Assembly: GCF_009725985.1 (NCBI RefSeq)
Contig: NZ_RCNR01000032.1
Span: forward strand, 1 to 52,072
Reading direction: 5' to 3'
Source of the DNA: Zobellia amurskyensis
GTDB lineage: Bacteria > Bacteroidota > Bacteroidia > Flavobacteriales > Flavobacteriaceae
Length of the DNA stretch: 52,072 bases
Shown: positions 1-52,072 of the stretch, piece after piece
How the letters are laid out: every line of letters starts with the position of its first letter
Numbering within the stretch: the stretch's first letter is position 1
Notes under the pieces: model-generated
What the model saw: only the letters and a program-made list of their open reading frames with translations
The model's database searches: none
What the model was told of the DNA's origin: nothing
Position numbers and translations under genes: made by a program

Positions 1-469
1 AATTAAAGTCGATTTTAAATTGACTGAAGGTGCAAACAGTGGAATCAAGTATTATGTTGATACCGAGCTAAATAAAGGTGAAGGCTCTTCCATAGGATTG
101 GAGTATCAGATTTTAGATGATGCAAAACACCCAGATGCCAAAAAAGGAAATCATGAAGGTAGCCGTACGGTTTCCTCGCTTTATGACTTAATCAAAGCGG
201 ATCCAAATAAACCGATCAAAGCTATTGGAGAGTGGAACACAGCACACATTGTATCAAAAGACAACCATGTAGAGCATTATCTAAACGGAGCTAAAGTATT
301 GGAGTATGAGCGTAAGAGCGATGACTACAGAAAACTGGTTTCGGAAAGCAAATATGCCAAATGGCCCAATTTTGGAGAATTAGAGAGAGGACAGATTTTA
401 TTACAGGACCATGGTGATAGAGTTAGCTTTAAAAACATCAAAATCAAAACACCTAAAGAAGATAAGTAA
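1..469 (+). CDS. DUF1080 / 3-keto-disaccharide hydrolase domain protein, 3' part
   Basis: The reading frame is already open at base 2, so the gene starts before the window; an internal TTG at 20 is not its start. About 155 residues are visible. They look like the C-terminal half of a DUF1080 domain, a concanavalin-like beta-sandwich: '[10 protein letters not shown]', 'GLEYQILDD', 'GEWNTAHIV' followed by '[14 protein letters not shown]', and the closing '[18 protein letters not shown]'. Members of this family bind or hydrolyse 3-keto-glycosides; the exact substrate cannot be read here. The stop codon overlaps the start of the next gene by one base (TAATG), so the two are probably translationally coupled. 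The family call is firm; the hydrolase activity is inferred from family knowledge. Confidence 0.85.
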
Positions 470-1797
470 TGACTACTAGAAGAAATTTTATAAAAAAAAC
501 TGCAACAGGCTCAATGGCTTTAACGTTTGGCGGACTTGTTATGCCTTCTATGGCTCATGCTAATATTCTTGGTGCCAATGACCATATTAATTGTGCGATT
601 ATTGGTGTTAGAAGTAGAGCTAAAGCTCATGTAATGGCTATTCACGCACAAAAAAATGCTAAAATTATCTATAGCTGTGATGTAGATGATACTATTCTTG
701 AAGAGCATAATTTATGGTGCCAAGAGAATATTGGTTACATCCCTAAAAATGAAAAGGATTTTAGAAAAGTTTTAGAAGATAAGGATGTAGATGCCGTCTT
801 TATAGCTACGCCGGAACATTGGCATGCACCAATGGCCATTATGGCTTTGCAGGCAGGAAAACATGTATACGTAGAAAAACCGTGTAGCCACAATCCATAT
901 GAAAATGATTTGTTGGTAGCAGCTCATAAAAAATATGGGAAAAAAGTACAGATGGGGAACCAACAGAGATCGGCAAGAACTTCTATAATGGGTGTAAAAG
1001 ACATTAGAGATGGTGTAATTGGTGATGTATATAAAGGTGAGGCCTATTACAGCAATAACCGAGGTTCAATTGGCATAGGAAATGAAATAGCTGTTCCAGA
1101 TACGTTGGATTGGGACATGTGGCAAGGTCCTGCGCCAAGAGAAAAATATAGAGATAACATTCACCCGTACAACTGGCATTGGTTTAAGACATGGGGTACA
1201 GGAGAGGTGCACAACAACGGTACACATGAAATTGATATATGTCGTTGGGCATTGGGTGTAGATTTACCGGAAAGTGTAACTTCTTTTGGAGGTAAATATA
1301 CGTTTAAGGATGATTGGCAGTTTGTAGACAACCAACAGGTTACGTATGCTTATGCCGATGATAAATTTATTACGTGGACAGGACATAGCCGTGGTATGAT
1401 AGTACCTAGCCAACCGGGCCGTGGCGCTACTATTTATGGCAGTAAAGGTATTATTCAGTTAGACCGAAACTTTTATAAGTTGTATGATTTGGATGGTAAC
1501 CTTTTAAAGGAAGAAAAAGAAGGTGCGGCCAGTGCCACTACCAATACAATGGGTCAAGGGCAGTTAGATGTAAACCATGTAGGTAACTTCTTTGAGTCTA
1601 TAAGAACCGATAAATCTTTGCATTCAGATATTCAAGATGCCAGTATCTCTACAATGCTTTGTCACTTAGGTAACATAGCTCAGGATGCAGGTGAAACCTT
1701 GAAAATTGACCAGACTACTGGTAAAATTCTGAACAATAAAAAGGCAATGGCCAATTGGAAAAGGGAATATGCCAAAGGTTGGGAACCTAAGCTATAA
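469..1797 (+). CDS. Tat-exported Gfo/Idh/MocA family oxidoreductase
   Basis: 442 residues. The N-terminus has a twin-arginine signal (TTRRNFIKK, then a hydrophobic stretch to about residue 31), so the enzyme is probably exported folded with its NAD(P) cofactor. The Rossmann part follows ('INCAIIGVRSRAKAHV'), then 'ATPEHWH' and the family's catalytic EKP motif (E136-K137-P138 in 'HVYVEKPCSHNP'). The C-terminal half has 'WHWFKTWGTGEVHNNGTHE', typical of the exported Bacteroidota branch. These enzymes oxidise or reduce sugars or cyclitols. Coupling to a DUF1080 gene suggests 3-keto-glycoside chemistry in the periplasm, which is an inference. A terminator follows. Confidence 0.88.
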   Translation: MTTRRNFIKKTATGSMALTFGGLVMPSMAHANILGANDHINCAIIGVRSRAKAHVMAIHAQKNAKIIYSCDVDDTILEEHNLWCQENIGYIPKNEKDFRKVLEDKDVDAVFIATPEHWHAPMAIMALQAGKHVYVEKPCSHNPYENDLLVAAHKKYGKKVQMGNQQRSARTSIMGVKDIRDGVIGDVYKGEAYYSNNRGSIGIGNEIAVPDTLDWDMWQGPAPREKYRDNIHPYNWHWFKTWGTGEVHNNGTHEIDICRWALGVDLPESVTSFGGKYTFKDDWQFVDNQQVTYAYADDKFITWTGHSRGMIVPSQPGRGATIYGSKGIIQLDRNFYKLYDLDGNLLKEEKEGAASATTNTMGQGQLDVNHVGNFFESIRTDKSLHSDIQDASISTMLCHLGNIAQDAGETLKIDQTTGKILNNKKAMANWKREYAKGWEPKL

Positions 1798-1846
1798 CAC
1801 CTAATTCCAAAAAGAGAAAATGTAACCCGTTTTGTTTTTGTTTTTT

Positions 1847-1882
1847 AAGGTCCGTGTGAGTTATTCATACGGACCTTTTTTA
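1847..1882. terminator. Rho-independent terminator, possibly bidirectional
   Basis: AAGGTCCGT (1847-1855) pairs with ACGGACCTT (1869-1877). The stem extends inward with one mismatch and is followed by a T run on the plus strand. It sits between convergent genes: the oxidoreductase ends at 1797 and the haloperoxidase-like gene ends at 1934. Confidence 0.85.
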
Positions 1883-1933
1883 TGTATAACTTTTTATTTA
1901 GAAGGAAAATACAAGATGTAATTGAGATAAATC

Positions 1934-4105
1934 TTAACGTCTAATTACTTTTTGACGATGCACGGTAACACCTTCGTTGTTCTTTATAGTTAAAACATAC
2001 ACACCAGATGAAAGTCCTGAAGTATCAATTTTAGATGAAGCATTGAAATCAATTTTTTCAGTATGTGCTAATTCACCGTTCATATTAAATAGTTGAACCG
2101 TACATTGGCCCTGCAAATCTGTAGTGAGGTTCATTTCCTGTTGAAATGGAATAGGAAACAGAATGGCGCTGGTATCGTTTTTTTCGGAGGTTTGTTGAGC
2201 GCCGAAAAGACGTTCCGCCTTTGCGAAAGCCCGTTTACCAATTTCGTCACCTATCAATCTTCCAGGTATATCATCTATTGGCGGATGTATACCACCCCAA
2301 ATTCTTGAAAGACTTGTTTGATCGGAAGCATCCCTATAGGTGGCCCATTGTAAAGTAAAGTCTTCGGAAGGGCCATCTTCAAATACTAGAAATTGATTGG
2401 CTTTAATGTCAAAAGTTCCCATACCTCCAGGGAAAAAAGCATCTCCCGTTAATTGGGTCATTATTTCTGCAGCTGCTCTAGAAAAAGTGGAATGTCCGGA
2501 AACATAACCTGCAAAAGGAGGAGTAACAAAAGTGCCGCGTTGGTACGGCCACCAGTGTGTTCCTAAAATCCAACCAACACCGGCAACATCGTTTTCTGGA
2601 TCGTTGATGAAGTCTGGACCTCGCCATGCTTTAATTTTAATTTCTCCAACTAATTCACCCATATTCCCCGCCAAGGGGTCATTCTCATCAATAAGTTCAA
2701 TTAAATCAGGGATTAGAGGTATGCCCTGTGGATCAAAGTTGGGTAAAGAAGAGTCGCTACTTTGTCCTTTGCCGGACATATATCTTATTGCCGAAATAGG
2801 TCTAACATAATCAAAATGGCCCTTAATGCCCCATGTGGCAATAGCCGAATCATGCATGGCACCGCCAAGTGCTAAATAGGATTTTACATCCCATTCCAAA
2901 TCATTAACAGTAGGACCTTCTCCTTTAAATTTTTTAGAAACTAATGGGTGGTCACTTACATAATTAAGAATAGTGTACCAATGTCCAGGAGGTGTTTCAG
3001 AATCAGGTCCATCTGCCCAAAACTCGGCAAGCACTCTGGTATAATCTGATCGTTTTACAAATTGAGGTGCGTACGGTTGGTTTGTATAGGGGTTGAGGTT
3101 CCAACCCTGACCAATATCCCCACCTTCCATAAGGTCATAGAAATTTCTGTAGGCATCAAAAGTAGTAGGGTAGGTGTCAATAGAAACATTACCCAAACCC
3201 GCAGGCGAAATATCAATTTCTGTAGCATCTTCAGGGTCTAAATGTGCAGACCATGCAGCTACTAAAGTAAAATTCCATTTGTAGGGGTCGTTAATCCCGT
3301 CGGACATGGAATTTTCTATTTGTGGTGGTTCTTCCGTATCAAAATATAAATGTGAGTCAAAACCGTTATTCTTTATTTGTAAGTTGGCCGCGTCTAATGC
3401 AAATGGTACAACAGCACCCCATTCAGGCCCCAGAAAATCGGGTATAGCTACAGGAACCGAATTCCCGGATTGATCAATAAATAGGTCAAAAGACAACGGT
3501 TGCCAATGGTTGGGATCTATATTGGTAATATCTTGGTATTCCGCTAAAACCAATGGAGGATTAAGAGGTTCATAAAGTTGATTGCCATATTCAAAATTTT
3601 CATTGGCCCCGTCCTGTCTGCCAAAAGCAATCATTTCATTGCCTAAATAGTTTCCCAAAGCGGCATATGATCCGTTACTATAATCAGTAGAGGTAAATTG
3701 TGGGTCATAGCCAAAAGACGAGAACAGCTCGTTTATATTGTTTAGAGTTTCCGTTGCTCCCGGAGAAGTAGAAAAGCGATGTGTTAGTAACCTGAATAGC
3801 GCATAGCTCATAATTTCTTGCCGAGCACTATCAACATTACCAGGTTGCAAAATACCATTATATCTACAATCGTAACCGCCATAGTTCTGGCCAAGAAAAA
3901 CAGTCTGTGCATTATTGTCAAATAAGGCCCAAGCATCATACATTAATACGGAACTGTGATACAGATTACGAGCATGTACCGTGGGTCTGGCATAATCTGA
4001 TCGTATAGCATCCAGTAATACTTCATTCCATTGTCTGGCAACGGATTGCTGCGCATTGGCTGTACATACGGCACAGAAAAGAAGTAATAGCAGTAGTTTT
4101 TTCAT
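1934..4105 (-). CDS. Secreted vanadium-dependent haloperoxidase-like protein (PAP2 fold) with T9SS sorting domain
   Basis: 723 residues. A Sec signal peptide covers about residues 1-18 (MKKLLLLLLFCAVCTANA). The mature N-terminus 'ARQWNEVLLDAIRSDYARPT' is typical of the bacterial vanadium chloroperoxidase-like group. Vanadate-site motifs are visible: SGH (S536-G537-H538) in 'GYVSGHSTFSRAA', and R601 followed by 'WGGIHPPIDD' with H607, the likely axial ligand. Residues from about 650 to 723 form a type IX secretion C-terminal domain ending 'SGLSSGVYVLTIKNNEG'. It is far larger than the roughly 450-residue iodoperoxidases known from Zobellia. A LacI-type regulator lies 36 bases upstream on the same strand. 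Acid phosphatase activity is the alternative for this fold; halide specificity cannot be read. Confidence 0.85.
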   Translation of the reverse strand: MKKLLLLLLFCAVCTANAQQSVARQWNEVLLDAIRSDYARPTVHARNLYHSSVLMYDAWALFDNNAQTVFLGQNYGGYDCRYNGILQPGNVDSARQEIMSYALFRLLTHRFSTSPGATETLNNINELFSSFGYDPQFTSTDYSNGSYAALGNYLGNEMIAFGRQDGANENFEYGNQLYEPLNPPLVLAEYQDITNIDPNHWQPLSFDLFIDQSGNSVPVAIPDFLGPEWGAVVPFALDAANLQIKNNGFDSHLYFDTEEPPQIENSMSDGINDPYKWNFTLVAAWSAHLDPEDATEIDISPAGLGNVSIDTYPTTFDAYRNFYDLMEGGDIGQGWNLNPYTNQPYAPQFVKRSDYTRVLAEFWADGPDSETPPGHWYTILNYVSDHPLVSKKFKGEGPTVNDLEWDVKSYLALGGAMHDSAIATWGIKGHFDYVRPISAIRYMSGKGQSSDSSLPNFDPQGIPLIPDLIELIDENDPLAGNMGELVGEIKIKAWRGPDFINDPENDVAGVGWILGTHWWPYQRGTFVTPPFAGYVSGHSTFSRAAAEIMTQLTGDAFFPGGMGTFDIKANQFLVFEDGPSEDFTLQWATYRDASDQTSLSRIWGGIHPPIDDIPGRLIGDEIGKRAFAKAERLFGAQQTSEKNDTSAILFPIPFQQEMNLTTDLQGQCTVQLFNMNGELAHTEKIDFNASSKIDTSGLSSGVYVLTIKNNEGVTVHRQKVIRR

Positions 4106-4141
4106 TGGTCGGTCTGTACGTAAAGCGCTATACTCTGTAAT

Positions 4142-5209
4142 CTAAACGGCGTACTCAATAGTGTTAGCAACATCAAAATAGTCCACATTTTCCTTGGTAA
4201 CTATATTTATGGCTGAATTGTATTTAGGTTTCGGGGTTTTGTTTAATAACAAATATTCAGTGAGTATTTTTAGTCCCATGTAGCCTTGTTCAAAAGGGTT
4301 TTGGTCTATGGCAAAATCTATAGACCCCTTTCTAATGTAATCAAGATTGTCTAAATGGGTGTCATAGCCAATGGTCCGAATGGTGTTAAGACCTCTGCTT
4401 TCTAGAAATTTGGCAATCATGAAAATAGCACTTGAGGGTACGAAAATGCCAGAAATCTGCTTATCGTTTTCCAATTCTCTGGACAGCGCTTTTTCAATCA
4501 TTTCCGTATCAAAATCATCAATGATTATTTTTTGAATCTTTTTACCATCACTATGGTCCGAAAAATAATCTAGAAAACCTTTTATTCTAGTCTCTATCGC
4601 TAAATGCCTGCCCACATTTTTTTGAGAAGTTAATATGGCTACGGATTCTTTGGGCTTTGTTATCAGGTTCATCATTTTGCCACACAAGTAACCACTCTGT
4701 AACGCATTTTGACCAATATAAGTAAGCTTGTCCGACGTGTCCAAATCAATATTTATAAAGACACAGGGTATTTCCTTTTCTTTTAGTTTCTCTACAAATG
4801 CTAATGAGGTATTATAGAAAAAAGGGGCAAAAACAATCCCGTTCGGCTTTAAATCTAAAATTTTATCTAGCGCCTCTTCGTATGATTTCAAATCATATTG
4901 ATCAAAGAAAAACTTGTGTGTTTCTACACCATATTTTTGAATTTCCTTAGCGGCCGATTTCATTCCTAAATGTGGCCCGTGCCAAAAGTGATTTTTAGAA
5001 ACCACAGAAGGGATAAGCGTAGCGATTCTATATTTCTTCTTGAAGGCCAGTGTGCTGGCAAGAATGTTTCTTTCAAAATCGTACTTATCAAGTAATTTCT
5101 GAACTTTTTCCCTAGTCTTAGGGGATACTCCAGGACGCTTATGAATTACCCTGTCTACCGTACCTGTTGAAACCTTGGCTTCTTCGGCAATATCCTTAAT
5201 CGTTTTCAA
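4142..5209 (-). CDS. LacI/GalR-family transcriptional regulator
   Basis: 355 residues. The N-terminal helix-turn-helix is clear ('TIKDIAEEAKVSTGTVDRVI', then 'KRPGVSPKTREKVQKLL'), followed by the hinge region and a periplasmic-binding-protein-like effector domain from about residue 60 ('YRIATLIPSV', 'GIVFAPFFYNTSL', 'IRTIGYDTHLDNLDYIRKG'). The effector is probably a sugar or related small molecule. It is transcribed towards the haloperoxidase-like gene, 36 bases away, so both are probably in one operon. A perfect 13-base palindrome 22 bases before its start codon is a candidate autoregulatory operator. Confidence 0.9.
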   Translation of the reverse strand: MKTIKDIAEEAKVSTGTVDRVIHKRPGVSPKTREKVQKLLDKYDFERNILASTLAFKKKYRIATLIPSVVSKNHFWHGPHLGMKSAAKEIQKYGVETHKFFFDQYDLKSYEEALDKILDLKPNGIVFAPFFYNTSLAFVEKLKEKEIPCVFINIDLDTSDKLTYIGQNALQSGYLCGKMMNLITKPKESVAILTSQKNVGRHLAIETRIKGFLDYFSDHSDGKKIQKIIIDDFDTEMIEKALSRELENDKQISGIFVPSSAIFMIAKFLESRGLNTIRTIGYDTHLDNLDYIRKGSIDFAIDQNPFEQGYMGLKILTEYLLLNKTPKPKYNSAINIVTKENVDYFDVANTIEYAV

Positions 5210-5230
5210 TAAAGTAGTTTATAATGTAGT

Positions 5231-5243
5231 ATTCAACTTGAAT
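5231..5243. promoter_or_regulatory. Palindromic operator candidate upstream of the LacI-type gene
   Basis: ATTCAACTTGAAT is a perfect palindrome around a central C, typical in size and symmetry of a LacI-family operator. It lies 22-34 bases upstream of the regulator's ATG. Binding by the adjacent regulator is an inference. Confidence 0.5.
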
Positions 5244-5285
5244 GTACTCCGTATTTAAATTATTGTAGTTGAATTATTTGTAAGT

Positions 5286-5293
5286 CAAATATA
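5286..5293 (-). promoter_or_regulatory. Possible Bacteroidota -7 element for the LacI-type gene
   Basis: On the minus strand this reads TATATTTG, matching the TAnnTTTG consensus of the Bacteroidota primary sigma factor. I see no convincing -33 TTG at the usual distance. A second match (TATGTTTG, 5366-5359) lies further upstream. If the first is used, the palindrome at 5231-5243 would lie just downstream of the transcription start, a repressing position. Confidence 0.3.
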
Positions 5294-5456
5294 GGGATAA
5301 TTCTAGTCTTATAAAACTACTTAAAGTATTTTGTGTACGCACACGATTTTGGCTGTCCCAAACATAAATTCAATTCTAAGGCTAATACCAGTAGGGGGTA
5401 CGCCAAAAACTAAAACTGTGACTTAACCGATTAAATAAAAATAGGGAAGAAAGACT

Positions 5457-5783
5457 TTAAGAGCTGTAGAGGTTCTTTTTGGTATTTCTAAGGGTTTGGA
5501 TTTCCTTTGAGGCGTAAACTAAACTTTTACGGGCTCCTTTTCTGTTTTGGGAAACTAATGTAGAGATGCGATTTAAGCGGGATTTTACCCGAACCAGTTT
5601 AATGTTGAACTCGCGAACAGCTTCAAATTTACTTGAGGGATATTTAGGGAAGTTACTTTCAAACGTTCTTTTTAATTGACGAACCTGTCTATTTAATTTA
5701 TTCAGGTTTCTTTTTAAAGCGTTCTTATTTGTATTTGTTTTAACTGAACTTTTCTTTTTAGATATTCTAGACGTATTATACAT
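5457..5783 (-). CDS. Small, very basic hypothetical protein
   Basis: 108 residues, rich in Lys and Arg with few acidic residues ('RNLNKLNRQVRQLKRTF', 'RVKSRLNRISTLVSQNRKG'). The heptad-like spacing of Leu/Ile suggests helices or a short coiled coil. There is no signal peptide or membrane segment. I do not recognise the family; charge and size would fit a nucleic-acid-binding protein, but nothing in the sequence proves this. It stands alone, separated from the upstream catalase cassette by a strong terminator. Confidence 0.6.
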   Translation of the reverse strand: MYNTSRISKKKSSVKTNTNKNALKRNLNKLNRQVRQLKRTFESNFPKYPSSKFEAVREFNIKLVRVKSRLNRISTLVSQNRKGARKSLVYASKEIQTLRNTKKNLYSS

Positions 5784-5920
5784 AGGGAATGATTTTTTCC
5801 AAAATTAAACACCTCCTAATTTTACAAAGTGTGCTATTGGTTCAAATCTTGTCTCAATAGCTGAAGGTCTTTAGTAGAAGAGAATTCATTTCAAATTTTG
5901 CGACCTAGGTTTAAAGGGAT

Positions 5921-5954
5921 AAAAAAAGCCTGAAGTTAAAAACTTCAGGCTTTA
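5921..5954 (-). terminator. Strong terminator of the catalase cassette
   Basis: AAAGCCTGAAGTT (5925-5937) and AACTTCAGGCTTT (5941-5953) form a perfect 13-bp stem around a three-base loop. A T run follows on the minus strand, just after the gene ending at 5972. It could also work on the plus strand. Confidence 0.9.
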
Positions 5955-5971
5955 AAAAAGGTAAACATTCC

Positions 5972-6316
5972 TTATTTGGCATCTCCGGGCAACAAATCTT
6001 TGTCCTTGATATTCTGTTCTGGAATTGTTTCTAGAAACTCATATAGTTCTGCATCGGCACTGGGTCCGTACCCTGTTAATAACGTTCCTTTGCCACCGTC
6101 GTTAGTTTCCATTACATAGAGTAATGACATATCTGAGGGATTACTCATGCCCTCATAGCGATGCTCTTTAACGATAGTAATATCCTTGGCGGCATATGCT
6201 TTATCTGATTTAGTGCTTCTCAATTCTCCTTTAATGAACCGATACGAGTCTGTATACCCTAATTTCTCGTAACTTTTTATATAATCGGTTTCGTGCTTTG
6301 CATATTCATTATTCAT
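5972..6316 (-). CDS. Small conserved Bacteroidota protein ('phosphoribosylpyrophosphate synthetase'-labelled family)
   Basis: 114 residues with no signal peptide. The core 'EHRYEGMSNPSDMSLLYVME' followed by 'GKGTLLTGYGPSADAE' matches a short family in Bacteroidota that databases often label phosphoribosylpyrophosphate synthetase. The protein is far too short for that enzyme and lacks its motifs, so the label is almost certainly wrong. It is the last gene of the catalase cassette, 24 bases after katE, and ends at a strong terminator. A stress-related role is suggested only by position. Confidence 0.7.
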   Translation of the reverse strand: MNNEYAKHETDYIKSYEKLGYTDSYRFIKGELRSTKSDKAYAAKDITIVKEHRYEGMSNPSDMSLLYVMETNDGGKGTLLTGYGPSADAELYEFLETIPEQNIKDKDLLPGDAK

Positions 6317-6340
6317 GATGTTTTCTTTTAAATATTAAAC

Positions 6341-8482
6341 TTAAGCGGGTATTTTTTCCGCTTTTTCTCTTCTCTTCCAATTACGATGTTTTGCGATAGC
6401 CTTTATAAAAGCTTCCGGTTTACCATTTACAAATAAGGCATCGTCACCTGTGATATCGGATATGGCCGTATTTTTCAAAAACGCTTCGGCTTCTCCATTT
6501 ACTGCAATGGCTTTGCAATGTTTATAGCTTTCGTTAACGAATTTGGTAAACTTGGCTTGTGCTGATATAGCTTCTATAGATGACTTCCCTCCAGGGATAT
6601 AAACCGCATCAAAAAGTACGCTTTCGGTGGTCATGATTGAAGCATCAACTTTATGTTCCATACCTTCATCACAAGTAACCGTACCACCATGCGGAGCGAT
6701 TAATTTAACCATGGCTCCCTCTTTTTCCAAAGCATCTTTCACCGTTTTAAATTGGCTCATACTAAAACCATCGCCTACCAAAACCGCGATCTGTCTTGTT
6801 ACAATTGAGCTGAAATCCGTATTGGCCTGACTGAGTTTAGGCGATTCATCTAAATATATTTTCTTTTCCGTGGGCTGTTGGGCCTCAACATCAGCATCTG
6901 CGCCTATAGCTTGGTTAACCGGTTGCTCAATAGAGGAAGGAACTTTCATTCCCAGATTTTTAGCCACTTTTTCGGCCAAGTCAGCATCAATCTTATCAAT
7001 TAAATAAAGCATTCGCTCTTTTATATGTTTGATATCACATTTACCCAATTCAAAGGAATATGCACCAACTACATGTTCTTTTTCCCAATCTGAAAGACTT
7101 CTATAAAATAATGCAGGTTGAGAGAAATGATCATTAAAACTTTCGCTTCGAGTTCTTATTTTATTGGCATCGATACGCTCTTGGTACGATTCAAATCCGC
7201 CTTCTTCAACCGAAGAAAGATACGGGCATCCACCGCCAATTGAATTTGGGAAATAAGCAGTTCGTCCTTTCGGGATTTCAGTTTGCATATGACCATCACG
7301 TTGGTTGTTTCGTGCTTCTCCAACAGGTTTATTAATAGGAATCTGATGGAAATTGTGTGTGCCTAATCTAGAAAGCTGTGTATCACGATAAGAAAATAAC
7401 CGCCCCTGTAAAAGCGGGTCGTTAGTGAAATCTATACCAGGAACAATACTACCGGGCATGAAAGCAACCTGCTCCGTTTCGGCAAAGAAATTTTCCGGAT
7501 TTCTGTTCAGGACCATTTTACCTACAATTTTAACGGGCACCATTTCTTCTGGAATCAATTTTGTAGGATCTAAGAGGTCAAAATCAAACTTATGCTCATC
7601 TTCCTCAGGAACTATTTGTAGCCCCAGTTCCCATTCCGGATAATGTCCGGCTTCAATAGCATCCCATAAATCCCTTCTATGAAAATCAGAATCTGCACCA
7701 CTAATCTTAACGGCTTCGTCCCAAGTCACAGAATGCACACCTAATTTTGGTTTCCAATGAAACTTTACAAAATGTGCTTTACCTTCTTTATTTATAAGCC
7801 GAAAGGTGTGAATGCCAAAACCTTCCATCATACGCAAGCTGCGAGGTATGGCCCTATCGCTCATAACCCAAATGTGATTGTGCAATGTTTCTGGTGTAAG
7901 TGAAACAAAGTCGTAAAACGTATCATGGGCTGATGCCGCCTGAGGTATTTCTTGATGTGGCTCAGGTTTAACCGAGTGGATTAAATCCGGAAATTTCATG
8001 GCGTCTTGTATGAAGAAGATAGGCATATTATTACCTACCAAATCCCATGTACCCTCGTCCGTATAAAATTTTACTGCAAATCCGCGAACATCCCTGGCCA
8101 AATCTGTTGACCCTTTTGAGCCTGCTACGGTAGAGAATCGTGCAAAAACTGGAGTTTTTCGAGATGTATCGGTAAAAATCCCCGCTTTTGAGTATTCTTC
8201 TATACTATCATATAATTCAAAATAACCATGTGCTCCGCTTCCTCGGGCATGAACAATTCGCTCTGGAATGCGCTCATGATCAAAGTTGTGAATTTTTTCA
8301 CGCAGTAGAAAATCTTCTAATAAGGTAGCTCCTCGCGCACCAGCTTTTAATGAGTTATTGGTATCGTTAACTTTGAGTCCTTGCCTGGTTGTTAGCGGTT
8401 TATTCTCATATTCTATAGTGGATTTTTTTAGTTGCTCATCTTTTTTTGTGCTTACTTTTTTAGATGTTTTTTCAGATTTCAT
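6341..8482 (-). CDS. katE: Large-subunit monofunctional catalase, HPII type
   Basis: 713 residues, the length of the large clade of haem catalases, which convert hydrogen peroxide to water and oxygen in the cytoplasm. The distal His is H78 in 'RIVHARGSGAHGYFE', the distal Asn is N151 in 'DLVGNNMPIFF', and the proximal haem Tyr is Y365 in 'RLFSYRDTQLSRLG'. After about residue 560 comes the DJ-1/PfpI-like flavodoxin-fold domain of this clade ('QIAVLVGDGFSMSQF', 'VKLIAPHGG', 'DAVYIPGGKSSIEAI'). The N-terminal 25 residues are a lysine- and serine-rich tail. Its neighbours on both sides are in the same orientation with short gaps. Confidence 0.95.
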   Translation of the reverse strand: MKSEKTSKKVSTKKDEQLKKSTIEYENKPLTTRQGLKVNDTNNSLKAGARGATLLEDFLLREKIHNFDHERIPERIVHARGSGAHGYFELYDSIEEYSKAGIFTDTSRKTPVFARFSTVAGSKGSTDLARDVRGFAVKFYTDEGTWDLVGNNMPIFFIQDAMKFPDLIHSVKPEPHQEIPQAASAHDTFYDFVSLTPETLHNHIWVMSDRAIPRSLRMMEGFGIHTFRLINKEGKAHFVKFHWKPKLGVHSVTWDEAVKISGADSDFHRRDLWDAIEAGHYPEWELGLQIVPEEDEHKFDFDLLDPTKLIPEEMVPVKIVGKMVLNRNPENFFAETEQVAFMPGSIVPGIDFTNDPLLQGRLFSYRDTQLSRLGTHNFHQIPINKPVGEARNNQRDGHMQTEIPKGRTAYFPNSIGGGCPYLSSVEEGGFESYQERIDANKIRTRSESFNDHFSQPALFYRSLSDWEKEHVVGAYSFELGKCDIKHIKERMLYLIDKIDADLAEKVAKNLGMKVPSSIEQPVNQAIGADADVEAQQPTEKKIYLDESPKLSQANTDFSSIVTRQIAVLVGDGFSMSQFKTVKDALEKEGAMVKLIAPHGGTVTCDEGMEHKVDASIMTTESVLFDAVYIPGGKSSIEAISAQAKFTKFVNESYKHCKAIAVNGEAEAFLKNTAISDITGDDALFVNGKPEAFIKAIAKHRNWKRREKAEKIPA

Positions 8483-8550
8483 ATGAAGTTCATTTATAAA
8501 TAAATTATGGGGAATTCTTTTAATTGCGTGTAATCGTAAATTGAATTAGT

Positions 8551-8964
8551 CTAGTTCTCGGTAAGAGCTCTAATATGAACTAGAGCAAGAAGATCTGCCT
8601 TTATTTTTGTTGATTGCTCTAGTAGCAAACAAGCCAACGGGTTGGGTAGATTCATATCTATCATACACTCGCAAATCTCTAAGGCTTTTCTATCAAGTAA
8701 AGCAATGTTCAGATTTGATCCGGTGGTCATTTCCAAATAATTTTTCCCATACAGTTGGTTATGCCATGCATAGAAATCGGAAAGACCGACATTTTCTTCC
8801 GGTCTTATGGCCGTATGCCAGAGTTCTAGAATAAAATCTGAACGCTCTATGGCGCATTGCTCCATAAACATTCGCATTAAAGGATTTTTGGCATTTGCCG
8901 CACCTTCAATACATCTTATTTCACTAATGACATATACCTTTAAAAGTTGCTCAAGACATTCCAT
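8551..8964 (-). CDS. Putative ferritin-like four-helix protein, first gene of the catalase cassette
   Basis: 137 residues, predicted all-helical, with no signal peptide. Spaced Glu and His residues ('SEIRCIEGAANA', 'MEQCAIERSDFILELWHTA', 'EICECMIDMNLPNPLACLLLEQ') recall DUF2383/PA2169-type ferritin-like bundles, one of which is also encoded at 10799-11248, but the match is weak. Four cysteines are present. The gene lies 68 bases upstream of katE and is probably co-transcribed, which would fit an oxidative-stress or iron/peroxide role. That role is inferred from context only. Confidence 0.6.
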   Translation of the reverse strand: MECLEQLLKVYVISEIRCIEGAANAKNPLMRMFMEQCAIERSDFILELWHTAIRPEENVGLSDFYAWHNQLYGKNYLEMTTGSNLNIALLDRKALEICECMIDMNLPNPLACLLLEQSTKIKADLLALVHIRALTEN

Positions 8965-9236
8965 AACTGTGGTTATTGAGATTGTAGCTTAAAATTATCC
9001 CAGTAAAGCAAAACTCCTTGTCTGTAAAAAAAACATTATTAGTGCAATTGCATATGAAATATATAAGGTGTCAATAACCCTGATTCGCTTTCCAAAGCTC
9101 TTTAGTAGGAAAGGAGGTAGAATTTTCAGAAGATAATTTTTAACGCCTATTTTTTTGTGTTAAGGTTAAATGCGATGTAATCGATCGCTACAACAAACTC
9201 CATGTAAATTGGTATAAACTTTAAAAACTTAATAAA

Positions 9237-9641
9237 ATGAAAGTACAAGCATATTTAGCATTTGATGGAAACTGCCAAGAGGCACTCAATTTTTACTCTA
9301 ACGTATTTGATGCGGAAATTAAAAATAGACAGACCTATGCCGACAAGAAAATTGATGTTCCCTCATCTTATAGAGATAGACTTCAGCATGCCGAATTAAA
9401 AGGTAAAGGGGTTCATTTTATGGCTTACGATGCCGCACCTGACACACCCCTTACCGAAGGAACCAAAATACATTTAAGCATTGACCTTACCGATAAGAAC
9501 GAGGCGCAGGATATTTACAAGAAATTATCCTCTGGCGGGCGTATACATCATGAACTAAGAGAACGTGAGTGGAATGCACTTTTTGGCCGCTTCACAGATC
9601 AGTACGGCATCAATTGGATGATCAATTGCGATTTAAGTTAG
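9237..9641 (+). CDS. PhnB-like VOC-superfamily protein
   Basis: 134 residues covering one complete PhnB/glyoxalase-like (VOC) fold: 'VQAYLAFDGNCQEALNFYSNVFDAEI' at the N-terminus, 'LQHAELKGKGVHFMAYDA' in the middle and 'FGRFTDQYGINWMINCD' at the end. Many members of this branch are annotated as 3-demethylubiquinone methyltransferase-like, although that enzyme's methyltransferase fold is absent. The substrate is unknown. The gene appears monocistronic; the next gene starts 69 bases later. Confidence 0.85.
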   Translation: MKVQAYLAFDGNCQEALNFYSNVFDAEIKNRQTYADKKIDVPSSYRDRLQHAELKGKGVHFMAYDAAPDTPLTEGTKIHLSIDLTDKNEAQDIYKKLSSGGRIHHELREREWNALFGRFTDQYGINWMINCDLS

Positions 9642-9710
9642 AACAGCGTACGGTAACGTACGCACTGATCATAAAATTTAATAGTATTAATGAATAGGAC
9701 AGATTAAGTT

Positions 9711-10232
9711 ATGGAAGAGTGGTTTAAATTTTCGTGGGACGCGTTTGGGGCAATAATTCTTACTGCTGTAGGAATTTATATAGCTGTCATTATTATGACA
9801 CGTATTTGCGGTAAGCGTAGTTTTTCTAAAATGTCCAGTTTTGATTTTGCAATGACCGTAGCGGTTGGTTCTATAATAGCAACCACTGTTTTGTCTAAAA
9901 CCGTGAGTCTTACGGATGGTATCGTTGGTATTGTTACGGTGTACCTGCTGCAAATGGGTGCTGCTTTTGCCAGACGAAACGATACCGTTAAAAAGGTAAT
10001 GGACAATACACCCTTACTGCTTATGGACGGTGAAACCATACTAGAAGAAAACCTTCGTAAAGGCCGTGTTACAAAATCTGATTTACGGGCCAAGTTAAGA
10101 GAGGCTAATGTAACGGAACTTTCAGAAGTAAGGGCTGTTATATTTGAGACCACGGGTGATATTTCCGTTCTTCATAAGCAGCATAATAGACCTATAGATG
10201 ATTTTCTGCTAAACGGTGTTGCCAGAGAATAA
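9711..10232 (+). CDS. YetF-like DUF421 membrane protein
   Basis: 173 residues. Transmembrane segments are visible at about 14-32 ('AIILTAVGIYIAVIIMTRI') and across 46-85. They are followed by the conserved cytoplasmic part ('GKRSFSKMSSFDFAMTVAVG', 'LLLMDGETILEENLRKGRVT', 'DLRAKLREANVTELSEVRAV'). These are hallmarks of the DUF421/YetF family of inner-membrane proteins, found from Bacillus to Bacteroidota, with no settled biochemical role. A perfect hairpin terminator follows within 30 bases. Confidence 0.88.
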   Translation: MEEWFKFSWDAFGAIILTAVGIYIAVIIMTRICGKRSFSKMSSFDFAMTVAVGSIIATTVLSKTVSLTDGIVGIVTVYLLQMGAAFARRNDTVKKVMDNTPLLLMDGETILEENLRKGRVTKSDLRAKLREANVTELSEVRAVIFETTGDISVLHKQHNRPIDDFLLNGVARE

Positions 10233-10259
10233 TCGCTAATCTTATTTTGGATCAGTTAG

Positions 10260-10298
10260 AAAAGGGGTATCTCAACTTATTGAGATACCCCTTTTTTT
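10260..10298 (+). terminator. Terminator of the YetF-like gene
   Basis: GGGGTATCTCAA (10264-10275) pairs perfectly with TTGAGATACCCC (10280-10291) around a CTTA loop, followed by seven T. Confidence 0.95.
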
Positions 10299-10454
10299 AT
10301 GAATTAATTGAGCGCATTTTTCAACTGAAAATGATCAGGAAATTTTTTTTTAAAGGAATAGTTTTGAAAGAAATCTCGATAAACTTTTGGGCTATATACG
10401 AGCATGCCACTCCAAATTTTAAGTGGGTAAGTGTTTTAATTTAAATGTTGAATT

Positions 10455-10676
10455 ATGCAGAATTTTAAGTATAAGTATACTATTAAGGACAGAATATCTG
10501 GCGAAACCCTTTTTTCGGAAATCACAGATTTGAGTCAGTTGGGGAGTTTGTTTCAGAGTGATTTTTTTCAATATATCTCAACCGAAGCGCAAATGAAACG
10601 TTTGGGAGAATGTAAGCTTGAGAATGAAGATTACATATGCATTGTAGGCTTTGGAAACTCTAAGAGAGTGGCTTAA
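10455..10676 (+). CDS. Small hypothetical protein
   Basis: 73 residues with ordinary composition and no signal peptide or membrane segment ('FKYKYTIKDRISGETLFSEI', 'LENEDYICIVGFGNSKRVA'). The beta-rich pattern would fit a small alpha/beta domain. I do not recognise the family. Support for its being real is limited to a clean start in an otherwise empty stretch and plausible amino-acid usage. Confidence 0.5.
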   Translation: MQNFKYKYTIKDRISGETLFSEITDLSQLGSLFQSDFFQYISTEAQMKRLGECKLENEDYICIVGFGNSKRVA

Positions 10677-10798
10677 AATCTATAAATTTTATAGCGTTCA
10701 AACGATATGTTTTCGAATCGATCTAAGGCACGAGTTTTACTTAAATTTGAATATATGTCAAACGGTAGGCATTTAAGTTACCGCAAAATAATATAGAT

Positions 10799-11248
10799 AT
10801 GAACAACGATATAAAAGAAATTGAAGATAGTATAAATGATATTATACAAAAGAACGAGGATGCAATAAAGGGCTATGAAAAAGCAGCTGAAAATTCTGAG
10901 GAAATAGGTCTTAAAAGCTATTTTCAGAACAAATCTATGGAGAGAAGAAATTTTCTTATTGAGTTGAAAGCATCAGCACCTGCTTTAAAGACTAGAAATG
11001 ATGTAGATGGTAGCGTTTCAGGAGCCGTGCACAGAGCTTGGATGGACGTAAAAACTTTTTTCTCCGGTGATAATGATGAAGCTATGTTGGAAGAAGCCAT
11101 TCGTGGAGACAAAGCTGCTATTGAAGAGTATAATGAAGTGTTAGGTGATACTCATTTGCCACTGGAAGCTGCAGTTGTAATTAGAAAACAACGTGATTGG
11201 TTGATGAATGACTTAAAGACCATTAAAACGTTAGAAGACGTCAGATAA
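10799..11248 (+). CDS. PA2169/DUF2383-family ferritin-like four-helix-bundle protein
   Basis: 149 residues, helical throughout. 'INDIIQKNEDAIKGYEKAAE' at the N-terminus and 'LEEAIRGDKAAIEEYNEVLG' in the C-terminal half are the diagnostic repeated helices of the PA2169/DUF2383 family, related to ferritin-like bundles. Glu residues lie at metal-ligand-like positions. The family is linked to stress and stationary phase in several bacteria, but its function is not established. A bidirectional terminator follows 15 bases after the stop. Confidence 0.85.
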   Translation: MNNDIKEIEDSINDIIQKNEDAIKGYEKAAENSEEIGLKSYFQNKSMERRNFLIELKASAPALKTRNDVDGSVSGAVHRAWMDVKTFFSGDNDEAMLEEAIRGDKAAIEEYNEVLGDTHLPLEAAVVIRKQRDWLMNDLKTIKTLEDVR

Positions 11249-11263
11249 TTTATTAAGATTACT

Positions 11264-11290
11264 AAAAAAGCCCCTAATAGGGGCTTTTTT
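11264..11290. terminator. Bidirectional terminator between convergent genes
   Basis: AAAAAAGCCCC (11264-11274) and GGGGCTTTTTT (11280-11290) form a perfect 11-bp stem with a TAATA loop. It separates the ferritin-like gene (plus) from pldA (minus). Confidence 0.93.
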
Positions 11291-11310
11291 TATGCGTTAA
11301 AATTTATAGG

Positions 11311-12159
11311 TTAAAGCTTTCTTCTGTTTCTTTTAAGGATGTCAAACTCATTACTTTTAATAACATAGCCTACCCGTATCATGCTGTTGTACTGTTTATA
11401 ATCAATAAGGTTCTCAGTGTGTCCGGCAAACCATTCGAGCATAATATATTGGTTGGATTTATGCTTAAATGGGCGATAGTGAAGTCGGGTTTGAATCATT
11501 CCCCTCGTATCAAAATTGAGTCCTTTTCTAACTTTGACCTCAAATATGAGTTTATCGGGAATAAAATCATGAGAAATGCTCACCTCTCCCAATCCCACAT
11601 AATCTAACAAGTCCGGATTTCCTGATTTGTAACCAAAGGGCAACCATCCTTTTACGTGTAAAAGTGTTTTTTCGCCAATAAGCCTAGAATACTTTAAACT
11701 AATTCGGTTCCAACTTCTAGAATAAATACTGTCCCTACCGTTAGACTCGTGCTCAAAAACAAGATTGGCAACGCCATTTATTCTGTCATCTGAACCGTAA
11801 AAAGCCTTACCAACACCTATGGTTGGATTAAAATTAATCTCATTAAAGGGGTATGAATCCTTGTAAATATCCCAAAAGGCTTTTTGGCTATACGTTAAAT
11901 AAAGGTATGTATTCCAAGGTAAAATGCTACGGGTTATAATTTGTTTGAAACTAATCTGGTACTTGGCGTTGGCCGTAGAACTGTTTATGGGTTTGTTGGT
12001 GGGTACTCCTGTAATAAAATAATTGTCCTTATGAATGGTAAACCATGGAATGTGCTGCATGGTATCCCGTATTTCTTCTCTGGTAAGCGCTTGTGCGTTT
12101 AAATTGGAAATAAGAAATTGCATTCCCAATAAAATCCATAACGAGATTTTAAGTTTCAT
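11311..12159 (-). CDS. pldA: Outer membrane phospholipase A1
   Basis: 282 residues with a signal peptide ending near 'LNAQA' (residue 23). The catalytic triad region is intact: H137 and S139 in 'FEHESNGRDS' and N151 in 'SRSWNRISLKY', matching the His-Ser-Asn arrangement of E. coli PldA. Alternating hydrophobic strands such as 'NTYLYLTYSQKAFWDIY' and 'IMLEWFAGHTENLIDY' form a 12-strand barrel. The enzyme hydrolyses acyl chains of phospholipids misplaced in the outer leaflet. It is monocistronic, ending at a shared terminator. Confidence 0.92.
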   Translation of the reverse strand: MKLKISLWILLGMQFLISNLNAQALTREEIRDTMQHIPWFTIHKDNYFITGVPTNKPINSSTANAKYQISFKQIITRSILPWNTYLYLTYSQKAFWDIYKDSYPFNEINFNPTIGVGKAFYGSDDRINGVANLVFEHESNGRDSIYSRSWNRISLKYSRLIGEKTLLHVKGWLPFGYKSGNPDLLDYVGLGEVSISHDFIPDKLIFEVKVRKGLNFDTRGMIQTRLHYRPFKHKSNQYIMLEWFAGHTENLIDYKQYNSMIRVGYVIKSNEFDILKRNRRKL

Positions 12160-12300
12160 ATACTACTGTTCTTTAAAGTGGATAAATAAGAAGCGACAAA
12201 AATAACCTTTCACTATGGCTATTTTAGTGGGATAGGATAAAAAATTGGCTTCAAGGAAGACGGTTACCTTAACTAGAATATCTAATAAGTAAAAATGACT

Positions 12301-13908
12301 TTAAAGCGAAGCAATTAATTCTTCTAGGTTATCACTACGTTGTAGCCCCATCTTTTTGCGTAAACGGTGTCGTGTTGTATGTACGGACTTGGTAGATATA
12401 CCTAATAATCTGGCCATATCTTTACTGTTGAGATTTAACTTGATAAGGGCGCATATTTTCTGGTCCGTTTGGCTTAGGTTGGGGTAGGTGTTATTAAGCT
12501 TTTCGTAAAAATTCTTGTTTACATCTGTAAATCGTAGTTTAAACTCTTCCCAATTGTTAGCGTTCCCAACAGAAATAGACTTCAAAACCCTATTGATTTC
12601 AGATACCTTAACAGTGCCATCTTCGCCTCGTAATTCAGTTTTTAACCTTTTCAGGAACTCATCTTTTTCAACCAACTGAAGTGTTGATGCAGCTAATTCC
12701 TTGTTTTTGGTCTCAAGAAGTTCGTTCGCCTGTTCCATTTCAAGCGCTTTTGTCTTTTGCATCAATCGTTTCTCCGCTTTGTGTTTAGACCGAATGTGCT
12801 TTACGTAGACAAAACCAATTATAACTACGAATATGAGGCTAGTACCCAAGATAATACGCTGTAGCAGTAAAATTTTATCTTGTTGCTCTAATTTTTCCAT
12901 ACGCTGCTGGCGTATTACTTCCTGTTGTCTCTCCTTCTCTAACCGGTATTCGTTTTTAATTTCCATGAGAGGAATATTATTTTGGCTTCTTCCGTCAAAG
13001 AATTTTGCATTCAAGGTTTTTGCCTTGTCCAAGCTTTGGTAAGCTTCTTTATAATTTCCTAAGAGTTTATAGTTTTCAGAGAGCTTTTCGTAAATAAAAG
13101 GAGTAAAATCTATATGGCTCTGGTATTTATCTGAAATTGAAATAGCCTTCTTGTAATATTCAATAGTCTTATCAATATTACCTTGCCTCTTATGAAGAAC
13201 GGCCCAATACGCATAAACTAGCACTAGATAGGAAGGTGTGTTCTGTTCAAACCATGGTTCTATTTCGGCAAGCGTTTGTATGGCCTCGTCATATCTTTCT
13301 TCTTCTCTTAAAACATAGGATTCTTCAAATTTCAAAAAGGGTAGGGCTATTTTGTCAGGTATGTCCCCATAATAGGTAAGGCTACTATCTAGGTACTTTT
13401 TAGCCATTTCCGGTTCGTCTAATCCCCTATAGGTGTAGCTAAAAGTATAATAATTATTAGCCAATGCAGCTTTGGGCATCGTACCGTTTCCTACGGCCTC
13501 CTTCATAATATCTAGAGACATCTGCAGGTATCTAAGGGCCTCTTTTTTTCTTTTGTTAAAACTGTACATGGCGCCTAATCTTCTGTAAATATGAGACTTA
13601 ACCACTTTGTTTTTAGAGTTGTCCATTAAGGTTAGTGCAGACCATATAGTCTCGTAGGCTTGGGCATAATTGGCTTGATGGCTATAAGCATCCATTAACT
13701 TCATTAGTGTCCATACAGATTTTATGGTATCTCCTTTAACTAGATTAGCACTAACTACAGATTTTAAAGAATCTATGCTGCTAATTGTTTGTTGAGCGGC
13801 AAGTGTATCCGTATTTTCAATAGAGATATTTAAAGGAATGGAAGAATCCTGAGCCTTGAGTTCTATGCCAAGAATAACTAGAAAACTTATGAGAATATAG
13901 TAGCGCAT
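12301..13908 (-). CDS. TPR-containing membrane sensor with LuxR-type DNA-binding domain
   Basis: 535 residues: an N-terminal signal or anchor (about 1-19), TPR-like helical repeats over about 60-330 ('ALRYLQMSLDIMKEAVG', 'QGNIDKTIEYYKKAISISDK'), a charged coiled coil near 330-345, one transmembrane helix at about 347-368 ('IILGTSLIFVVIIGFVYV'), a second coiled coil, and a C-terminal LuxR/GerE-like helix-turn-helix at about 470-535 ('ALIKLNLNSKDMARLLGIST', 'RHRLRKKMGL'). This is the common one-component design of Flavobacteriia: a periplasmic TPR sensor tied to a cytoplasmic DNA-binding domain. It is divergent from the GH29 gene, a likely target. Confidence 0.88.
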   Translation of the reverse strand: MRYYILISFLVILGIELKAQDSSIPLNISIENTDTLAAQQTISSIDSLKSVVSANLVKGDTIKSVWTLMKLMDAYSHQANYAQAYETIWSALTLMDNSKNKVVKSHIYRRLGAMYSFNKRKKEALRYLQMSLDIMKEAVGNGTMPKAALANNYYTFSYTYRGLDEPEMAKKYLDSSLTYYGDIPDKIALPFLKFEESYVLREEERYDEAIQTLAEIEPWFEQNTPSYLVLVYAYWAVLHKRQGNIDKTIEYYKKAISISDKYQSHIDFTPFIYEKLSENYKLLGNYKEAYQSLDKAKTLNAKFFDGRSQNNIPLMEIKNEYRLEKERQQEVIRQQRMEKLEQQDKILLLQRIILGTSLIFVVIIGFVYVKHIRSKHKAEKRLMQKTKALEMEQANELLETKNKELAASTLQLVEKDEFLKRLKTELRGEDGTVKVSEINRVLKSISVGNANNWEEFKLRFTDVNKNFYEKLNNTYPNLSQTDQKICALIKLNLNSKDMARLLGISTKSVHTTRHRLRKKMGLQRSDNLEELIASL

Positions 13909-14339
13909 TAGCTCTTTTGAATAAAATATTTAACTCAAACTTTTAAACTGTCCTTAACTTCGGTAATAAACAAAATTTTGTTTGATAAGCATATTATAAA
14001 AGTTCAAGATATAAAGAATGGGTAACACCAAGTGTAACCATTTTCTTCTATTTATCAAAATAATCTAGGTATCCTGTACAGTATGGAGTTTATTAAAAAG
14101 GAACATTCAGAACTATAAACCCGCGTAAAATAGAGTTGTTTTACATTTCGTACTTTATATGAAAAATAGAGGCGAAATATTGAATGTGACCGATTTTCAC
14201 CGTTAAATTGAACTTTACATAAACTCAACACTAAGTAATGAAGACATTTGTGGTATTAAAAACACACTATAAGTTCTAGTTTTAAAAGTTGAAAGCCATG
14301 CATTAGGTTGTAATTAATGTTGATGAAAATTTTAGAATT
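13909..14339. promoter_or_regulatory. Divergent regulatory region between the TPR/LuxR gene and the GH29 gene
   Basis: 431 A+T-rich bases without a gene. It holds one perfect palindrome, listed separately at 13968-13983. I found no convincing TTG / TAnnTTTG promoter pair for either gene and see nothing else. Confidence 0.5.
13968..13983. promoter_or_regulatory. 16-base perfect palindrome
   Basis: AAACAAAATTTTGTTT is self-complementary over all 16 bases and lies 60 bases upstream of the TPR/LuxR start codon. It is an operator candidate, although A+T-rich palindromes also arise by chance in such DNA. Confidence 0.35.
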
Positions 14340-15863
14340 ATGAGAACGTTATTTTTGGTATTTATTTGGATGATGGCAGTAAATTTTGGAACTGCTCAAG
14401 AGAAAAGTTATGAAGCGGATTGGCAATCCTTGAAAAACCATGAGACGCCAGAGTGGTTTCAGGATGCAAAATTCGGTATTTATTGTCATTGGGGCCCGTA
14501 CTCAGTGCCGGCGTATGAAAACGAATGGTATTCACATTGGATGTATACCTCGCCCAACAATCCGGAACACAAACAAGGAAAGCGCTTTTACGAACATCAT
14601 ACGGAAACCTATGGTCCGTTAAATGAGTTTGGATACAAAGACTTTATTCCCATGTTCAAAGCTGAGAAATTTAATGCAGCAGAGTGGGCGGATCTCTTTG
14701 AAAAAGCTGGGGCCAAGTTTGCCGGTCCGGTGTCCGAACATGCGGACGGTTTTGCTATGTGGGACAGTAAACTTACCCGTTGGAACTCTAAAAATATGGG
14801 TCCTAAACGGGATATCATGGGAGAGTTGTCAAAAGAAATTAGGAAGAGAGACATGAAGTTTATTGCAACCTACCACCGCCAATGGCTTTTTGGTTGGTTC
14901 CCTACATGGGACGAATCTACCGATGCTGCTGACCCGCAGTATGCTGATTTATATGGTCCAAAATTAAAAAAAGGAGATTTTCAATATCCATACAGTACCA
15001 AAGAAATTGATGAAGGTTCTGAGCGATACTACCCCGTGGGTGATGAAAAATTCAATCAAGAATGGCTAGACAGATTAAAGGAAATTGTTGATAATTATAG
15101 TCCTGATCTTGTTTGGTTTGACAATAAGGTAGATGTTATTGATGAAGCTTACCGAAAGGAGTTTCTATCCTATTACTACAACCACGGTGTTAAAAATGAT
15201 CAGGAAGTAGTTGCCACCTATAAATTTTATGATTTTGCAAAAGGTACGGCAGTCTTAGACGTTGAGCGTGCTAGAATGAGCGAAATGAAGGATTTTCCAT
15301 GGTTAACGGATGATTCTATTGATTGGAAAGCTTGGAGTGATATTAGTAATCCCGATTATAAGAGCACCAACCGAATCATAGATTTTTTGGTGGATGTTGT
15401 TAGTAAGAATGGATGTTTACTGTTGAACATTACACCAAAGGCAAACGGAGAAATACCTGCTCCGGTAAAAGAACGCTTATTGGAAATAGGGGAGTGGCTA
15501 GACCAAAACGGGGAGGCCATATATGGTACGCGTCCGTGGAAGGTATACGGAGAAGGTTCAGCAAAAGTAATTGAGGGACATTTAAGTGAACGCAAAAATC
15601 CGGACAATACAGCAGATGATATTCGGTTTACGGTAAAGGGAGACAATTTATATGCCATACAATTAGATTGGCCCGAGTCTGGCGAGACCGTAATAAGAAC
15701 GTTGGGCAAGGAGAATAAACTACTTAAAAAGGAAATTAAATCTATTGAGCTGCTGGGGTCTTCGGAAAAACTGAAATTTAGTAGAAAAAAAGACGGTTTA
15801 CACATCAACTTACCAAAAGTTCCTGTTGGTAAACATGCTTTTGTTTTCAAAATCACCTCTTAA
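14340..15863 (+). CDS. GH29 family alpha-L-fucosidase-like glycoside hydrolase
   Basis: 507 residues with a Sec signal peptide ending at 'NFGTAQ' (residue 20). The catalytic (beta/alpha)8 domain shows family GH29 signatures: 'FGIYCHWGPYSVPAYENEWY' (H50), 'EHADGFAMWDS' (134-144), 'MGPKRDIMGELSKEIRKRD' and the nucleophile D261 in 'PDLVWFDN'. The C-terminal ~100 residues form a beta-sandwich ('WKVYGEGSAKVIEG'). GH29 enzymes release alpha-linked L-fucose or related 6-deoxy-sugars by a retaining mechanism. Where I expect 'EHHDGF' the second His is Ala, which may alter the substrate pocket. It probably acts in the periplasm on algal oligosaccharides. The divergent TPR/LuxR protein is a plausible regulator. 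Confidence 0.92.
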   Translation: MRTLFLVFIWMMAVNFGTAQEKSYEADWQSLKNHETPEWFQDAKFGIYCHWGPYSVPAYENEWYSHWMYTSPNNPEHKQGKRFYEHHTETYGPLNEFGYKDFIPMFKAEKFNAAEWADLFEKAGAKFAGPVSEHADGFAMWDSKLTRWNSKNMGPKRDIMGELSKEIRKRDMKFIATYHRQWLFGWFPTWDESTDAADPQYADLYGPKLKKGDFQYPYSTKEIDEGSERYYPVGDEKFNQEWLDRLKEIVDNYSPDLVWFDNKVDVIDEAYRKEFLSYYYNHGVKNDQEVVATYKFYDFAKGTAVLDVERARMSEMKDFPWLTDDSIDWKAWSDISNPDYKSTNRIIDFLVDVVSKNGCLLLNITPKANGEIPAPVKERLLEIGEWLDQNGEAIYGTRPWKVYGEGSAKVIEGHLSERKNPDNTADDIRFTVKGDNLYAIQLDWPESGETVIRTLGKENKLLKKEIKSIELLGSSEKLKFSRKKDGLHINLPKVPVGKHAFVFKITS

Positions 15864-15889
15864 GTAGGGGGTATATCTGTTTAATACTG

Positions 15890-15953
15890 AGAGAAATGAG
15901 TATGTCAATTGCTCAATTATCCTTTTGTGAGTGTAAAAACATCTCATTTCTCT
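15890..15953. repeat. 11-bp inverted repeat downstream of the GH29 gene
   Basis: AGAGAAATGAG (15890-15900) and CTCATTTCTCT (15943-15953), perfect arms 42 bases apart. There is no T run, so it is not a classical terminator; it could stabilise the 3' end of the mRNA. Confidence 0.55.
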
Positions 15954-15986
15954 AAGTAAGCCATATAATCAAATAGTAAGTTAAAT

Positions 15987-16040
15987 GGGAGTATGCTATG
16001 GGTAACATATGTTCTAAACAAAACCATATGTTATACTCCC
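15987..16040. repeat. Bulged 16-bp inverted repeat
   Basis: The left arm is GGGAGTAT (15987-15994) plus AACATATG (16004-16011), interrupted by nine bases. The right arm CATATGTT + ATACTCCC (16025-16040) matches both parts without interruption, so all 16 bases can pair around a 13-base loop with one nine-base bulge. Confidence 0.6.
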
Positions 16041-16071
16041 AATTAGCCTTAATTAATCTATTCTTCAAAGC

Positions 16072-16152
16072 TAGTATGGTATATACAAATGCATCTAGCT
16101 CAAAGTGCCAAATAAGTATGAACCCAATGTTATTAGGGGGTCTACCATACTA
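16072..16152. repeat. 10-bp inverted repeat followed by a T run
   Basis: TAGTATGGTA (16072-16081) pairs with TACCATACTA (16143-16152), followed by five T. It may act as a weak terminator for transcripts entering from the GH29 gene. Confidence 0.45.
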
Positions 16153-16320
16153 TTTTTCATGTAATTCTTGCTTTATTTTCTCTTGTTTTTACTCAAAATG
16201 AACTCAATTTTAACATTTTGAATGTAGGGTTTCTTGTAGTGTTATAAATCATATCGCCCATTTCTGTAATCCGCATTTCTAAGGGGTTGCGAGACTGAAG
16301 TAGACAAGAAAAGTTCAATC

Positions 16321-16338
16321 TGTCAAGTTTTTGTCAAG
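16321..16338. promoter_or_regulatory. Tandem TGTCAAG motif with 11-base period
   Basis: TGTCAAG occurs at 16321-16327 and again at 16332-16338, one helical turn apart. This is typical of a tandem recognition site for a regulator. No binding protein can be assigned from sequence. Confidence 0.4.
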
Positions 16339-16367
16339 CACTATTTTTAGGAGCAATTTAACAATAT

Positions 16368-16393
16368 CTCTATTTTGGACACCAAAAATAGAG
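16368..16393. promoter_or_regulatory. 26-base dyad (operator or hairpin candidate)
   Basis: CTCTATTTT (16368-16376) is mirrored by AAAATAGAG (16385-16393), with GG and CC inside also able to pair. It lies about 440 bases upstream of the SusC start. Confidence 0.45.
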
Positions 16394-16467
16394 CATATGA
16401 AAATTAATTGCGCTCTTGATTAGTAATCCAATAAACAAACTTTACTCATTTTAAACCAACTCGTATT

Positions 16468-16545
16468 ATGAAAAGAAAAAATTATTCGCACTGCAACAAT
16501 GCACCACCTGTTTTTTGTAAGGTGCTTCTTAGCATGAATTCCTAA
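16468..16545 (+). other. Possible 25-residue leader peptide upstream of SusC
   Basis: An ATG-initiated frame of 25 codons (starts MKRKNYSHCNNAP, ends LLSMNS) with stop at 16543-16545. It begins with a basic stretch and has two Cys. It also contains the small hairpin CACC...GGTG. Nothing beyond a clean start and stop supports translation. Confidence 0.2.
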
Positions 16546-16759
16546 AAAAAATGCGGACATAATGTTGATTTCAATTAGAACAAGTAATCAATTTTTCCAA
16601 CCTCAAAACCTAATTTAAATAAGTTCTTGACACAAATTCAAAACCATATTCAATTATAGAAAGATAGCTCAACAACTCAGACTATAAAATATATGGGAGA
16701 ATTCTTTATCTCGGCTTAAATATTTAAGAAAATATAGGGTGTTTTGAGCACGAATGCAA

Positions 16760-16789
16760 TTGGAAGAATGAGTATTGACCTACTTTTTG
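16760..16789 (+). promoter_or_regulatory. Candidate promoter for the agar-type SusC operon
   Basis: TTG (16760-16762), 18-base spacer, then TACTTTTTG (16781-16789), one base longer than the TAnnTTTG consensus. It lies 40 bases before the SusC start. The match is imperfect. Confidence 0.35.
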
Positions 16790-16828
16790 TTTCGCCGTGT
16801 CCATTTTAAAATTTAACAAGAAAATTAT

Positions 16829-19800
16829 ATGAATTTCAAACACATTTTTAATTTCAAATCCCACACTTTCCGGATGGGGTTGTTCTTGGTCTTTTGTCTA
16901 AGTACAGCAGCTGCACAATCTCAAACCGTAAGTGGTACCGTATCAGCAGATGATACCCCTCTACCAGGAGTTAGCGTTGTAGTAAAAGGAACCAATAACG
17001 GAGCAGTTACTGATTTTGACGGTTTGTATACAATTTCCGCAGAACCTAATGCGGTTTTAGTATTCAGTTATATTGGTTTTAAGGCCAAAGAGGTGCCCGT
17101 TAGTGGTAAGAAAACGTTAAACATAATAATGCAAGAAGATGTCTCTGCATTAGATGAGGTTGTAGTTGTAGGATATGGGGCACAGAAAAAGAAAGAGCTA
17201 ACAGGTGCGGTAGCACAGGTAAAGTCAGAAGAATTGATGAAAACTTCAACTTCTGATATTGGTGCGGCATTACAAGGGCAAATTGCCGGGGTTAACGTAA
17301 CCGCAAGTTCGGGGGCTCCTGGTTCTGAGGCCAATGTTCAGATACGTGGTCTTACTTCCATTAGTGGTGCCAATAGACCTCTTTATGTGGTAGACGGTAT
17401 ACCTTTTGAGGGCGATCCTAAATTGAGTATTAATGAAATAGAAACTATAGATGTACTTAAAGATGCTGCATCAGCCGCTATTTATGGTACAAGAGGTGCT
17501 GCAGGTGTAATCTTAGTTACTACGAAGAAAGGTAAAGAAGGACAAATGAAAATTGCGGCAGATAGTTACTATGGGTTGCAACATATAACTTCCTCTACAC
17601 CTTTACTCAATGTTGAAGACAAGTTGTATGTTCAGTTTGTGCAGGGGGCTGCATTAAATGGAAGTAGCTATGGTAATACATGGACAACAATTGAGCAAAG
17701 CCCACATTTCCTTACGAACAATACAGATTTAACAGAGATTGTTCTAAATAATATGGCGCCTATTCAGAACCATAGCCTTACGTTATCAGGAGGTAAGGAT
17801 GGCCTTACCTATAACGTAACGGGTAACTATTTTGATCAAGAAGGAGTCATTATTAAATCTGGATACGATCGTTTTAATGTTAGGGCCAACACCCAGTTCG
17901 TTAAAGGTAAATGGAATATTACCACAGGATTGTCCTTTAGGGTGGAGAATAGAGAGCACGCACCATGGGGACTACTTAGAGATGCCATAAAATATACGGC
18001 TTATAGCCCAACTATAGATCCAAATCAAAGTGTTATAGAAAATGCAGGACCCGATGGAAATGGAGCTACCAATATTTCTAATTTAGGGTATAAGTTTTTG
18101 CAAGAAGATAATCAGGAGAACAATTATTTTGACGGTAATTTAAGTCTGACCTATAATTTCACGGACAACTTGAAGTTTACTTCTAGAATGGCAACAAGCT
18201 ATGATAATGGGACCAGAATCACAATCAATCCAAAATTTACAGCCTACAGGGATGATGGTTCAGAAGTAACTTCTCAACGGTCTAAAGTCCGAAACTTAAG
18301 TTCTCTTGCGAAAAAATTTACATGGGAGAATATATTGAATTATCAAAAAAGCTTTGGAAATCATAATATTAACTTCACTGGGGTATATTCTTCGGAAAAG
18401 TATAATTATTCAGAATTTTTTGCCGAAAAAAGTGATTTAGCATCCAACGATATTACGGTGTTAAATGGTGCTACTGCCGATCCAAATGTAGGCTCAGGTA
18501 ACAATCAGTGGACTCAAAATCGTGAAAGTACCTTAATAGGTATGTTGGCAAGACTTCAGTATAACTACAAAGGCAAGTATCTTTTAAGTGCCGCTGTAAG
18601 GAGAGACGGATCTTCTAGGTTTAAGGAAGAACCATGGGGGGTGTTTCCTTCTGTTTCTGCTGGTTGGAATGTTTCTGATGAAAAATTCTGGAACCCTTTA
18701 AAGAATACGGTCTCTTCGTTCAAATTAAGGGGTAGTAGAGGTACTACTGGTAACCAGGGTATTGCTGACTATAGTTACACGCCTACAATTACATTAGACA
18801 ATGATTATGTACTTGGTGCTGGAGACAATCAGAATTTATTATTAGGGGCTACCCAAACCGGATTTGCCAATCCAAAAGTACGCTGGGAAACTTCAGTTTC
18901 TTTGAATGCAGGTTTTGATATGGGCTTGTTTGATAACAAATTGACACTTTCCGGAGATATTTATGAAACCAAAAAGGAAGATATGTTATTCCCTGTATTA
19001 TTACCCCCAACTGCGGGTGGTGGCCAAAATGCAGAAGTGACACTAAATGTTGGTGATATGACCAACAAAGGGGTAGAATTTGCCATGAACTACCGTCACT
19101 CAGGTAAACTATCATGGAATGCGGGACTAACGTATACCCGAAACGATAATATTATTACCAAAATGAGTGGTAGTAACAAAATCATTTATTTTGATGACAG
19201 TAGTATTTCTGGCCATAGTAATGACCAAGATTTGGTTTCGGCTTTAGCAGAGGGCTACGAAGGTGGTGCATTCTTTCTAGTAGAGACGGATGGTACAATA
19301 AAAACAGAGGAAGAACTGGCAGCCTATCAAACAATTGTTCCCGATGCTAAAATGGGAGATTTAAAATATGTTGATTTTGATAATAATGGAACCATTGATA
19401 TTGATGACCGTCAATATATGGGTAGCGGTACTCCAGAATTTGAAATGGGCATTAACTTTTCCGCATATTATAAAGCACTAGACTTTTCTATGCAATGGTA
19501 TGGCGCTTTCGGATCCGAAATTTTAAATGGTAATAAAGCATTAGCCTACAAAGAAGGAAACCATCAAGATTTAGTATATCAGTGGACACCACAGAATGCT
19601 ACTTCTGATATACCAGTATATAGAAATGCAACTCATAACAACTACAGAGGTCAGACTGACTACTGGTTGGATGACGGCACCTTTGTAAGGCTTCGTAATA
19701 TTTCTTTGGGGTATACGGTACCTAGAGAGTACACAGAAAAATTAGGGGTTACAAAATTTAGAATTTACGTAGCGGCTCAAAATCCGCTTACCATAACCAA

Positions 19801-19915
19801 ATATGATGGGTATGACCCAGAGGTTGGTAACAACGGACTAAGTACACGAGGTATTGATCAAGGTACGTATCCCGTAAGCTCACAGATACGAACTGGACTT
19901 CAAATCGAATTTTAA
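16829..19915 (+). CDS. SusC-like TonB-dependent outer-membrane receptor
   Basis: 1028 residues with a signal peptide ending near 'AAAQSQ' (residue 32). A CarboxypepD_reg-like domain follows ('VSGTVSADDTPLPGVSVVVK', 'AVTDFDGLYTIS'), then the TonB box region ('ALDEVVVVGYGAQKKKELTG'), the plug ('PLYVVDGIPFEGDP', 'IDVLKDAASAAIYGTRGAAG') and a roughly 22-strand barrel ending 'SSQIRTGLQIEF', with the usual terminal aromatic Phe. It imports oligosaccharides in complex with the SusD lipoprotein. The stop overlaps the next start (TAATG). Downstream AgaB makes agaro-oligosaccharides the likely cargo. Confidence 0.95.
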   Translation: MNFKHIFNFKSHTFRMGLFLVFCLSTAAAQSQTVSGTVSADDTPLPGVSVVVKGTNNGAVTDFDGLYTISAEPNAVLVFSYIGFKAKEVPVSGKKTLNIIMQEDVSALDEVVVVGYGAQKKKELTGAVAQVKSEELMKTSTSDIGAALQGQIAGVNVTASSGAPGSEANVQIRGLTSISGANRPLYVVDGIPFEGDPKLSINEIETIDVLKDAASAAIYGTRGAAGVILVTTKKGKEGQMKIAADSYYGLQHITSSTPLLNVEDKLYVQFVQGAALNGSSYGNTWTTIEQSPHFLTNNTDLTEIVLNNMAPIQNHSLTLSGGKDGLTYNVTGNYFDQEGVIIKSGYDRFNVRANTQFVKGKWNITTGLSFRVENREHAPWGLLRDAIKYTAYSPTIDPNQSVIENAGPDGNGATNISNLGYKFLQEDNQENNYFDGNLSLTYNFTDNLKFTSRMATSYDNGTRITINPKFTAYRDDGSEVTSQRSKVRNLSSLAKKFTWENILNYQKSFGNHNINFTGVYSSEKYNYSEFFAEKSDLASNDITVLNGATADPNVGSGNNQWTQNRESTLIGMLARLQYNYKGKYLLSAAVRRDGSSRFKEEPWGVFPSVSAGWNVSDEKFWNPLKNTVSSFKLRGSRGTTGNQGIADYSYTPTITLDNDYVLGAGDNQNLLLGATQTGFANPKVRWETSVSLNAGFDMGLFDNKLTLSGDIYETKKEDMLFPVLLPPTAGGGQNAEVTLNVGDMTNKGVEFAMNYRHSGKLSWNAGLTYTRNDNIITKMSGSNKIIYFDDSSISGHSNDQDLVSALAEGYEGGAFFLVETDGTIKTEEELAAYQTIVPDAKMGDLKYVDFDNNGTIDIDDRQYMGSGTPEFEMGINFSAYYKALDFSMQWYGAFGSEILNGNKALAYKEGNHQDLVYQWTPQNATSDIPVYRNATHNNYRGQTDYWLDDGTFVRLRNISLGYTVPREYTEKLGVTKFRIYVAAQNPLTITKYDGYDPEVGNNGLSTRGIDQGTYPVSSQIRTGLQIEF

Positions 19916-21738
19916 TGAAAATTGAAATGAAGATGATAAATTCCGATAAAAAAAATGAAAAAATGATAGTTATGAAAACAACATTAACAAAACGGCTACT
20001 TTGCATACTGGTACCTATGTTAGCATTTTTGAGCTGTTCAGATGATTTTCTTGAGCAGACCAATCCCAATCAAATTTCTACGGAAACTTTTTGGAGAGAT
20101 AACAAGGATTTGGAACAAGGGCTAATCGCTACCTATAAAGGTTTTGCAAATGCTAATACCATAAATTTGGTAGGGGAACTTGCCAGAACTGATTTGGCTT
20201 GGTCCAGTGGTTATCAGCGACCAAATAACACAAACGAATATTATTTACAGGTTTTTAACGATGCATCGTCTGTACCTAATAACAAGTGGAGTACAAGTTA
20301 TACCACTATTTTTAGGGCCAATCAGGTGATTGAGGCTGCAGCCCAGTTAGAGGAAACATATACAACGGAAGAAGAGAAAGAGGAAGGCTTGACCATACTG
20401 GCTCAAGCAAGATTTTTAAGAGGTTATATGTATTTTAACCTGTACAATGCTTTTAATGGAGGAGCGGTACCAATTTATGATTTTGTTCCAATAGAAGAAA
20501 GTGAATTCTACCAATCAGTGTCACCAGCTGAGGATGTAAAGAAGTTTTACCTGGATGATTTACAATTTGCATCTGAAAACTTACCTCTTTCTTGGGAAGG
20601 TCAGGATAAAGGTCGAGTAACGGCGGGCGCTGCAGTTGCTTTAATTGGGCAATCCTACCTTTATGAAGGAGATTTTGAAACTGCATCTACTCATTTTGAA
20701 AGTGTCATGAATAATTTTGGTTATGAGTTGACTCCGAACATTGGAAGCAATTTCACTACCATGGATGAGTTTAATGAAGAATCAATTCTAGAAGTAGGTT
20801 ATTCCTTGGATTATAAAAATGAGCTGAACGCTTATGATGGTAGGGATGTTGCTAATACTTTATATGTAAGACAGTTCACTGGAGGAGATGGAACTTGGCG
20901 AGGGGCGGTTCCTGCAAACTGGCTTATATTGAAATATAGAAGTGATCCTTTAGATTTCTCGGATGCTAGAAATAAAATTATAGATGAAGAAGGGAATGAA
21001 AGTTTTAGAAAATTTAGTTTGCGCACATCTTGGTCGGTTGCCCTTGTAGATGATACGGATATGGGTTATTATTTAAGGGAGGTAACAGGTCAAGGATCGA
21101 TTTTTAATGTTAAAATGACCGCGTTTTGGCGTAAACACACTAATTGGGATATTACCAGATCTGAAGAGGAACTTTCCCCAGGTAAAGTAAGATCAGGTGT
21201 AAATGAGCGCTTGATTCGTTTAGCCGAGATTTATCTTCAATATGCAGAATGTCAAATTGAACTAGGTAACGTAGATGTAGCCTTAGAATATATAAATAAA
21301 GTAAGACGAAGATCGGGAGTACAATTATTAGGGCTTGCCGGTACGGGTGAATTTCCGGCCAATGATCATGATAATGTGGCGTACGACGCACAAAGTTTGA
21401 TGGAACATTTGCGGTATACTGAATTACCTCTGGAACTTTCGGCAGAAGGTGACGCAAATAGAAATATTGATCTTAGACGATGGGAGGTAAAGGCAGAACG
21501 ATTTAATGAATTGGCTCAGAGACGCTATACAGCTGATCATTATACTTTAATTGATGAAAAGGGAACAGAAGTTACAAGATGGGGCTCTATCATAAAAGAA
21601 CTGCCAGCTGGCGATCCGGATATTGACGAAAACTGGAACGAGTTTCAGGAAGCAGCGGCTAATTACAATCCGTCTTTGCATGCCTACTGGCCTTTGCCGA
21701 ATTCAGAAATTATATCTAACCCACAATTGAATGATTAA
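19915..21738 (+). CDS. SusD-like surface glycan-binding lipoprotein
   Basis: 607 residues from the ATG that overlaps the SusC stop. The lipoprotein signal begins only at residue 20 (MKTTLTKRLLCILVPMLAFLSCSDD, ATG at 19972), so 19972 is an attractive alternative start; the overlap favours 19915. The TPR-rich SusD fold is clear: 'SCSDDFLEQTNPNQISTETF', 'LAQARFLRGYMYFNLYNAFN', 'RLIRLAEIYLQYAECQIELG', 'YINKVRRRSG', and the C-terminal 'YWPLPNSEIISNPQLND'. It caps the SusC barrel and captures glycan at the cell surface. It belongs to the operon 16829-24581. Confidence 0.93.
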   Translation: MKIEMKMINSDKKNEKMIVMKTTLTKRLLCILVPMLAFLSCSDDFLEQTNPNQISTETFWRDNKDLEQGLIATYKGFANANTINLVGELARTDLAWSSGYQRPNNTNEYYLQVFNDASSVPNNKWSTSYTTIFRANQVIEAAAQLEETYTTEEEKEEGLTILAQARFLRGYMYFNLYNAFNGGAVPIYDFVPIEESEFYQSVSPAEDVKKFYLDDLQFASENLPLSWEGQDKGRVTAGAAVALIGQSYLYEGDFETASTHFESVMNNFGYELTPNIGSNFTTMDEFNEESILEVGYSLDYKNELNAYDGRDVANTLYVRQFTGGDGTWRGAVPANWLILKYRSDPLDFSDARNKIIDEEGNESFRKFSLRTSWSVALVDDTDMGYYLREVTGQGSIFNVKMTAFWRKHTNWDITRSEEELSPGKVRSGVNERLIRLAEIYLQYAECQIELGNVDVALEYINKVRRRSGVQLLGLAGTGEFPANDHDNVAYDAQSLMEHLRYTELPLELSAEGDANRNIDLRRWEVKAERFNELAQRRYTADHYTLIDEKGTEVTRWGSIIKELPAGDPDIDENWNEFQEAAANYNPSLHAYWPLPNSEIISNPQLND

Positions 21739-21805
21739 AAATTGTAGACAACTATGATTAGATCATTTAAAATGCGAAAAAAACAAGAAATTAAAATATC
21801 ATAAA

Positions 21806-23419
21806 ATGAAAAACGCAATTAGAATATTAGCCGTTTTGGCCATGCTCTTCGTAGGGTGTGAAGATGATGATTACGAAGCGCCATTCCCTTTTTCGGATAT
21901 AGGGTTTTATACAAGTGAAGGTACAGCAAACGATCTTTTGATTAATCTGGATCAATACTTGTCTTTTACAGATCTTTCTCAAGGTGCGGTGTCCCATTCA
22001 TGGAGAATTGAAAAAACAGATGTTTTTCTTGAAGGTCCTATAGATAGGACGGACTCTATTACAGAACAATTTATCATTGAACCAAGAGTAACCACGTCTT
22101 TTGATAAAACTGTGCACGTTCTTTTTCAGACCCCTGGAATGAAAAAAGTAAGACTCTACAATACCTTTAATGAAATGGTAACTTTTAAAGGTAACCGTGC
22201 TGATGTAGATTACGAAATGGCGGCTGTTAAGCAAGGAGATGTCTATGTGATTGATACAACTTTCATGGTTAAGGTATATCCAAAATTGGTTCCTATAATT
22301 AAAGTTAGAAATGGAGAAACAACTGTAAATCATGAAGCAAACGATACCATTTATATAGAAGCGGGAAATACAATGGAGTTTACGGACTTGTCTACAATAG
22401 GTGAGCCTACAGGTCGTAATTGGTCCATTAGGAAAGCTTTGAAACCGGGTGAAGAGGTAGCAGAAAATCCTGTAGTAAACAGTAGTGGAGATTCTATTGC
22501 CAATATTGCTTTTAATCAATTAGGAAGCTTTAGAGCTAGCATGAACCTTTCCCGATCAGGACAGAATATTCCTGGAGCTTCAGTCGCTTACCCAATAAAT
22601 GCACCAATTAAAGTAATCCCTTCTTCTAAGCCGTTTGAACTTACAGGCGAAATTAGAGAGCTCGAGGATGAAACTATACAAGTACCCTATAATGGAGAAT
22701 TTGCTCCTTTTGGTGGCCAAGAAGAGTTCTTTACCGTAATGGTCAATGGTGAGGCCTTTGATGTTGCTTCTGTGGAGGTTAATGCAGATAATGCTACAAA
22801 GTTGGATATTAAATTGGCAGCTCCAATCTATCGTCCGGATGTTATCACGGTTTCTTATGCAGGCGGAAGTATAGAGTCATCCGATACAAGGGAAGCACTC
22901 CCATTCACGGATGAGCCGGTAATTATGAGTAGAGTTAATCTAATACCAGCTGATATTGCAGGTTTGGAAACAGGGGCAGATAGTTGGGTGCCATACTGGA
23001 GTAATGCAGGTTCAGTTTCGTATTCTACGGAGCAAGCCGCTGAAGGTGAGTATAGCCTAAAATTACAAATTGCAGCAGGTCAAGCTAATGCAGAGGCTAG
23101 TGCTCCATTCGCAAATCCTATTATTTTTGAAGAAGGTGTAACTTATATCGTTTCCTATGATATGTACATTGCGCCTGATGCTGTTGGAGGGGACGGGACT
23201 TCAAGCACTGGCCTTTTCTTATTGCAAAATTGGGGTTTTCAGTTTTGGAACAATTTTGCACACCCATTAGGGGAGTGGAAAACACATACGGTTGAGTATC
23301 AGAGCACGACACCATTATCTCAGTTCTATCTAAGAATTTTGCCTAATGCGGAGAAGACTACAGACATGACTGTCTATTACGATAACTTCACAATTATAGA
23401 AAAAGAAGAACGACCATAA
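21806..23419 (+). CDS. Surface glycan-binding lipoprotein with PKD-like repeats and C-terminal carbohydrate-binding-like domain
   Basis: 537 residues. The SpII signal is 'ILAVLAMLFVGCEDDDYEAP'. Two PKD-like beta domains follow, each with the order 'FTDLSQ...SHSWRIE' (about 50-160) and 'FTDLSTIGEPTGRNWSI' (about 165-270). Then comes an SwmB/IPT-like segment near 275-375. A jelly-roll of the CBM4/9 type closes the protein at about 385-530 ('WVPYWSNAGSVSYSTEQAAE', 'GVTYIVSYDMYI', 'FYLRILPNAEKTTDMTVYYD'). It has no catalytic motif. By position after SusD it is the SusE/SGBP of this locus, tethering agar-type glycan. Domain limits are approximate. Confidence 0.82.
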   Translation: MKNAIRILAVLAMLFVGCEDDDYEAPFPFSDIGFYTSEGTANDLLINLDQYLSFTDLSQGAVSHSWRIEKTDVFLEGPIDRTDSITEQFIIEPRVTTSFDKTVHVLFQTPGMKKVRLYNTFNEMVTFKGNRADVDYEMAAVKQGDVYVIDTTFMVKVYPKLVPIIKVRNGETTVNHEANDTIYIEAGNTMEFTDLSTIGEPTGRNWSIRKALKPGEEVAENPVVNSSGDSIANIAFNQLGSFRASMNLSRSGQNIPGASVAYPINAPIKVIPSSKPFELTGEIRELEDETIQVPYNGEFAPFGGQEEFFTVMVNGEAFDVASVEVNADNATKLDIKLAAPIYRPDVITVSYAGGSIESSDTREALPFTDEPVIMSRVNLIPADIAGLETGADSWVPYWSNAGSVSYSTEQAAEGEYSLKLQIAAGQANAEASAPFANPIIFEEGVTYIVSYDMYIAPDAVGGDGTSSTGLFLLQNWGFQFWNNFAHPLGEWKTHTVEYQSTTPLSQFYLRILPNAEKTTDMTVYYDNFTIIEKEERP

Positions 23420-23446
23420 TCCCCACAAAGTTGTTTGTTTGAGTTT

Positions 23447-23475
23447 AAGGGAGAATTGAAAGATTCTCCCTTTTT
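23447..23475 (+). terminator. Hairpin with T run between the SGBP gene and agaB
   Basis: AAGGGAGAAT (23447-23456) pairs perfectly with ATTCTCCCTT (23463-23472), followed by T to 23475. It has full terminator form but lies inside what looks like one locus, 54 bases ahead of the agaB start codon chosen here. Confidence 0.8.
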
Positions 23476-23528
23476 AATTCGTGCGTGTACTATTTTCCAA
23501 AAGCACAATAAAAAATAATTATCAAAGC

Positions 23529-24581
23529 ATGTGTATAAACCGACTTGTACTAGTCTTTTGCTGCATCTTATTAGGAAGTTGTGGCGCCGGATCAAAATTT
23601 GACAATTCACCAGAATTACCCAGTGAACAAAATCAGGTAGAGGAAGCAGAAAATGAACCAGAGCCTATTGAAGAAGTATCCAAAGAAGTTAATTGGAAAG
23701 AAATTCCCGTACCGGCAGATGCTGGGCCAGATATGACTTGGGAGTTTCAAGAAATATCAGATGATTTTGAATATCAGGCACCTGGTGATAATAAAGGAAA
23801 TCAATTTTCTGAAAAGTGGGACGACTTCTATCACAATGGATGGTCAGGGCCGGGTCTCACGGAGTGGAGAAGGGAACATTCTTATGTAGCAAATGGTGAA
23901 CTACAAATGTGGGCCACTAGAAAACCAGGTTCTAATAAGATTAACATGGGTTGTGTTACCTCAAAAACAAGAGTGGTGTACCCTGTTTATATAGAGGCAA
24001 GAGCAAAGGTTATGAATTCTACTTTGGCTTCGGACGTATGGCTTTTAAGTGCAGATGATACCCAAGAAATAGATATTCTTGAGGCATATGGAGCAGACTA
24101 TTCAGAAAGTGCCCAAAAAGAGCAATCCTACTTTTCAAAAAAGGTACATATTAGTCACCATGTATTCATTAGGGAACCGTTTCAGGACTATCAACCCAAA
24201 GATGCAGGGACTTGGTTCGAGGATGGCACGGTATGGAACCAAGACTTTCATACGTACGGCGTGTATTGGAAAAACCCATGGTATTTAGAATATTATATAG
24301 ACGGAGTATTAGTGCGCACCGTTTCTGGAAAGGACATCATAGACCCCAAACACTTCACGAATACAACAGCCCCTGGAAATACAGAAGTAGATACGCGTAC
24401 GGGCCTTAGTAAAGAGATGGATATCATTATCAATACGGAAGATCAAACTTGGCGATCTACACCGGCCTCAGGTTTACAATCTCAAACGGTTACCCCAACT
24501 GATAAAGAATTGGAGAATATAGACAATAATACGTTTAGGGTAGATTGGATCCGCATCTACAAACCTGTATCAACAAAATAA
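23529..24581 (+). CDS. agaB: GH16 beta-agarase B, lipoprotein
   Basis: 350 residues from ATG 23529. A GTG at 23481 is also open, but the lipoprotein signal (MCINRLVLVFCCILLGSCG) starts exactly at 23529. A Glu-rich linker follows, then the GH16 jelly-roll. Catalytic residues sit in 'EIDILEAYG' (nucleophile E180, D182, acid/base E185, counted from this start). 'KWDDFYHNGWSGPGLTEWRR', 'MWATRKPGS', 'SDVWLLSADDTQ' and 'VHISHHVFIREPFQDYQPKD' match, from memory, Zobellia galactanivorans AgaB, an endo-beta-1,4-agarase. It cleaves agarose chains at the cell surface into neoagaro-oligosaccharides. It ends the locus at a terminator, but the hairpin in front of it may uncouple its expression from susCD. 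Confidence 0.95.
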   Translation: MCINRLVLVFCCILLGSCGAGSKFDNSPELPSEQNQVEEAENEPEPIEEVSKEVNWKEIPVPADAGPDMTWEFQEISDDFEYQAPGDNKGNQFSEKWDDFYHNGWSGPGLTEWRREHSYVANGELQMWATRKPGSNKINMGCVTSKTRVVYPVYIEARAKVMNSTLASDVWLLSADDTQEIDILEAYGADYSESAQKEQSYFSKKVHISHHVFIREPFQDYQPKDAGTWFEDGTVWNQDFHTYGVYWKNPWYLEYYIDGVLVRTVSGKDIIDPKHFTNTTAPGNTEVDTRTGLSKEMDIIINTEDQTWRSTPASGLQSQTVTPTDKELENIDNNTFRVDWIRIYKPVSTK

Positions 24582-24627
24582 ACGGATTCTCTTTTGTCTT
24601 GTTTAAACGTATTAGAGTACTTAAACT

Positions 24628-24668
24628 AAACCATAGGTAGTTCCCCCAATTCTAACCTATGGTTTTTT
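24628..24668 (+). terminator. Terminator of the agar-type locus
   Basis: AAACCATAGGT (24628-24638) pairs perfectly with ACCTATGGTTT (24655-24665), with six T starting at 24663. Confidence 0.9.
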
Positions 24669-24805
24669 ATGTTCTGCCTCTAGGGAAAAGAGAAATTTCC
24701 TAATTCTCTGTTCCATATAAATTAATCTTTAAAAGGTTGACCTAGCCGTGATTTTTAGTTAATTTCAGGGTGTGATTAGCGTCTCTCTTTAACAATGATA
24801 TCAAT

Positions 24806-25699
24806 ATGGAATATATAGATTACTACAAAGTATTAGGCGTAACTAAAAGTGCTACTGAAAAAGACATAAAGAAGGCATATAGAAAAATGGCACGGAAGTA
24901 TCATCCTGACGTGAATCCCAATGATGCTGCGGCCGAGAAGAAATTTAAGGAAGTCAATGAGGCCAATGAGGTTTTAGGTAATACTGAAAAACGAAAAAAA
25001 TACGATCAGTACGGAAAAGACTGGATGCACGCCGAACAGTTTGAGAAAGCAAAAGCGCAACAGGGTTCACGCGGAGGTGGACAGCAGTACGGCCAAGATT
25101 TTGGAGGTGGCGATTTTTCTGATTTCTTTGAATCTATGTTTGGTGGCGGTGGCGGCTTTTCGCAAAGAGGAGGTCAACAAGCCAGGTTTAGAGGGCAAGA
25201 CCTTAATGCTCAGCTACGTTTAAACCTGTACGATGCCTTTAAAACACAGAAACAGACACTTACCGTTAATGGCAAGAATATAAGGCTTACCATACCTGCC
25301 GGAATTGAAAACGGCCAAACTATTAAGATTCCCGGCCATGGAGGTCCAGGCCGTAATGGAGGCCCCAAAGGAGACCTGTATTTAAAGTTCATAATAGATA
25401 ATAACACACCTTTTAAAAGAGACGGAAATAATCTATATAAGGATGTTGACGTTGATTTATACACTGCGATTTTAGGAGGTGAAATTACCGTTGATACATT
25501 TGACGGGAAAGCAAAACTTAAAATTAAACCGGAAACACAAAGTGGTACTAAGGTGAAGCTAAAAGGTAAAGGGTTTCCTATTTATAAAAAGGAAGGCCAG
25601 TTCGGAGACCTTTATATCACCTATAACATTAAAACTCCCACCAATCTATCCGATAAAGAGAAAGAACTATTCACACAATTAGCATCCCTTAAAAACTAA
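24806..25699 (+). CDS. cbpA: CbpA-type DnaJ co-chaperone
   Basis: 297 residues: a J domain at 1-70 with the essential HPD ('KYHPDVNPND', D35 region), a Gly/Phe-rich linker over about 85-130 ('GGGDFSDFFESMFGGGGGFS'), and two C-terminal substrate-binding beta domains ('LRLTIPAGIENGQTIKIPGH', 'ETQSGTKVKLKGKGFP'). The CxxCxGxG zinc fingers of classical DnaJ are absent, making it a type II J protein. It stimulates DnaK ATPase. The CbpM-like gene starts five bases after its stop, which strengthens the CbpA assignment. Confidence 0.92.
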   Translation: MEYIDYYKVLGVTKSATEKDIKKAYRKMARKYHPDVNPNDAAAEKKFKEVNEANEVLGNTEKRKKYDQYGKDWMHAEQFEKAKAQQGSRGGGQQYGQDFGGGDFSDFFESMFGGGGGFSQRGGQQARFRGQDLNAQLRLNLYDAFKTQKQTLTVNGKNIRLTIPAGIENGQTIKIPGHGGPGRNGGPKGDLYLKFIIDNNTPFKRDGNNLYKDVDVDLYTAILGGEITVDTFDGKAKLKIKPETQSGTKVKLKGKGFPIYKKEGQFGDLYITYNIKTPTNLSDKEKELFTQLASLKN

Positions 25700-25703
25700 G
25701 ATT

Positions 25704-25994
25704 ATGCAACAACAAGAATATGTGTCGGTAACCGAATTTTGTAATGGCCATAGTATTTCCACAACGGTTATAACTCAATTGAAAGAATATGGCCTTGTTA
25801 GCATTGTTGAACGGAGCAACAGTTTGTTCATACCTTTGGAAGAACTTCCAAAGACCGAGAAAATACTCAGACTGCATACAGACCTAGATATAAACCTTGA
25901 AGGTGTTGAGGTTATTACCCGTCTGCTAGAACGCATAGAAAATGCAAATGAGGAGCTGATAAGGCTCAAAAATAAACTGAGTTTGTATGAGTAG
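25704..25994 (+). CDS. cbpM: CbpM-like chaperone modulator
   Basis: 96 residues: a MerR-like small helix-turn-helix fold ('YVSVTEFCNGHSISTTVITQ', 'YGLVSIVERSNSLFIPLEEL') followed by a helix and a terminal coiled coil ('LLERIENANEELIRLKNKLS'). This is the architecture of CbpM, which binds the J domain of CbpA and inhibits it. Pairing and spacing with the preceding gene support this. The residue-level match is modest. Confidence 0.85.
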   Translation: MQQQEYVSVTEFCNGHSISTTVITQLKEYGLVSIVERSNSLFIPLEELPKTEKILRLHTDLDINLEGVEVITRLLERIENANEELIRLKNKLSLYE

Positions 25995-26326
25995 GTTTTA
26001 GTTTAACTTTTTATGTTTTAAACTTTTTAAAACAGACCAATTTATCAATTTTGAAAAGAGACTTTACTTCTCAATAGTTAAGGGAAAAAGAGGAAAACGT
26101 ATACTTCAAGTTTTCGATTCCACTACTATTTTCCTATTTATTTTTTAGAAATTATTCATAATTAGAAAATAAATAGGCTTTAAAAACATAACAATTTCTA
26201 TACAAAAGACTTTTGTTCTACAATTTAAGCCCATAATAGCAAAGAATTCAAAAGATATATGACACTTTTGAAAAGTAGAGTAAATTTACATCTCTAATCA
26301 AGCACCAACATTAATAGAGTATACAA
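25995..26326. promoter_or_regulatory. A+T-rich gap before the sulfatase gene
   Basis: 332 bases without a gene. It contains one large inverted repeat (26133-26177). I see no convincing promoter element for the sulfatase. Confidence 0.5.
26133..26177. repeat. Long A+T-rich hairpin
   Basis: CCTATTTATTTT (26133-26144) and AAAATAAATAGG (26166-26177) are perfect 12-bp arms. A few more pairs, including wobbles, are possible inside. No T run follows, so this is not a standard terminator. Confidence 0.6.
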
Positions 26327-28195
26327 ATGAGACTTAACTATTTGCTACCCATTTTAGCCTTAATCATGAATATTTCATGCAAAGGACAACAGCATACAAA
26401 TAAAAATCCTCCAAATATTGTTTGGATTGTTTCGGAAGATAACTCAAAGCACTACCTACAACTATTTGATAAGAATGGGATTGAAACGCCAAATATTGAA
26501 GCTTTGGCAAAAGAAGGGGTACAATTCAATAGAGCATTTTCCAATGCGCCAGTTTGTAGCGTGGCACGGTCAACTATTATTTCTGGATGCTATGCGCCAC
26601 GAACTGGTTCTCAGTTTCACAGGCGTTCAAAATTAGTGCCTATGCCAGACTCTTTACAAATGTTTCCGGCATATTTACGGGAAGCTGGTTATTACACGGT
26701 TAATAATAGTAAAGAGGATTATAATTTTATTAAAAGCGATAATGCTTGGGACGAATCCTCATCAAAAGGAACTTGGAAAAACCGCCAGCCAGACCAGCCA
26801 TTTTTCTATGTTCATAACATAGGGACTACACATGAATCTAGAGTCCATTTTCCTGAAAGTGATATAGAAGATGCCCCCACCACAGCAAAATTAGATGATT
26901 ATGCGGTGCAACCCAATCATCCTGATACGGAGCTTTTTCGATATACAAATGCCAGGTATCGTGATAAAATTGTGGAAATGGACGGTCAATTGGGCGAGGT
27001 AGTAAAAGCGCTTGAGGCCGATGGTCAGTTAGAAAACACATTCATTTTTTATTATGGGGACCACGGAGGTGTACTACCGGGAAGTAAAGGATATTTATAT
27101 GAAACAGGCCTTCACGTGCCTATGGTTGTTAGGATTCCTGAAAATTATAGCGATATGGCCGACTTAAAAGCTGGAAGTCAAACAGATCGCTTTGTTAGTT
27201 TTATTGATTTAGCGCCAACCGTTTTGAATTTGGCTGGAGTACAGATACCCGAACAAATAGATGGAAAACCTTTTTTAGGAGGTGGTGTTGATGCCAAGAA
27301 GTTGAGTGAAGAAAATGTAACCTATGGTTATGCTGATCGGTTTGATGAGAAGTATGATATGGTGCGTTCCGTACGTAAAGGGAAGTACAAGTACATTAGA
27401 AATTTTAATCCTTTCAATTTTGATGGGTTGATGAATGAATATCGTTACAAACAGGCTGCCTACGGAGAATGGGAGGAAATGTACGAAGAAGGTAAGTTGA
27501 ATGAAGTACAGTCCGCTTTTTTCAAATCACGTGCTCCAGAAATGTTGTTTGATGTGGAAAATGACCCATATGAAACCACAAATTTGGCCATTGACTCTAA
27601 GTTTGGAACTACCCTAAAAGAGATGCGCGGCCTTTTAAATGATTGGATTAGTGGAATGCCTGATCTTTCTTTTTACCCAGAATTTTATTTGGTAGAAAAT
27701 GCTTTTGATAATCCTGTAAAATTTGGAAGAAATCACAAGGATGATATTCAAAAATACATAGCAACGGCCAATCTAATGTTGGAGGATGCTACAGCTGTAC
27801 AAGCCCAATTAACAGAGCTATTACAATCTTCTGACCCATGGCAACGCTACTGGGCGCTAATTGTATGCAGTAGTTTTGGTGATGAGGTAAAAGCGCTAAC
27901 TCCGGCAATCAAAAAAATAGCACAGAATGATGTGCAGGGAATTAATAGGGTAAGAGCTGCAGAGTTTTTAGGAATGAATAAAGTGGCAGACCCAGTTCCT
28001 GTTATGCTTGATGCTCTTTATTCTGCACAATATGAAACTGAAGCCCTATTGATTTTAAACTCTATTGTACTTTTAAATTCGCATTCCTATGGATATAAGT
28101 TTACTGTTGATCCGAGTAAAATAAACGAGGATTTTAAAGGAGAAAAATCAGAAGTACTGCGTCGTACCCAATATCTAAGTGCTCAAACTAATTAG
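26327..28195 (+). CDS. S1-family (formylglycine-dependent) sulfatase lipoprotein with C-terminal HEAT-like repeats
   Basis: 622 residues with a lipoprotein signal ('LALIMNISCKG', Cys18). The sulfatase fold starts with 'PPNIVWIVSEDNS' (metal ligands E37/D38 region). The active-site Cys is C77 in 'NAPVCSVARSTIISG', a C-S-V-A-R variant of the usual C-x-P/A-x-R maturation motif. 'FYYGDHGGVLPGSKGYLYETG' supplies further metal and substrate ligands. From about residue 480 on, helical HEAT-like repeats follow ('LLQSSDPWQRYWALIVCSSF', 'VRAAEFLGM'). It should remove sulfate esters from algal galactans or other glycans after Cys-to-formylglycine conversion. It lies between the two SusC/D loci. Confidence 0.9.
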   Translation: MRLNYLLPILALIMNISCKGQQHTNKNPPNIVWIVSEDNSKHYLQLFDKNGIETPNIEALAKEGVQFNRAFSNAPVCSVARSTIISGCYAPRTGSQFHRRSKLVPMPDSLQMFPAYLREAGYYTVNNSKEDYNFIKSDNAWDESSSKGTWKNRQPDQPFFYVHNIGTTHESRVHFPESDIEDAPTTAKLDDYAVQPNHPDTELFRYTNARYRDKIVEMDGQLGEVVKALEADGQLENTFIFYYGDHGGVLPGSKGYLYETGLHVPMVVRIPENYSDMADLKAGSQTDRFVSFIDLAPTVLNLAGVQIPEQIDGKPFLGGGVDAKKLSEENVTYGYADRFDEKYDMVRSVRKGKYKYIRNFNPFNFDGLMNEYRYKQAAYGEWEEMYEEGKLNEVQSAFFKSRAPEMLFDVENDPYETTNLAIDSKFGTTLKEMRGLLNDWISGMPDLSFYPEFYLVENAFDNPVKFGRNHKDDIQKYIATANLMLEDATAVQAQLTELLQSSDPWQRYWALIVCSSFGDEVKALTPAIKKIAQNDVQGINRVRAAEFLGMNKVADPVPVMLDALYSAQYETEALLILNSIVLLNSHSYGYKFTVDPSKINEDFKGEKSEVLRRTQYLSAQTN

Positions 28196-28234
28196 AAATT
28201 AATTCACCTTTTTCAAACAATACAAAATGCTTAA

Positions 28235-28393
28235 TTAAAATTCATCCGTAAAGCAGGTGTATTCCATTTTTTGGTATTTGCTTTTGCAGTTACTGGGCCA
28301 ATGTCTATGGCTCAGGAGAATGAGAAATCAACTGAAAACACAGATCGTCCAAATACTATATTTCTACTTTCCGATGACCAAACTAGTGTGTAA
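28235..28393 (+). pseudogene. Remnant of a second sulfatase gene (5' end only)
   Basis: One frame reads a signal-peptide-like segment ('VFHFLVFAFAVTGPMSMAQ'), a short linker, then 'RPNTIFLLSDDQ', the standard N-terminal strand and metal-binding Asp pair of S1 sulfatases, and stops three codons later (TAA 28391). A plausible start ATG (28227) is out of frame and meets a stop after three codons, so the start is also broken. The remaining 400 or more codons are absent; the next thing downstream is the terminator of the oppositely oriented SusD gene. Deletion after insertion or decay is inferred. Confidence 0.75.
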
Positions 28394-28441
28394 CAGGTTG
28401 TTCCTCTTTTTGTTGATTTATAAAAATTCTAATTTGGATAT

Positions 28442-28474
28442 AAAAAAACCGGAAAGCCTTAGGGCTCTCCGGTT
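28442..28474 (-). terminator. Terminator of the second SusC/SusD operon
   Basis: AACCGGAAAGCC (28447-28458) and GGCTCTCCGGTT (28463-28474) pair with one mismatch. The adjacent A run (28442-28448) gives a T run on the minus strand, 43 bases after the SusD stop. Confidence 0.85.
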
Positions 28475-28516
28475 ACAAACTAACTCAACAAACAACTTTT
28501 CTAAGGTATAAGGGCC

Positions 28517-30223
28517 TTAGTACCCTGCATTTTGAACCATTGAAGGTGCTTTTTCAACTTCAGACTGTGGTATAGGTAGGTAGTACTGTCTTTCAAACCA
28601 TGGTCTTTCAACTACGGTGTATTCTTCATTGGTTAAATTACCATCTGTAGCTTTCGTCCATTTAAGACCTTTAATGTCAAAACCAAGGTGGTCTTCGTTC
28701 ATCCATCGTCTTTCATCAAAGAAGTTATGACCTTCAAATGCCAACTCTATTCTTCTTTCTCTTTTGATGGCTTCCAGTAAATCTGTGCCTGAAGCAGTAA
28801 TTGCAGGTTGTAAACCTCTAGTAGCTACTTTGCTTACAAACTCACGTGCAGTTCCTTCTTGCCCCAATTCATATTGTGCTTCGGCATAATTCAAATAAAT
28901 CTCAGCCAAACGATAAAGTATGAAAGGACGACTAGGAGAAATGTCGGTCATACCCACACTTTCATCTTGAAACTTTCTAATATTATAGCCCGTTTTTGAA
29001 GAGTGTCCCGTATTACCCAGACCTTCTGGAGAATCTAAACCGTGTGGCGTAGCCTCACTTGGATTGTCCGCCAAAGCATAATCAACCGGTCTTCCTCTAA
29101 ACGTAGAACCCTGATAGAACAAATCGGCATAAAAACGCATCTCACGATTGGCATTAGGGTTAGTAGGGTCGTAACCAGCTTCGTCCGTACTGCTTCCATC
29201 GGCCATATTAAACAATAGGGCAAAATTATGCGTAGGTGAAGATAGTGCCCAACCTCCATAACCACTTGGCGCTTGGGTCTGGTTCCATAATGAGTTGGCA
29301 TCAGTCCCAAAATCATAATAAAAACCACTATAGGCACGGGCGAATAGTATATCTTGGTTAGGTGATAAAAATAGATTTTGATACTCTTTGGCGTCTGCAA
29401 CGGCAATAAGGTCACGGGCACCAACCAAGTCTATGATTTCTTTGGCAGCGTCTGAAGCATCTTGCCATTTACTAGCTTTTGTATAATCGTACAATGGTCC
29501 GCTTGGTTCGGTAGTTGGGTCATGTAACGTACTTGCAGCGTAAAGTAAAGTACGAGATTTTACCGCCAAAGCCGATAGTTTAGTTGCACGGCCAAATTCA
29601 TTATCTGGACGCGTTTCGGGAAGAATAGCGGCAGCTTCATCAAGCTCTTTTACAATAAAATCTACACATTCTTCATAGCTATTTCTTACCAATGCAAAAT
29701 CGGCATCAAGACCTAAGGCGTTTTCTAAAATAGGAACACCGCCATAGTATTTAATGAGCTTGCTGTAAATATTCGCACGAAGGAATTTCATTTCAGCTTT
29801 AAGGATAGCCACTTTATCAGGGTCGGTTTTCATAGCTTCACTTTGGTCTATGCGATCTAAAAATTCATTGGCTAAACGAACATAATCCCAATAAGTGCTC
29901 CACTTTTGGGCAAGGACCCCCACGTTGCTCGGAGACCAACCTGCTCTTAATCTAAGTTGATCTAAATCATTAAAGTTGAACTTAGCCTCAAAAGAACCCA
30001 CTTCAATATTAAATCTTCTAGACCACCATTGGGCTTTGTTCAAACCCCAACTCTCGGTACTGTTGTAAACTGGGTAAACCAATCTTTCTACCTGATCAGG
30101 TTCACTGTAAATAATGTCTTCGGTAAAAGCATCAGAAGCTTCTGTATCCAATACATCTTCACAACCTATTGTCGCAAAAAGGGCAATTAAGACCCCAAAT
30201 TGCTTTATATTAATATATTTCAT
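28517..30223 (-). CDS. SusD-like surface glycan-binding lipoprotein (second locus)
   Basis: 568 residues with lipobox 'LIALFATIGCEDVLD'. SusD signatures are 'AEMKFLRANIYSKLIKYYGG' and 'SRPFILYRLAEIYLNYAEAQ', then 'AIKRERRIELAFEGHNFFDE' and the C-terminal 'YYLPIPQSEVEKAPSMVQNA'. It partners the SusC-like receptor immediately upstream (73-base gap). No enzyme gene follows on this strand, so the pair is an orphan transporter here and its glycan cannot be deduced. The nearby sulfatase and sulfatase remnant suggest, weakly, a sulfated glycan. Confidence 0.93.
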   Translation of the reverse strand: MKYINIKQFGVLIALFATIGCEDVLDTEASDAFTEDIIYSEPDQVERLVYPVYNSTESWGLNKAQWWSRRFNIEVGSFEAKFNFNDLDQLRLRAGWSPSNVGVLAQKWSTYWDYVRLANEFLDRIDQSEAMKTDPDKVAILKAEMKFLRANIYSKLIKYYGGVPILENALGLDADFALVRNSYEECVDFIVKELDEAAAILPETRPDNEFGRATKLSALAVKSRTLLYAASTLHDPTTEPSGPLYDYTKASKWQDASDAAKEIIDLVGARDLIAVADAKEYQNLFLSPNQDILFARAYSGFYYDFGTDANSLWNQTQAPSGYGGWALSSPTHNFALLFNMADGSSTDEAGYDPTNPNANREMRFYADLFYQGSTFRGRPVDYALADNPSEATPHGLDSPEGLGNTGHSSKTGYNIRKFQDESVGMTDISPSRPFILYRLAEIYLNYAEAQYELGQEGTAREFVSKVATRGLQPAITASGTDLLEAIKRERRIELAFEGHNFFDERRWMNEDHLGFDIKGLKWTKATDGNLTNEEYTVVERPWFERQYYLPIPQSEVEKAPSMVQNAGY

Positions 30224-30296
30224 TTCAGTTTTAATTTTTTGTTATTGTTCATTAACACCTCAAACTCAATAGAGCTTGGTTATACTAAATGATAGA

Positions 30297-33200
30297 TTAG
30301 AAACTTAGGTTAAGCCCTAAAGTATAGGTCTGTAATGATGGGTAGGTACTCTCTCTAAAATCATAGTAGCCATTAGCCTCTGGATCTAAACCTAAATCGG
30401 CTACGTCAGAGAACAAAGTCAACATATTATAACCTCTCACGAATATCTTTAGATCACCCAGTTTAATATCTTCCTTATGGAAGGTGTAGCCTAATTCCAA
30501 TTGCTTCAATCTAACAAAAGACGCATCGTGCAACCAAAAGTCCGCACCTTCAAAATTTTCGGCACTTCCACTTTGGTTACCGCTAAATTTGTCTCCCGTA
30601 GCGTATGCTCTGGGGTATCTTGCGTTTCGGTTTTCCGGGGTCCACCTTTGATCAAATAGAAAGTCGGGTCTAGCTCCTGGGCGTTCAAAGAAAATCAACA
30701 TTTCAGCCTCGGCTTGTCCTTGGAACAAGAAACTAAAGTCAAAATCTTTGTAATTGAAACCTCCAAAGAAACCAAACTGAATTTCAGGAACATTAGAAGA
30801 ATAGGCACGAACACGGTCATTGGCATTTATTTCACCATTTCCATCGGTATCTAAATATATTGGTTCACCTTCCACTGTGCCATCTAATTTCACTTCTGTA
30901 GCATCTACTTGCGCTTGATCTCTGAAAATACCAGCTGTAGGGTAGGTAATATAAGAGTCTAATGAGTGACCTTCTCTTTTTCTCCAGTCGGGCACATCTG
31001 CCGCTTCGGCCAAGAATACGACTTCATTTTTTGCTTGGGTAAAATTAGCCCCTAGGTTATAACCTATATTCTCTCCTATTTTATCTCTCCAGCTTAGTTC
31101 TACTTCCCAACCAAAATTGTCTACTTTTCCAATATTCTCTGCAGGTAGGGTTATACCGGCAGCATCAGGAATGGCGGCGGCACGGGTAACCAAAATATCC
31201 TCTCTGTTCTGGTAGAAATAATTTACGTCACCAGAAAGTTTATTGTCAAATAAGGTAAAATTTAATCCAATGTTCTTCATGTATGCCGTTTCCCAAGTTA
31301 TGTTCTCGTTGGGCACATTAGCACTGGTATAACCATTGTAACTTACACCAGGAGTACCAAAGACGGCAAAATTAGGTTGAGGATTGTTTGTTGGTCCACC
31401 ATAATTGTAACGAGTTAAATATTGAAAAGGAGCAATACGGTCATTACCCATTTTTGCCCAAGAAGCTCTTATTTTTAAGGCATTAAGCCATTCTACATTT
31501 TCAAGAAAAGATTCTTTGTTGATGGCCCACGAAGCCGCTATGCCAGGGAAGGTGCCAAACCGTTTTCCAGGACCAAAATTGCTGGAACCATCATGACGTA
31601 CGGTAAGGTCCAAAAAGTATTTCTTCTTAAAATCATATGAAAAAGAGCCAAAATAATTAACACGTGCCCATTCTTGAGACTCTCCGTAAGATTGCTGACC
31701 CTCATCGCTTCCCGCAAAAAGTTCACTATGTTCCGAAGTTGGAAATCCTCTTCTCTCGGCCCAAAAAGAACGTTGATTGGATGTGGCTTGTTCAACTCCT
31801 ATAAAACTGCTAATGGAATGATTGTCTCCCAAGCTTTTTGAGTAGTGAAGCGTAGAATTTAAAAGCAATTCATCAAACTTCCAGAAACTCTCACGCAGTG
31901 TGCGCTGAGAACCTTGCCCTTGTGCAAAACCTTGAGATGGTGTATAGTCATTGGTGCTTTCTTGATACGTGTAAACCGTCCAAGGAGTGTACCATGCCTT
32001 TACATCATTGTTCATTCTTCTTACACCTGCAAAACCTTTTAAGCTTAATCCAAGTATGGCGTTATCCAAGTTCCAGTCATAAGAAAACCTTCCTCGTAGT
32101 TCGTTATCCGTTTGCTTTGAAAAACCGGATTGTTGCGTAGCCATTACATATGGATTAGCACCATTTTCACCACCCCATCCAGGTAAGCCGTTAGGGTAGA
32201 TGCCTACTTCGGTAGGCTCATTTGTGTTGATGCGACTATAGATTTCACCTACACTTGCACCTGGTTGATTTCTATCGCCAAATCTGCCGGACAGATCTAC
32301 ACCAATTTTAAAGTTATCGGTTAGATTGATATCGATATTGGAGCGGACTTGTTTCTGTTTGAAATTTAGGTCGCCGGATTTGTACATACCGGTTTGACTG
32401 ATAAAATCACCACTTACAAAGTATTTCACGTTATCGCTACCTCCAGAAATGGAAACAGAATTACGGGATTCAGGTGAAGACTTGGCAAAAGTAAGGTCTG
32501 CCCAATCTGTGTTTGGAAAATTTATAGGGTCCGATCCGGAAGCATAATTATCAATTTGCCCTTGTGTGTAGGGTAGTGGTGTTCCGTTGCGTTGAGCTAT
32601 TTCATTATTGTAAATGGCATACTGCTCAGAAGACATTAAATTGGGAGCAACCGAAAACCGAGATACATTATAAGAAGAATTTAAATTGATTTTTGGTTTT
32701 CCGGATTTACCTCTTTTAGTGGTAATTAAAATAACACCGTTGGCAGCTCTAGCACCATAAATAGCTGCGGCACCATCCTTTAATACGGTTAAGGATTCAA
32801 TATCTTGAGGAGCCAAATGAGAGAAAGTATTGGCGGTAATACCATCAATCAAAATTAATGGAGAATTGTTTCCTAAGGTAGATTTACCTCTAATAAGAAG
32901 GGTTAAATCGTCGTCATTTGTAGATCCAGGAAGACCACCTCTATCTGCTATAATCAAACCAGGTACCGTTCCGGAAAGCGATTTGGCTAAATCCTTATTA
33001 CCTGCTTTAGCAATTTGTTCAGAACTTACGGTACTTACAGAGCCTGTAAGTTCTCCTTTTTTACGGGTAGTATATCCTAAAACAACAACTTCATCAAGTT
33101 TAGCGGCATCTTCTTCTAAAGTAACGTTGATTTCTGATTGACCACCTACTTGAACTTCCTTTGAAGAATACCCAATATATGAATATACAAGTGTAGCTTG

Positions 33201-33500
33201 ATCATCCCCAACTTCAATACTATAATTACCGTCAAAATCGGTTGAAGTACCGTTTGTACTACCTTTAACAAGGATAGTTACACCTGCCAAAGGCCCCATG
33301 GAATCAGATACTGTACCGGTTATGGTGCTTTGAATTGGATTGGCGCTTAGGTCGTTTTCTAAAAATGATTCCGTTAAAGCTGAAGATGCGTGTGATTGTA
33401 AAGGAATCGTTACTATAAAGATTATCACGAACTTTAGAACGAGTAATCTTGTGATGGAACTGCCTGGGCAACCCGCATCAGTAAACCATTTAATTTTCAT
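30297..33500 (-). CDS. SusC-like TonB-dependent receptor (second locus)
   Basis: 1067 residues. The N-terminus carries a 22-residue extension before its hydrophobic signal ('LLVLKFVIIFIVTIPLQSHA'). A CarboxypepD_reg-like domain ('ITGTVSDSMGPLAGVTILVK'), TonB-box region ('KLDEVVVLGYTTRKKGELTG'), plug ('LILIDGITANTFSHLAPQDI', 'LKDGAAAIYGARAANG') and barrel follow, ending 'TYPSLQTYTLGLNLSF'. It works with the SusD-like protein to import an oligosaccharide. Three dyads lie in its upstream leader. A PAS kinase and receiver are encoded further upstream on the same strand and may control it. Confidence 0.95.
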   Translation of the reverse strand: MKIKWFTDAGCPGSSITRLLVLKFVIIFIVTIPLQSHASSALTESFLENDLSANPIQSTITGTVSDSMGPLAGVTILVKGSTNGTSTDFDGNYSIEVGDDQATLVYSYIGYSSKEVQVGGQSEINVTLEEDAAKLDEVVVLGYTTRKKGELTGSVSTVSSEQIAKAGNKDLAKSLSGTVPGLIIADRGGLPGSTNDDDLTLLIRGKSTLGNNSPLILIDGITANTFSHLAPQDIESLTVLKDGAAAIYGARAANGVILITTKRGKSGKPKINLNSSYNVSRFSVAPNLMSSEQYAIYNNEIAQRNGTPLPYTQGQIDNYASGSDPINFPNTDWADLTFAKSSPESRNSVSISGGSDNVKYFVSGDFISQTGMYKSGDLNFKQKQVRSNIDINLTDNFKIGVDLSGRFGDRNQPGASVGEIYSRINTNEPTEVGIYPNGLPGWGGENGANPYVMATQQSGFSKQTDNELRGRFSYDWNLDNAILGLSLKGFAGVRRMNNDVKAWYTPWTVYTYQESTNDYTPSQGFAQGQGSQRTLRESFWKFDELLLNSTLHYSKSLGDNHSISSFIGVEQATSNQRSFWAERRGFPTSEHSELFAGSDEGQQSYGESQEWARVNYFGSFSYDFKKKYFLDLTVRHDGSSNFGPGKRFGTFPGIAASWAINKESFLENVEWLNALKIRASWAKMGNDRIAPFQYLTRYNYGGPTNNPQPNFAVFGTPGVSYNGYTSANVPNENITWETAYMKNIGLNFTLFDNKLSGDVNYFYQNREDILVTRAAAIPDAAGITLPAENIGKVDNFGWEVELSWRDKIGENIGYNLGANFTQAKNEVVFLAEAADVPDWRKREGHSLDSYITYPTAGIFRDQAQVDATEVKLDGTVEGEPIYLDTDGNGEINANDRVRAYSSNVPEIQFGFFGGFNYKDFDFSFLFQGQAEAEMLIFFERPGARPDFLFDQRWTPENRNARYPRAYATGDKFSGNQSGSAENFEGADFWLHDASFVRLKQLELGYTFHKEDIKLGDLKIFVRGYNMLTLFSDVADLGLDPEANGYYDFRESTYPSLQTYTLGLNLSF

Positions 33501-33528
33501 AAATTTGAATTAGTTAGAGTTAAACATG

Positions 33529-33545
33529 CCCCAGGGTTAATGGGG
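33529..33545. repeat. Small hairpin in the leader of the second SusC gene
   Basis: CCCCA (33529-33533) and TGGGG (33541-33545), 29-45 bases upstream of the SusC ATG, can form a five-bp stem in the mRNA leader. Confidence 0.4.
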
Positions 33546-33556
33546 TATTACTTTAC

Positions 33557-33573
33557 TTCATGCATTGCATGAA
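33557..33573. promoter_or_regulatory. 17-base palindrome upstream of the second SusC gene
   Basis: TTCATGCATTGCATGAA has perfect eight-base arms around one central base. In form it is a good operator; the protein that would bind is unknown. Confidence 0.5.
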
Positions 33574-33578
33574 ATTCC

Positions 33579-33606
33579 AAAGGGGAGTGTTGGCGCACTC
33601 TCCTTT
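33579..33606. repeat. 11-bp hairpin in the leader region of the second SusC gene
   Basis: AAAGGGGAGTG (33579-33589) and CACTCTCCTTT (33596-33606) pair with one mismatch. The T run lies on the plus strand, so as a terminator it would act against the SusC direction. Confidence 0.5.
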
Positions 33607-34068
33607 TTCGGTCGGTTATATTCTATAATTAAAGTGTTAATACTTGAGTCATTTTAGTTGGATTGGCGTGTGAAATTGATAATATTCATTTAGTTTTTAC
33701 AAAAGAACCATAAAAACAAGGGTGCATATTTGCGAAATTTAACTCGCTATTGCACTATTTTACCATTTTTAAGGTTTTGTTAGTAAAAATGCGCAAAAAT
33801 TGAGTTTATAGAGGTGTGTGAATTAATAACAGGAGAAAATTTAACTGAATGACTGTCAGAAGAATTAAAGAAGAAATATAATAATTAAAGGAATAGAAAA
33901 GGATACATAGAATAAGACTATGTAGTGGGGTAATGTATAAGTAGAATCACCAATTCGTTAATGAAAGGTGGCTAGTTATAGAATATAGGAAGTACGAATT
34001 TTTAATCCGTCTAGGTGGGGCTGAAGAATATAACCTCTAGTAAAAGTGAGTTTTAAATTGGGAAATCT
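33607..34068. promoter_or_regulatory. Gap between the second SusC gene and the receiver gene
   Basis: 462 A+T-rich bases without a gene. It should contain the SusC promoter on the minus strand, but I find no clear TTG / TAnnTTTG pair and nothing else definite. Confidence 0.5.
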
Positions 34069-34470
34069 TTATTGAAGGTTTAAAAATACAGATTGAAGTT
34101 GTTCTGTTTTTATAGGCTTTACAAAATAATCCGCAATAGAATCTATTCGTTGGGCTCTTTCAATATCTACAGGGTCTAAGGAGGATGATATCATATAGAT
34201 ATCTATTTTTTTGTTCAATTGACTCTCAATTTTCGCAAACTCTTTTATGAATTGAAAGCCGTCCATAACGGGCATATCAATATCTAGAAATATAACATCT
34301 GGCAATTCAGAGTCAATATTAAGGTTGTCAAGTATAAAAGCTAGAGCCATTTCACCATCTTCAAAAGCTAATGTGTTTACTAATAAATGCATGGTTTCCA
34401 TCTTTTTTACAACCGTATAACGGTAGATGTAATCGTCATCTATAATACAGATTTTGGGAGTGTTTTTCAT
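34069..34470 (-). CDS. Stand-alone CheY-like response regulator
   Basis: 133 residues, a single receiver domain: acidic pocket 'IIDDDYIYR' (D11-D13), phospho-acceptor D63 in 'VIFLDIDMPVMDG', conserved Ser in 'YMISSSLDP' and Lys in 'YFVKPIKTEQ'. There is no output domain, so it must act by protein contact or phosphotransfer. It starts four bases after the PAS kinase gene, its evident partner. Confidence 0.92.
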   Translation of the reverse strand: MKNTPKICIIDDDYIYRYTVVKKMETMHLLVNTLAFEDGEMALAFILDNLNIDSELPDVIFLDIDMPVMDGFQFIKEFAKIESQLNKKIDIYMISSSLDPVDIERAQRIDSIADYFVKPIKTEQLQSVFLNLQ

Positions 34471-34474
34471 GTAA

Positions 34475-37132
34475 TCAATTAAAATTTATGGTAAACGTTG
34501 TACCTATACCTACTTTACTGCTTGCGTAAATAGTACCGCCCATAGCCTCTATTTGAGACTTGGTCAAAAACAAACCTACACCTTTGGCGTCTGGATGCCT
34601 ATGGAACACTTTATTTAAACCGAACAATTTATGTCCGTGTTGTTCTAAGTCAATACCTAGGCCGTTGTCTTTGAATGTTAGCATTATTTTACCATTCTGG
34701 TTCATTGATTCTATTTCTATTATCGGCTTGCGCTCTTCGGAACTGTACTTTATGGCGTTACTTACCAGATTCAAAAAAATACTTTCTAAATATATTTTAT
34801 GATACTGAATTTTTGAACACTTTGAGAAATCGGACGTAATGGTGGCACCTGATTTTAGGATTTGGCCAGCTAAAACATCTTTAGTTAGCCTCAACATATC
34901 TTCAAACAAAATTTCTTCAATATCATCCTTAGAATGTCCACTCTTTGTTTTTAACGCTTCAACTAATGTATTTAGTGTTAAGGTGAGGTGATTTATTACC
35001 GTTTCAAATTTTTCGAACAGGTTTAGTCGTAAGGTTTCGCTATCCGTTGTTTTGTAGATATCCAGAAGTGAATTAAGGTTGCTTACCGGCGAGCGTAAAT
35101 TATGCGATGTAATATGCGTAAAATCTGCAAGTTGCTTGTTCTGTTCCGTTAATTTTTGGGCAAAACCTTCTAGGTTTTCTTTAGCTTTTAGAATTTTGCG
35201 TTCGGCAGCTTTTTGTTTGGTAATGTCGCGTATGGCCAGAGATATTAGTATTCCCTCTTCCCACTGTAATGGAGCCATGTTTATTTGAACAGGTATTTTT
35301 TTACCTGTCTTTTGTATCGCAAAGAGCTCTTCTATAATACCAATTTGCCTTGTGATATTATCATTTGAAAATTTAGCAGCTTTAACGGACGTTAATATAT
35401 GCGGAATAAGAATTTCTACGGATTGCAGTACTAATTCTTCCGAGGAGTGATGAAATAAACTTTCCGTTTGTTTGTTGATTAGTTGAATAGACCCTTGCTC
35501 ATCTATGATGACCATAGCATCTGGTGCAGATTCTAAGAGACCTTTAAATTTCTTTTCGGCCATTTTAAGATCGGTAACGTCTTGACTGGTTCCAATTAGC
35601 TCTACAATTTCGTTTTTTTCATTGGTGACAACCTTACCCATCACGTGTATTGTTTTCACATTGCCCCCACCGGATATAATTCTATGGGAGAAATTTTGAA
35701 AAACTTTAGTATGCATTGTCTCCTGCATATGTTCTAAGAGCATTTGCTTGTCATCAGGATGAACAAATTTTTGAAAGTTGTCAAGGCTAACTTCTATATT
35801 GCCTTCTTCCACTTCAAATATTTTATAAAGATTTTTAGACCAATACGCTTGATTCGTTATCATATTAAGGCGCCAATGCCCCATTAAAATCATTTTTTCG
35901 GCAAAATTCAGCAATTGATTTTTGGCAAGAATTTCGTTCTGGTGGTTTTTTAAATCGGATATGTCTGTTGACACCACGATAAACCCTATATTTTTTCCTA
36001 GGTCATCTTTTACCGAGGATACGGTACATTGAGCGGGTACTATTGAGCCATCTTTACGAATATAATTCCATTCTCTGGTATCGTTTACATTTTCGTATAC
36101 TAAGTCTCTATAATGGCTAAAGTTGTCGGGATTTTTTCCGTGTAAAATGGCGAGTTCTTTTCTAAACTTGTTTACCTCCTCTGGGAAAAGAAAATAAGTC
36201 GGCTCTTTTTTACCCTCCATTTCCTCGGCGGAATATCCTAAAAGTTGTTCCGCACCTTTATTAAAGTGGTTTATGATTCCGTTACTATCTGTGGAGAATA
36301 TGGAAATGGACTCCGAGTTGTATATGGCTTTTAATTGGGAGTGGGCTATATTCAGTTGTAACTTGGAAAACTTAACATCACTAATATCCTGGACCAACCC
36401 AATAACATTTGTTATGTTCCCATCTATGATTTCTGGCTTTCCTATCACACGTACCCAACGTAGATTGTTATTTGCGGTGATAAGCTCAAAATCAGAGTCA
36501 AATGGAATTCCCTTTTCAATAGAATCTTGAATTTTGGCTCTTAGTTTTGGACGACTATTTTTTTCTTCAAAGAAGTTTATGGCATTCTCAAGATCAGGTT
36601 GGAACCCAAGGGGAACCTCATGTATCTCTCTAGTTATCTTACTCCAATATACTTTACTCGTTGCTATGTTAATTTCCCAAGTGCCCATTTTGGCCACCTC
36701 TTTTGTTTTTGTGAAAATATCCAACGTTCTGGCTATTTTTAATTCACTTTCCTTGTTGGGTGTAATGTCAATTGTATGTATAAATAGCCCGCCAACCTTA
36801 TTTTTAGAAATATACCAAGGGTGAATATCCCAATAGAGCCATTGTATTGTACCATCCTTTTGTGTAAATGGGGCCTCATCAAATATATTGATGGCATTGG
36901 TAAGACATTGTTGGTGCAATTCTTTTGAATCGTCACTTATATTAGGAAATATATCATAGTAGCTACGTCCTATAATCTCTATACCTTGGAGCTTGTGCTC
37001 TTTTATCCAATAATCAGAGGCAGCAATATAGCACATGTCTTTATCTAGCATGGCAATAGCTGTAGGGGCCTGTTCAATAAAAATTTTCCTGTAAGGTATT
37101 TTAGATTTCGAATTACCGGCTGCTTTTTCCAA
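34475..37132 (-). CDS. Multi-PAS sensor histidine kinase
   Basis: 885 residues with no signal peptide or transmembrane segment, hence cytoplasmic. I count five PAS domains, starting near 'IFIEQAPTAIAMLDKDMCYI', 'TKEVAKMGTWEINIATSKVY', 'LKAIYNSESISIFSTDSNGI', 'AEKMILMGHWRLNMITNQAY' and 'LESAPDAMVIIDEQGSIQLI'. Then come a coiled coil, HisKA with phospho-acceptor H677 ('TSHNLRSPVSNL') and an HATPase with N box 'NLVSNAIKYSS', G1 'DNGLGID' and G2 'GVGLFLTKSQIEAMGG'. Ligands of the PAS domains cannot be read. It forms an operon with the receiver gene. Confidence 0.93.
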   Translation of the reverse strand: MEKAAGNSKSKIPYRKIFIEQAPTAIAMLDKDMCYIAASDYWIKEHKLQGIEIIGRSYYDIFPNISDDSKELHQQCLTNAINIFDEAPFTQKDGTIQWLYWDIHPWYISKNKVGGLFIHTIDITPNKESELKIARTLDIFTKTKEVAKMGTWEINIATSKVYWSKITREIHEVPLGFQPDLENAINFFEEKNSRPKLRAKIQDSIEKGIPFDSDFELITANNNLRWVRVIGKPEIIDGNITNVIGLVQDISDVKFSKLQLNIAHSQLKAIYNSESISIFSTDSNGIINHFNKGAEQLLGYSAEEMEGKKEPTYFLFPEEVNKFRKELAILHGKNPDNFSHYRDLVYENVNDTREWNYIRKDGSIVPAQCTVSSVKDDLGKNIGFIVVSTDISDLKNHQNEILAKNQLLNFAEKMILMGHWRLNMITNQAYWSKNLYKIFEVEEGNIEVSLDNFQKFVHPDDKQMLLEHMQETMHTKVFQNFSHRIISGGGNVKTIHVMGKVVTNEKNEIVELIGTSQDVTDLKMAEKKFKGLLESAPDAMVIIDEQGSIQLINKQTESLFHHSSEELVLQSVEILIPHILTSVKAAKFSNDNITRQIGIIEELFAIQKTGKKIPVQINMAPLQWEEGILISLAIRDITKQKAAERKILKAKENLEGFAQKLTEQNKQLADFTHITSHNLRSPVSNLNSLLDIYKTTDSETLRLNLFEKFETVINHLTLTLNTLVEALKTKSGHSKDDIEEILFEDMLRLTKDVLAGQILKSGATITSDFSKCSKIQYHKIYLESIFLNLVSNAIKYSSEERKPIIEIESMNQNGKIMLTFKDNGLGIDLEQHGHKLFGLNKVFHRHPDAKGVGLFLTKSQIEAMGGTIYASSKVGIGTTFTINFN

Positions 37133-37358
37133 ATCTGGTTATTTTATTAAGAATATACCTTCAATATAAACATAATTTACTGATGATTATGTAGAGTTCT
37201 TGTTTTTTTAGTGGGAAAGATGTAACAAAAGAAGATTTCTTGTTTTATACCAGTTTTATTCATGAGTAACTGAGCCTTATTTAAACAAATAAAAGTTGGT
37301 AAGAATTCAACGGGATAAGTATAAGATTATAAAGTAAATTAAGTATTGTATTTAAAAC

Positions 37359-38222
37359 CTACTTCATCTCATACCTTTCTTTATAGGCACTGGGCGTACT
37401 ATTGGTTGCCGCTTTAAATTGTCTGTTAAAATTGGATAATGTTCTAAACCCACTTTGGTAACAGGCTTGTGAAGCATTCATCTTTTTATCTATGAGTAGT
37501 TTGCATGCGTGGCCAATACGTATTTCACTTACAAATTCAGAAAACGTTTTATTGGCATGTGTTTTAAAATATCTACTAAATGAAGTTGCGGTCATATTGG
37601 TTAACTGCGCCATCTCCGTTATAGGAATTTTACGGGTAAAGTGTTTCATTACGTGTGCATATACACGGTTCATACGCTCTGTATCGCCATCTCTTAAGGT
37701 ATTTGTGTATCCGGAACTCGCTAGGATTTTCAAATCTTCGGTCTTAGCGAGTATATTTAAAATATGAAGAAGTCCCAGAACGGCGTCAAAACCCTGTAAT
37801 GTGGGTAATTCTATTATTTTTTTTCTGATTATGGCAGCGGTTTTGCCAACAACATCAAATCCACGTAGACTTGTTTTAAAAAGATGTCTTAATCTAATAT
37901 ACTCCTCTTTGTGTAATAGGGATTCACTTATAAAATCGTAATCAAAATAAACCACAATGCCTTCAGCCCTTGTTTCTGGTTCATGTTCTCCCGTATCGCT
38001 TTTCCATAGGTGGGGAAGATTTGGTCCTGTAAAGGTGATGTCACCTGCATCAAATTGTTTTACATGATCTCCTACAAAACGGGTGCCGTGGCCATTTAAA
38101 ACCATAAATAATTGATATTCCGGATGAAAATGCCAATTAGGATCAAAAACAGGTTGATTTAATCGTTGTACCACAAAAGCATGTGTTTTGGGTATAGGCG
38201 ATTTTTTTAGGGCAGTTTTCAT
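37359..38222 (-). CDS. AraC-family regulator with N-terminal cupin domain
   Basis: 287 residues. The N-terminal cupin-type sensing domain has 'NWHFHPEYQLFMVLNGHGTR' and 'FDAGDITFTGPNLPHLW'. The C-terminal AraC domain has both helix-turn-helices ('ITEMAQLTNMTATSFSRYFK', 'ASQACYQSGFRTLSNFNRQF') and ends shortly after 'NSTPSAYKERYE'. It is divergent from the three-gene sugar operon starting at 38383, with two palindromes in between. It is therefore the likely regulator of that operon, responding to a sugar or sugar derivative. Confidence 0.92.
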   Translation of the reverse strand: MKTALKKSPIPKTHAFVVQRLNQPVFDPNWHFHPEYQLFMVLNGHGTRFVGDHVKQFDAGDITFTGPNLPHLWKSDTGEHEPETRAEGIVVYFDYDFISESLLHKEEYIRLRHLFKTSLRGFDVVGKTAAIIRKKIIELPTLQGFDAVLGLLHILNILAKTEDLKILASSGYTNTLRDGDTERMNRVYAHVMKHFTRKIPITEMAQLTNMTATSFSRYFKTHANKTFSEFVSEIRIGHACKLLIDKKMNASQACYQSGFRTLSNFNRQFKAATNSTPSAYKERYEMK

Positions 38223-38287
38223 TCAATCAACTTTGTACATTTAGAATACGGTAGATACTAATTTACCACTAAAAATTAATAAAAAAG

Positions 38288-38301
38288 TATATCATGATAT
38301 A
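38288..38301. promoter_or_regulatory. 14-base palindrome between the AraC gene and the sugar operon
   Basis: TATATCATGATATA is fully self-complementary, 66 bases from the AraC start codon. Operator candidate. Confidence 0.4.
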
Positions 38302-38306
38302 TTACA

Positions 38307-38319
38307 GTCAGTATCTGAC
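38307..38319. promoter_or_regulatory. Second dyad between the AraC gene and the sugar operon
   Basis: GTCAG-TAT-CTGAC, perfect five-base arms, five bases after the previous palindrome. AraC proteins often bind direct repeats, so either dyad could instead belong to another regulator. Confidence 0.35.
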
Positions 38320-38382
38320 AATAGACAGTCCTTCTTGCCTTCATTAAATTCATAAAATTGGAGTGTATTTAGAACCATCATT

Positions 38383-41300
38383 ATGAAAGCCGAAATAAAA
38401 TTACTTTTTAACCTTTTAGTATTGAGTCTTTTAATGGTTTCTTGCCAGACTAAAAATAATAAGAAGGAGACTTTAGATGATAAGCCAAGAAGGTTAGAAC
38501 TTCTATTTTTAGGCCATGATCAGGAAAATCATGACTCTAGGGCATATATGCCTATTTTAAGTTCTGCATTGGCCAAAGACGGCATCAATATTACGTATAC
38601 GGAAGATGTAAGCGATATTAATACAGAAAACCTGAATCTTTACGACGGACTTATCATTTACGCTAACCATGAACAGATTACTGCCGATCAAGAAGAGGCC
38701 CTGTTGAATTTTGTTGAAGAAGGTAAAGGGTTTGTTCCCATTCATTCGGCAAGTTTTTGCTTTAAAAATTCAGAGAAGTATATAGATTTGGTAGGCGCCC
38801 AGTTCGCTACACATGAGACTGGAACATTTACGGCAACCGTTATAGATTCTACTCACCCAGCCATTAAAAATAGTGAAGAATTTGAAACTTGGGATGAAAC
38901 TTACGTACATGCTAAAATAGCAGATGACTTAACTATTTTAATGGAACGTGTTGAAGGAAACCACCGTGAGCCGTATACTTGGGTAAAGGAATATGGAGAA
39001 GGAAGGGTTTTTTATACAGCTCTTGGCCATGATGAACACACCTGGGAAAATCCTAAATTCCACAGACTTTTGAAGGAAGGAATTCTCTGGGCCGTAAATG
39101 ATCAGGCAAAACAAAACAGGGCAGCATTTGTAAAAGGAATGCCCGAATTAAAATATGAAGAAAGAGATAATATTCCCAATTATGAAAAACGAAATCCACC
39201 GTTAAAATATCAAATGCCACTCACTCCGGAAGAATCGGCAAAACTGATTCAGGTTCCTCCAGGTTTTGAACTTCAGCTATTTGCTTCTGAGCCTGATATT
39301 ATAAATCCAATAGCGGCCAATTGGGATGAGAAAGGGAGGCTGTGGGTTATTGAAACTGTAGATTACCCAAACACTGTTCGTGATGATAAAGGCGAAGGAG
39401 ATGATCTAATAAAAATACTTGAGGATACAAATGGTGACGGACGTGCGGATAAGGTTACCGTTTTTGCGGATAAGCTGAACATCCCAACTAGTTTTACATT
39501 TAACAATGGAGGAATTATAGTTTCTCAAGCACCCCATTTTTTGTTCTTAAAAGATACTGATGGTGATGATAAAGCAGATGTAAGGGAAATTATAATTGAC
39601 GGATGGGGCACTTTTGATACCCATGCAGGTCCTTCTAATCTTCAAAACGGAATTGATAATAAGATATATGGAGTAGTAGGGTACTCGGGTTTTAAAGGCT
39701 CTATTTTTGGAGAGGAGCATCAGTTTTCTCAGGGAATGTATCGCTTTGCACCTAAAAAGCAAACATTTGAGTTTCTAACAAGGACCAGTAATAATACCTG
39801 GGGGTTGGGTATTACTGAAGACAACGCCCTCTTTGCATCTACGGCAAATAATACGCATAGCGTGTATTTAGGTATTCCAGATAAAAATTTAAAAGGCGTA
39901 GAAGGCATTCCGTTAAATGGGAGCGTTAAAATAGATGGCCATTATGATATACGACCCATTACTAAAAACATTAGACAGGTAGATGTTTTTGGAGGATTCA
40001 CCGCTGCTGCAGGGCATCATTTTTATACAGCAAGGGATTACCCTAAAGCGTTTTATAATAAAGTTGCTTTTGTCTGCGAACCTACCGGTGGTCTGGTCCA
40101 CATGGCCCGAATACATGAAAAAGGGGCCGGTTATGAGGAAACCGATGGTGGAAACCTTTTGGCCAGTTCAGATGAATGGGTATCTCCTGTGGAAGCAAAA
40201 GTTGGTCCGGACGGAGCCGTATGGGTTTTGGACTGGTACAATTTTATCATTCAGCATAACCCAACACCTAATGAAGAAAGAGGTGGTTACGATGCGGTAA
40301 ACGGAAAGGGAAATGCATACGAAAACCCGCTTAGGGATAAGTCCAGAGGTCGTATTTACAGGGTTGTTTCAAAAAAGAGTGCACCAAAACAAAAAATGAC
40401 TTTGGATAAGGATAAACCGGAAGAACTGGTGAAAGCACTTGCCCATAGCAATATGTTCTGGCGTATGACCGCACAACGTTTATTAGTAGAACGTGCAAAT
40501 CTTGATGTGGTAAAAGCACTCGTTAATTTAATGTCCAAAGTAGAAGTGGACGAGTTGGGTATGAATCCCGCAGCCTTACATGCCCTTTGGACTTTGGACG
40601 GATTAGGTGTTTTGGAATCCAATTCTGAAACGCACAACGTAGTTTTTGATGCTCTAAAACATTCCGCCCCTATAGTACGAAGAGCGGCTTTACAGATAGC
40701 TTCAAAAAATGAGCGGACAGATAAGGCTATTTTGGAAGGAGACCTTTTGAACGATAAAGACCCCAAAGTTCGTTTGGCGGCATTGCTCTACTTTTCTGAA
40801 AGACCCAGCTCTAAGGAAATAGGCAATATGTTGTATGAAATGAGTAGTACCCAAGAAATCATAGACGACATTTGGCTTTCAAAAGCACTCTACGCTGCTG
40901 CCAGTGTGCACCCTAAAGGGTTTATGCAACATATAGAATTAGTTAAACCGGTTGTGGATGATAGTGTTGAAGAACTAGACCGATTTGATGTAAACTATGA
41001 CGATTCTAGTTGGGGAACTATGGAGCTTCCGCAATTTATAGAGGATGCAGGACTTGAGATAGATGGTATTGTTTGGTTCAGTAAAAAGCTTACTGTTTCC
41101 GAGGACGTATCAAACCTCTCAGGAACCATTTCTCTAGGGCCCATAGACGATTCCGATGTGGTTTATATAAACGGCATAAAAGTGGGTGCTACTGAACAGA
41201 GCTATGATAAGGACCGCATCTATAGAATCTCCAAAGGCATTTTAAAGAAGGGTGAAAACCGCATAGCTATTAGAATGGAAGATACCGGAGGTGGTGGTGG

Positions 41301-41886
41301 AGTTTATGGCGATGAAAATAAAATGTTTTTGCAATACGGAAATAACAAAATATCGCTCTCCGGAGAATGGAGGTACGAAGTTGAAAAAAATCTGCTTAAG
41401 AGTACAGATGAGGTGTTCACGAATTCCAGTATAGCCCAAGTTTTTGCCGAAGCCTATCGTGATAAGATTGATGATATTGAAAATAATGCTTCAGAAAACG
41501 GGAAGCGATTGGTGGTGCGGCTCCGCACGGTTAAGAATGAAATGAAATATGACCTATCGGAATTTGTGGTGCCTGCGGGTGAATCCGTAGAGCTGATATT
41601 GGAAAACATAGATTTTATGCAGCATAACTTGGTAATCGTAGAACAAGGGGCGATGGAGAAAGTAGGATTGGCTTCGGACAAGCTTGCTGCAGATCCTAAC
41701 GGTGCCAAGCAAAATTACGTTCCTAAAATGGACGAAGTGCTTTTTGCGACTGCGCTAGTTGACCCAGAACAGACGGTCACCTTAAAGTTTACCGCTCCAA
41801 GCAAACCCGGTGAATACCCTTTTATATGTACGTTTCCGGGGCATTGGCGCATTATGAAAGGCATAATGAAGGTAGTCCCCAACTAA
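38383..41886 (+). CDS. Four-part fusion: ThuA / PVC-type membrane-bound dehydrogenase / jelly-roll / cupredoxin, lipoprotein
   Basis: 1167 residues with lipobox 'LLVLSLLMVSCQ'. In order: a ThuA domain (about 30-245, 'ELLFLGHDQENHDSRAYMPI', 'GFVPIHSASFCF'); a six-bladed dehydrogenase propeller of the PVC type (about 265-670, 'DTNGDGRADKVTVFADKL', 'WVLDWYNFIIQHNP'); HEAT-like helices (about 680-840); a galactose-binding-like sandwich (about 855-990, 'DGIVWFSKKLTV'); and a C-terminal blue-copper domain (about 1045-1167) with ligands H1081, C1149, H1154 and M1158 ('CTFPGHWRIM'). I find no CxxCH haem motif, so the copper site probably serves as electron acceptor. It likely oxidises a sugar in the cell envelope. 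Confidence 0.88.
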   Translation: MKAEIKLLFNLLVLSLLMVSCQTKNNKKETLDDKPRRLELLFLGHDQENHDSRAYMPILSSALAKDGINITYTEDVSDINTENLNLYDGLIIYANHEQITADQEEALLNFVEEGKGFVPIHSASFCFKNSEKYIDLVGAQFATHETGTFTATVIDSTHPAIKNSEEFETWDETYVHAKIADDLTILMERVEGNHREPYTWVKEYGEGRVFYTALGHDEHTWENPKFHRLLKEGILWAVNDQAKQNRAAFVKGMPELKYEERDNIPNYEKRNPPLKYQMPLTPEESAKLIQVPPGFELQLFASEPDIINPIAANWDEKGRLWVIETVDYPNTVRDDKGEGDDLIKILEDTNGDGRADKVTVFADKLNIPTSFTFNNGGIIVSQAPHFLFLKDTDGDDKADVREIIIDGWGTFDTHAGPSNLQNGIDNKIYGVVGYSGFKGSIFGEEHQFSQGMYRFAPKKQTFEFLTRTSNNTWGLGITEDNALFASTANNTHSVYLGIPDKNLKGVEGIPLNGSVKIDGHYDIRPITKNIRQVDVFGGFTAAAGHHFYTARDYPKAFYNKVAFVCEPTGGLVHMARIHEKGAGYEETDGGNLLASSDEWVSPVEAKVGPDGAVWVLDWYNFIIQHNPTPNEERGGYDAVNGKGNAYENPLRDKSRGRIYRVVSKKSAPKQKMTLDKDKPEELVKALAHSNMFWRMTAQRLLVERANLDVVKALVNLMSKVEVDELGMNPAALHALWTLDGLGVLESNSETHNVVFDALKHSAPIVRRAALQIASKNERTDKAILEGDLLNDKDPKVRLAALLYFSERPSSKEIGNMLYEMSSTQEIIDDIWLSKALYAAASVHPKGFMQHIELVKPVVDDSVEELDRFDVNYDDSSWGTMELPQFIEDAGLEIDGIVWFSKKLTVSEDVSNLSGTISLGPIDDSDVVYINGIKVGATEQSYDKDRIYRISKGILKKGENRIAIRMEDTGGGGGVYGDENKMFLQYGNNKISLSGEWRYEVEKNLLKSTDEVFTNSSIAQVFAEAYRDKIDDIENNASENGKRLVVRLRTVKNEMKYDLSEFVVPAGESVELILENIDFMQHNLVIVEQGAMEKVGLASDKLAADPNGAKQNYVPKMDEVLFATALVDPEQTVTLKFTAPSKPGEYPFICTFPGHWRIMKGIMKVVPN

Positions 41887-41907
41887 TAATTTCTTAAAAA
41901 TAAATAC

Positions 41908-42765
41908 GTGAATAATAGTATAGAATTTGGTGTAAGTACTTGGTTGTGGCAATCGCCCTTTACTTCGGAATCAATAGCCCTCTTTCCTAAGATAAAAAAA
42001 ATGGGTTTTGATGTAGTGGAGATACCTGTTGAGATTCCATCTAAAATAGACGGAAAACTGGTTAAGAAAGCGTTGGATGATAACGGTCTTAAGGCAACGG
42101 TCTGCGGTGCTTTTGGTCCTACGAAAGACCTAACGGCAGATAACGTTACTTTACACAAAAACTGTTTTACGTACGTAACGGATTGCTTTGAGCTCTGTAA
42201 CATTTTGGGAACTGATTTTTTGGCAGGACCAATGTATTCGGCCGTAGGTAAGGCACGTATGGTTTCTCAAGAACAACGAAAAATAGAGTGGGGCAGGGCG
42301 GTAAAGAATTTACAACGTGTCTGTGAAATGGCAAAAGAGCATGGGTTGTCCATCGCCTTAGAACCTTTGAATAGGTTTGAATCCGATTTGATAAATACGT
42401 CAAAGGATGTAATGCGATTAATCAATGACATTAATCAACCCAATGCTAAAGTTTTGTTAGATGGGTTTCATATGACCATAGAGGAACAGAATATTAGGGA
42501 AGCCATACAGTTAGTTGGCGATAAGTTGATACATGTTCAGGTATCGGAGAATCACAGGGGTATTCCTGGAACAGGACTCACCCCATGGTCGGATTTTAAG
42601 AAGGGGTTGGAAGATATTAATTACGAGGGGTCTATGGTTATAGAAAGTTTTACGCCAGAAATAGAGGAACTTGCCGGAGCGGTCTGTATATGGAAAACTC
42701 TTGCTGATAGTCAGGACCAATTTGCCTCTGAAGGCATTCAATTTTTAAAGAAAACATTCGCATAA
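41908..42765 (+). CDS. Sugar phosphate isomerase/epimerase-like TIM-barrel protein
   Basis: 285 residues from a GTG start 21 bases after the preceding stop; no ATG fits the family's N-terminus better. Xylose isomerase-like AP-endonuclease-2 fold: 'FGVSTWLWQSPFTSE', 'GLSIALEPLNRFESDLINTS' (metal Glu), 'VLLDGFHMTIEE' (metal Asp/His), 'IHVQVSENHRGIPGTG' and 'GSMVIESFTPE' (metal Glu). This matches the D-tagatose/D-psicose 3-epimerase-like branch, with all four metal-ligand positions visible. It is cytoplasmic and probably epimerises a keto-sugar made by the flanking oxidoreductase or the fusion protein. Confidence 0.88.
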   Translation: MNNSIEFGVSTWLWQSPFTSESIALFPKIKKMGFDVVEIPVEIPSKIDGKLVKKALDDNGLKATVCGAFGPTKDLTADNVTLHKNCFTYVTDCFELCNILGTDFLAGPMYSAVGKARMVSQEQRKIEWGRAVKNLQRVCEMAKEHGLSIALEPLNRFESDLINTSKDVMRLINDINQPNAKVLLDGFHMTIEEQNIREAIQLVGDKLIHVQVSENHRGIPGTGLTPWSDFKKGLEDINYEGSMVIESFTPEIEELAGAVCIWKTLADSQDQFASEGIQFLKKTFA

Positions 42766-42777
42766 ACTAGCATTACT

Positions 42778-43908
42778 ATGAGTACACAAAAAATAAATAT
42801 AGCTATTGTCGGACTCGGTTTCGGGGCCGAATTCATTCCTATTTATCAGAAACACCCCCATGCCAATCTTGTCGCTTTATGCCAACGAAACGAGGAGAAA
42901 CTCAATCAGTTGGCAGACACATTTCATATAGAGAAAAGATATACTTCCTATGAGGAGCTGTTGAACGACCCGGATATAGATGCAGTACACATTAACACAC
43001 CTATTCCTGACCATGGCAGACAATCTATCTTGGCACTCAAAGCAGGAAAACACGTAGCCTGTACCGTACCCATGGCCACCACTATTGAGGAATGCGAGGA
43101 AATTGTTCGCCTGACAGAAGAAAGTGGTCTTAGCTATATGATGATGGAAACCGTAGTGTATGCCCGAGAGTTCTTGTATATGAAAGAGCTTTATGAAAAT
43201 GGCGATTTAGGTAAGGTACAGTTCTTAAAGGCTAGCCATCAACAAGATATGGATGGTTGGCCCAATTATTGGCCCGGTTTACCTCCCATGCACTATGCAA
43301 CACATTGCGTAGGTCCTGTTTTGGCACTCACAAGGGGTGAGGCCGAATATGTATCGTGTTTTGGCTCTGGTACAATCAGAGAAGAATTAATACCACATTA
43401 CAACTCGCCTTTTGCGGTAGAAACAACCCATATCAAATTCAGAAATTCAGATTTGAGCGCTCAGGTGTACCGTTCCCTTTTTGATGTAGCCAGACAATAC
43501 AGGGAGAGTTTTGAAGTATACGGCTCAAAAAAATCTGTAGAATGGCCCCTTATTGAAGGAAAGCCTTTGGTGGTTCACACGGCCAAAAAACCGGAACCCG
43601 AAATTCCCGAAGAAATTGAAAGTCCGGATTTTGCAAAGTTGTTACCAAAGGAAATTCAGCATTTTACCACGCAAGGTGTTTATGATTCTGAAGAGCATCA
43701 ACATCTTAGCTTTACCCAGGGTGCGGGCCATGGAGGTTCACACCCACATTTAGTACACGAGTTCGTAAACGCCCTAACCGAATGGAAGTCACCTTATCCT
43801 AATGCCAGACAATCTGCCAATATTACCTGTGTAGGTATTTTAGCTCATGAATCTGCTTTAAAAGGAGGTGAGCTTATAAAATTACCCGATTTTACATTTG
43901 AAAAGTAA
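42778..43908 (+). CDS. Cytoplasmic Gfo/Idh/MocA family oxidoreductase without a standard EKP motif
   Basis: 376 residues with no signal peptide. Rossmann domain 'INIAIVGLGFGAEFIPIYQ', then 'AVHINTPIPDHG'. At the position of the usual catalytic EKP it has 'HVACTVPMATT', so the conserved Lys is replaced by Val; some family members share this. The C-terminal domain has 'LPPMHYATHCVGPVLAL' and 'GAGHGGSHPHLVHEF'. It starts 12 bases after the isomerase gene and ends the operon at a strong terminator. Substrate unknown; probably a sugar or keto-sugar. Confidence 0.88.
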   Translation: MSTQKINIAIVGLGFGAEFIPIYQKHPHANLVALCQRNEEKLNQLADTFHIEKRYTSYEELLNDPDIDAVHINTPIPDHGRQSILALKAGKHVACTVPMATTIEECEEIVRLTEESGLSYMMMETVVYAREFLYMKELYENGDLGKVQFLKASHQQDMDGWPNYWPGLPPMHYATHCVGPVLALTRGEAEYVSCFGSGTIREELIPHYNSPFAVETTHIKFRNSDLSAQVYRSLFDVARQYRESFEVYGSKKSVEWPLIEGKPLVVHTAKKPEPEIPEEIESPDFAKLLPKEIQHFTTQGVYDSEEHQHLSFTQGAGHGGSHPHLVHEFVNALTEWKSPYPNARQSANITCVGILAHESALKGGELIKLPDFTFEK

Positions 43909-43932
43909 ACACCAACAACCAATTTGTTTTTT

Positions 43933-43971
43933 AGTTGAGACCGCCCCCATCTGTACGGTCTCAACTTTTTT
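43933..43971 (+). terminator. Terminator of the ThuA/isomerase/oxidoreductase operon
   Basis: AGTTGAGACCG (43933-43943) and CGGTCTCAACT (43956-43966) form a perfect 11-bp stem with a T run to 43971. Confidence 0.95.
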
Positions 43972-44124
43972 GTTTGTATGAGATTTTAAGTTTAGGACCT
44001 TGTGTTTAAGTAAGATTATTAGATTTATGTAAATTGGTGTTTATGCATTTCGGATAAGAATTTCAAAAAAATAGTCAGAAGTGTCTTATAAATATGATCT
44101 TTGTAAATAGATTATTTTGTGATT

Positions 44125-45216
44125 ATGGCTACTACGGTTAAAGACAAATTAAAAGAACGGATTAAAGAATTGACGTGCCTCTATGAGGTAACCTCTATCA
44201 TAGCGAATACCGACTTTGACCAGCTAGAAACTTCACTGGAAGCTATTGTATACTGCCTCAAAAATGCATGGCAGTTTGATGCGGTTACCCAGGTATATTT
44301 AAGCTTAGGCAAGTATACCGTTGAAACAGAAGGTTTCAGTGATACTATGACGTTGATGCATTCTGATATCAAGGTTTTTAACAAGGTTAATGGCATCATT
44401 AAAGTTGGCTACCCAGAGGATAGATATTTCTATGCAGATTTTCTTGAGGAAGAAAAAGACCTTTTGAACAACGTGGCTATAGCCATAGGGAACCTCTTGG
44501 AAAGAAAACATATACGTGATAGTGAAGCGGAGGTAAAACGCCAAATGGAACGAACGGATAGGCTTCACATTCTTGGTGAGATTACTGCTGGTATTGCACA
44601 CGAACTAAATACGCCATTGGCCAATATTTTAGGTTTTACGGAACTTCTTAAGGAAAGGGTGGGCGATGCAGGTGCCCTACGTGATTTGGATAAAATTGTG
44701 GAGAATACCATATTTAGTCGTGAAATAGTAAAAAAACTCATGTTCTTTGCTTGCGAAATGCCTCGGGAAATGCAACCCCTAGAACTCAACCCTATCATAG
44801 AGAGTACACTTAAATTGTTGACCCCATCGTTGCGTGCTAAGAATATTAAGCTGACTAAAAAGTTTGATTCAAAGAATATTCGGTTGCGTGCAGATAAAGT
44901 TCAGATTACCCAGGTACTTTTTAATTTGGTAATGAATGCAATATACTATTCGCCCATAAAAGGGGAGGTAGAGGTTTCCATTATTGAAAAAGGAAAGAAA
45001 ATCCGAATATGTATTTCAGATGAAGGAGAGGGAATAGACCCGAAAATTGAAGACAAGATTTTTGAACCTTTCTTCACCACTAAACCTTTGGGAGAAGGCT
45101 CCGGACTTGGCCTTAGTGTAGTTCATGGTATCATTAGTAGTCACAAAGGCACAATTGTACATAAGCCCAATACTCCAAAGGGCACGATTTTTATTCTAGA
45201 TTTCCCTAAATTGTAA
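44125..45216 (+). CDS. Soluble sensor histidine kinase (NtrB-like) of the sigma-54 module
   Basis: 363 residues from ATG 44125; a GTG two codons earlier is also open but less likely. There is no membrane segment. The N-terminal ~130 residues form a GAF-like sensory domain ('LTCLYEVTSIIANTDFDQLE', 'DLLNNVAIAIGNLLERK'). HisKA has phospho-acceptor H159 in 'GIAHELNTPLANILGF'. The HATPase has 'VLFNLVMNAIYYSP', 'DEGEGIDPKIEDKIFEPFFT' and 'GSGLGLSVVHGIISSHKG'. This is the NtrB/AtoS type. The cognate sigma-54 activator gene begins two bases after its stop codon. Confidence 0.92.
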   Translation: MATTVKDKLKERIKELTCLYEVTSIIANTDFDQLETSLEAIVYCLKNAWQFDAVTQVYLSLGKYTVETEGFSDTMTLMHSDIKVFNKVNGIIKVGYPEDRYFYADFLEEEKDLLNNVAIAIGNLLERKHIRDSEAEVKRQMERTDRLHILGEITAGIAHELNTPLANILGFTELLKERVGDAGALRDLDKIVENTIFSREIVKKLMFFACEMPREMQPLELNPIIESTLKLLTPSLRAKNIKLTKKFDSKNIRLRADKVQITQVLFNLVMNAIYYSPIKGEVEVSIIEKGKKIRICISDEGEGIDPKIEDKIFEPFFTTKPLGEGSGLGLSVVHGIISSHKGTIVHKPNTPKGTIFILDFPKL

Positions 45217-45218
45217 TT

Positions 45219-46541
45219 ATGCTGAAAAGAGAGAACATTTTATTGGTTGATGATGATATCAATATTTTAGAGCTTTTACAGCGCCATTTGCAATCCATGG
45301 ATTATCATACCTATAAAGCAGTTTCTGTAAAAGAGGCGCTCTATGTTCTAAAGGACACCTTTATTGATTTGTTGATAACGGATATTCAAATGCCGGAAGT
45401 AGATGGGTTGCAATTATTGAAATTTACGGATGAACACTATCCGGAAATTCCAAAGTTGGTCATTACCGGTTACCCGTCTGTAGATGGAGCTTTGGAGGTA
45501 ATTAAATCTGGCGCTACGGATTATTTGACCAAACCATTCACAAAGGAAGAGCTTAGACAAGCAGTAAAAAAGGCTTTTGAGCACGGTAAGAGTCGTAAAT
45601 CTGTAAAATCTAAAACTTCGGTCACGAACAAATCCGTTCATGGTGAAATGATTGGTGAATCTGAAGCCTTTCATAAAATTACCGATGTAATAGAAAGGGT
45701 AAAAGACAATAAGGCTACCGTACTGGTAAAAGGAGAGAGTGGCACCGGAAAAGAGCTTGTAGCAAGAGCAATACATTACTCAGGAAAATTTTCTAAGGCA
45801 CCTTTTGTAGCGGTCAATTGCGGTGCAATACCGGAAAACTTGCTTGAAGCGGAACTTTTTGGTTATGTAAAAGGTGCATTTACAGGTGCCAATGATAACC
45901 GTACCGGTTTCTTTCAGGCAGCGGAAGGCGGAACCCTATTTCTGGATGAAATAGGAACGGCGCCTTTAACGGTACAGACCAAATTACTGAGAGCTTTACA
46001 GGAAAGGGAAATTACAAGGGTAGGTTCTAGAAAAAATGAAAAAGTAGATATCCGTATCATAGCTGCTACAAACGCTGATCTGCACATAGACATTAAAGAG
46101 AATAGGTTTAGGGAAGATTTATACTATAGACTTACCGTGGTAGAAATTGAAGTTCCCCCTTTAAGGGATCGTAAAACCGATATTCCACTATTGGTGGATA
46201 AGTTTTTGTTGAAATACGGAGTAGAGTATAAAGACCGGTTATTAAAAATTTCTCCAGATGTACTAGACGTTCTAAAGCGGTATCAATGGCCAGGTAACAT
46301 TAGGGAGCTAGAAAATGTGGTACAACGTGCTATAATAATGTCTGATGGCATCATTACCCTTAAAGACCTCCCTGAATCATTAAAATTTCAAATAGATTTT
46401 CCGGATAGTGAGTTGAAACCATTAAGGGAAATGGAAAAAGAGTATGTACAACGTGTACTTCTTCATACACAAGGTAATAAAACAAAGGCGGCAGAAATTC
46501 TTCAAATAGACCGTAAGACCTTACGAGAAAAATTAAAATAA
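45219..46541 (+). CDS. Sigma-54-dependent response regulator (NtrC/AtoC type)
   Basis: 440 residues: receiver domain 1-120 with phospho-acceptor D55 ('LLITDIQMPEVDG') and 'DYLTKPFTKEEL'; AAA+ domain about 140-375 with Walker A 'GESGTGKE', the sigma-54 contact loop GAFTGA ('YVKGAFTGANDN') and Walker B 'GGTLFLDEIG'; and a Fis-type helix-turn-helix ending the protein ('GNKTKAAEILQIDRKTLREK'). It activates RNA polymerase carrying sigma-54 from upstream enhancer sites. A matching promoter lies 130 bases after its stop codon, so its first target is probably the next gene. Confidence 0.95.
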   Translation: MLKRENILLVDDDINILELLQRHLQSMDYHTYKAVSVKEALYVLKDTFIDLLITDIQMPEVDGLQLLKFTDEHYPEIPKLVITGYPSVDGALEVIKSGATDYLTKPFTKEELRQAVKKAFEHGKSRKSVKSKTSVTNKSVHGEMIGESEAFHKITDVIERVKDNKATVLVKGESGTGKELVARAIHYSGKFSKAPFVAVNCGAIPENLLEAELFGYVKGAFTGANDNRTGFFQAAEGGTLFLDEIGTAPLTVQTKLLRALQEREITRVGSRKNEKVDIRIIAATNADLHIDIKENRFREDLYYRLTVVEIEVPPLRDRKTDIPLLVDKFLLKYGVEYKDRLLKISPDVLDVLKRYQWPGNIRELENVVQRAIIMSDGIITLKDLPESLKFQIDFPDSELKPLREMEKEYVQRVLLHTQGNKTKAAEILQIDRKTLREKLK

Positions 46542-46546
46542 ATACC

Positions 46547-46582
46547 TGGGGAAAATTTTCTCAATTGGGTAGTTTTTCCCCA
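46547..46582. promoter_or_regulatory. 9-bp inverted repeat downstream of the activator gene (enhancer or terminator candidate)
   Basis: TGGGGAAAA (46547-46555) and TTTTCCCCA (46574-46582), perfect arms 18 bases apart. It lies about 90-125 bases before the sigma-54 promoter, where activator binding sites usually sit. It lacks a T run after the stem, so terminator is the weaker reading. Confidence 0.45.
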
Positions 46583-46624
46583 CTCTAGTTTTATTTTATA
46601 AATTTACATGTTCTGTTAATTTAC

Positions 46625-46654
46625 TGACAATCAGCAGTTTGTTGCTTGTTGTCA
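46625..46654. promoter_or_regulatory. 30-base dyad just upstream of the sigma-54 promoter
   Basis: Outer arms TGACAA (46625-46630) and TTGTCA (46649-46654) with inner arms AGCA/TGCT (46633-46636 and 46643-46646) share one centre. This is a candidate binding site, though close to the promoter for an enhancer. Confidence 0.45.
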
Positions 46655-46670
46655 ATATTTTACTTCTAAA

Positions 46671-46686
46671 AGGCATGTGTTTTGCA
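46671..46686 (+). promoter_or_regulatory. Sigma-54 (-24/-12) promoter
   Basis: AGGCATGTGTTTTGCA matches the sigma-54 consensus (TGGCAYR-N4/5-TTGCA): the invariant GG (46672-46673) and GC (46684-46685) are separated by exactly ten bases. Transcription would start near 46697, about 40 bases before the Rnk-like gene. Confidence 0.8.
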
Positions 46687-46735
46687 CTTTGATGAAACCA
46701 TCAATTAAAGATGGAATAATTGAAAAGTAAAACAG

Positions 46736-47146
46736 ATGAAATACGGTAGTCTAGTTTTGGAGAAGAAAGATTTTTCGGTATTGAAAAAATACCTGAACTC
46801 TAATCTGTACCTAGTAGACTATACGCATCAAGATGCTCTGGAAACTTTGGATATCAATTTAAAAACTGCGCTAATTTTTGAGTCAGAAGATATGCCTCAA
46901 GATATTGTTAGGCTAGGTTCAATGGTTTCCGTTTCAAGCGTATCAAACGTTGCATATACTTTTCAATTGGTTTCGCCCCAAGAAAATGATCCGGTTAATG
47001 GAAAAATATCGGTCACAAGCACTATGGGTGCCTTAGTTATTGGTAAGTCAGAAGATGATATTATTAACTACGGGCCGCCGGCAGATAGCATTTCTTTAAG
47101 AATAAAGAAAGTGAGTAGTGTAGAGACGGGTGAAGTAGAGGTATAA
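46736..47146 (+). CDS. Rnk/GreA-C-terminal-domain-like protein, copy 1
   Basis: 136 residues with no signal peptide. The C-terminal ~85 residues match the GreA/GreB C-terminal (FKBP-like) fold, as in Rnk: 'VRLGSMVSVSSVSNVAYTFQ', 'FQLVSPQENDPVNGKISVTS', 'MGALVIGKSEDD'. There is no N-terminal GreA coiled coil with its acidic tip, so a role at the RNA polymerase secondary channel is possible but unproven. It is the first gene after the sigma-54 promoter and has a paralogue at 49178-49594 starting with the same 'MKYG.LV.EKK' pattern. Confidence 0.85.
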   Translation: MKYGSLVLEKKDFSVLKKYLNSNLYLVDYTHQDALETLDINLKTALIFESEDMPQDIVRLGSMVSVSSVSNVAYTFQLVSPQENDPVNGKISVTSTMGALVIGKSEDDIINYGPPADSISLRIKKVSSVETGEVEV

Positions 47147-47174
47147 AAATTACGTTTAACTTAAATATATACAT

Positions 47175-47543
47175 ATGATGATGAAGAAATTTGCATTTGC
47201 GTTATTGTTTTCGGCAAGTTTGTTGCACGCCCAAGATGAGGTTAAAATACAAACTTCAGATGTTCAAGTTGGAGATGTTCTTGAAATTGGAACTCCAGAA
47301 ACCAGAGCCTATAAACATATAGATTTTCCTAGGGCCAATTTTATTATAAAAAGAGGAGGCTTGGCAAATTATAAAGCGTTAAAGGGAAATAGAGTAGTAG
47401 TGACCTCAGTAGAAAGTAATAAGGATGGTTCTACCAAAATAAAAATAAAGCGTAAAGACGGTGGTCGTTTCTTTGGAAGCCATAACGTTGTTTCGGCAGA
47501 TATAAGCAATGCACTTGCAACCGGTGAATTGGTAATGAATTAG
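47175..47543 (+). CDS. Small exported hypothetical protein
   Basis: 122 residues with a signal peptide ending 'SASLLHA' (about residue 19). The mature part is beta-rich and basic ('VQVGDVLEIGTPETRAYKHI', 'FPRANFIIKRGGLANYKALK', 'VVVTSVESNKDGSTKIKIKR'). It lacks cysteines and has no membrane segment, so it is probably periplasmic. I do not recognise a named family. It starts 28 bases after the Rnk-like gene and is likely transcribed from the same sigma-54 promoter. Confidence 0.75.
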   Translation: MMMKKFAFALLFSASLLHAQDEVKIQTSDVQVGDVLEIGTPETRAYKHIDFPRANFIIKRGGLANYKALKGNRVVVTSVESNKDGSTKIKIKRKDGGRFFGSHNVVSADISNALATGELVMN

Positions 47544-47873
47544 TTTGATAGTTGGTTATTTACATCTACCCGATTGTCCGCACCTGAGTTTTTTTGTTGA
47601 ATTTTCAGGAATATCGGGTAGATTTTATACTTAAAATTTTCAATACAAATTGTATCATGAATGGGTATAGCAGAAGTATTTGCAGTACGTGTAGGTACGT
47701 TACGCATTGTATAATCACTACAAATAAAAACGCTATTAGCTCCTGTAGTGAATATGTTCATTTTTTTGATAAAGAGCCAATAGAAAAAATGTTTTTAATA
47801 CGGAGAAAACCGGTATCAAAACAAATTATTAAAAATAGAAGGACCGCAAAGGTCTTGTTTTAAGTATAAATCT
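47544..47873. promoter_or_regulatory. Gap before the glutamate dehydrogenase gene
   Basis: 330 bases without a credible gene. The 13-base palindrome at 47643-47655 is the only definite structure. I saw no second sigma-54 promoter here, so gdhA may be read through from upstream or use an unrecognised promoter. Confidence 0.5.
47643..47655. promoter_or_regulatory. 13-base palindrome upstream of gdhA
   Basis: ATACAA-A-TTGTAT, perfect six-base arms. Operator candidate in the gdhA upstream region. Confidence 0.4.
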
Positions 47874-49166
47874 ATGATTGTAAAAACTCCTGAGCAGAAA
47901 AAAGCTGTTAAGCAAGGTATGCTCTCAAATGTCATGCGACAATTTGATAATGCCGCAGACATCATTGGTTTAAATGCTAATATCAGAAAGATATTGGAAG
48001 TAACCAATAATGAACTGGTTGTCCATTTTCCAGTGAGAATGGATAACGGTGAGGTTGAAATATTTACGGGCTATAGAGTGCAACACAACAACTCTCTTGG
48101 ACCATATAAAGGTGGTCTGCGGTACCATCCAACAGTGGATATCGATGCTGCGCGGGCATTGGCCATGTGGATGACATGGAAGACTTCTTTGGCCGGTTTG
48201 CCTTACGGAGGAGCCAAGGGTGGTATACAGCTGGATCCTACCAAATACTCTGATGAAGAACTACAGCGTATTACCAGACGGTTTACCTACGCATTAGGTG
48301 ACAACATTGGCCCGGAATTAGATATTCCCGCTCCAGATGTAAACACCAACCCACAGACCATGGCTTGGATACTAGACACATACATGTCTACAAAATCACC
48401 TGCAGAAAGGTCTACCAATATGCACGTTGTTACCGGTAAACCAATAGGTGCTGGAGGTTCGCAAGGTCGTGATAGAGCAACGGGCTATGGTGTTTTTCTT
48501 AATATTAAGTTTTGGGCAGAGAATAAAAATATAGACTTGAAAGACAAGCGTTTTATTGTTCAAGGTTTTGGTAATGTAGGGTTTTGGGCAGCTTATTTTC
48601 TTGAGAAAGAAGGAGCTTCAATGGTGGCCGTTCAAGATGCTTACGGAAGTATTATTAATGAAGAAGGTATTTCCGTAGATGATTTATTGGCTTATACGAA
48701 AGCAAATAAAGGCAGTATCATGGGCTTTTCCAACGCAGAGACTTTGGACAATGCAGATTTTTTTGGTTTGGATTGCGACATATGTATTCCTGCGGCATTA
48801 GGTAATGTTATTACGTCGACCAATGCACCAAAAATAAAAGCCTATTTAATAGCGGAAGGAGCTAATGGTCCCACAGATGTTGAAGCTGAAGAAATTCTAC
48901 TGAAAAGAGGGGTTACCATTTTACCGGACATTCTTTGTAATTCCGGTGGGGTAATTGGAAGTTATTTTGAATGGCTTCAGAACCGTAACGGTGAAATCTG
49001 GCAATTGGATGAAGTTTTGGAAAAATTGGAGAAAAAATTAAAAGAATCCTTCACTAAGGTGATAGAAACTTCGGCCAAGAGAGAGATTGATATGCGTACC
49101 GCAGCGTTTATTATTGCGATTGAAAGACTTGAAGAAACATACGTGCAAAGAGGAATTTTTCCATAA
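47874..49166 (+). CDS. gdhA: Glutamate dehydrogenase (Glu/Leu/Phe/Val family)
   Basis: 430 residues, the length of the RocG/GudB-type hexameric enzymes. Substrate-binding K79 lies in 'GPYKGGLRYHP' and catalytic K115 in 'PYGGAKGGI'. 'IGPELDIPAPDVNTNPQTMA' carries the catalytic Asp. The NAD(P)-binding Rossmann domain starts at 'FIVQGFGNVGFWAAYFLEKE'. It interconverts glutamate with 2-oxoglutarate and ammonia. Its place behind an NtrB/NtrC-like pair and a sigma-54 promoter fits nitrogen control. The Rnk-like paralogue follows after 11 bases. Cofactor preference cannot be stated. Confidence 0.95.
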   Translation: MIVKTPEQKKAVKQGMLSNVMRQFDNAADIIGLNANIRKILEVTNNELVVHFPVRMDNGEVEIFTGYRVQHNNSLGPYKGGLRYHPTVDIDAARALAMWMTWKTSLAGLPYGGAKGGIQLDPTKYSDEELQRITRRFTYALGDNIGPELDIPAPDVNTNPQTMAWILDTYMSTKSPAERSTNMHVVTGKPIGAGGSQGRDRATGYGVFLNIKFWAENKNIDLKDKRFIVQGFGNVGFWAAYFLEKEGASMVAVQDAYGSIINEEGISVDDLLAYTKANKGSIMGFSNAETLDNADFFGLDCDICIPAALGNVITSTNAPKIKAYLIAEGANGPTDVEAEEILLKRGVTILPDILCNSGGVIGSYFEWLQNRNGEIWQLDEVLEKLEKKLKESFTKVIETSAKREIDMRTAAFIIAIERLEETYVQRGIFP

Positions 49167-49177
49167 ATAAAGGTGAA

Positions 49178-49594
49178 ATGAAATACGGCGGCTTGGTTAT
49201 AGAAAAGAAGGAATATGTACTGTTGAAAAGGTTCATGAACCTTTCGGGCTATTATAAGGATAAAACTTTGCGTAAATCGGTAGAGAAATTGGTGGGTGAG
49301 CTTGAATCGGCACAAATACATGATGAGGCAGAAATGCCGGAAGATGTTATTCGGTTCAATTCAACAATTACCATTGCCTCGGAAAATGGGTGGCGAAAGA
49401 AATTTAAATTGGTCATCCCTACGGAAAGCGATGTTAACAGCAACAGGATATCCATATTAACACCTATGGGTGCTGCAGTAATAGGATATGCTCAAGGTGA
49501 TACCCTAATTTGGGATTTCCCGGCAGGAGAGCAACGCATGCTTATTGAGCGTGTAGACCAAGAACATAAATACATTAATATAGATAGTATATAA
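49178..49594 (+). CDS. Rnk/GreA-C-terminal-domain-like protein, copy 2
   Basis: 138 residues, a paralogue of the protein at 46736: 'MKYGGLVIEKKEYVLLKRF', 'EMPEDVIRFNSTITIASENG', 'FKLVIPTESDVNSNRISILT', 'PMGAAVIGYAQGDTLIWDFP'. It has the GreA/GreB C-terminal fold without the coiled coil. It starts 11 bases after gdhA and is almost certainly co-transcribed with it. The two paralogues bracket the exported protein and gdhA. Confidence 0.85.
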   Translation: MKYGGLVIEKKEYVLLKRFMNLSGYYKDKTLRKSVEKLVGELESAQIHDEAEMPEDVIRFNSTITIASENGWRKKFKLVIPTESDVNSNRISILTPMGAAVIGYAQGDTLIWDFPAGEQRMLIERVDQEHKYINIDSI

Positions 49595-49674
49595 TTTTAT
49601 AGATAGCTAATTCGGTCCTCTCCTTTTGGCAATGTAAATTCACGGCAATTTTTTTACTTTTTAAAAGTCCAAAA

Positions 49675-49682
49675 GGGGGGGG
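49675..49682. repeat. Run of eight G next to the lactonase stop codon
   Basis: Eight consecutive G in otherwise A+T-rich DNA, four bases beyond the end of the minus-strand lactonase gene. It lies outside any reading frame, so length changes would not alter a protein. Confidence 0.6.
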
Positions 49683-49686
49683 CAAG

Positions 49687-50838
49687 CTATCTAAATTTTA
49701 AGCAAACAGGTTGTGGTAACTTTACTTCATGACCTGTAAATGATAATAAACCAGAGGTTTCATCTCGTTTAAATACTGTAATGTTATCAGTTTTTCTATT
49801 GGCTACGAGCAGAAAATTATTATCCGGTGATAAAGTGAAGTTTCTTGGCCAATCTCCCCTAACGGATTCCGTACCCAATAATTCCATTTGTCCATTATCC
49901 GAAACAGAAAAAATGGCAATACTATTATGACCACGGTTACTGGCGTATAGAAATTTACCGTCATTGCTCAAATGAATATCTGCACAAGCATTGAATCCAT
50001 CATAGTCCTCCGGAAGGGTACTTTGCTTATCAATTTTTGTAAATAGTCCAGTTTTGGTATCCATGTCTGCCGATACCACAGAGCTATACAATTCATTAAT
50101 AATAAAGACCCTATTTTTCGTAGGGTGAAAAATAAGATGACGAGGTCCATCGCCCGGATCTAGTTGTAAAGCGGTATGTTCTTTTCCTAATGTACCATCG
50201 CTATTAATAGGGTAGGCCAATACTTTATCTATTCCTAAATCTACGGCATAAAGAAAATCTCCCGCTTTGCTGAATTTTACACAATGCGCATGGGGTGATT
50301 TTTGATTTTTGTGAGGCCCTGTCCCTTCATGCTGATAGGCTTCTGGCTCACCTGTAATTTTTCCGTTCTCGTCTACGTTATATAGTACTATACCGCCAGA
50401 ACCGTAATTTGCAGCGGCAAGAAGGTCTTCATTAGGGCTCAATTCAATATAGCAAGCACCATCACCTTCACTAGAAAAATTAGATACTTTATTCAATTTA
50501 ACACCCTCATTATCCCACTCAAATGCAGAAACACTTCCCGGTTTTGTTCCGTTTGAAGAGTACACTCTTTTGCCATCTTTTGAAAGATAGAGGTAACCGG
50601 AGTTATCTTCTTTTACCAAGTGTTCTGAGTTGGCTAGTTCTCCTGTCTCAGAATTAAAGTCTAATTGATAAATACCTTGTTCATCTCCACTTGCATGTGT
50701 ACCTACCAATAATTTTAAATTTGGTTTTTGGACCTCTTGCTCAACCTCTTTCATAGTAGTTTTTTTAGGTTCGTTTTTACATGATATGACTACCATTACG
50801 AGAATAAAAAATACTAGGGAATTGGAAAAATATTTCAT
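49687..50838 (-). CDS. Lactonase-type seven-bladed beta-propeller lipoprotein (6-phosphogluconolactonase/Pgl-like)
   Basis: 383 residues with lipobox 'LVMVVISCKNE', so it is anchored in the envelope rather than cytoplasmic. Propeller repeats are typical of the YbhE/Pgl lactonase family: 'KLLVGTHASGDEQGIYQLDF', 'CYIELSPNEDLLAAANYGSG', 'SPHAHCVKFSKAGDFLYAVD', 'GDGPRHLIFHPTKNRVFIIN', 'NACADIHLSNDGKFLYASNR'. As a lipoprotein it more likely opens sugar lactones formed outside the cytoplasm than 6-phosphogluconolactone. It follows the glycoside hydrolase-like gene by 18 bases. Confidence 0.88.
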   Translation of the reverse strand: MKYFSNSLVFFILVMVVISCKNEPKKTTMKEVEQEVQKPNLKLLVGTHASGDEQGIYQLDFNSETGELANSEHLVKEDNSGYLYLSKDGKRVYSSNGTKPGSVSAFEWDNEGVKLNKVSNFSSEGDGACYIELSPNEDLLAAANYGSGGIVLYNVDENGKITGEPEAYQHEGTGPHKNQKSPHAHCVKFSKAGDFLYAVDLGIDKVLAYPINSDGTLGKEHTALQLDPGDGPRHLIFHPTKNRVFIINELYSSVVSADMDTKTGLFTKIDKQSTLPEDYDGFNACADIHLSNDGKFLYASNRGHNSIAIFSVSDNGQMELLGTESVRGDWPRNFTLSPDNNFLLVANRKTDNITVFKRDETSGLLSFTGHEVKLPQPVCLKFR

Positions 50839-50856
50839 GTTAAAAATGAGGTTAAT

Positions 50857-52072
50857 TTAGTGTTGAACGTCTAACTTAAGTTTCTTTTCAAAACCTAAGA
50901 AACCGTAAGATAACTCTAAAAAGTTTACATCCGTATTTTTTGGTATTTTGAATTTAGAAGTGAATACACCTGTGTTTAAACCGGTTTCCGTAAGCTGAAT
51001 TTTTTCAACTTTCTCATCTTGTTTTAAAAGTACCCAACCTTTATCTATGGCGTTTCTATCAATATTTAAGGCGGCATTAAGTTGTATGGTAATGTTTTGA
51101 CCTGGTTTTACAGATGAGATTTCCTCTTTAAAATCACTATCAAAGACTTTAAGTTTGTGGCTGCCTAACGTAGAAAAGGTCAAAGTGGCTTGCCAGCCTC
51201 GGTTAGAAACTCCCCAGCCTTCGGTCGCATACGCATTTTTACCAAATACTCGACCTTCATTTTTTCCTTCAATGGCCTCAATTTTTTCAGCAATCGGGAA
51301 TTGACTGTCTAATGGAGAACCATCTAATGTACCCCTAACGCTACCTAATTCTCCATAACCATGTGGGTGAGATTGTGGCCAACCTTTTTCAACACCATTC
51401 CAATACCCGTTAATTTTTACACGTGCCTCGCTTTTATTGCTAAGATGTGTACCTACGGGATTAACACCAAAAACAAAATCTGTCTGAGCCCAGCCCAACG
51501 CCCTAAGGTCAGGGTCGTTCAATAAATGGGCTATGGCGAACATAGAGCCACCCAAAGCGGGAGCACCTCCTAATTCTTTAGTTTTTGGATGTGCCCATTC
51601 TGTTTCACTGTGCTTGCGATATTTCCAAAAATTATTGCTTTTTTGTTTTATATGAAGGGCCCAGCCTTCTAGTTTTTCTTTGGTTCCCTCAGGTGCTTTT
51701 TCTGGTGCTAAAAGAAGAAAATATGCTAGGGCTTGTGGAGTGATATGTTCGGCATTTCTTATCCACCACATGTGTCTTGGGTTGTTAAAGTCCCAGTTCT
51801 TTATGATGTCTGAAGCACCTGATTGTGCCCATTTTAAGAACTTCTCTGGAGAGCCGTCTTTTTCGTGCCTTTCGGATTCGTACATAAAGAGATTACGGAA
51901 AACTGATTGCCCGTAAGCATTGCCCATTTCATTAAATTCCTGAAAGCCTTCATCTACCCACTTTGTACTATAGGTCCAGAACCGAACTACTTTATGGCGG
52001 TCATAGGCCTCCCAATTATCCAAACAAACTTTTCTATATTTCTGATAGGTTTCTTCGGCTAAATACGGTTTT
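50857..52072 (-). CDS. Putative glycoside hydrolase, (alpha/alpha)-barrel GH9-like, 5' end beyond the window
   Basis: About 404 residues are visible; the frame stays open to the window edge, so the apparent TTG start at 52023 is not real. The barrel part shows 'RHMWWIRNAEHITPQALAYF', 'GGAPALGGSMFAIAHLLNDP' and 'GWAQTDFVFGVNPVGTHLSN' followed by 'PQSHPHGYGELGSV'. This resembles the 'ilGrNPlg...' ending and His-containing loop of GH9-type barrels. The last ~110 residues form a beta-sandwich ('LKVFDSDFKEEISSVKPGQN'). The family call is tentative; related six-hairpin glycosidases or lyases are alternatives. It is co-oriented with the lactonase gene. Confidence 0.6.
   Translation of the reverse strand, partial: KPYLAEETYQKYRKVCLDNWEAYDRHKVVRFWTYSTKWVDEGFQEFNEMGNAYGQSVFRNLFMYESERHEKDGSPEKFLKWAQSGASDIIKNWDFNNPRHMWWIRNAEHITPQALAYFLLLAPEKAPEGTKEKLEGWALHIKQKSNNFWKYRKHSETEWAHPKTKELGGAPALGGSMFAIAHLLNDPDLRALGWAQTDFVFGVNPVGTHLSNKSEARVKINGYWNGVEKGWPQSHPHGYGELGSVRGTLDGSPLDSQFPIAEKIEAIEGKNEGRVFGKNAYATEGWGVSNRGWQATLTFSTLGSHKLKVFDSDFKEEISSVKPGQNITIQLNAALNIDRNAIDKGWVLLKQDEKVEKIQLTETGLNTGVFTSKFKIPKNTDVNFLELSYGFLGFEKKLKLDVQH

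Follow-up and report, generated by a model that had tools for sequence, protein, structure and literature searches.

A predicted NtrC-family sigma-54 circuit controlling Rnk-like, four-cysteine microprotein and glutamate dehydrogenase genes in Zobellia amurskyensis

NtrC-family two-component systems combine a HisKA kinase with an activator made of a receiver, an AAA+ domain carrying GAFTGA and a Fis-type HTH, and act through an upstream dyad enhancer on a -24/-12 promoter. NtrB, in particular, is defined by a PAS-type sensor joined to HisKA. In Flavobacterium psychrophilum, which belongs to the same bacterial family as the organism studied here, sigma-54 promoters of the -24/-12 type (SM4) have been mapped, and the main text of that report presents mapped starts, reporter mutagenesis and three sigma-54 activators, while giving the ordinary flavobacterial sigma-A promoter as TAnnTTTG (PMC9723704). 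The function of Escherichia coli Rnk was described as unknown in the text of a 2015 article (PMC4598747).

According to our analysis, the window, a 52,072-nucleotide stretch of the Z. amurskyensis genome (NZ_RCNR01000032.1), very probably carries an NtrC-family sigma-54 circuit which would drive the genes encoding Rnk-like protein 1, a small protein, the four-cysteine microprotein C4, a second glutamate dehydrogenase (GDH) and Rnk-like protein 2 (Table 1). The initial annotation had proposed a regulon in which kinase, activator, promoter and targets follow one another. This proposal is supported, with conservation in part of the Flavobacteriaceae, and open reading frames and Pfam matches place the kinase/activator pair, both Rnk-like genes and the GDH gene where they had been reported; the small signal-peptide-like gene, the C4 gene and the hairpin had been overlooked. 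The kinase gene also has an alternative open start, GTG at 44119.

Table 1. Features of the predicted circuit, with positions in the window
Feature	Position	Strand	Basis or remark
Soluble histidine kinase: GAF-like N-terminal sensor, HisKA, HATPase_c	44125..45216	+	Pfam (HisKA, HATPase_c), AF2, Foldseek
NtrC-family activator: receiver, AAA+ with GAFTGA, Fis-type HTH	45219..46541	+	Pfam, motifs
Candidate activator site 1, GGGGAAAATTTTCTC	46548..46562	.	Motif; centre about -142
Candidate activator site 2, GGGTAGTTTTTCCCC	46567..46581	.	Motif; centre about -123, 19 bp from site 1
IHF-like element, AATCAGCAGTTTG	46629..46641	+	Match to IHF consensus
Sigma-54 -24/-12 promoter (predicted), AGGCATGTGTTTTGCA	46671..46686	+	Motif, conserved in relatives
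Rnk-like protein 1, 136 aa, GreA/GreB C-terminal domain	46736..47146	+	Pfam, NCBIfam
Small protein, 122 aa, signal-peptide-like start	47175..47543	+	No family at cut-offs
Hairpin between small-protein and C4 genes	47564..47623	+	Conserved in nine genus members
Four-cysteine microprotein C4, 68 aa, C-x2-C-x5-C-x11-C-S-E-Y	47657..47863	+	No family
GDH; the genome carries a second GDH-type gene	47874..49166	+	PF00208 + PF02812
Rnk-like protein 2, 138 aa	49178..49594	+	Pfam, NCBIfam

From these parts we infer the following course of events. The cytoplasmic kinase would sense a signal via its GAF-like domain and phosphorylate the activator, at Asp55 judging by motif; the activator would bind two 15-bp palindromes about 120-140 bases 5' of the start, the intervening DNA would, in the genus, be bent at an IHF/HU-like site, and the AAA+ domain would open sigma-54 polymerase at the promoter. 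One transcript would then span the row from Rnk-like 1 through the small exported-type protein, C4 and the second GDH to Rnk-like 2, and the same activator may also control an unlinked UspA operon in the genus.

The activator has the receiver, AAA+ GAFTGA and Fis-type HTH of an NtrC-family sigma-54 activator. Its top NCBIfam match is ntrC (TIGR01818), at 421.8 bits against a cut-off of 558.6, and it also falls under the curated cut-offs of AtoC and ZraR, as does the kinase under those of AtoS and ZraS. The kinase matched HisKA but no PAS or GAF Pfam model, and no NtrB model is among the NCBIfam matches listed (25 of 82). Residues 1-152 were modelled by AF2 with a pLDDT of 91.6, and the best Foldseek matches of this N terminus were the GAF domains of Aquifex NLH1 and NLH2 (TM about 0.55), so that the sensor is predicted to be GAF-like. 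Of the label NtrB/NtrC given in the initial annotation, a kinase with an NtrC-family activator stands; the name itself is doubtful in view of the missed NtrC cut-off and the GAF-like sensor.

Among the targets, C4 plausibly represents a new family of microproteins, and co-occurrence links it to a single activator: of 249 family genomes, 39 yielded its gene and every one of these has the activator. In the majority of relatives the C4 gene comes first after the promoter. The activator is present in 54 genomes, of which 15 gave no C4 match and four no Rnk-like match. No known four-cysteine or zinc-ribbon family matched C4 above cut-off in Pfam or NCBIfam, the best match for a relative being PF12760 (17.7 versus 25.4 bits). 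A search of 395 genomes across the phylum, using a model built from family sequences and with 20 first-look candidates scored in most of the genomes listed, gave four clear matches, none of them outside the family, and a further six that were partial (E 0.003-0.009). An Rfam scan of 43900-49800 returned three sub-threshold matches, none of them at the hairpin preceding C4. In four relatives, the gene for the 122-aa small protein alone among the query genes found a match downstream of the promoter.

The Rnk-like gene is accompanied by the activator in 50 of 51 genomes. Both Rnk-like proteins exceed the gathering threshold of PF01272 (50.6 and 63.3 bits versus 26.9) and fall short of the cut-off of 109 of the model for Rnk, the nucleoside diphosphate kinase regulator (NF004396/PRK05753; 49.0 and 87.4 bits). 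Rnk-like 2 matched E. coli Rnk (3bmb, E 1.5e-10) and the GreA/GreB relative 2pn0 (E 3.2e-12). GDH, which begins 10 bases 3' of C4, matched both PF00208 and PF02812 and aligned with the solved enzymes 1b3b, 3k8z and 3k92 (413.7, 360.2 and 355.1 bits), the first a Thermotoga GDH and the other two Bacillus NAD-specific GDHs. As regards cofactor class, its solved relatives are of several kinds, and no NCBIfam GDH cut-off was reached among the matches listed. A GDH-type paralogue of 447 aa is encoded elsewhere in the genome.

The physiological role assigned to the circuit is guesswork: we picture a programme of catabolism or growth arrest, where the Rnk-like proteins would compete for the polymerase secondary channel, and deem it as likely as nitrogen regulation. 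To the view that the activator mainly answers stress, redox or oxygen, with C4 as a metal or redox protein, UspA and the Rnk-like proteins serving growth arrest and GDH burning glutamate, we give somewhat less than an even chance. It draws on the four cysteines of C4, which are invariant (and also served as a search criterion), on UspA in the second operon described below, and on Cys18, invariant across 51 aligned kinase sensors, whereas the predicted structure of C4 is uninformative (AF2 pLDDT 55). A bolder and rather doubtful version is that the regulon couples a new C4 family, a dedicated GDH and Rnk-like secondary-channel factors, C4 sensing metal or redox state to act on GDH or polymerase and the Rnk-like proteins reprogramming transcription when the kinase fires; if so, Rnk-type proteins would gain their first regulated physiological setting. 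True NtrB/NtrC control, in which nitrogen status is sensed and GDH assimilates ammonium, seems improbable. The top ntrC match and the presence of GDH among the targets agree with it. The description of the targets as nitrogen-linked in the initial annotation is doubtful, since this GDH is the second copy, the NtrC cut-off is missed and the sensor is predicted to be GAF-like. Also against nitrogen control, the 447-aa paralogue is judged to be the assimilatory NADP type, and the other targets are UspA, Rnk-like, C4 and perhaps MscS proteins.

The promoter of the circuit lies where the initial annotation had placed it, with GG at 46672-46673, GC at 46684-46685 and ten bases between, which puts the expected +1 near 46697; the first Rnk-like ATG follows 39 bases later. 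Taken alone, such a motif is only suggestive, being frequent by chance: with at most one mismatch to TGGCAYN5TTGCW the genome holds 149 + 162 matches, and the reversed pattern, used as a control, has 128 + 132. For a single strand of the 194-base gap this amounts to an expectation of about 0.006. A call resting on the motif by itself was rejected for this frequency, and we accept the promoter as real because it is conserved in relatives. Loss of the -24/-12 bases where gene order is kept had been named beforehand as evidence against it; when this comparison was run, the bases proved conserved. The best match (score of at least 14) lies 120-146 bases past the activator stop in 94 of 117 distinct regions, while dinucleotide shuffles gave a match of at least 16 at 120-142 in 1.1% of cases. 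The genome encodes one RpoN, carrying ARRTVAKYRE. An extra sigma-54 promoter immediately 5' of C4 was discarded, as the best matches in nine genus stretches (14.0-15.9) lie 133-153 bases upstream, within or at the end of the reading frame before it.

Two dyads had been reported in the stretch from activator gene to promoter, and both are real. The first (46548-46581) consists of two 15-bp palindromes in tandem and is likely the activator site. Its motif was derived by EM, its first base lies 123 bp from the promoter, and in 95 of 117 homologous regions the tandem site is found 119-127 bp 5' of the promoter, which at the level of sequence is the enhancer at fixed distance looked for at a sigma-54 promoter. 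The second dyad, CTGACAATCAG at 46624-46634, overlaps the IHF-like element. Between enhancer and promoter, the IHF consensus, WATCARNNNNTTR, occurs perfectly in 19 of the 95 regions, against 2.4 expected from mononucleotide shuffles, and these matches cluster at two offsets. Other lineages have a terminator-like stem in its place, and many relatives have a stem with T-rich sequence after it in the region separating activator gene from promoter. A mere terminator was rejected for the first dyad, which accompanies targets distant from the activator gene; the second may act as one outside the genus.

By sequence, the regulon appears common to about a fifth of the sampled family genomes, and relatives keep the order kinase-activator-(C4)-GDH-Rnk, the synteny that the initial annotation had suggested looking for across the Flavobacteriaceae. 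Site and promoter jointly precede C4 at 101 of the 120 loci that carry it; when loci are limited to those whose upstream sequence is distinct, the figure is 89 of 108. Such counts are not independent, because the genomes are akin to one another. In 13 of the 19 failing loci C4 sits within a longer operon, and in six a good promoter has a site below the cut. The joint pair was found in none of 313 random control windows and in none of 131 regions upstream of kinase genes, and control of the kinase gene through the same box was rejected on the latter count; the genome's other four activators had no site of at least 13 on the stretches scanned. Site and promoter travel with the targets when these lie away from the activator, as where the activator is on another contig (L089) or convergent (L094), or where an Rnk-like gene stands alone (L110). 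Extra DNA separates activator gene and site at five loci (L069, L078, L080, L084, which shares a genome with L203, and L202), the site is slightly displaced at L235, and two Polaribacter loci (L250, L252) have weaker sites without an activator on the stretch.

The same site and promoter pair was identified 5' of an unlinked operon (UspA and others) in eight of nine genus genomes. The -24/-12 element lies there 119-124 bp from the site, all eight have an IHF-like sequence at offset 45-48 with at most one mismatch, and the -12 GC is lost in six (TTGTC, TTGAC or TTGAA). The term self-contained, used in the initial annotation, is thus not supported. It is also very hard to maintain that the -24/-12 match is fortuitous, the operon using an ordinary sigma-A promoter and the dyads being the activator's terminator: the frequency of one-mismatch matches and the T-rich stems of many relatives fit this, but the fixed spacing, the empty controls, the pair accompanying targets not behind the activator gene and its recurrence before the usp operon argue against it.

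We regard the circuit as working like a textbook NtrC-family/sigma-54 system with an uncharacterised gene set; a search of main texts in one library found no paper on this set. Its value lies in a sigma-54 circuit predicted completely and to the base, from activator site and spacing to promoter and targets, for a phylum whose circuits of this type have received little detailed study, and in a conditional setting for directly testing the role of Rnk-type proteins. In the F. psychrophilum system, by comparison, the selected sigma-54 list includes chaperones, Lon and others, and the term glutamate dehydrogenase is absent from the main text (PMC9723704). Unlike the Thermotoga and Bacillus enzymes, the GDH described here would belong to an operon with C4 and Rnk-like genes, and unlike E. 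coli Rnk, the Rnk-like proteins fall below the PRK05753 cut-off and are under predicted sigma-54 control. With NtrB/NtrC, AtoSC and ZraSR the system shares the HisKA kinase, activator architecture, dyad enhancer and -24/-12 promoter, and it departs from them in its predicted GAF-like sensor and its putative Rnk-like, C4, GDH and UspA targets.

The initial annotation had described a kinase, an activator, two Rnk-like genes and a glutamate dehydrogenase (GDH) in a row, an arrangement that gene calls and Pfam searches confirmed, with all genes of the cluster 44125-49594 on the + strand. It had overlooked a 68-codon gene for a four-cysteine microprotein, here called C4, which matched no Pfam family even at E 10; the small protein preceding it had no Pfam match at 0.001. 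The activator carries the GAFTGA motif at residue 219, and the genome holds one RpoN match, with the box ARRTVAKYRE, and 15 matches to sigma-54 activator domains, five of them strong. The sensor domain of the kinase, modeled with confidence (pLDDT 91.6), is predicted to resemble the GAF domains of Aquifex NLH1 and NLH2 (TM about 0.55). PF02812 has three matches in the genome, namely, the GDH of the window, a 447-aa enzyme, which we judge to be of the NADP type, and a 410-aa enzyme. The closest solved structure to the window GDH is 1b3b, the Thermotoga GDH, and NAD-specific enzymes, e.g., 3k8z, are also among the matches.

Features of the sigma-54 cluster and its surroundings in the window
Feature	Position	Strand	Domains or description
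Stem	43922-43993	-	weak similarity to IMES-3 RNA, below threshold (E 0.89)
Kinase	44125-45216	+	HisKA, HATPase_c (Pfam)
Activator	45219-46541	+	receiver, Sigma54_activat, Fis HTH (Pfam)
Intergenic gap, activator to Rnk-like gene 1	between 46541 and 46736		194 bases
Activator site	46548-46581		tandem palindromes, 123 bp upstream of promoter
-24/-12 promoter	46671-46686	+	AGGCATGTGTTTTGCA, GG and GC with ten bases between
Rnk-like gene 1	46736-47146	+	GreA_GreB C-terminal domain (Pfam)
Small gene	47175-47543	+	signal-peptide-like start
Hairpin	47564-47623		-22.6 kcal/mol
C4	47657-47863	+	68 codons
GDH	47874-49166	+	ELFV dehydrogenase domains (Pfam)
Rnk-like gene 2	49178-49594	+	GreA_GreB C-terminal domain (Pfam)

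The stem before the kinase looks like the terminator of the preceding gene. Across nine genus members, the strong hairpin between the small gene and C4 shows covariation in its stems and keeps TTGTCCGC invariant; it is single copy in the window's genome, is found by BLAST in 7/9 genus genomes and has no Rfam match.

The GG/GC spacing that had been proposed for a sigma-54 promoter was verified, although the motif alone proves little, since sites with up to one mismatch are so many in the genome (149 + 162, versus 128 + 132 for the reversed pattern). Among 117 distinct activator 3' regions, 107 have, within 260 bases, a -24/-12 match that scores 16 or more out of 20.9, compared to 11.9% of shuffled sequences, and such a match was placed at 120-142 in 1.1% of the shuffles. 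The conservation of these bases in relatives, suggested earlier as a check, holds, with the best match (at least 14) lying 120-146 bases past the activator stop in 94 of the 117 regions.

Unsupervised motif discovery, applied to the first 110 bases of these regions, identified two 15-bp palindromes, roughly GGGTAAWTTTTMCCC, with centers 19 bp apart. The distance from the first base of this activator site to the -24 box is 119-127 in 95/117 regions; of the 22 that miss this range, seven (L104, L106, L223, L226, L227, L246, and L248, L denoting homologous stretches from relatives), as obtained by subtraction, retain the spacing but have the pair farther from the activator stop. Site and promoter were jointly found in 0/313 random windows and 0/131 kinase upstream regions, and no site of at least 13 lies on the stretches scanned for the four remaining activators of the genome. 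Two genus members (L300 3236 and L301 2970) conserve a palindrome, GCTTAAATAATACCCACATGGGTAAATAAGC, that scores 21-23 on the activator-site matrix but has no -24/-12 promoter at 119-126.

Between site and promoter, an IHF-like element with the consensus WATCARNNNNTTR is perfect in 19/95 spacers versus 2.4 expected and present within one mismatch in 61 versus 33.6 expected, clustered at two offsets. As other lineages have a terminator-like stem at this place, it is only in the window's genus that the spacer sequences suggest that the intervening DNA may be bent.

We compared 57 stretches from relatives, of which eight belong to the genus and 49 were drawn from the family list (58 with the window), and the activator is in the same orientation on 53/58, window included. 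Rnk-like homologues are present in 9/9 genus genomes; across 249 family genomes, 174 match at 0.001, of which 51 were counted below 1e-9, the weaker ones being taken for GreA on partial alignment. The 74 named loci gathered via C4 carry kinase plus activator in 72 cases, GDH in 66 and a Rnk-like match in all 74 (two weak). On L184, L185, L186, and L189, kinase, activator, site, and promoter are followed, among the query genes, by just a small protein of the 122-aa type.

Site and promoter stay with the targets where these are separated from the activator. They precede the targets on L089, with the activator on a different contig, on L094, with the activator convergent, and on L110, before a lone Rnk-like gene, with the activator elsewhere (L190). 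The same holds on L069, L078, L080, L084, and L202, with 0.2-1.3 kb of extra DNA behind the activator gene, and, slightly displaced, on L235 (L203 and L084, and L197 and L078, are same-genome pairs). The site-to-promoter distance at separated loci is 120-125, or 134-135 in L069, L202, and L235. The Polaribacter stretches L250 and L252, which lack the activator, show a weaker site (11.2 and 5.5) and a good promoter at 120. No such site was found on L107 and L113, whose genomes give no activator match at the chosen cut. Upstream of C4, site and promoter occur jointly within 420 bases at 101/120 loci (89/108 by distinct upstream sequence), and the promoter is at most 70 bases from C4 in 86 of these 89. 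Among the 19 failing loci, 13 have C4 within a longer operon, the window's genus included, and the remaining six have a promoter of at least 16.9 and a site below 13.

The C4 pattern C-x2-C-x5-C-x11-C-S-E-Y is present on 44/58 stretches; the invariance of the cysteines is partly built in because they were the search criterion, yet Thr21, Ser29, and Tyr33, outside that criterion, are nearly invariant. Across seven genus members, differences at codon positions 1/2/3 are 77/16/191 in the core versus 251/224/450 in the whole gene, which indicates a loosely constrained tail. C4 is single copy in the window's genome and occurs in 39/249 family genomes, all 39 carrying the activator, itself found in 54, of which 15 lack a C4 match (Fisher p 1e-33 for co-occurrence, with species not independent). 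Its predicted structure was too poor for use (pLDDT 55). Extreme forms are a 29-residue version (L187 5754-5843) and a tandem two-module version (L111 5190-5453).

A degenerate site scan of nine genus genomes revealed one conserved further place, in 8/9 (absent in G006), at an unlinked usp operon. As scan totals barely exceed the control, position and promoter carry the argument for this second target: a -24/-12 match lies at 119-124 bp (scores 13.7-19.9), with six of the eight promoters lacking the -12 GC, and an IHF-like element within one mismatch occupies offset 45-48 in 8/8 spacers. None of 11 other scan matches examined as loci combined a strong site with a promoter. Downstream, a UspA-like frame is found on 8/8 stretches, and five of them have a 130-aa coiled-coil-like protein ahead of it. 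Five stretches also carry a mechanosensitive-channel-like frame after it, which was not found within the 3.2 kb listed on the other three. Pfam names come from L292 only, where ribonucleotide reductase genes are divergent. On L094, a protein distantly related to the coiled-coil protein (23%, E 7e-10) is encoded next to a Rnk-like gene. This protein type (130-144 aa, ECDxxQC motif; L094 3163-3597 and L292 4862-5251) occurs in two arrangements near the sigma-54 system and matched no Pfam family.

Our literature searches did not find the gene set of this cluster in print. For its physiology, we favor a catabolic or growth-arrest response. Two reports bear on the system: sigma-54 promoters function in Flavobacterium (PMC9723704), and predicted sigma-54 regulons include GDH as a named target in Bacillota (PMC12316311). 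The activator is a member of the NtrC-family activators, its identification as NtrC proper being rejected, and, judging from sequence, the circuit would work like an NtrC-family enhancer-dependent sigma-54 circuit.
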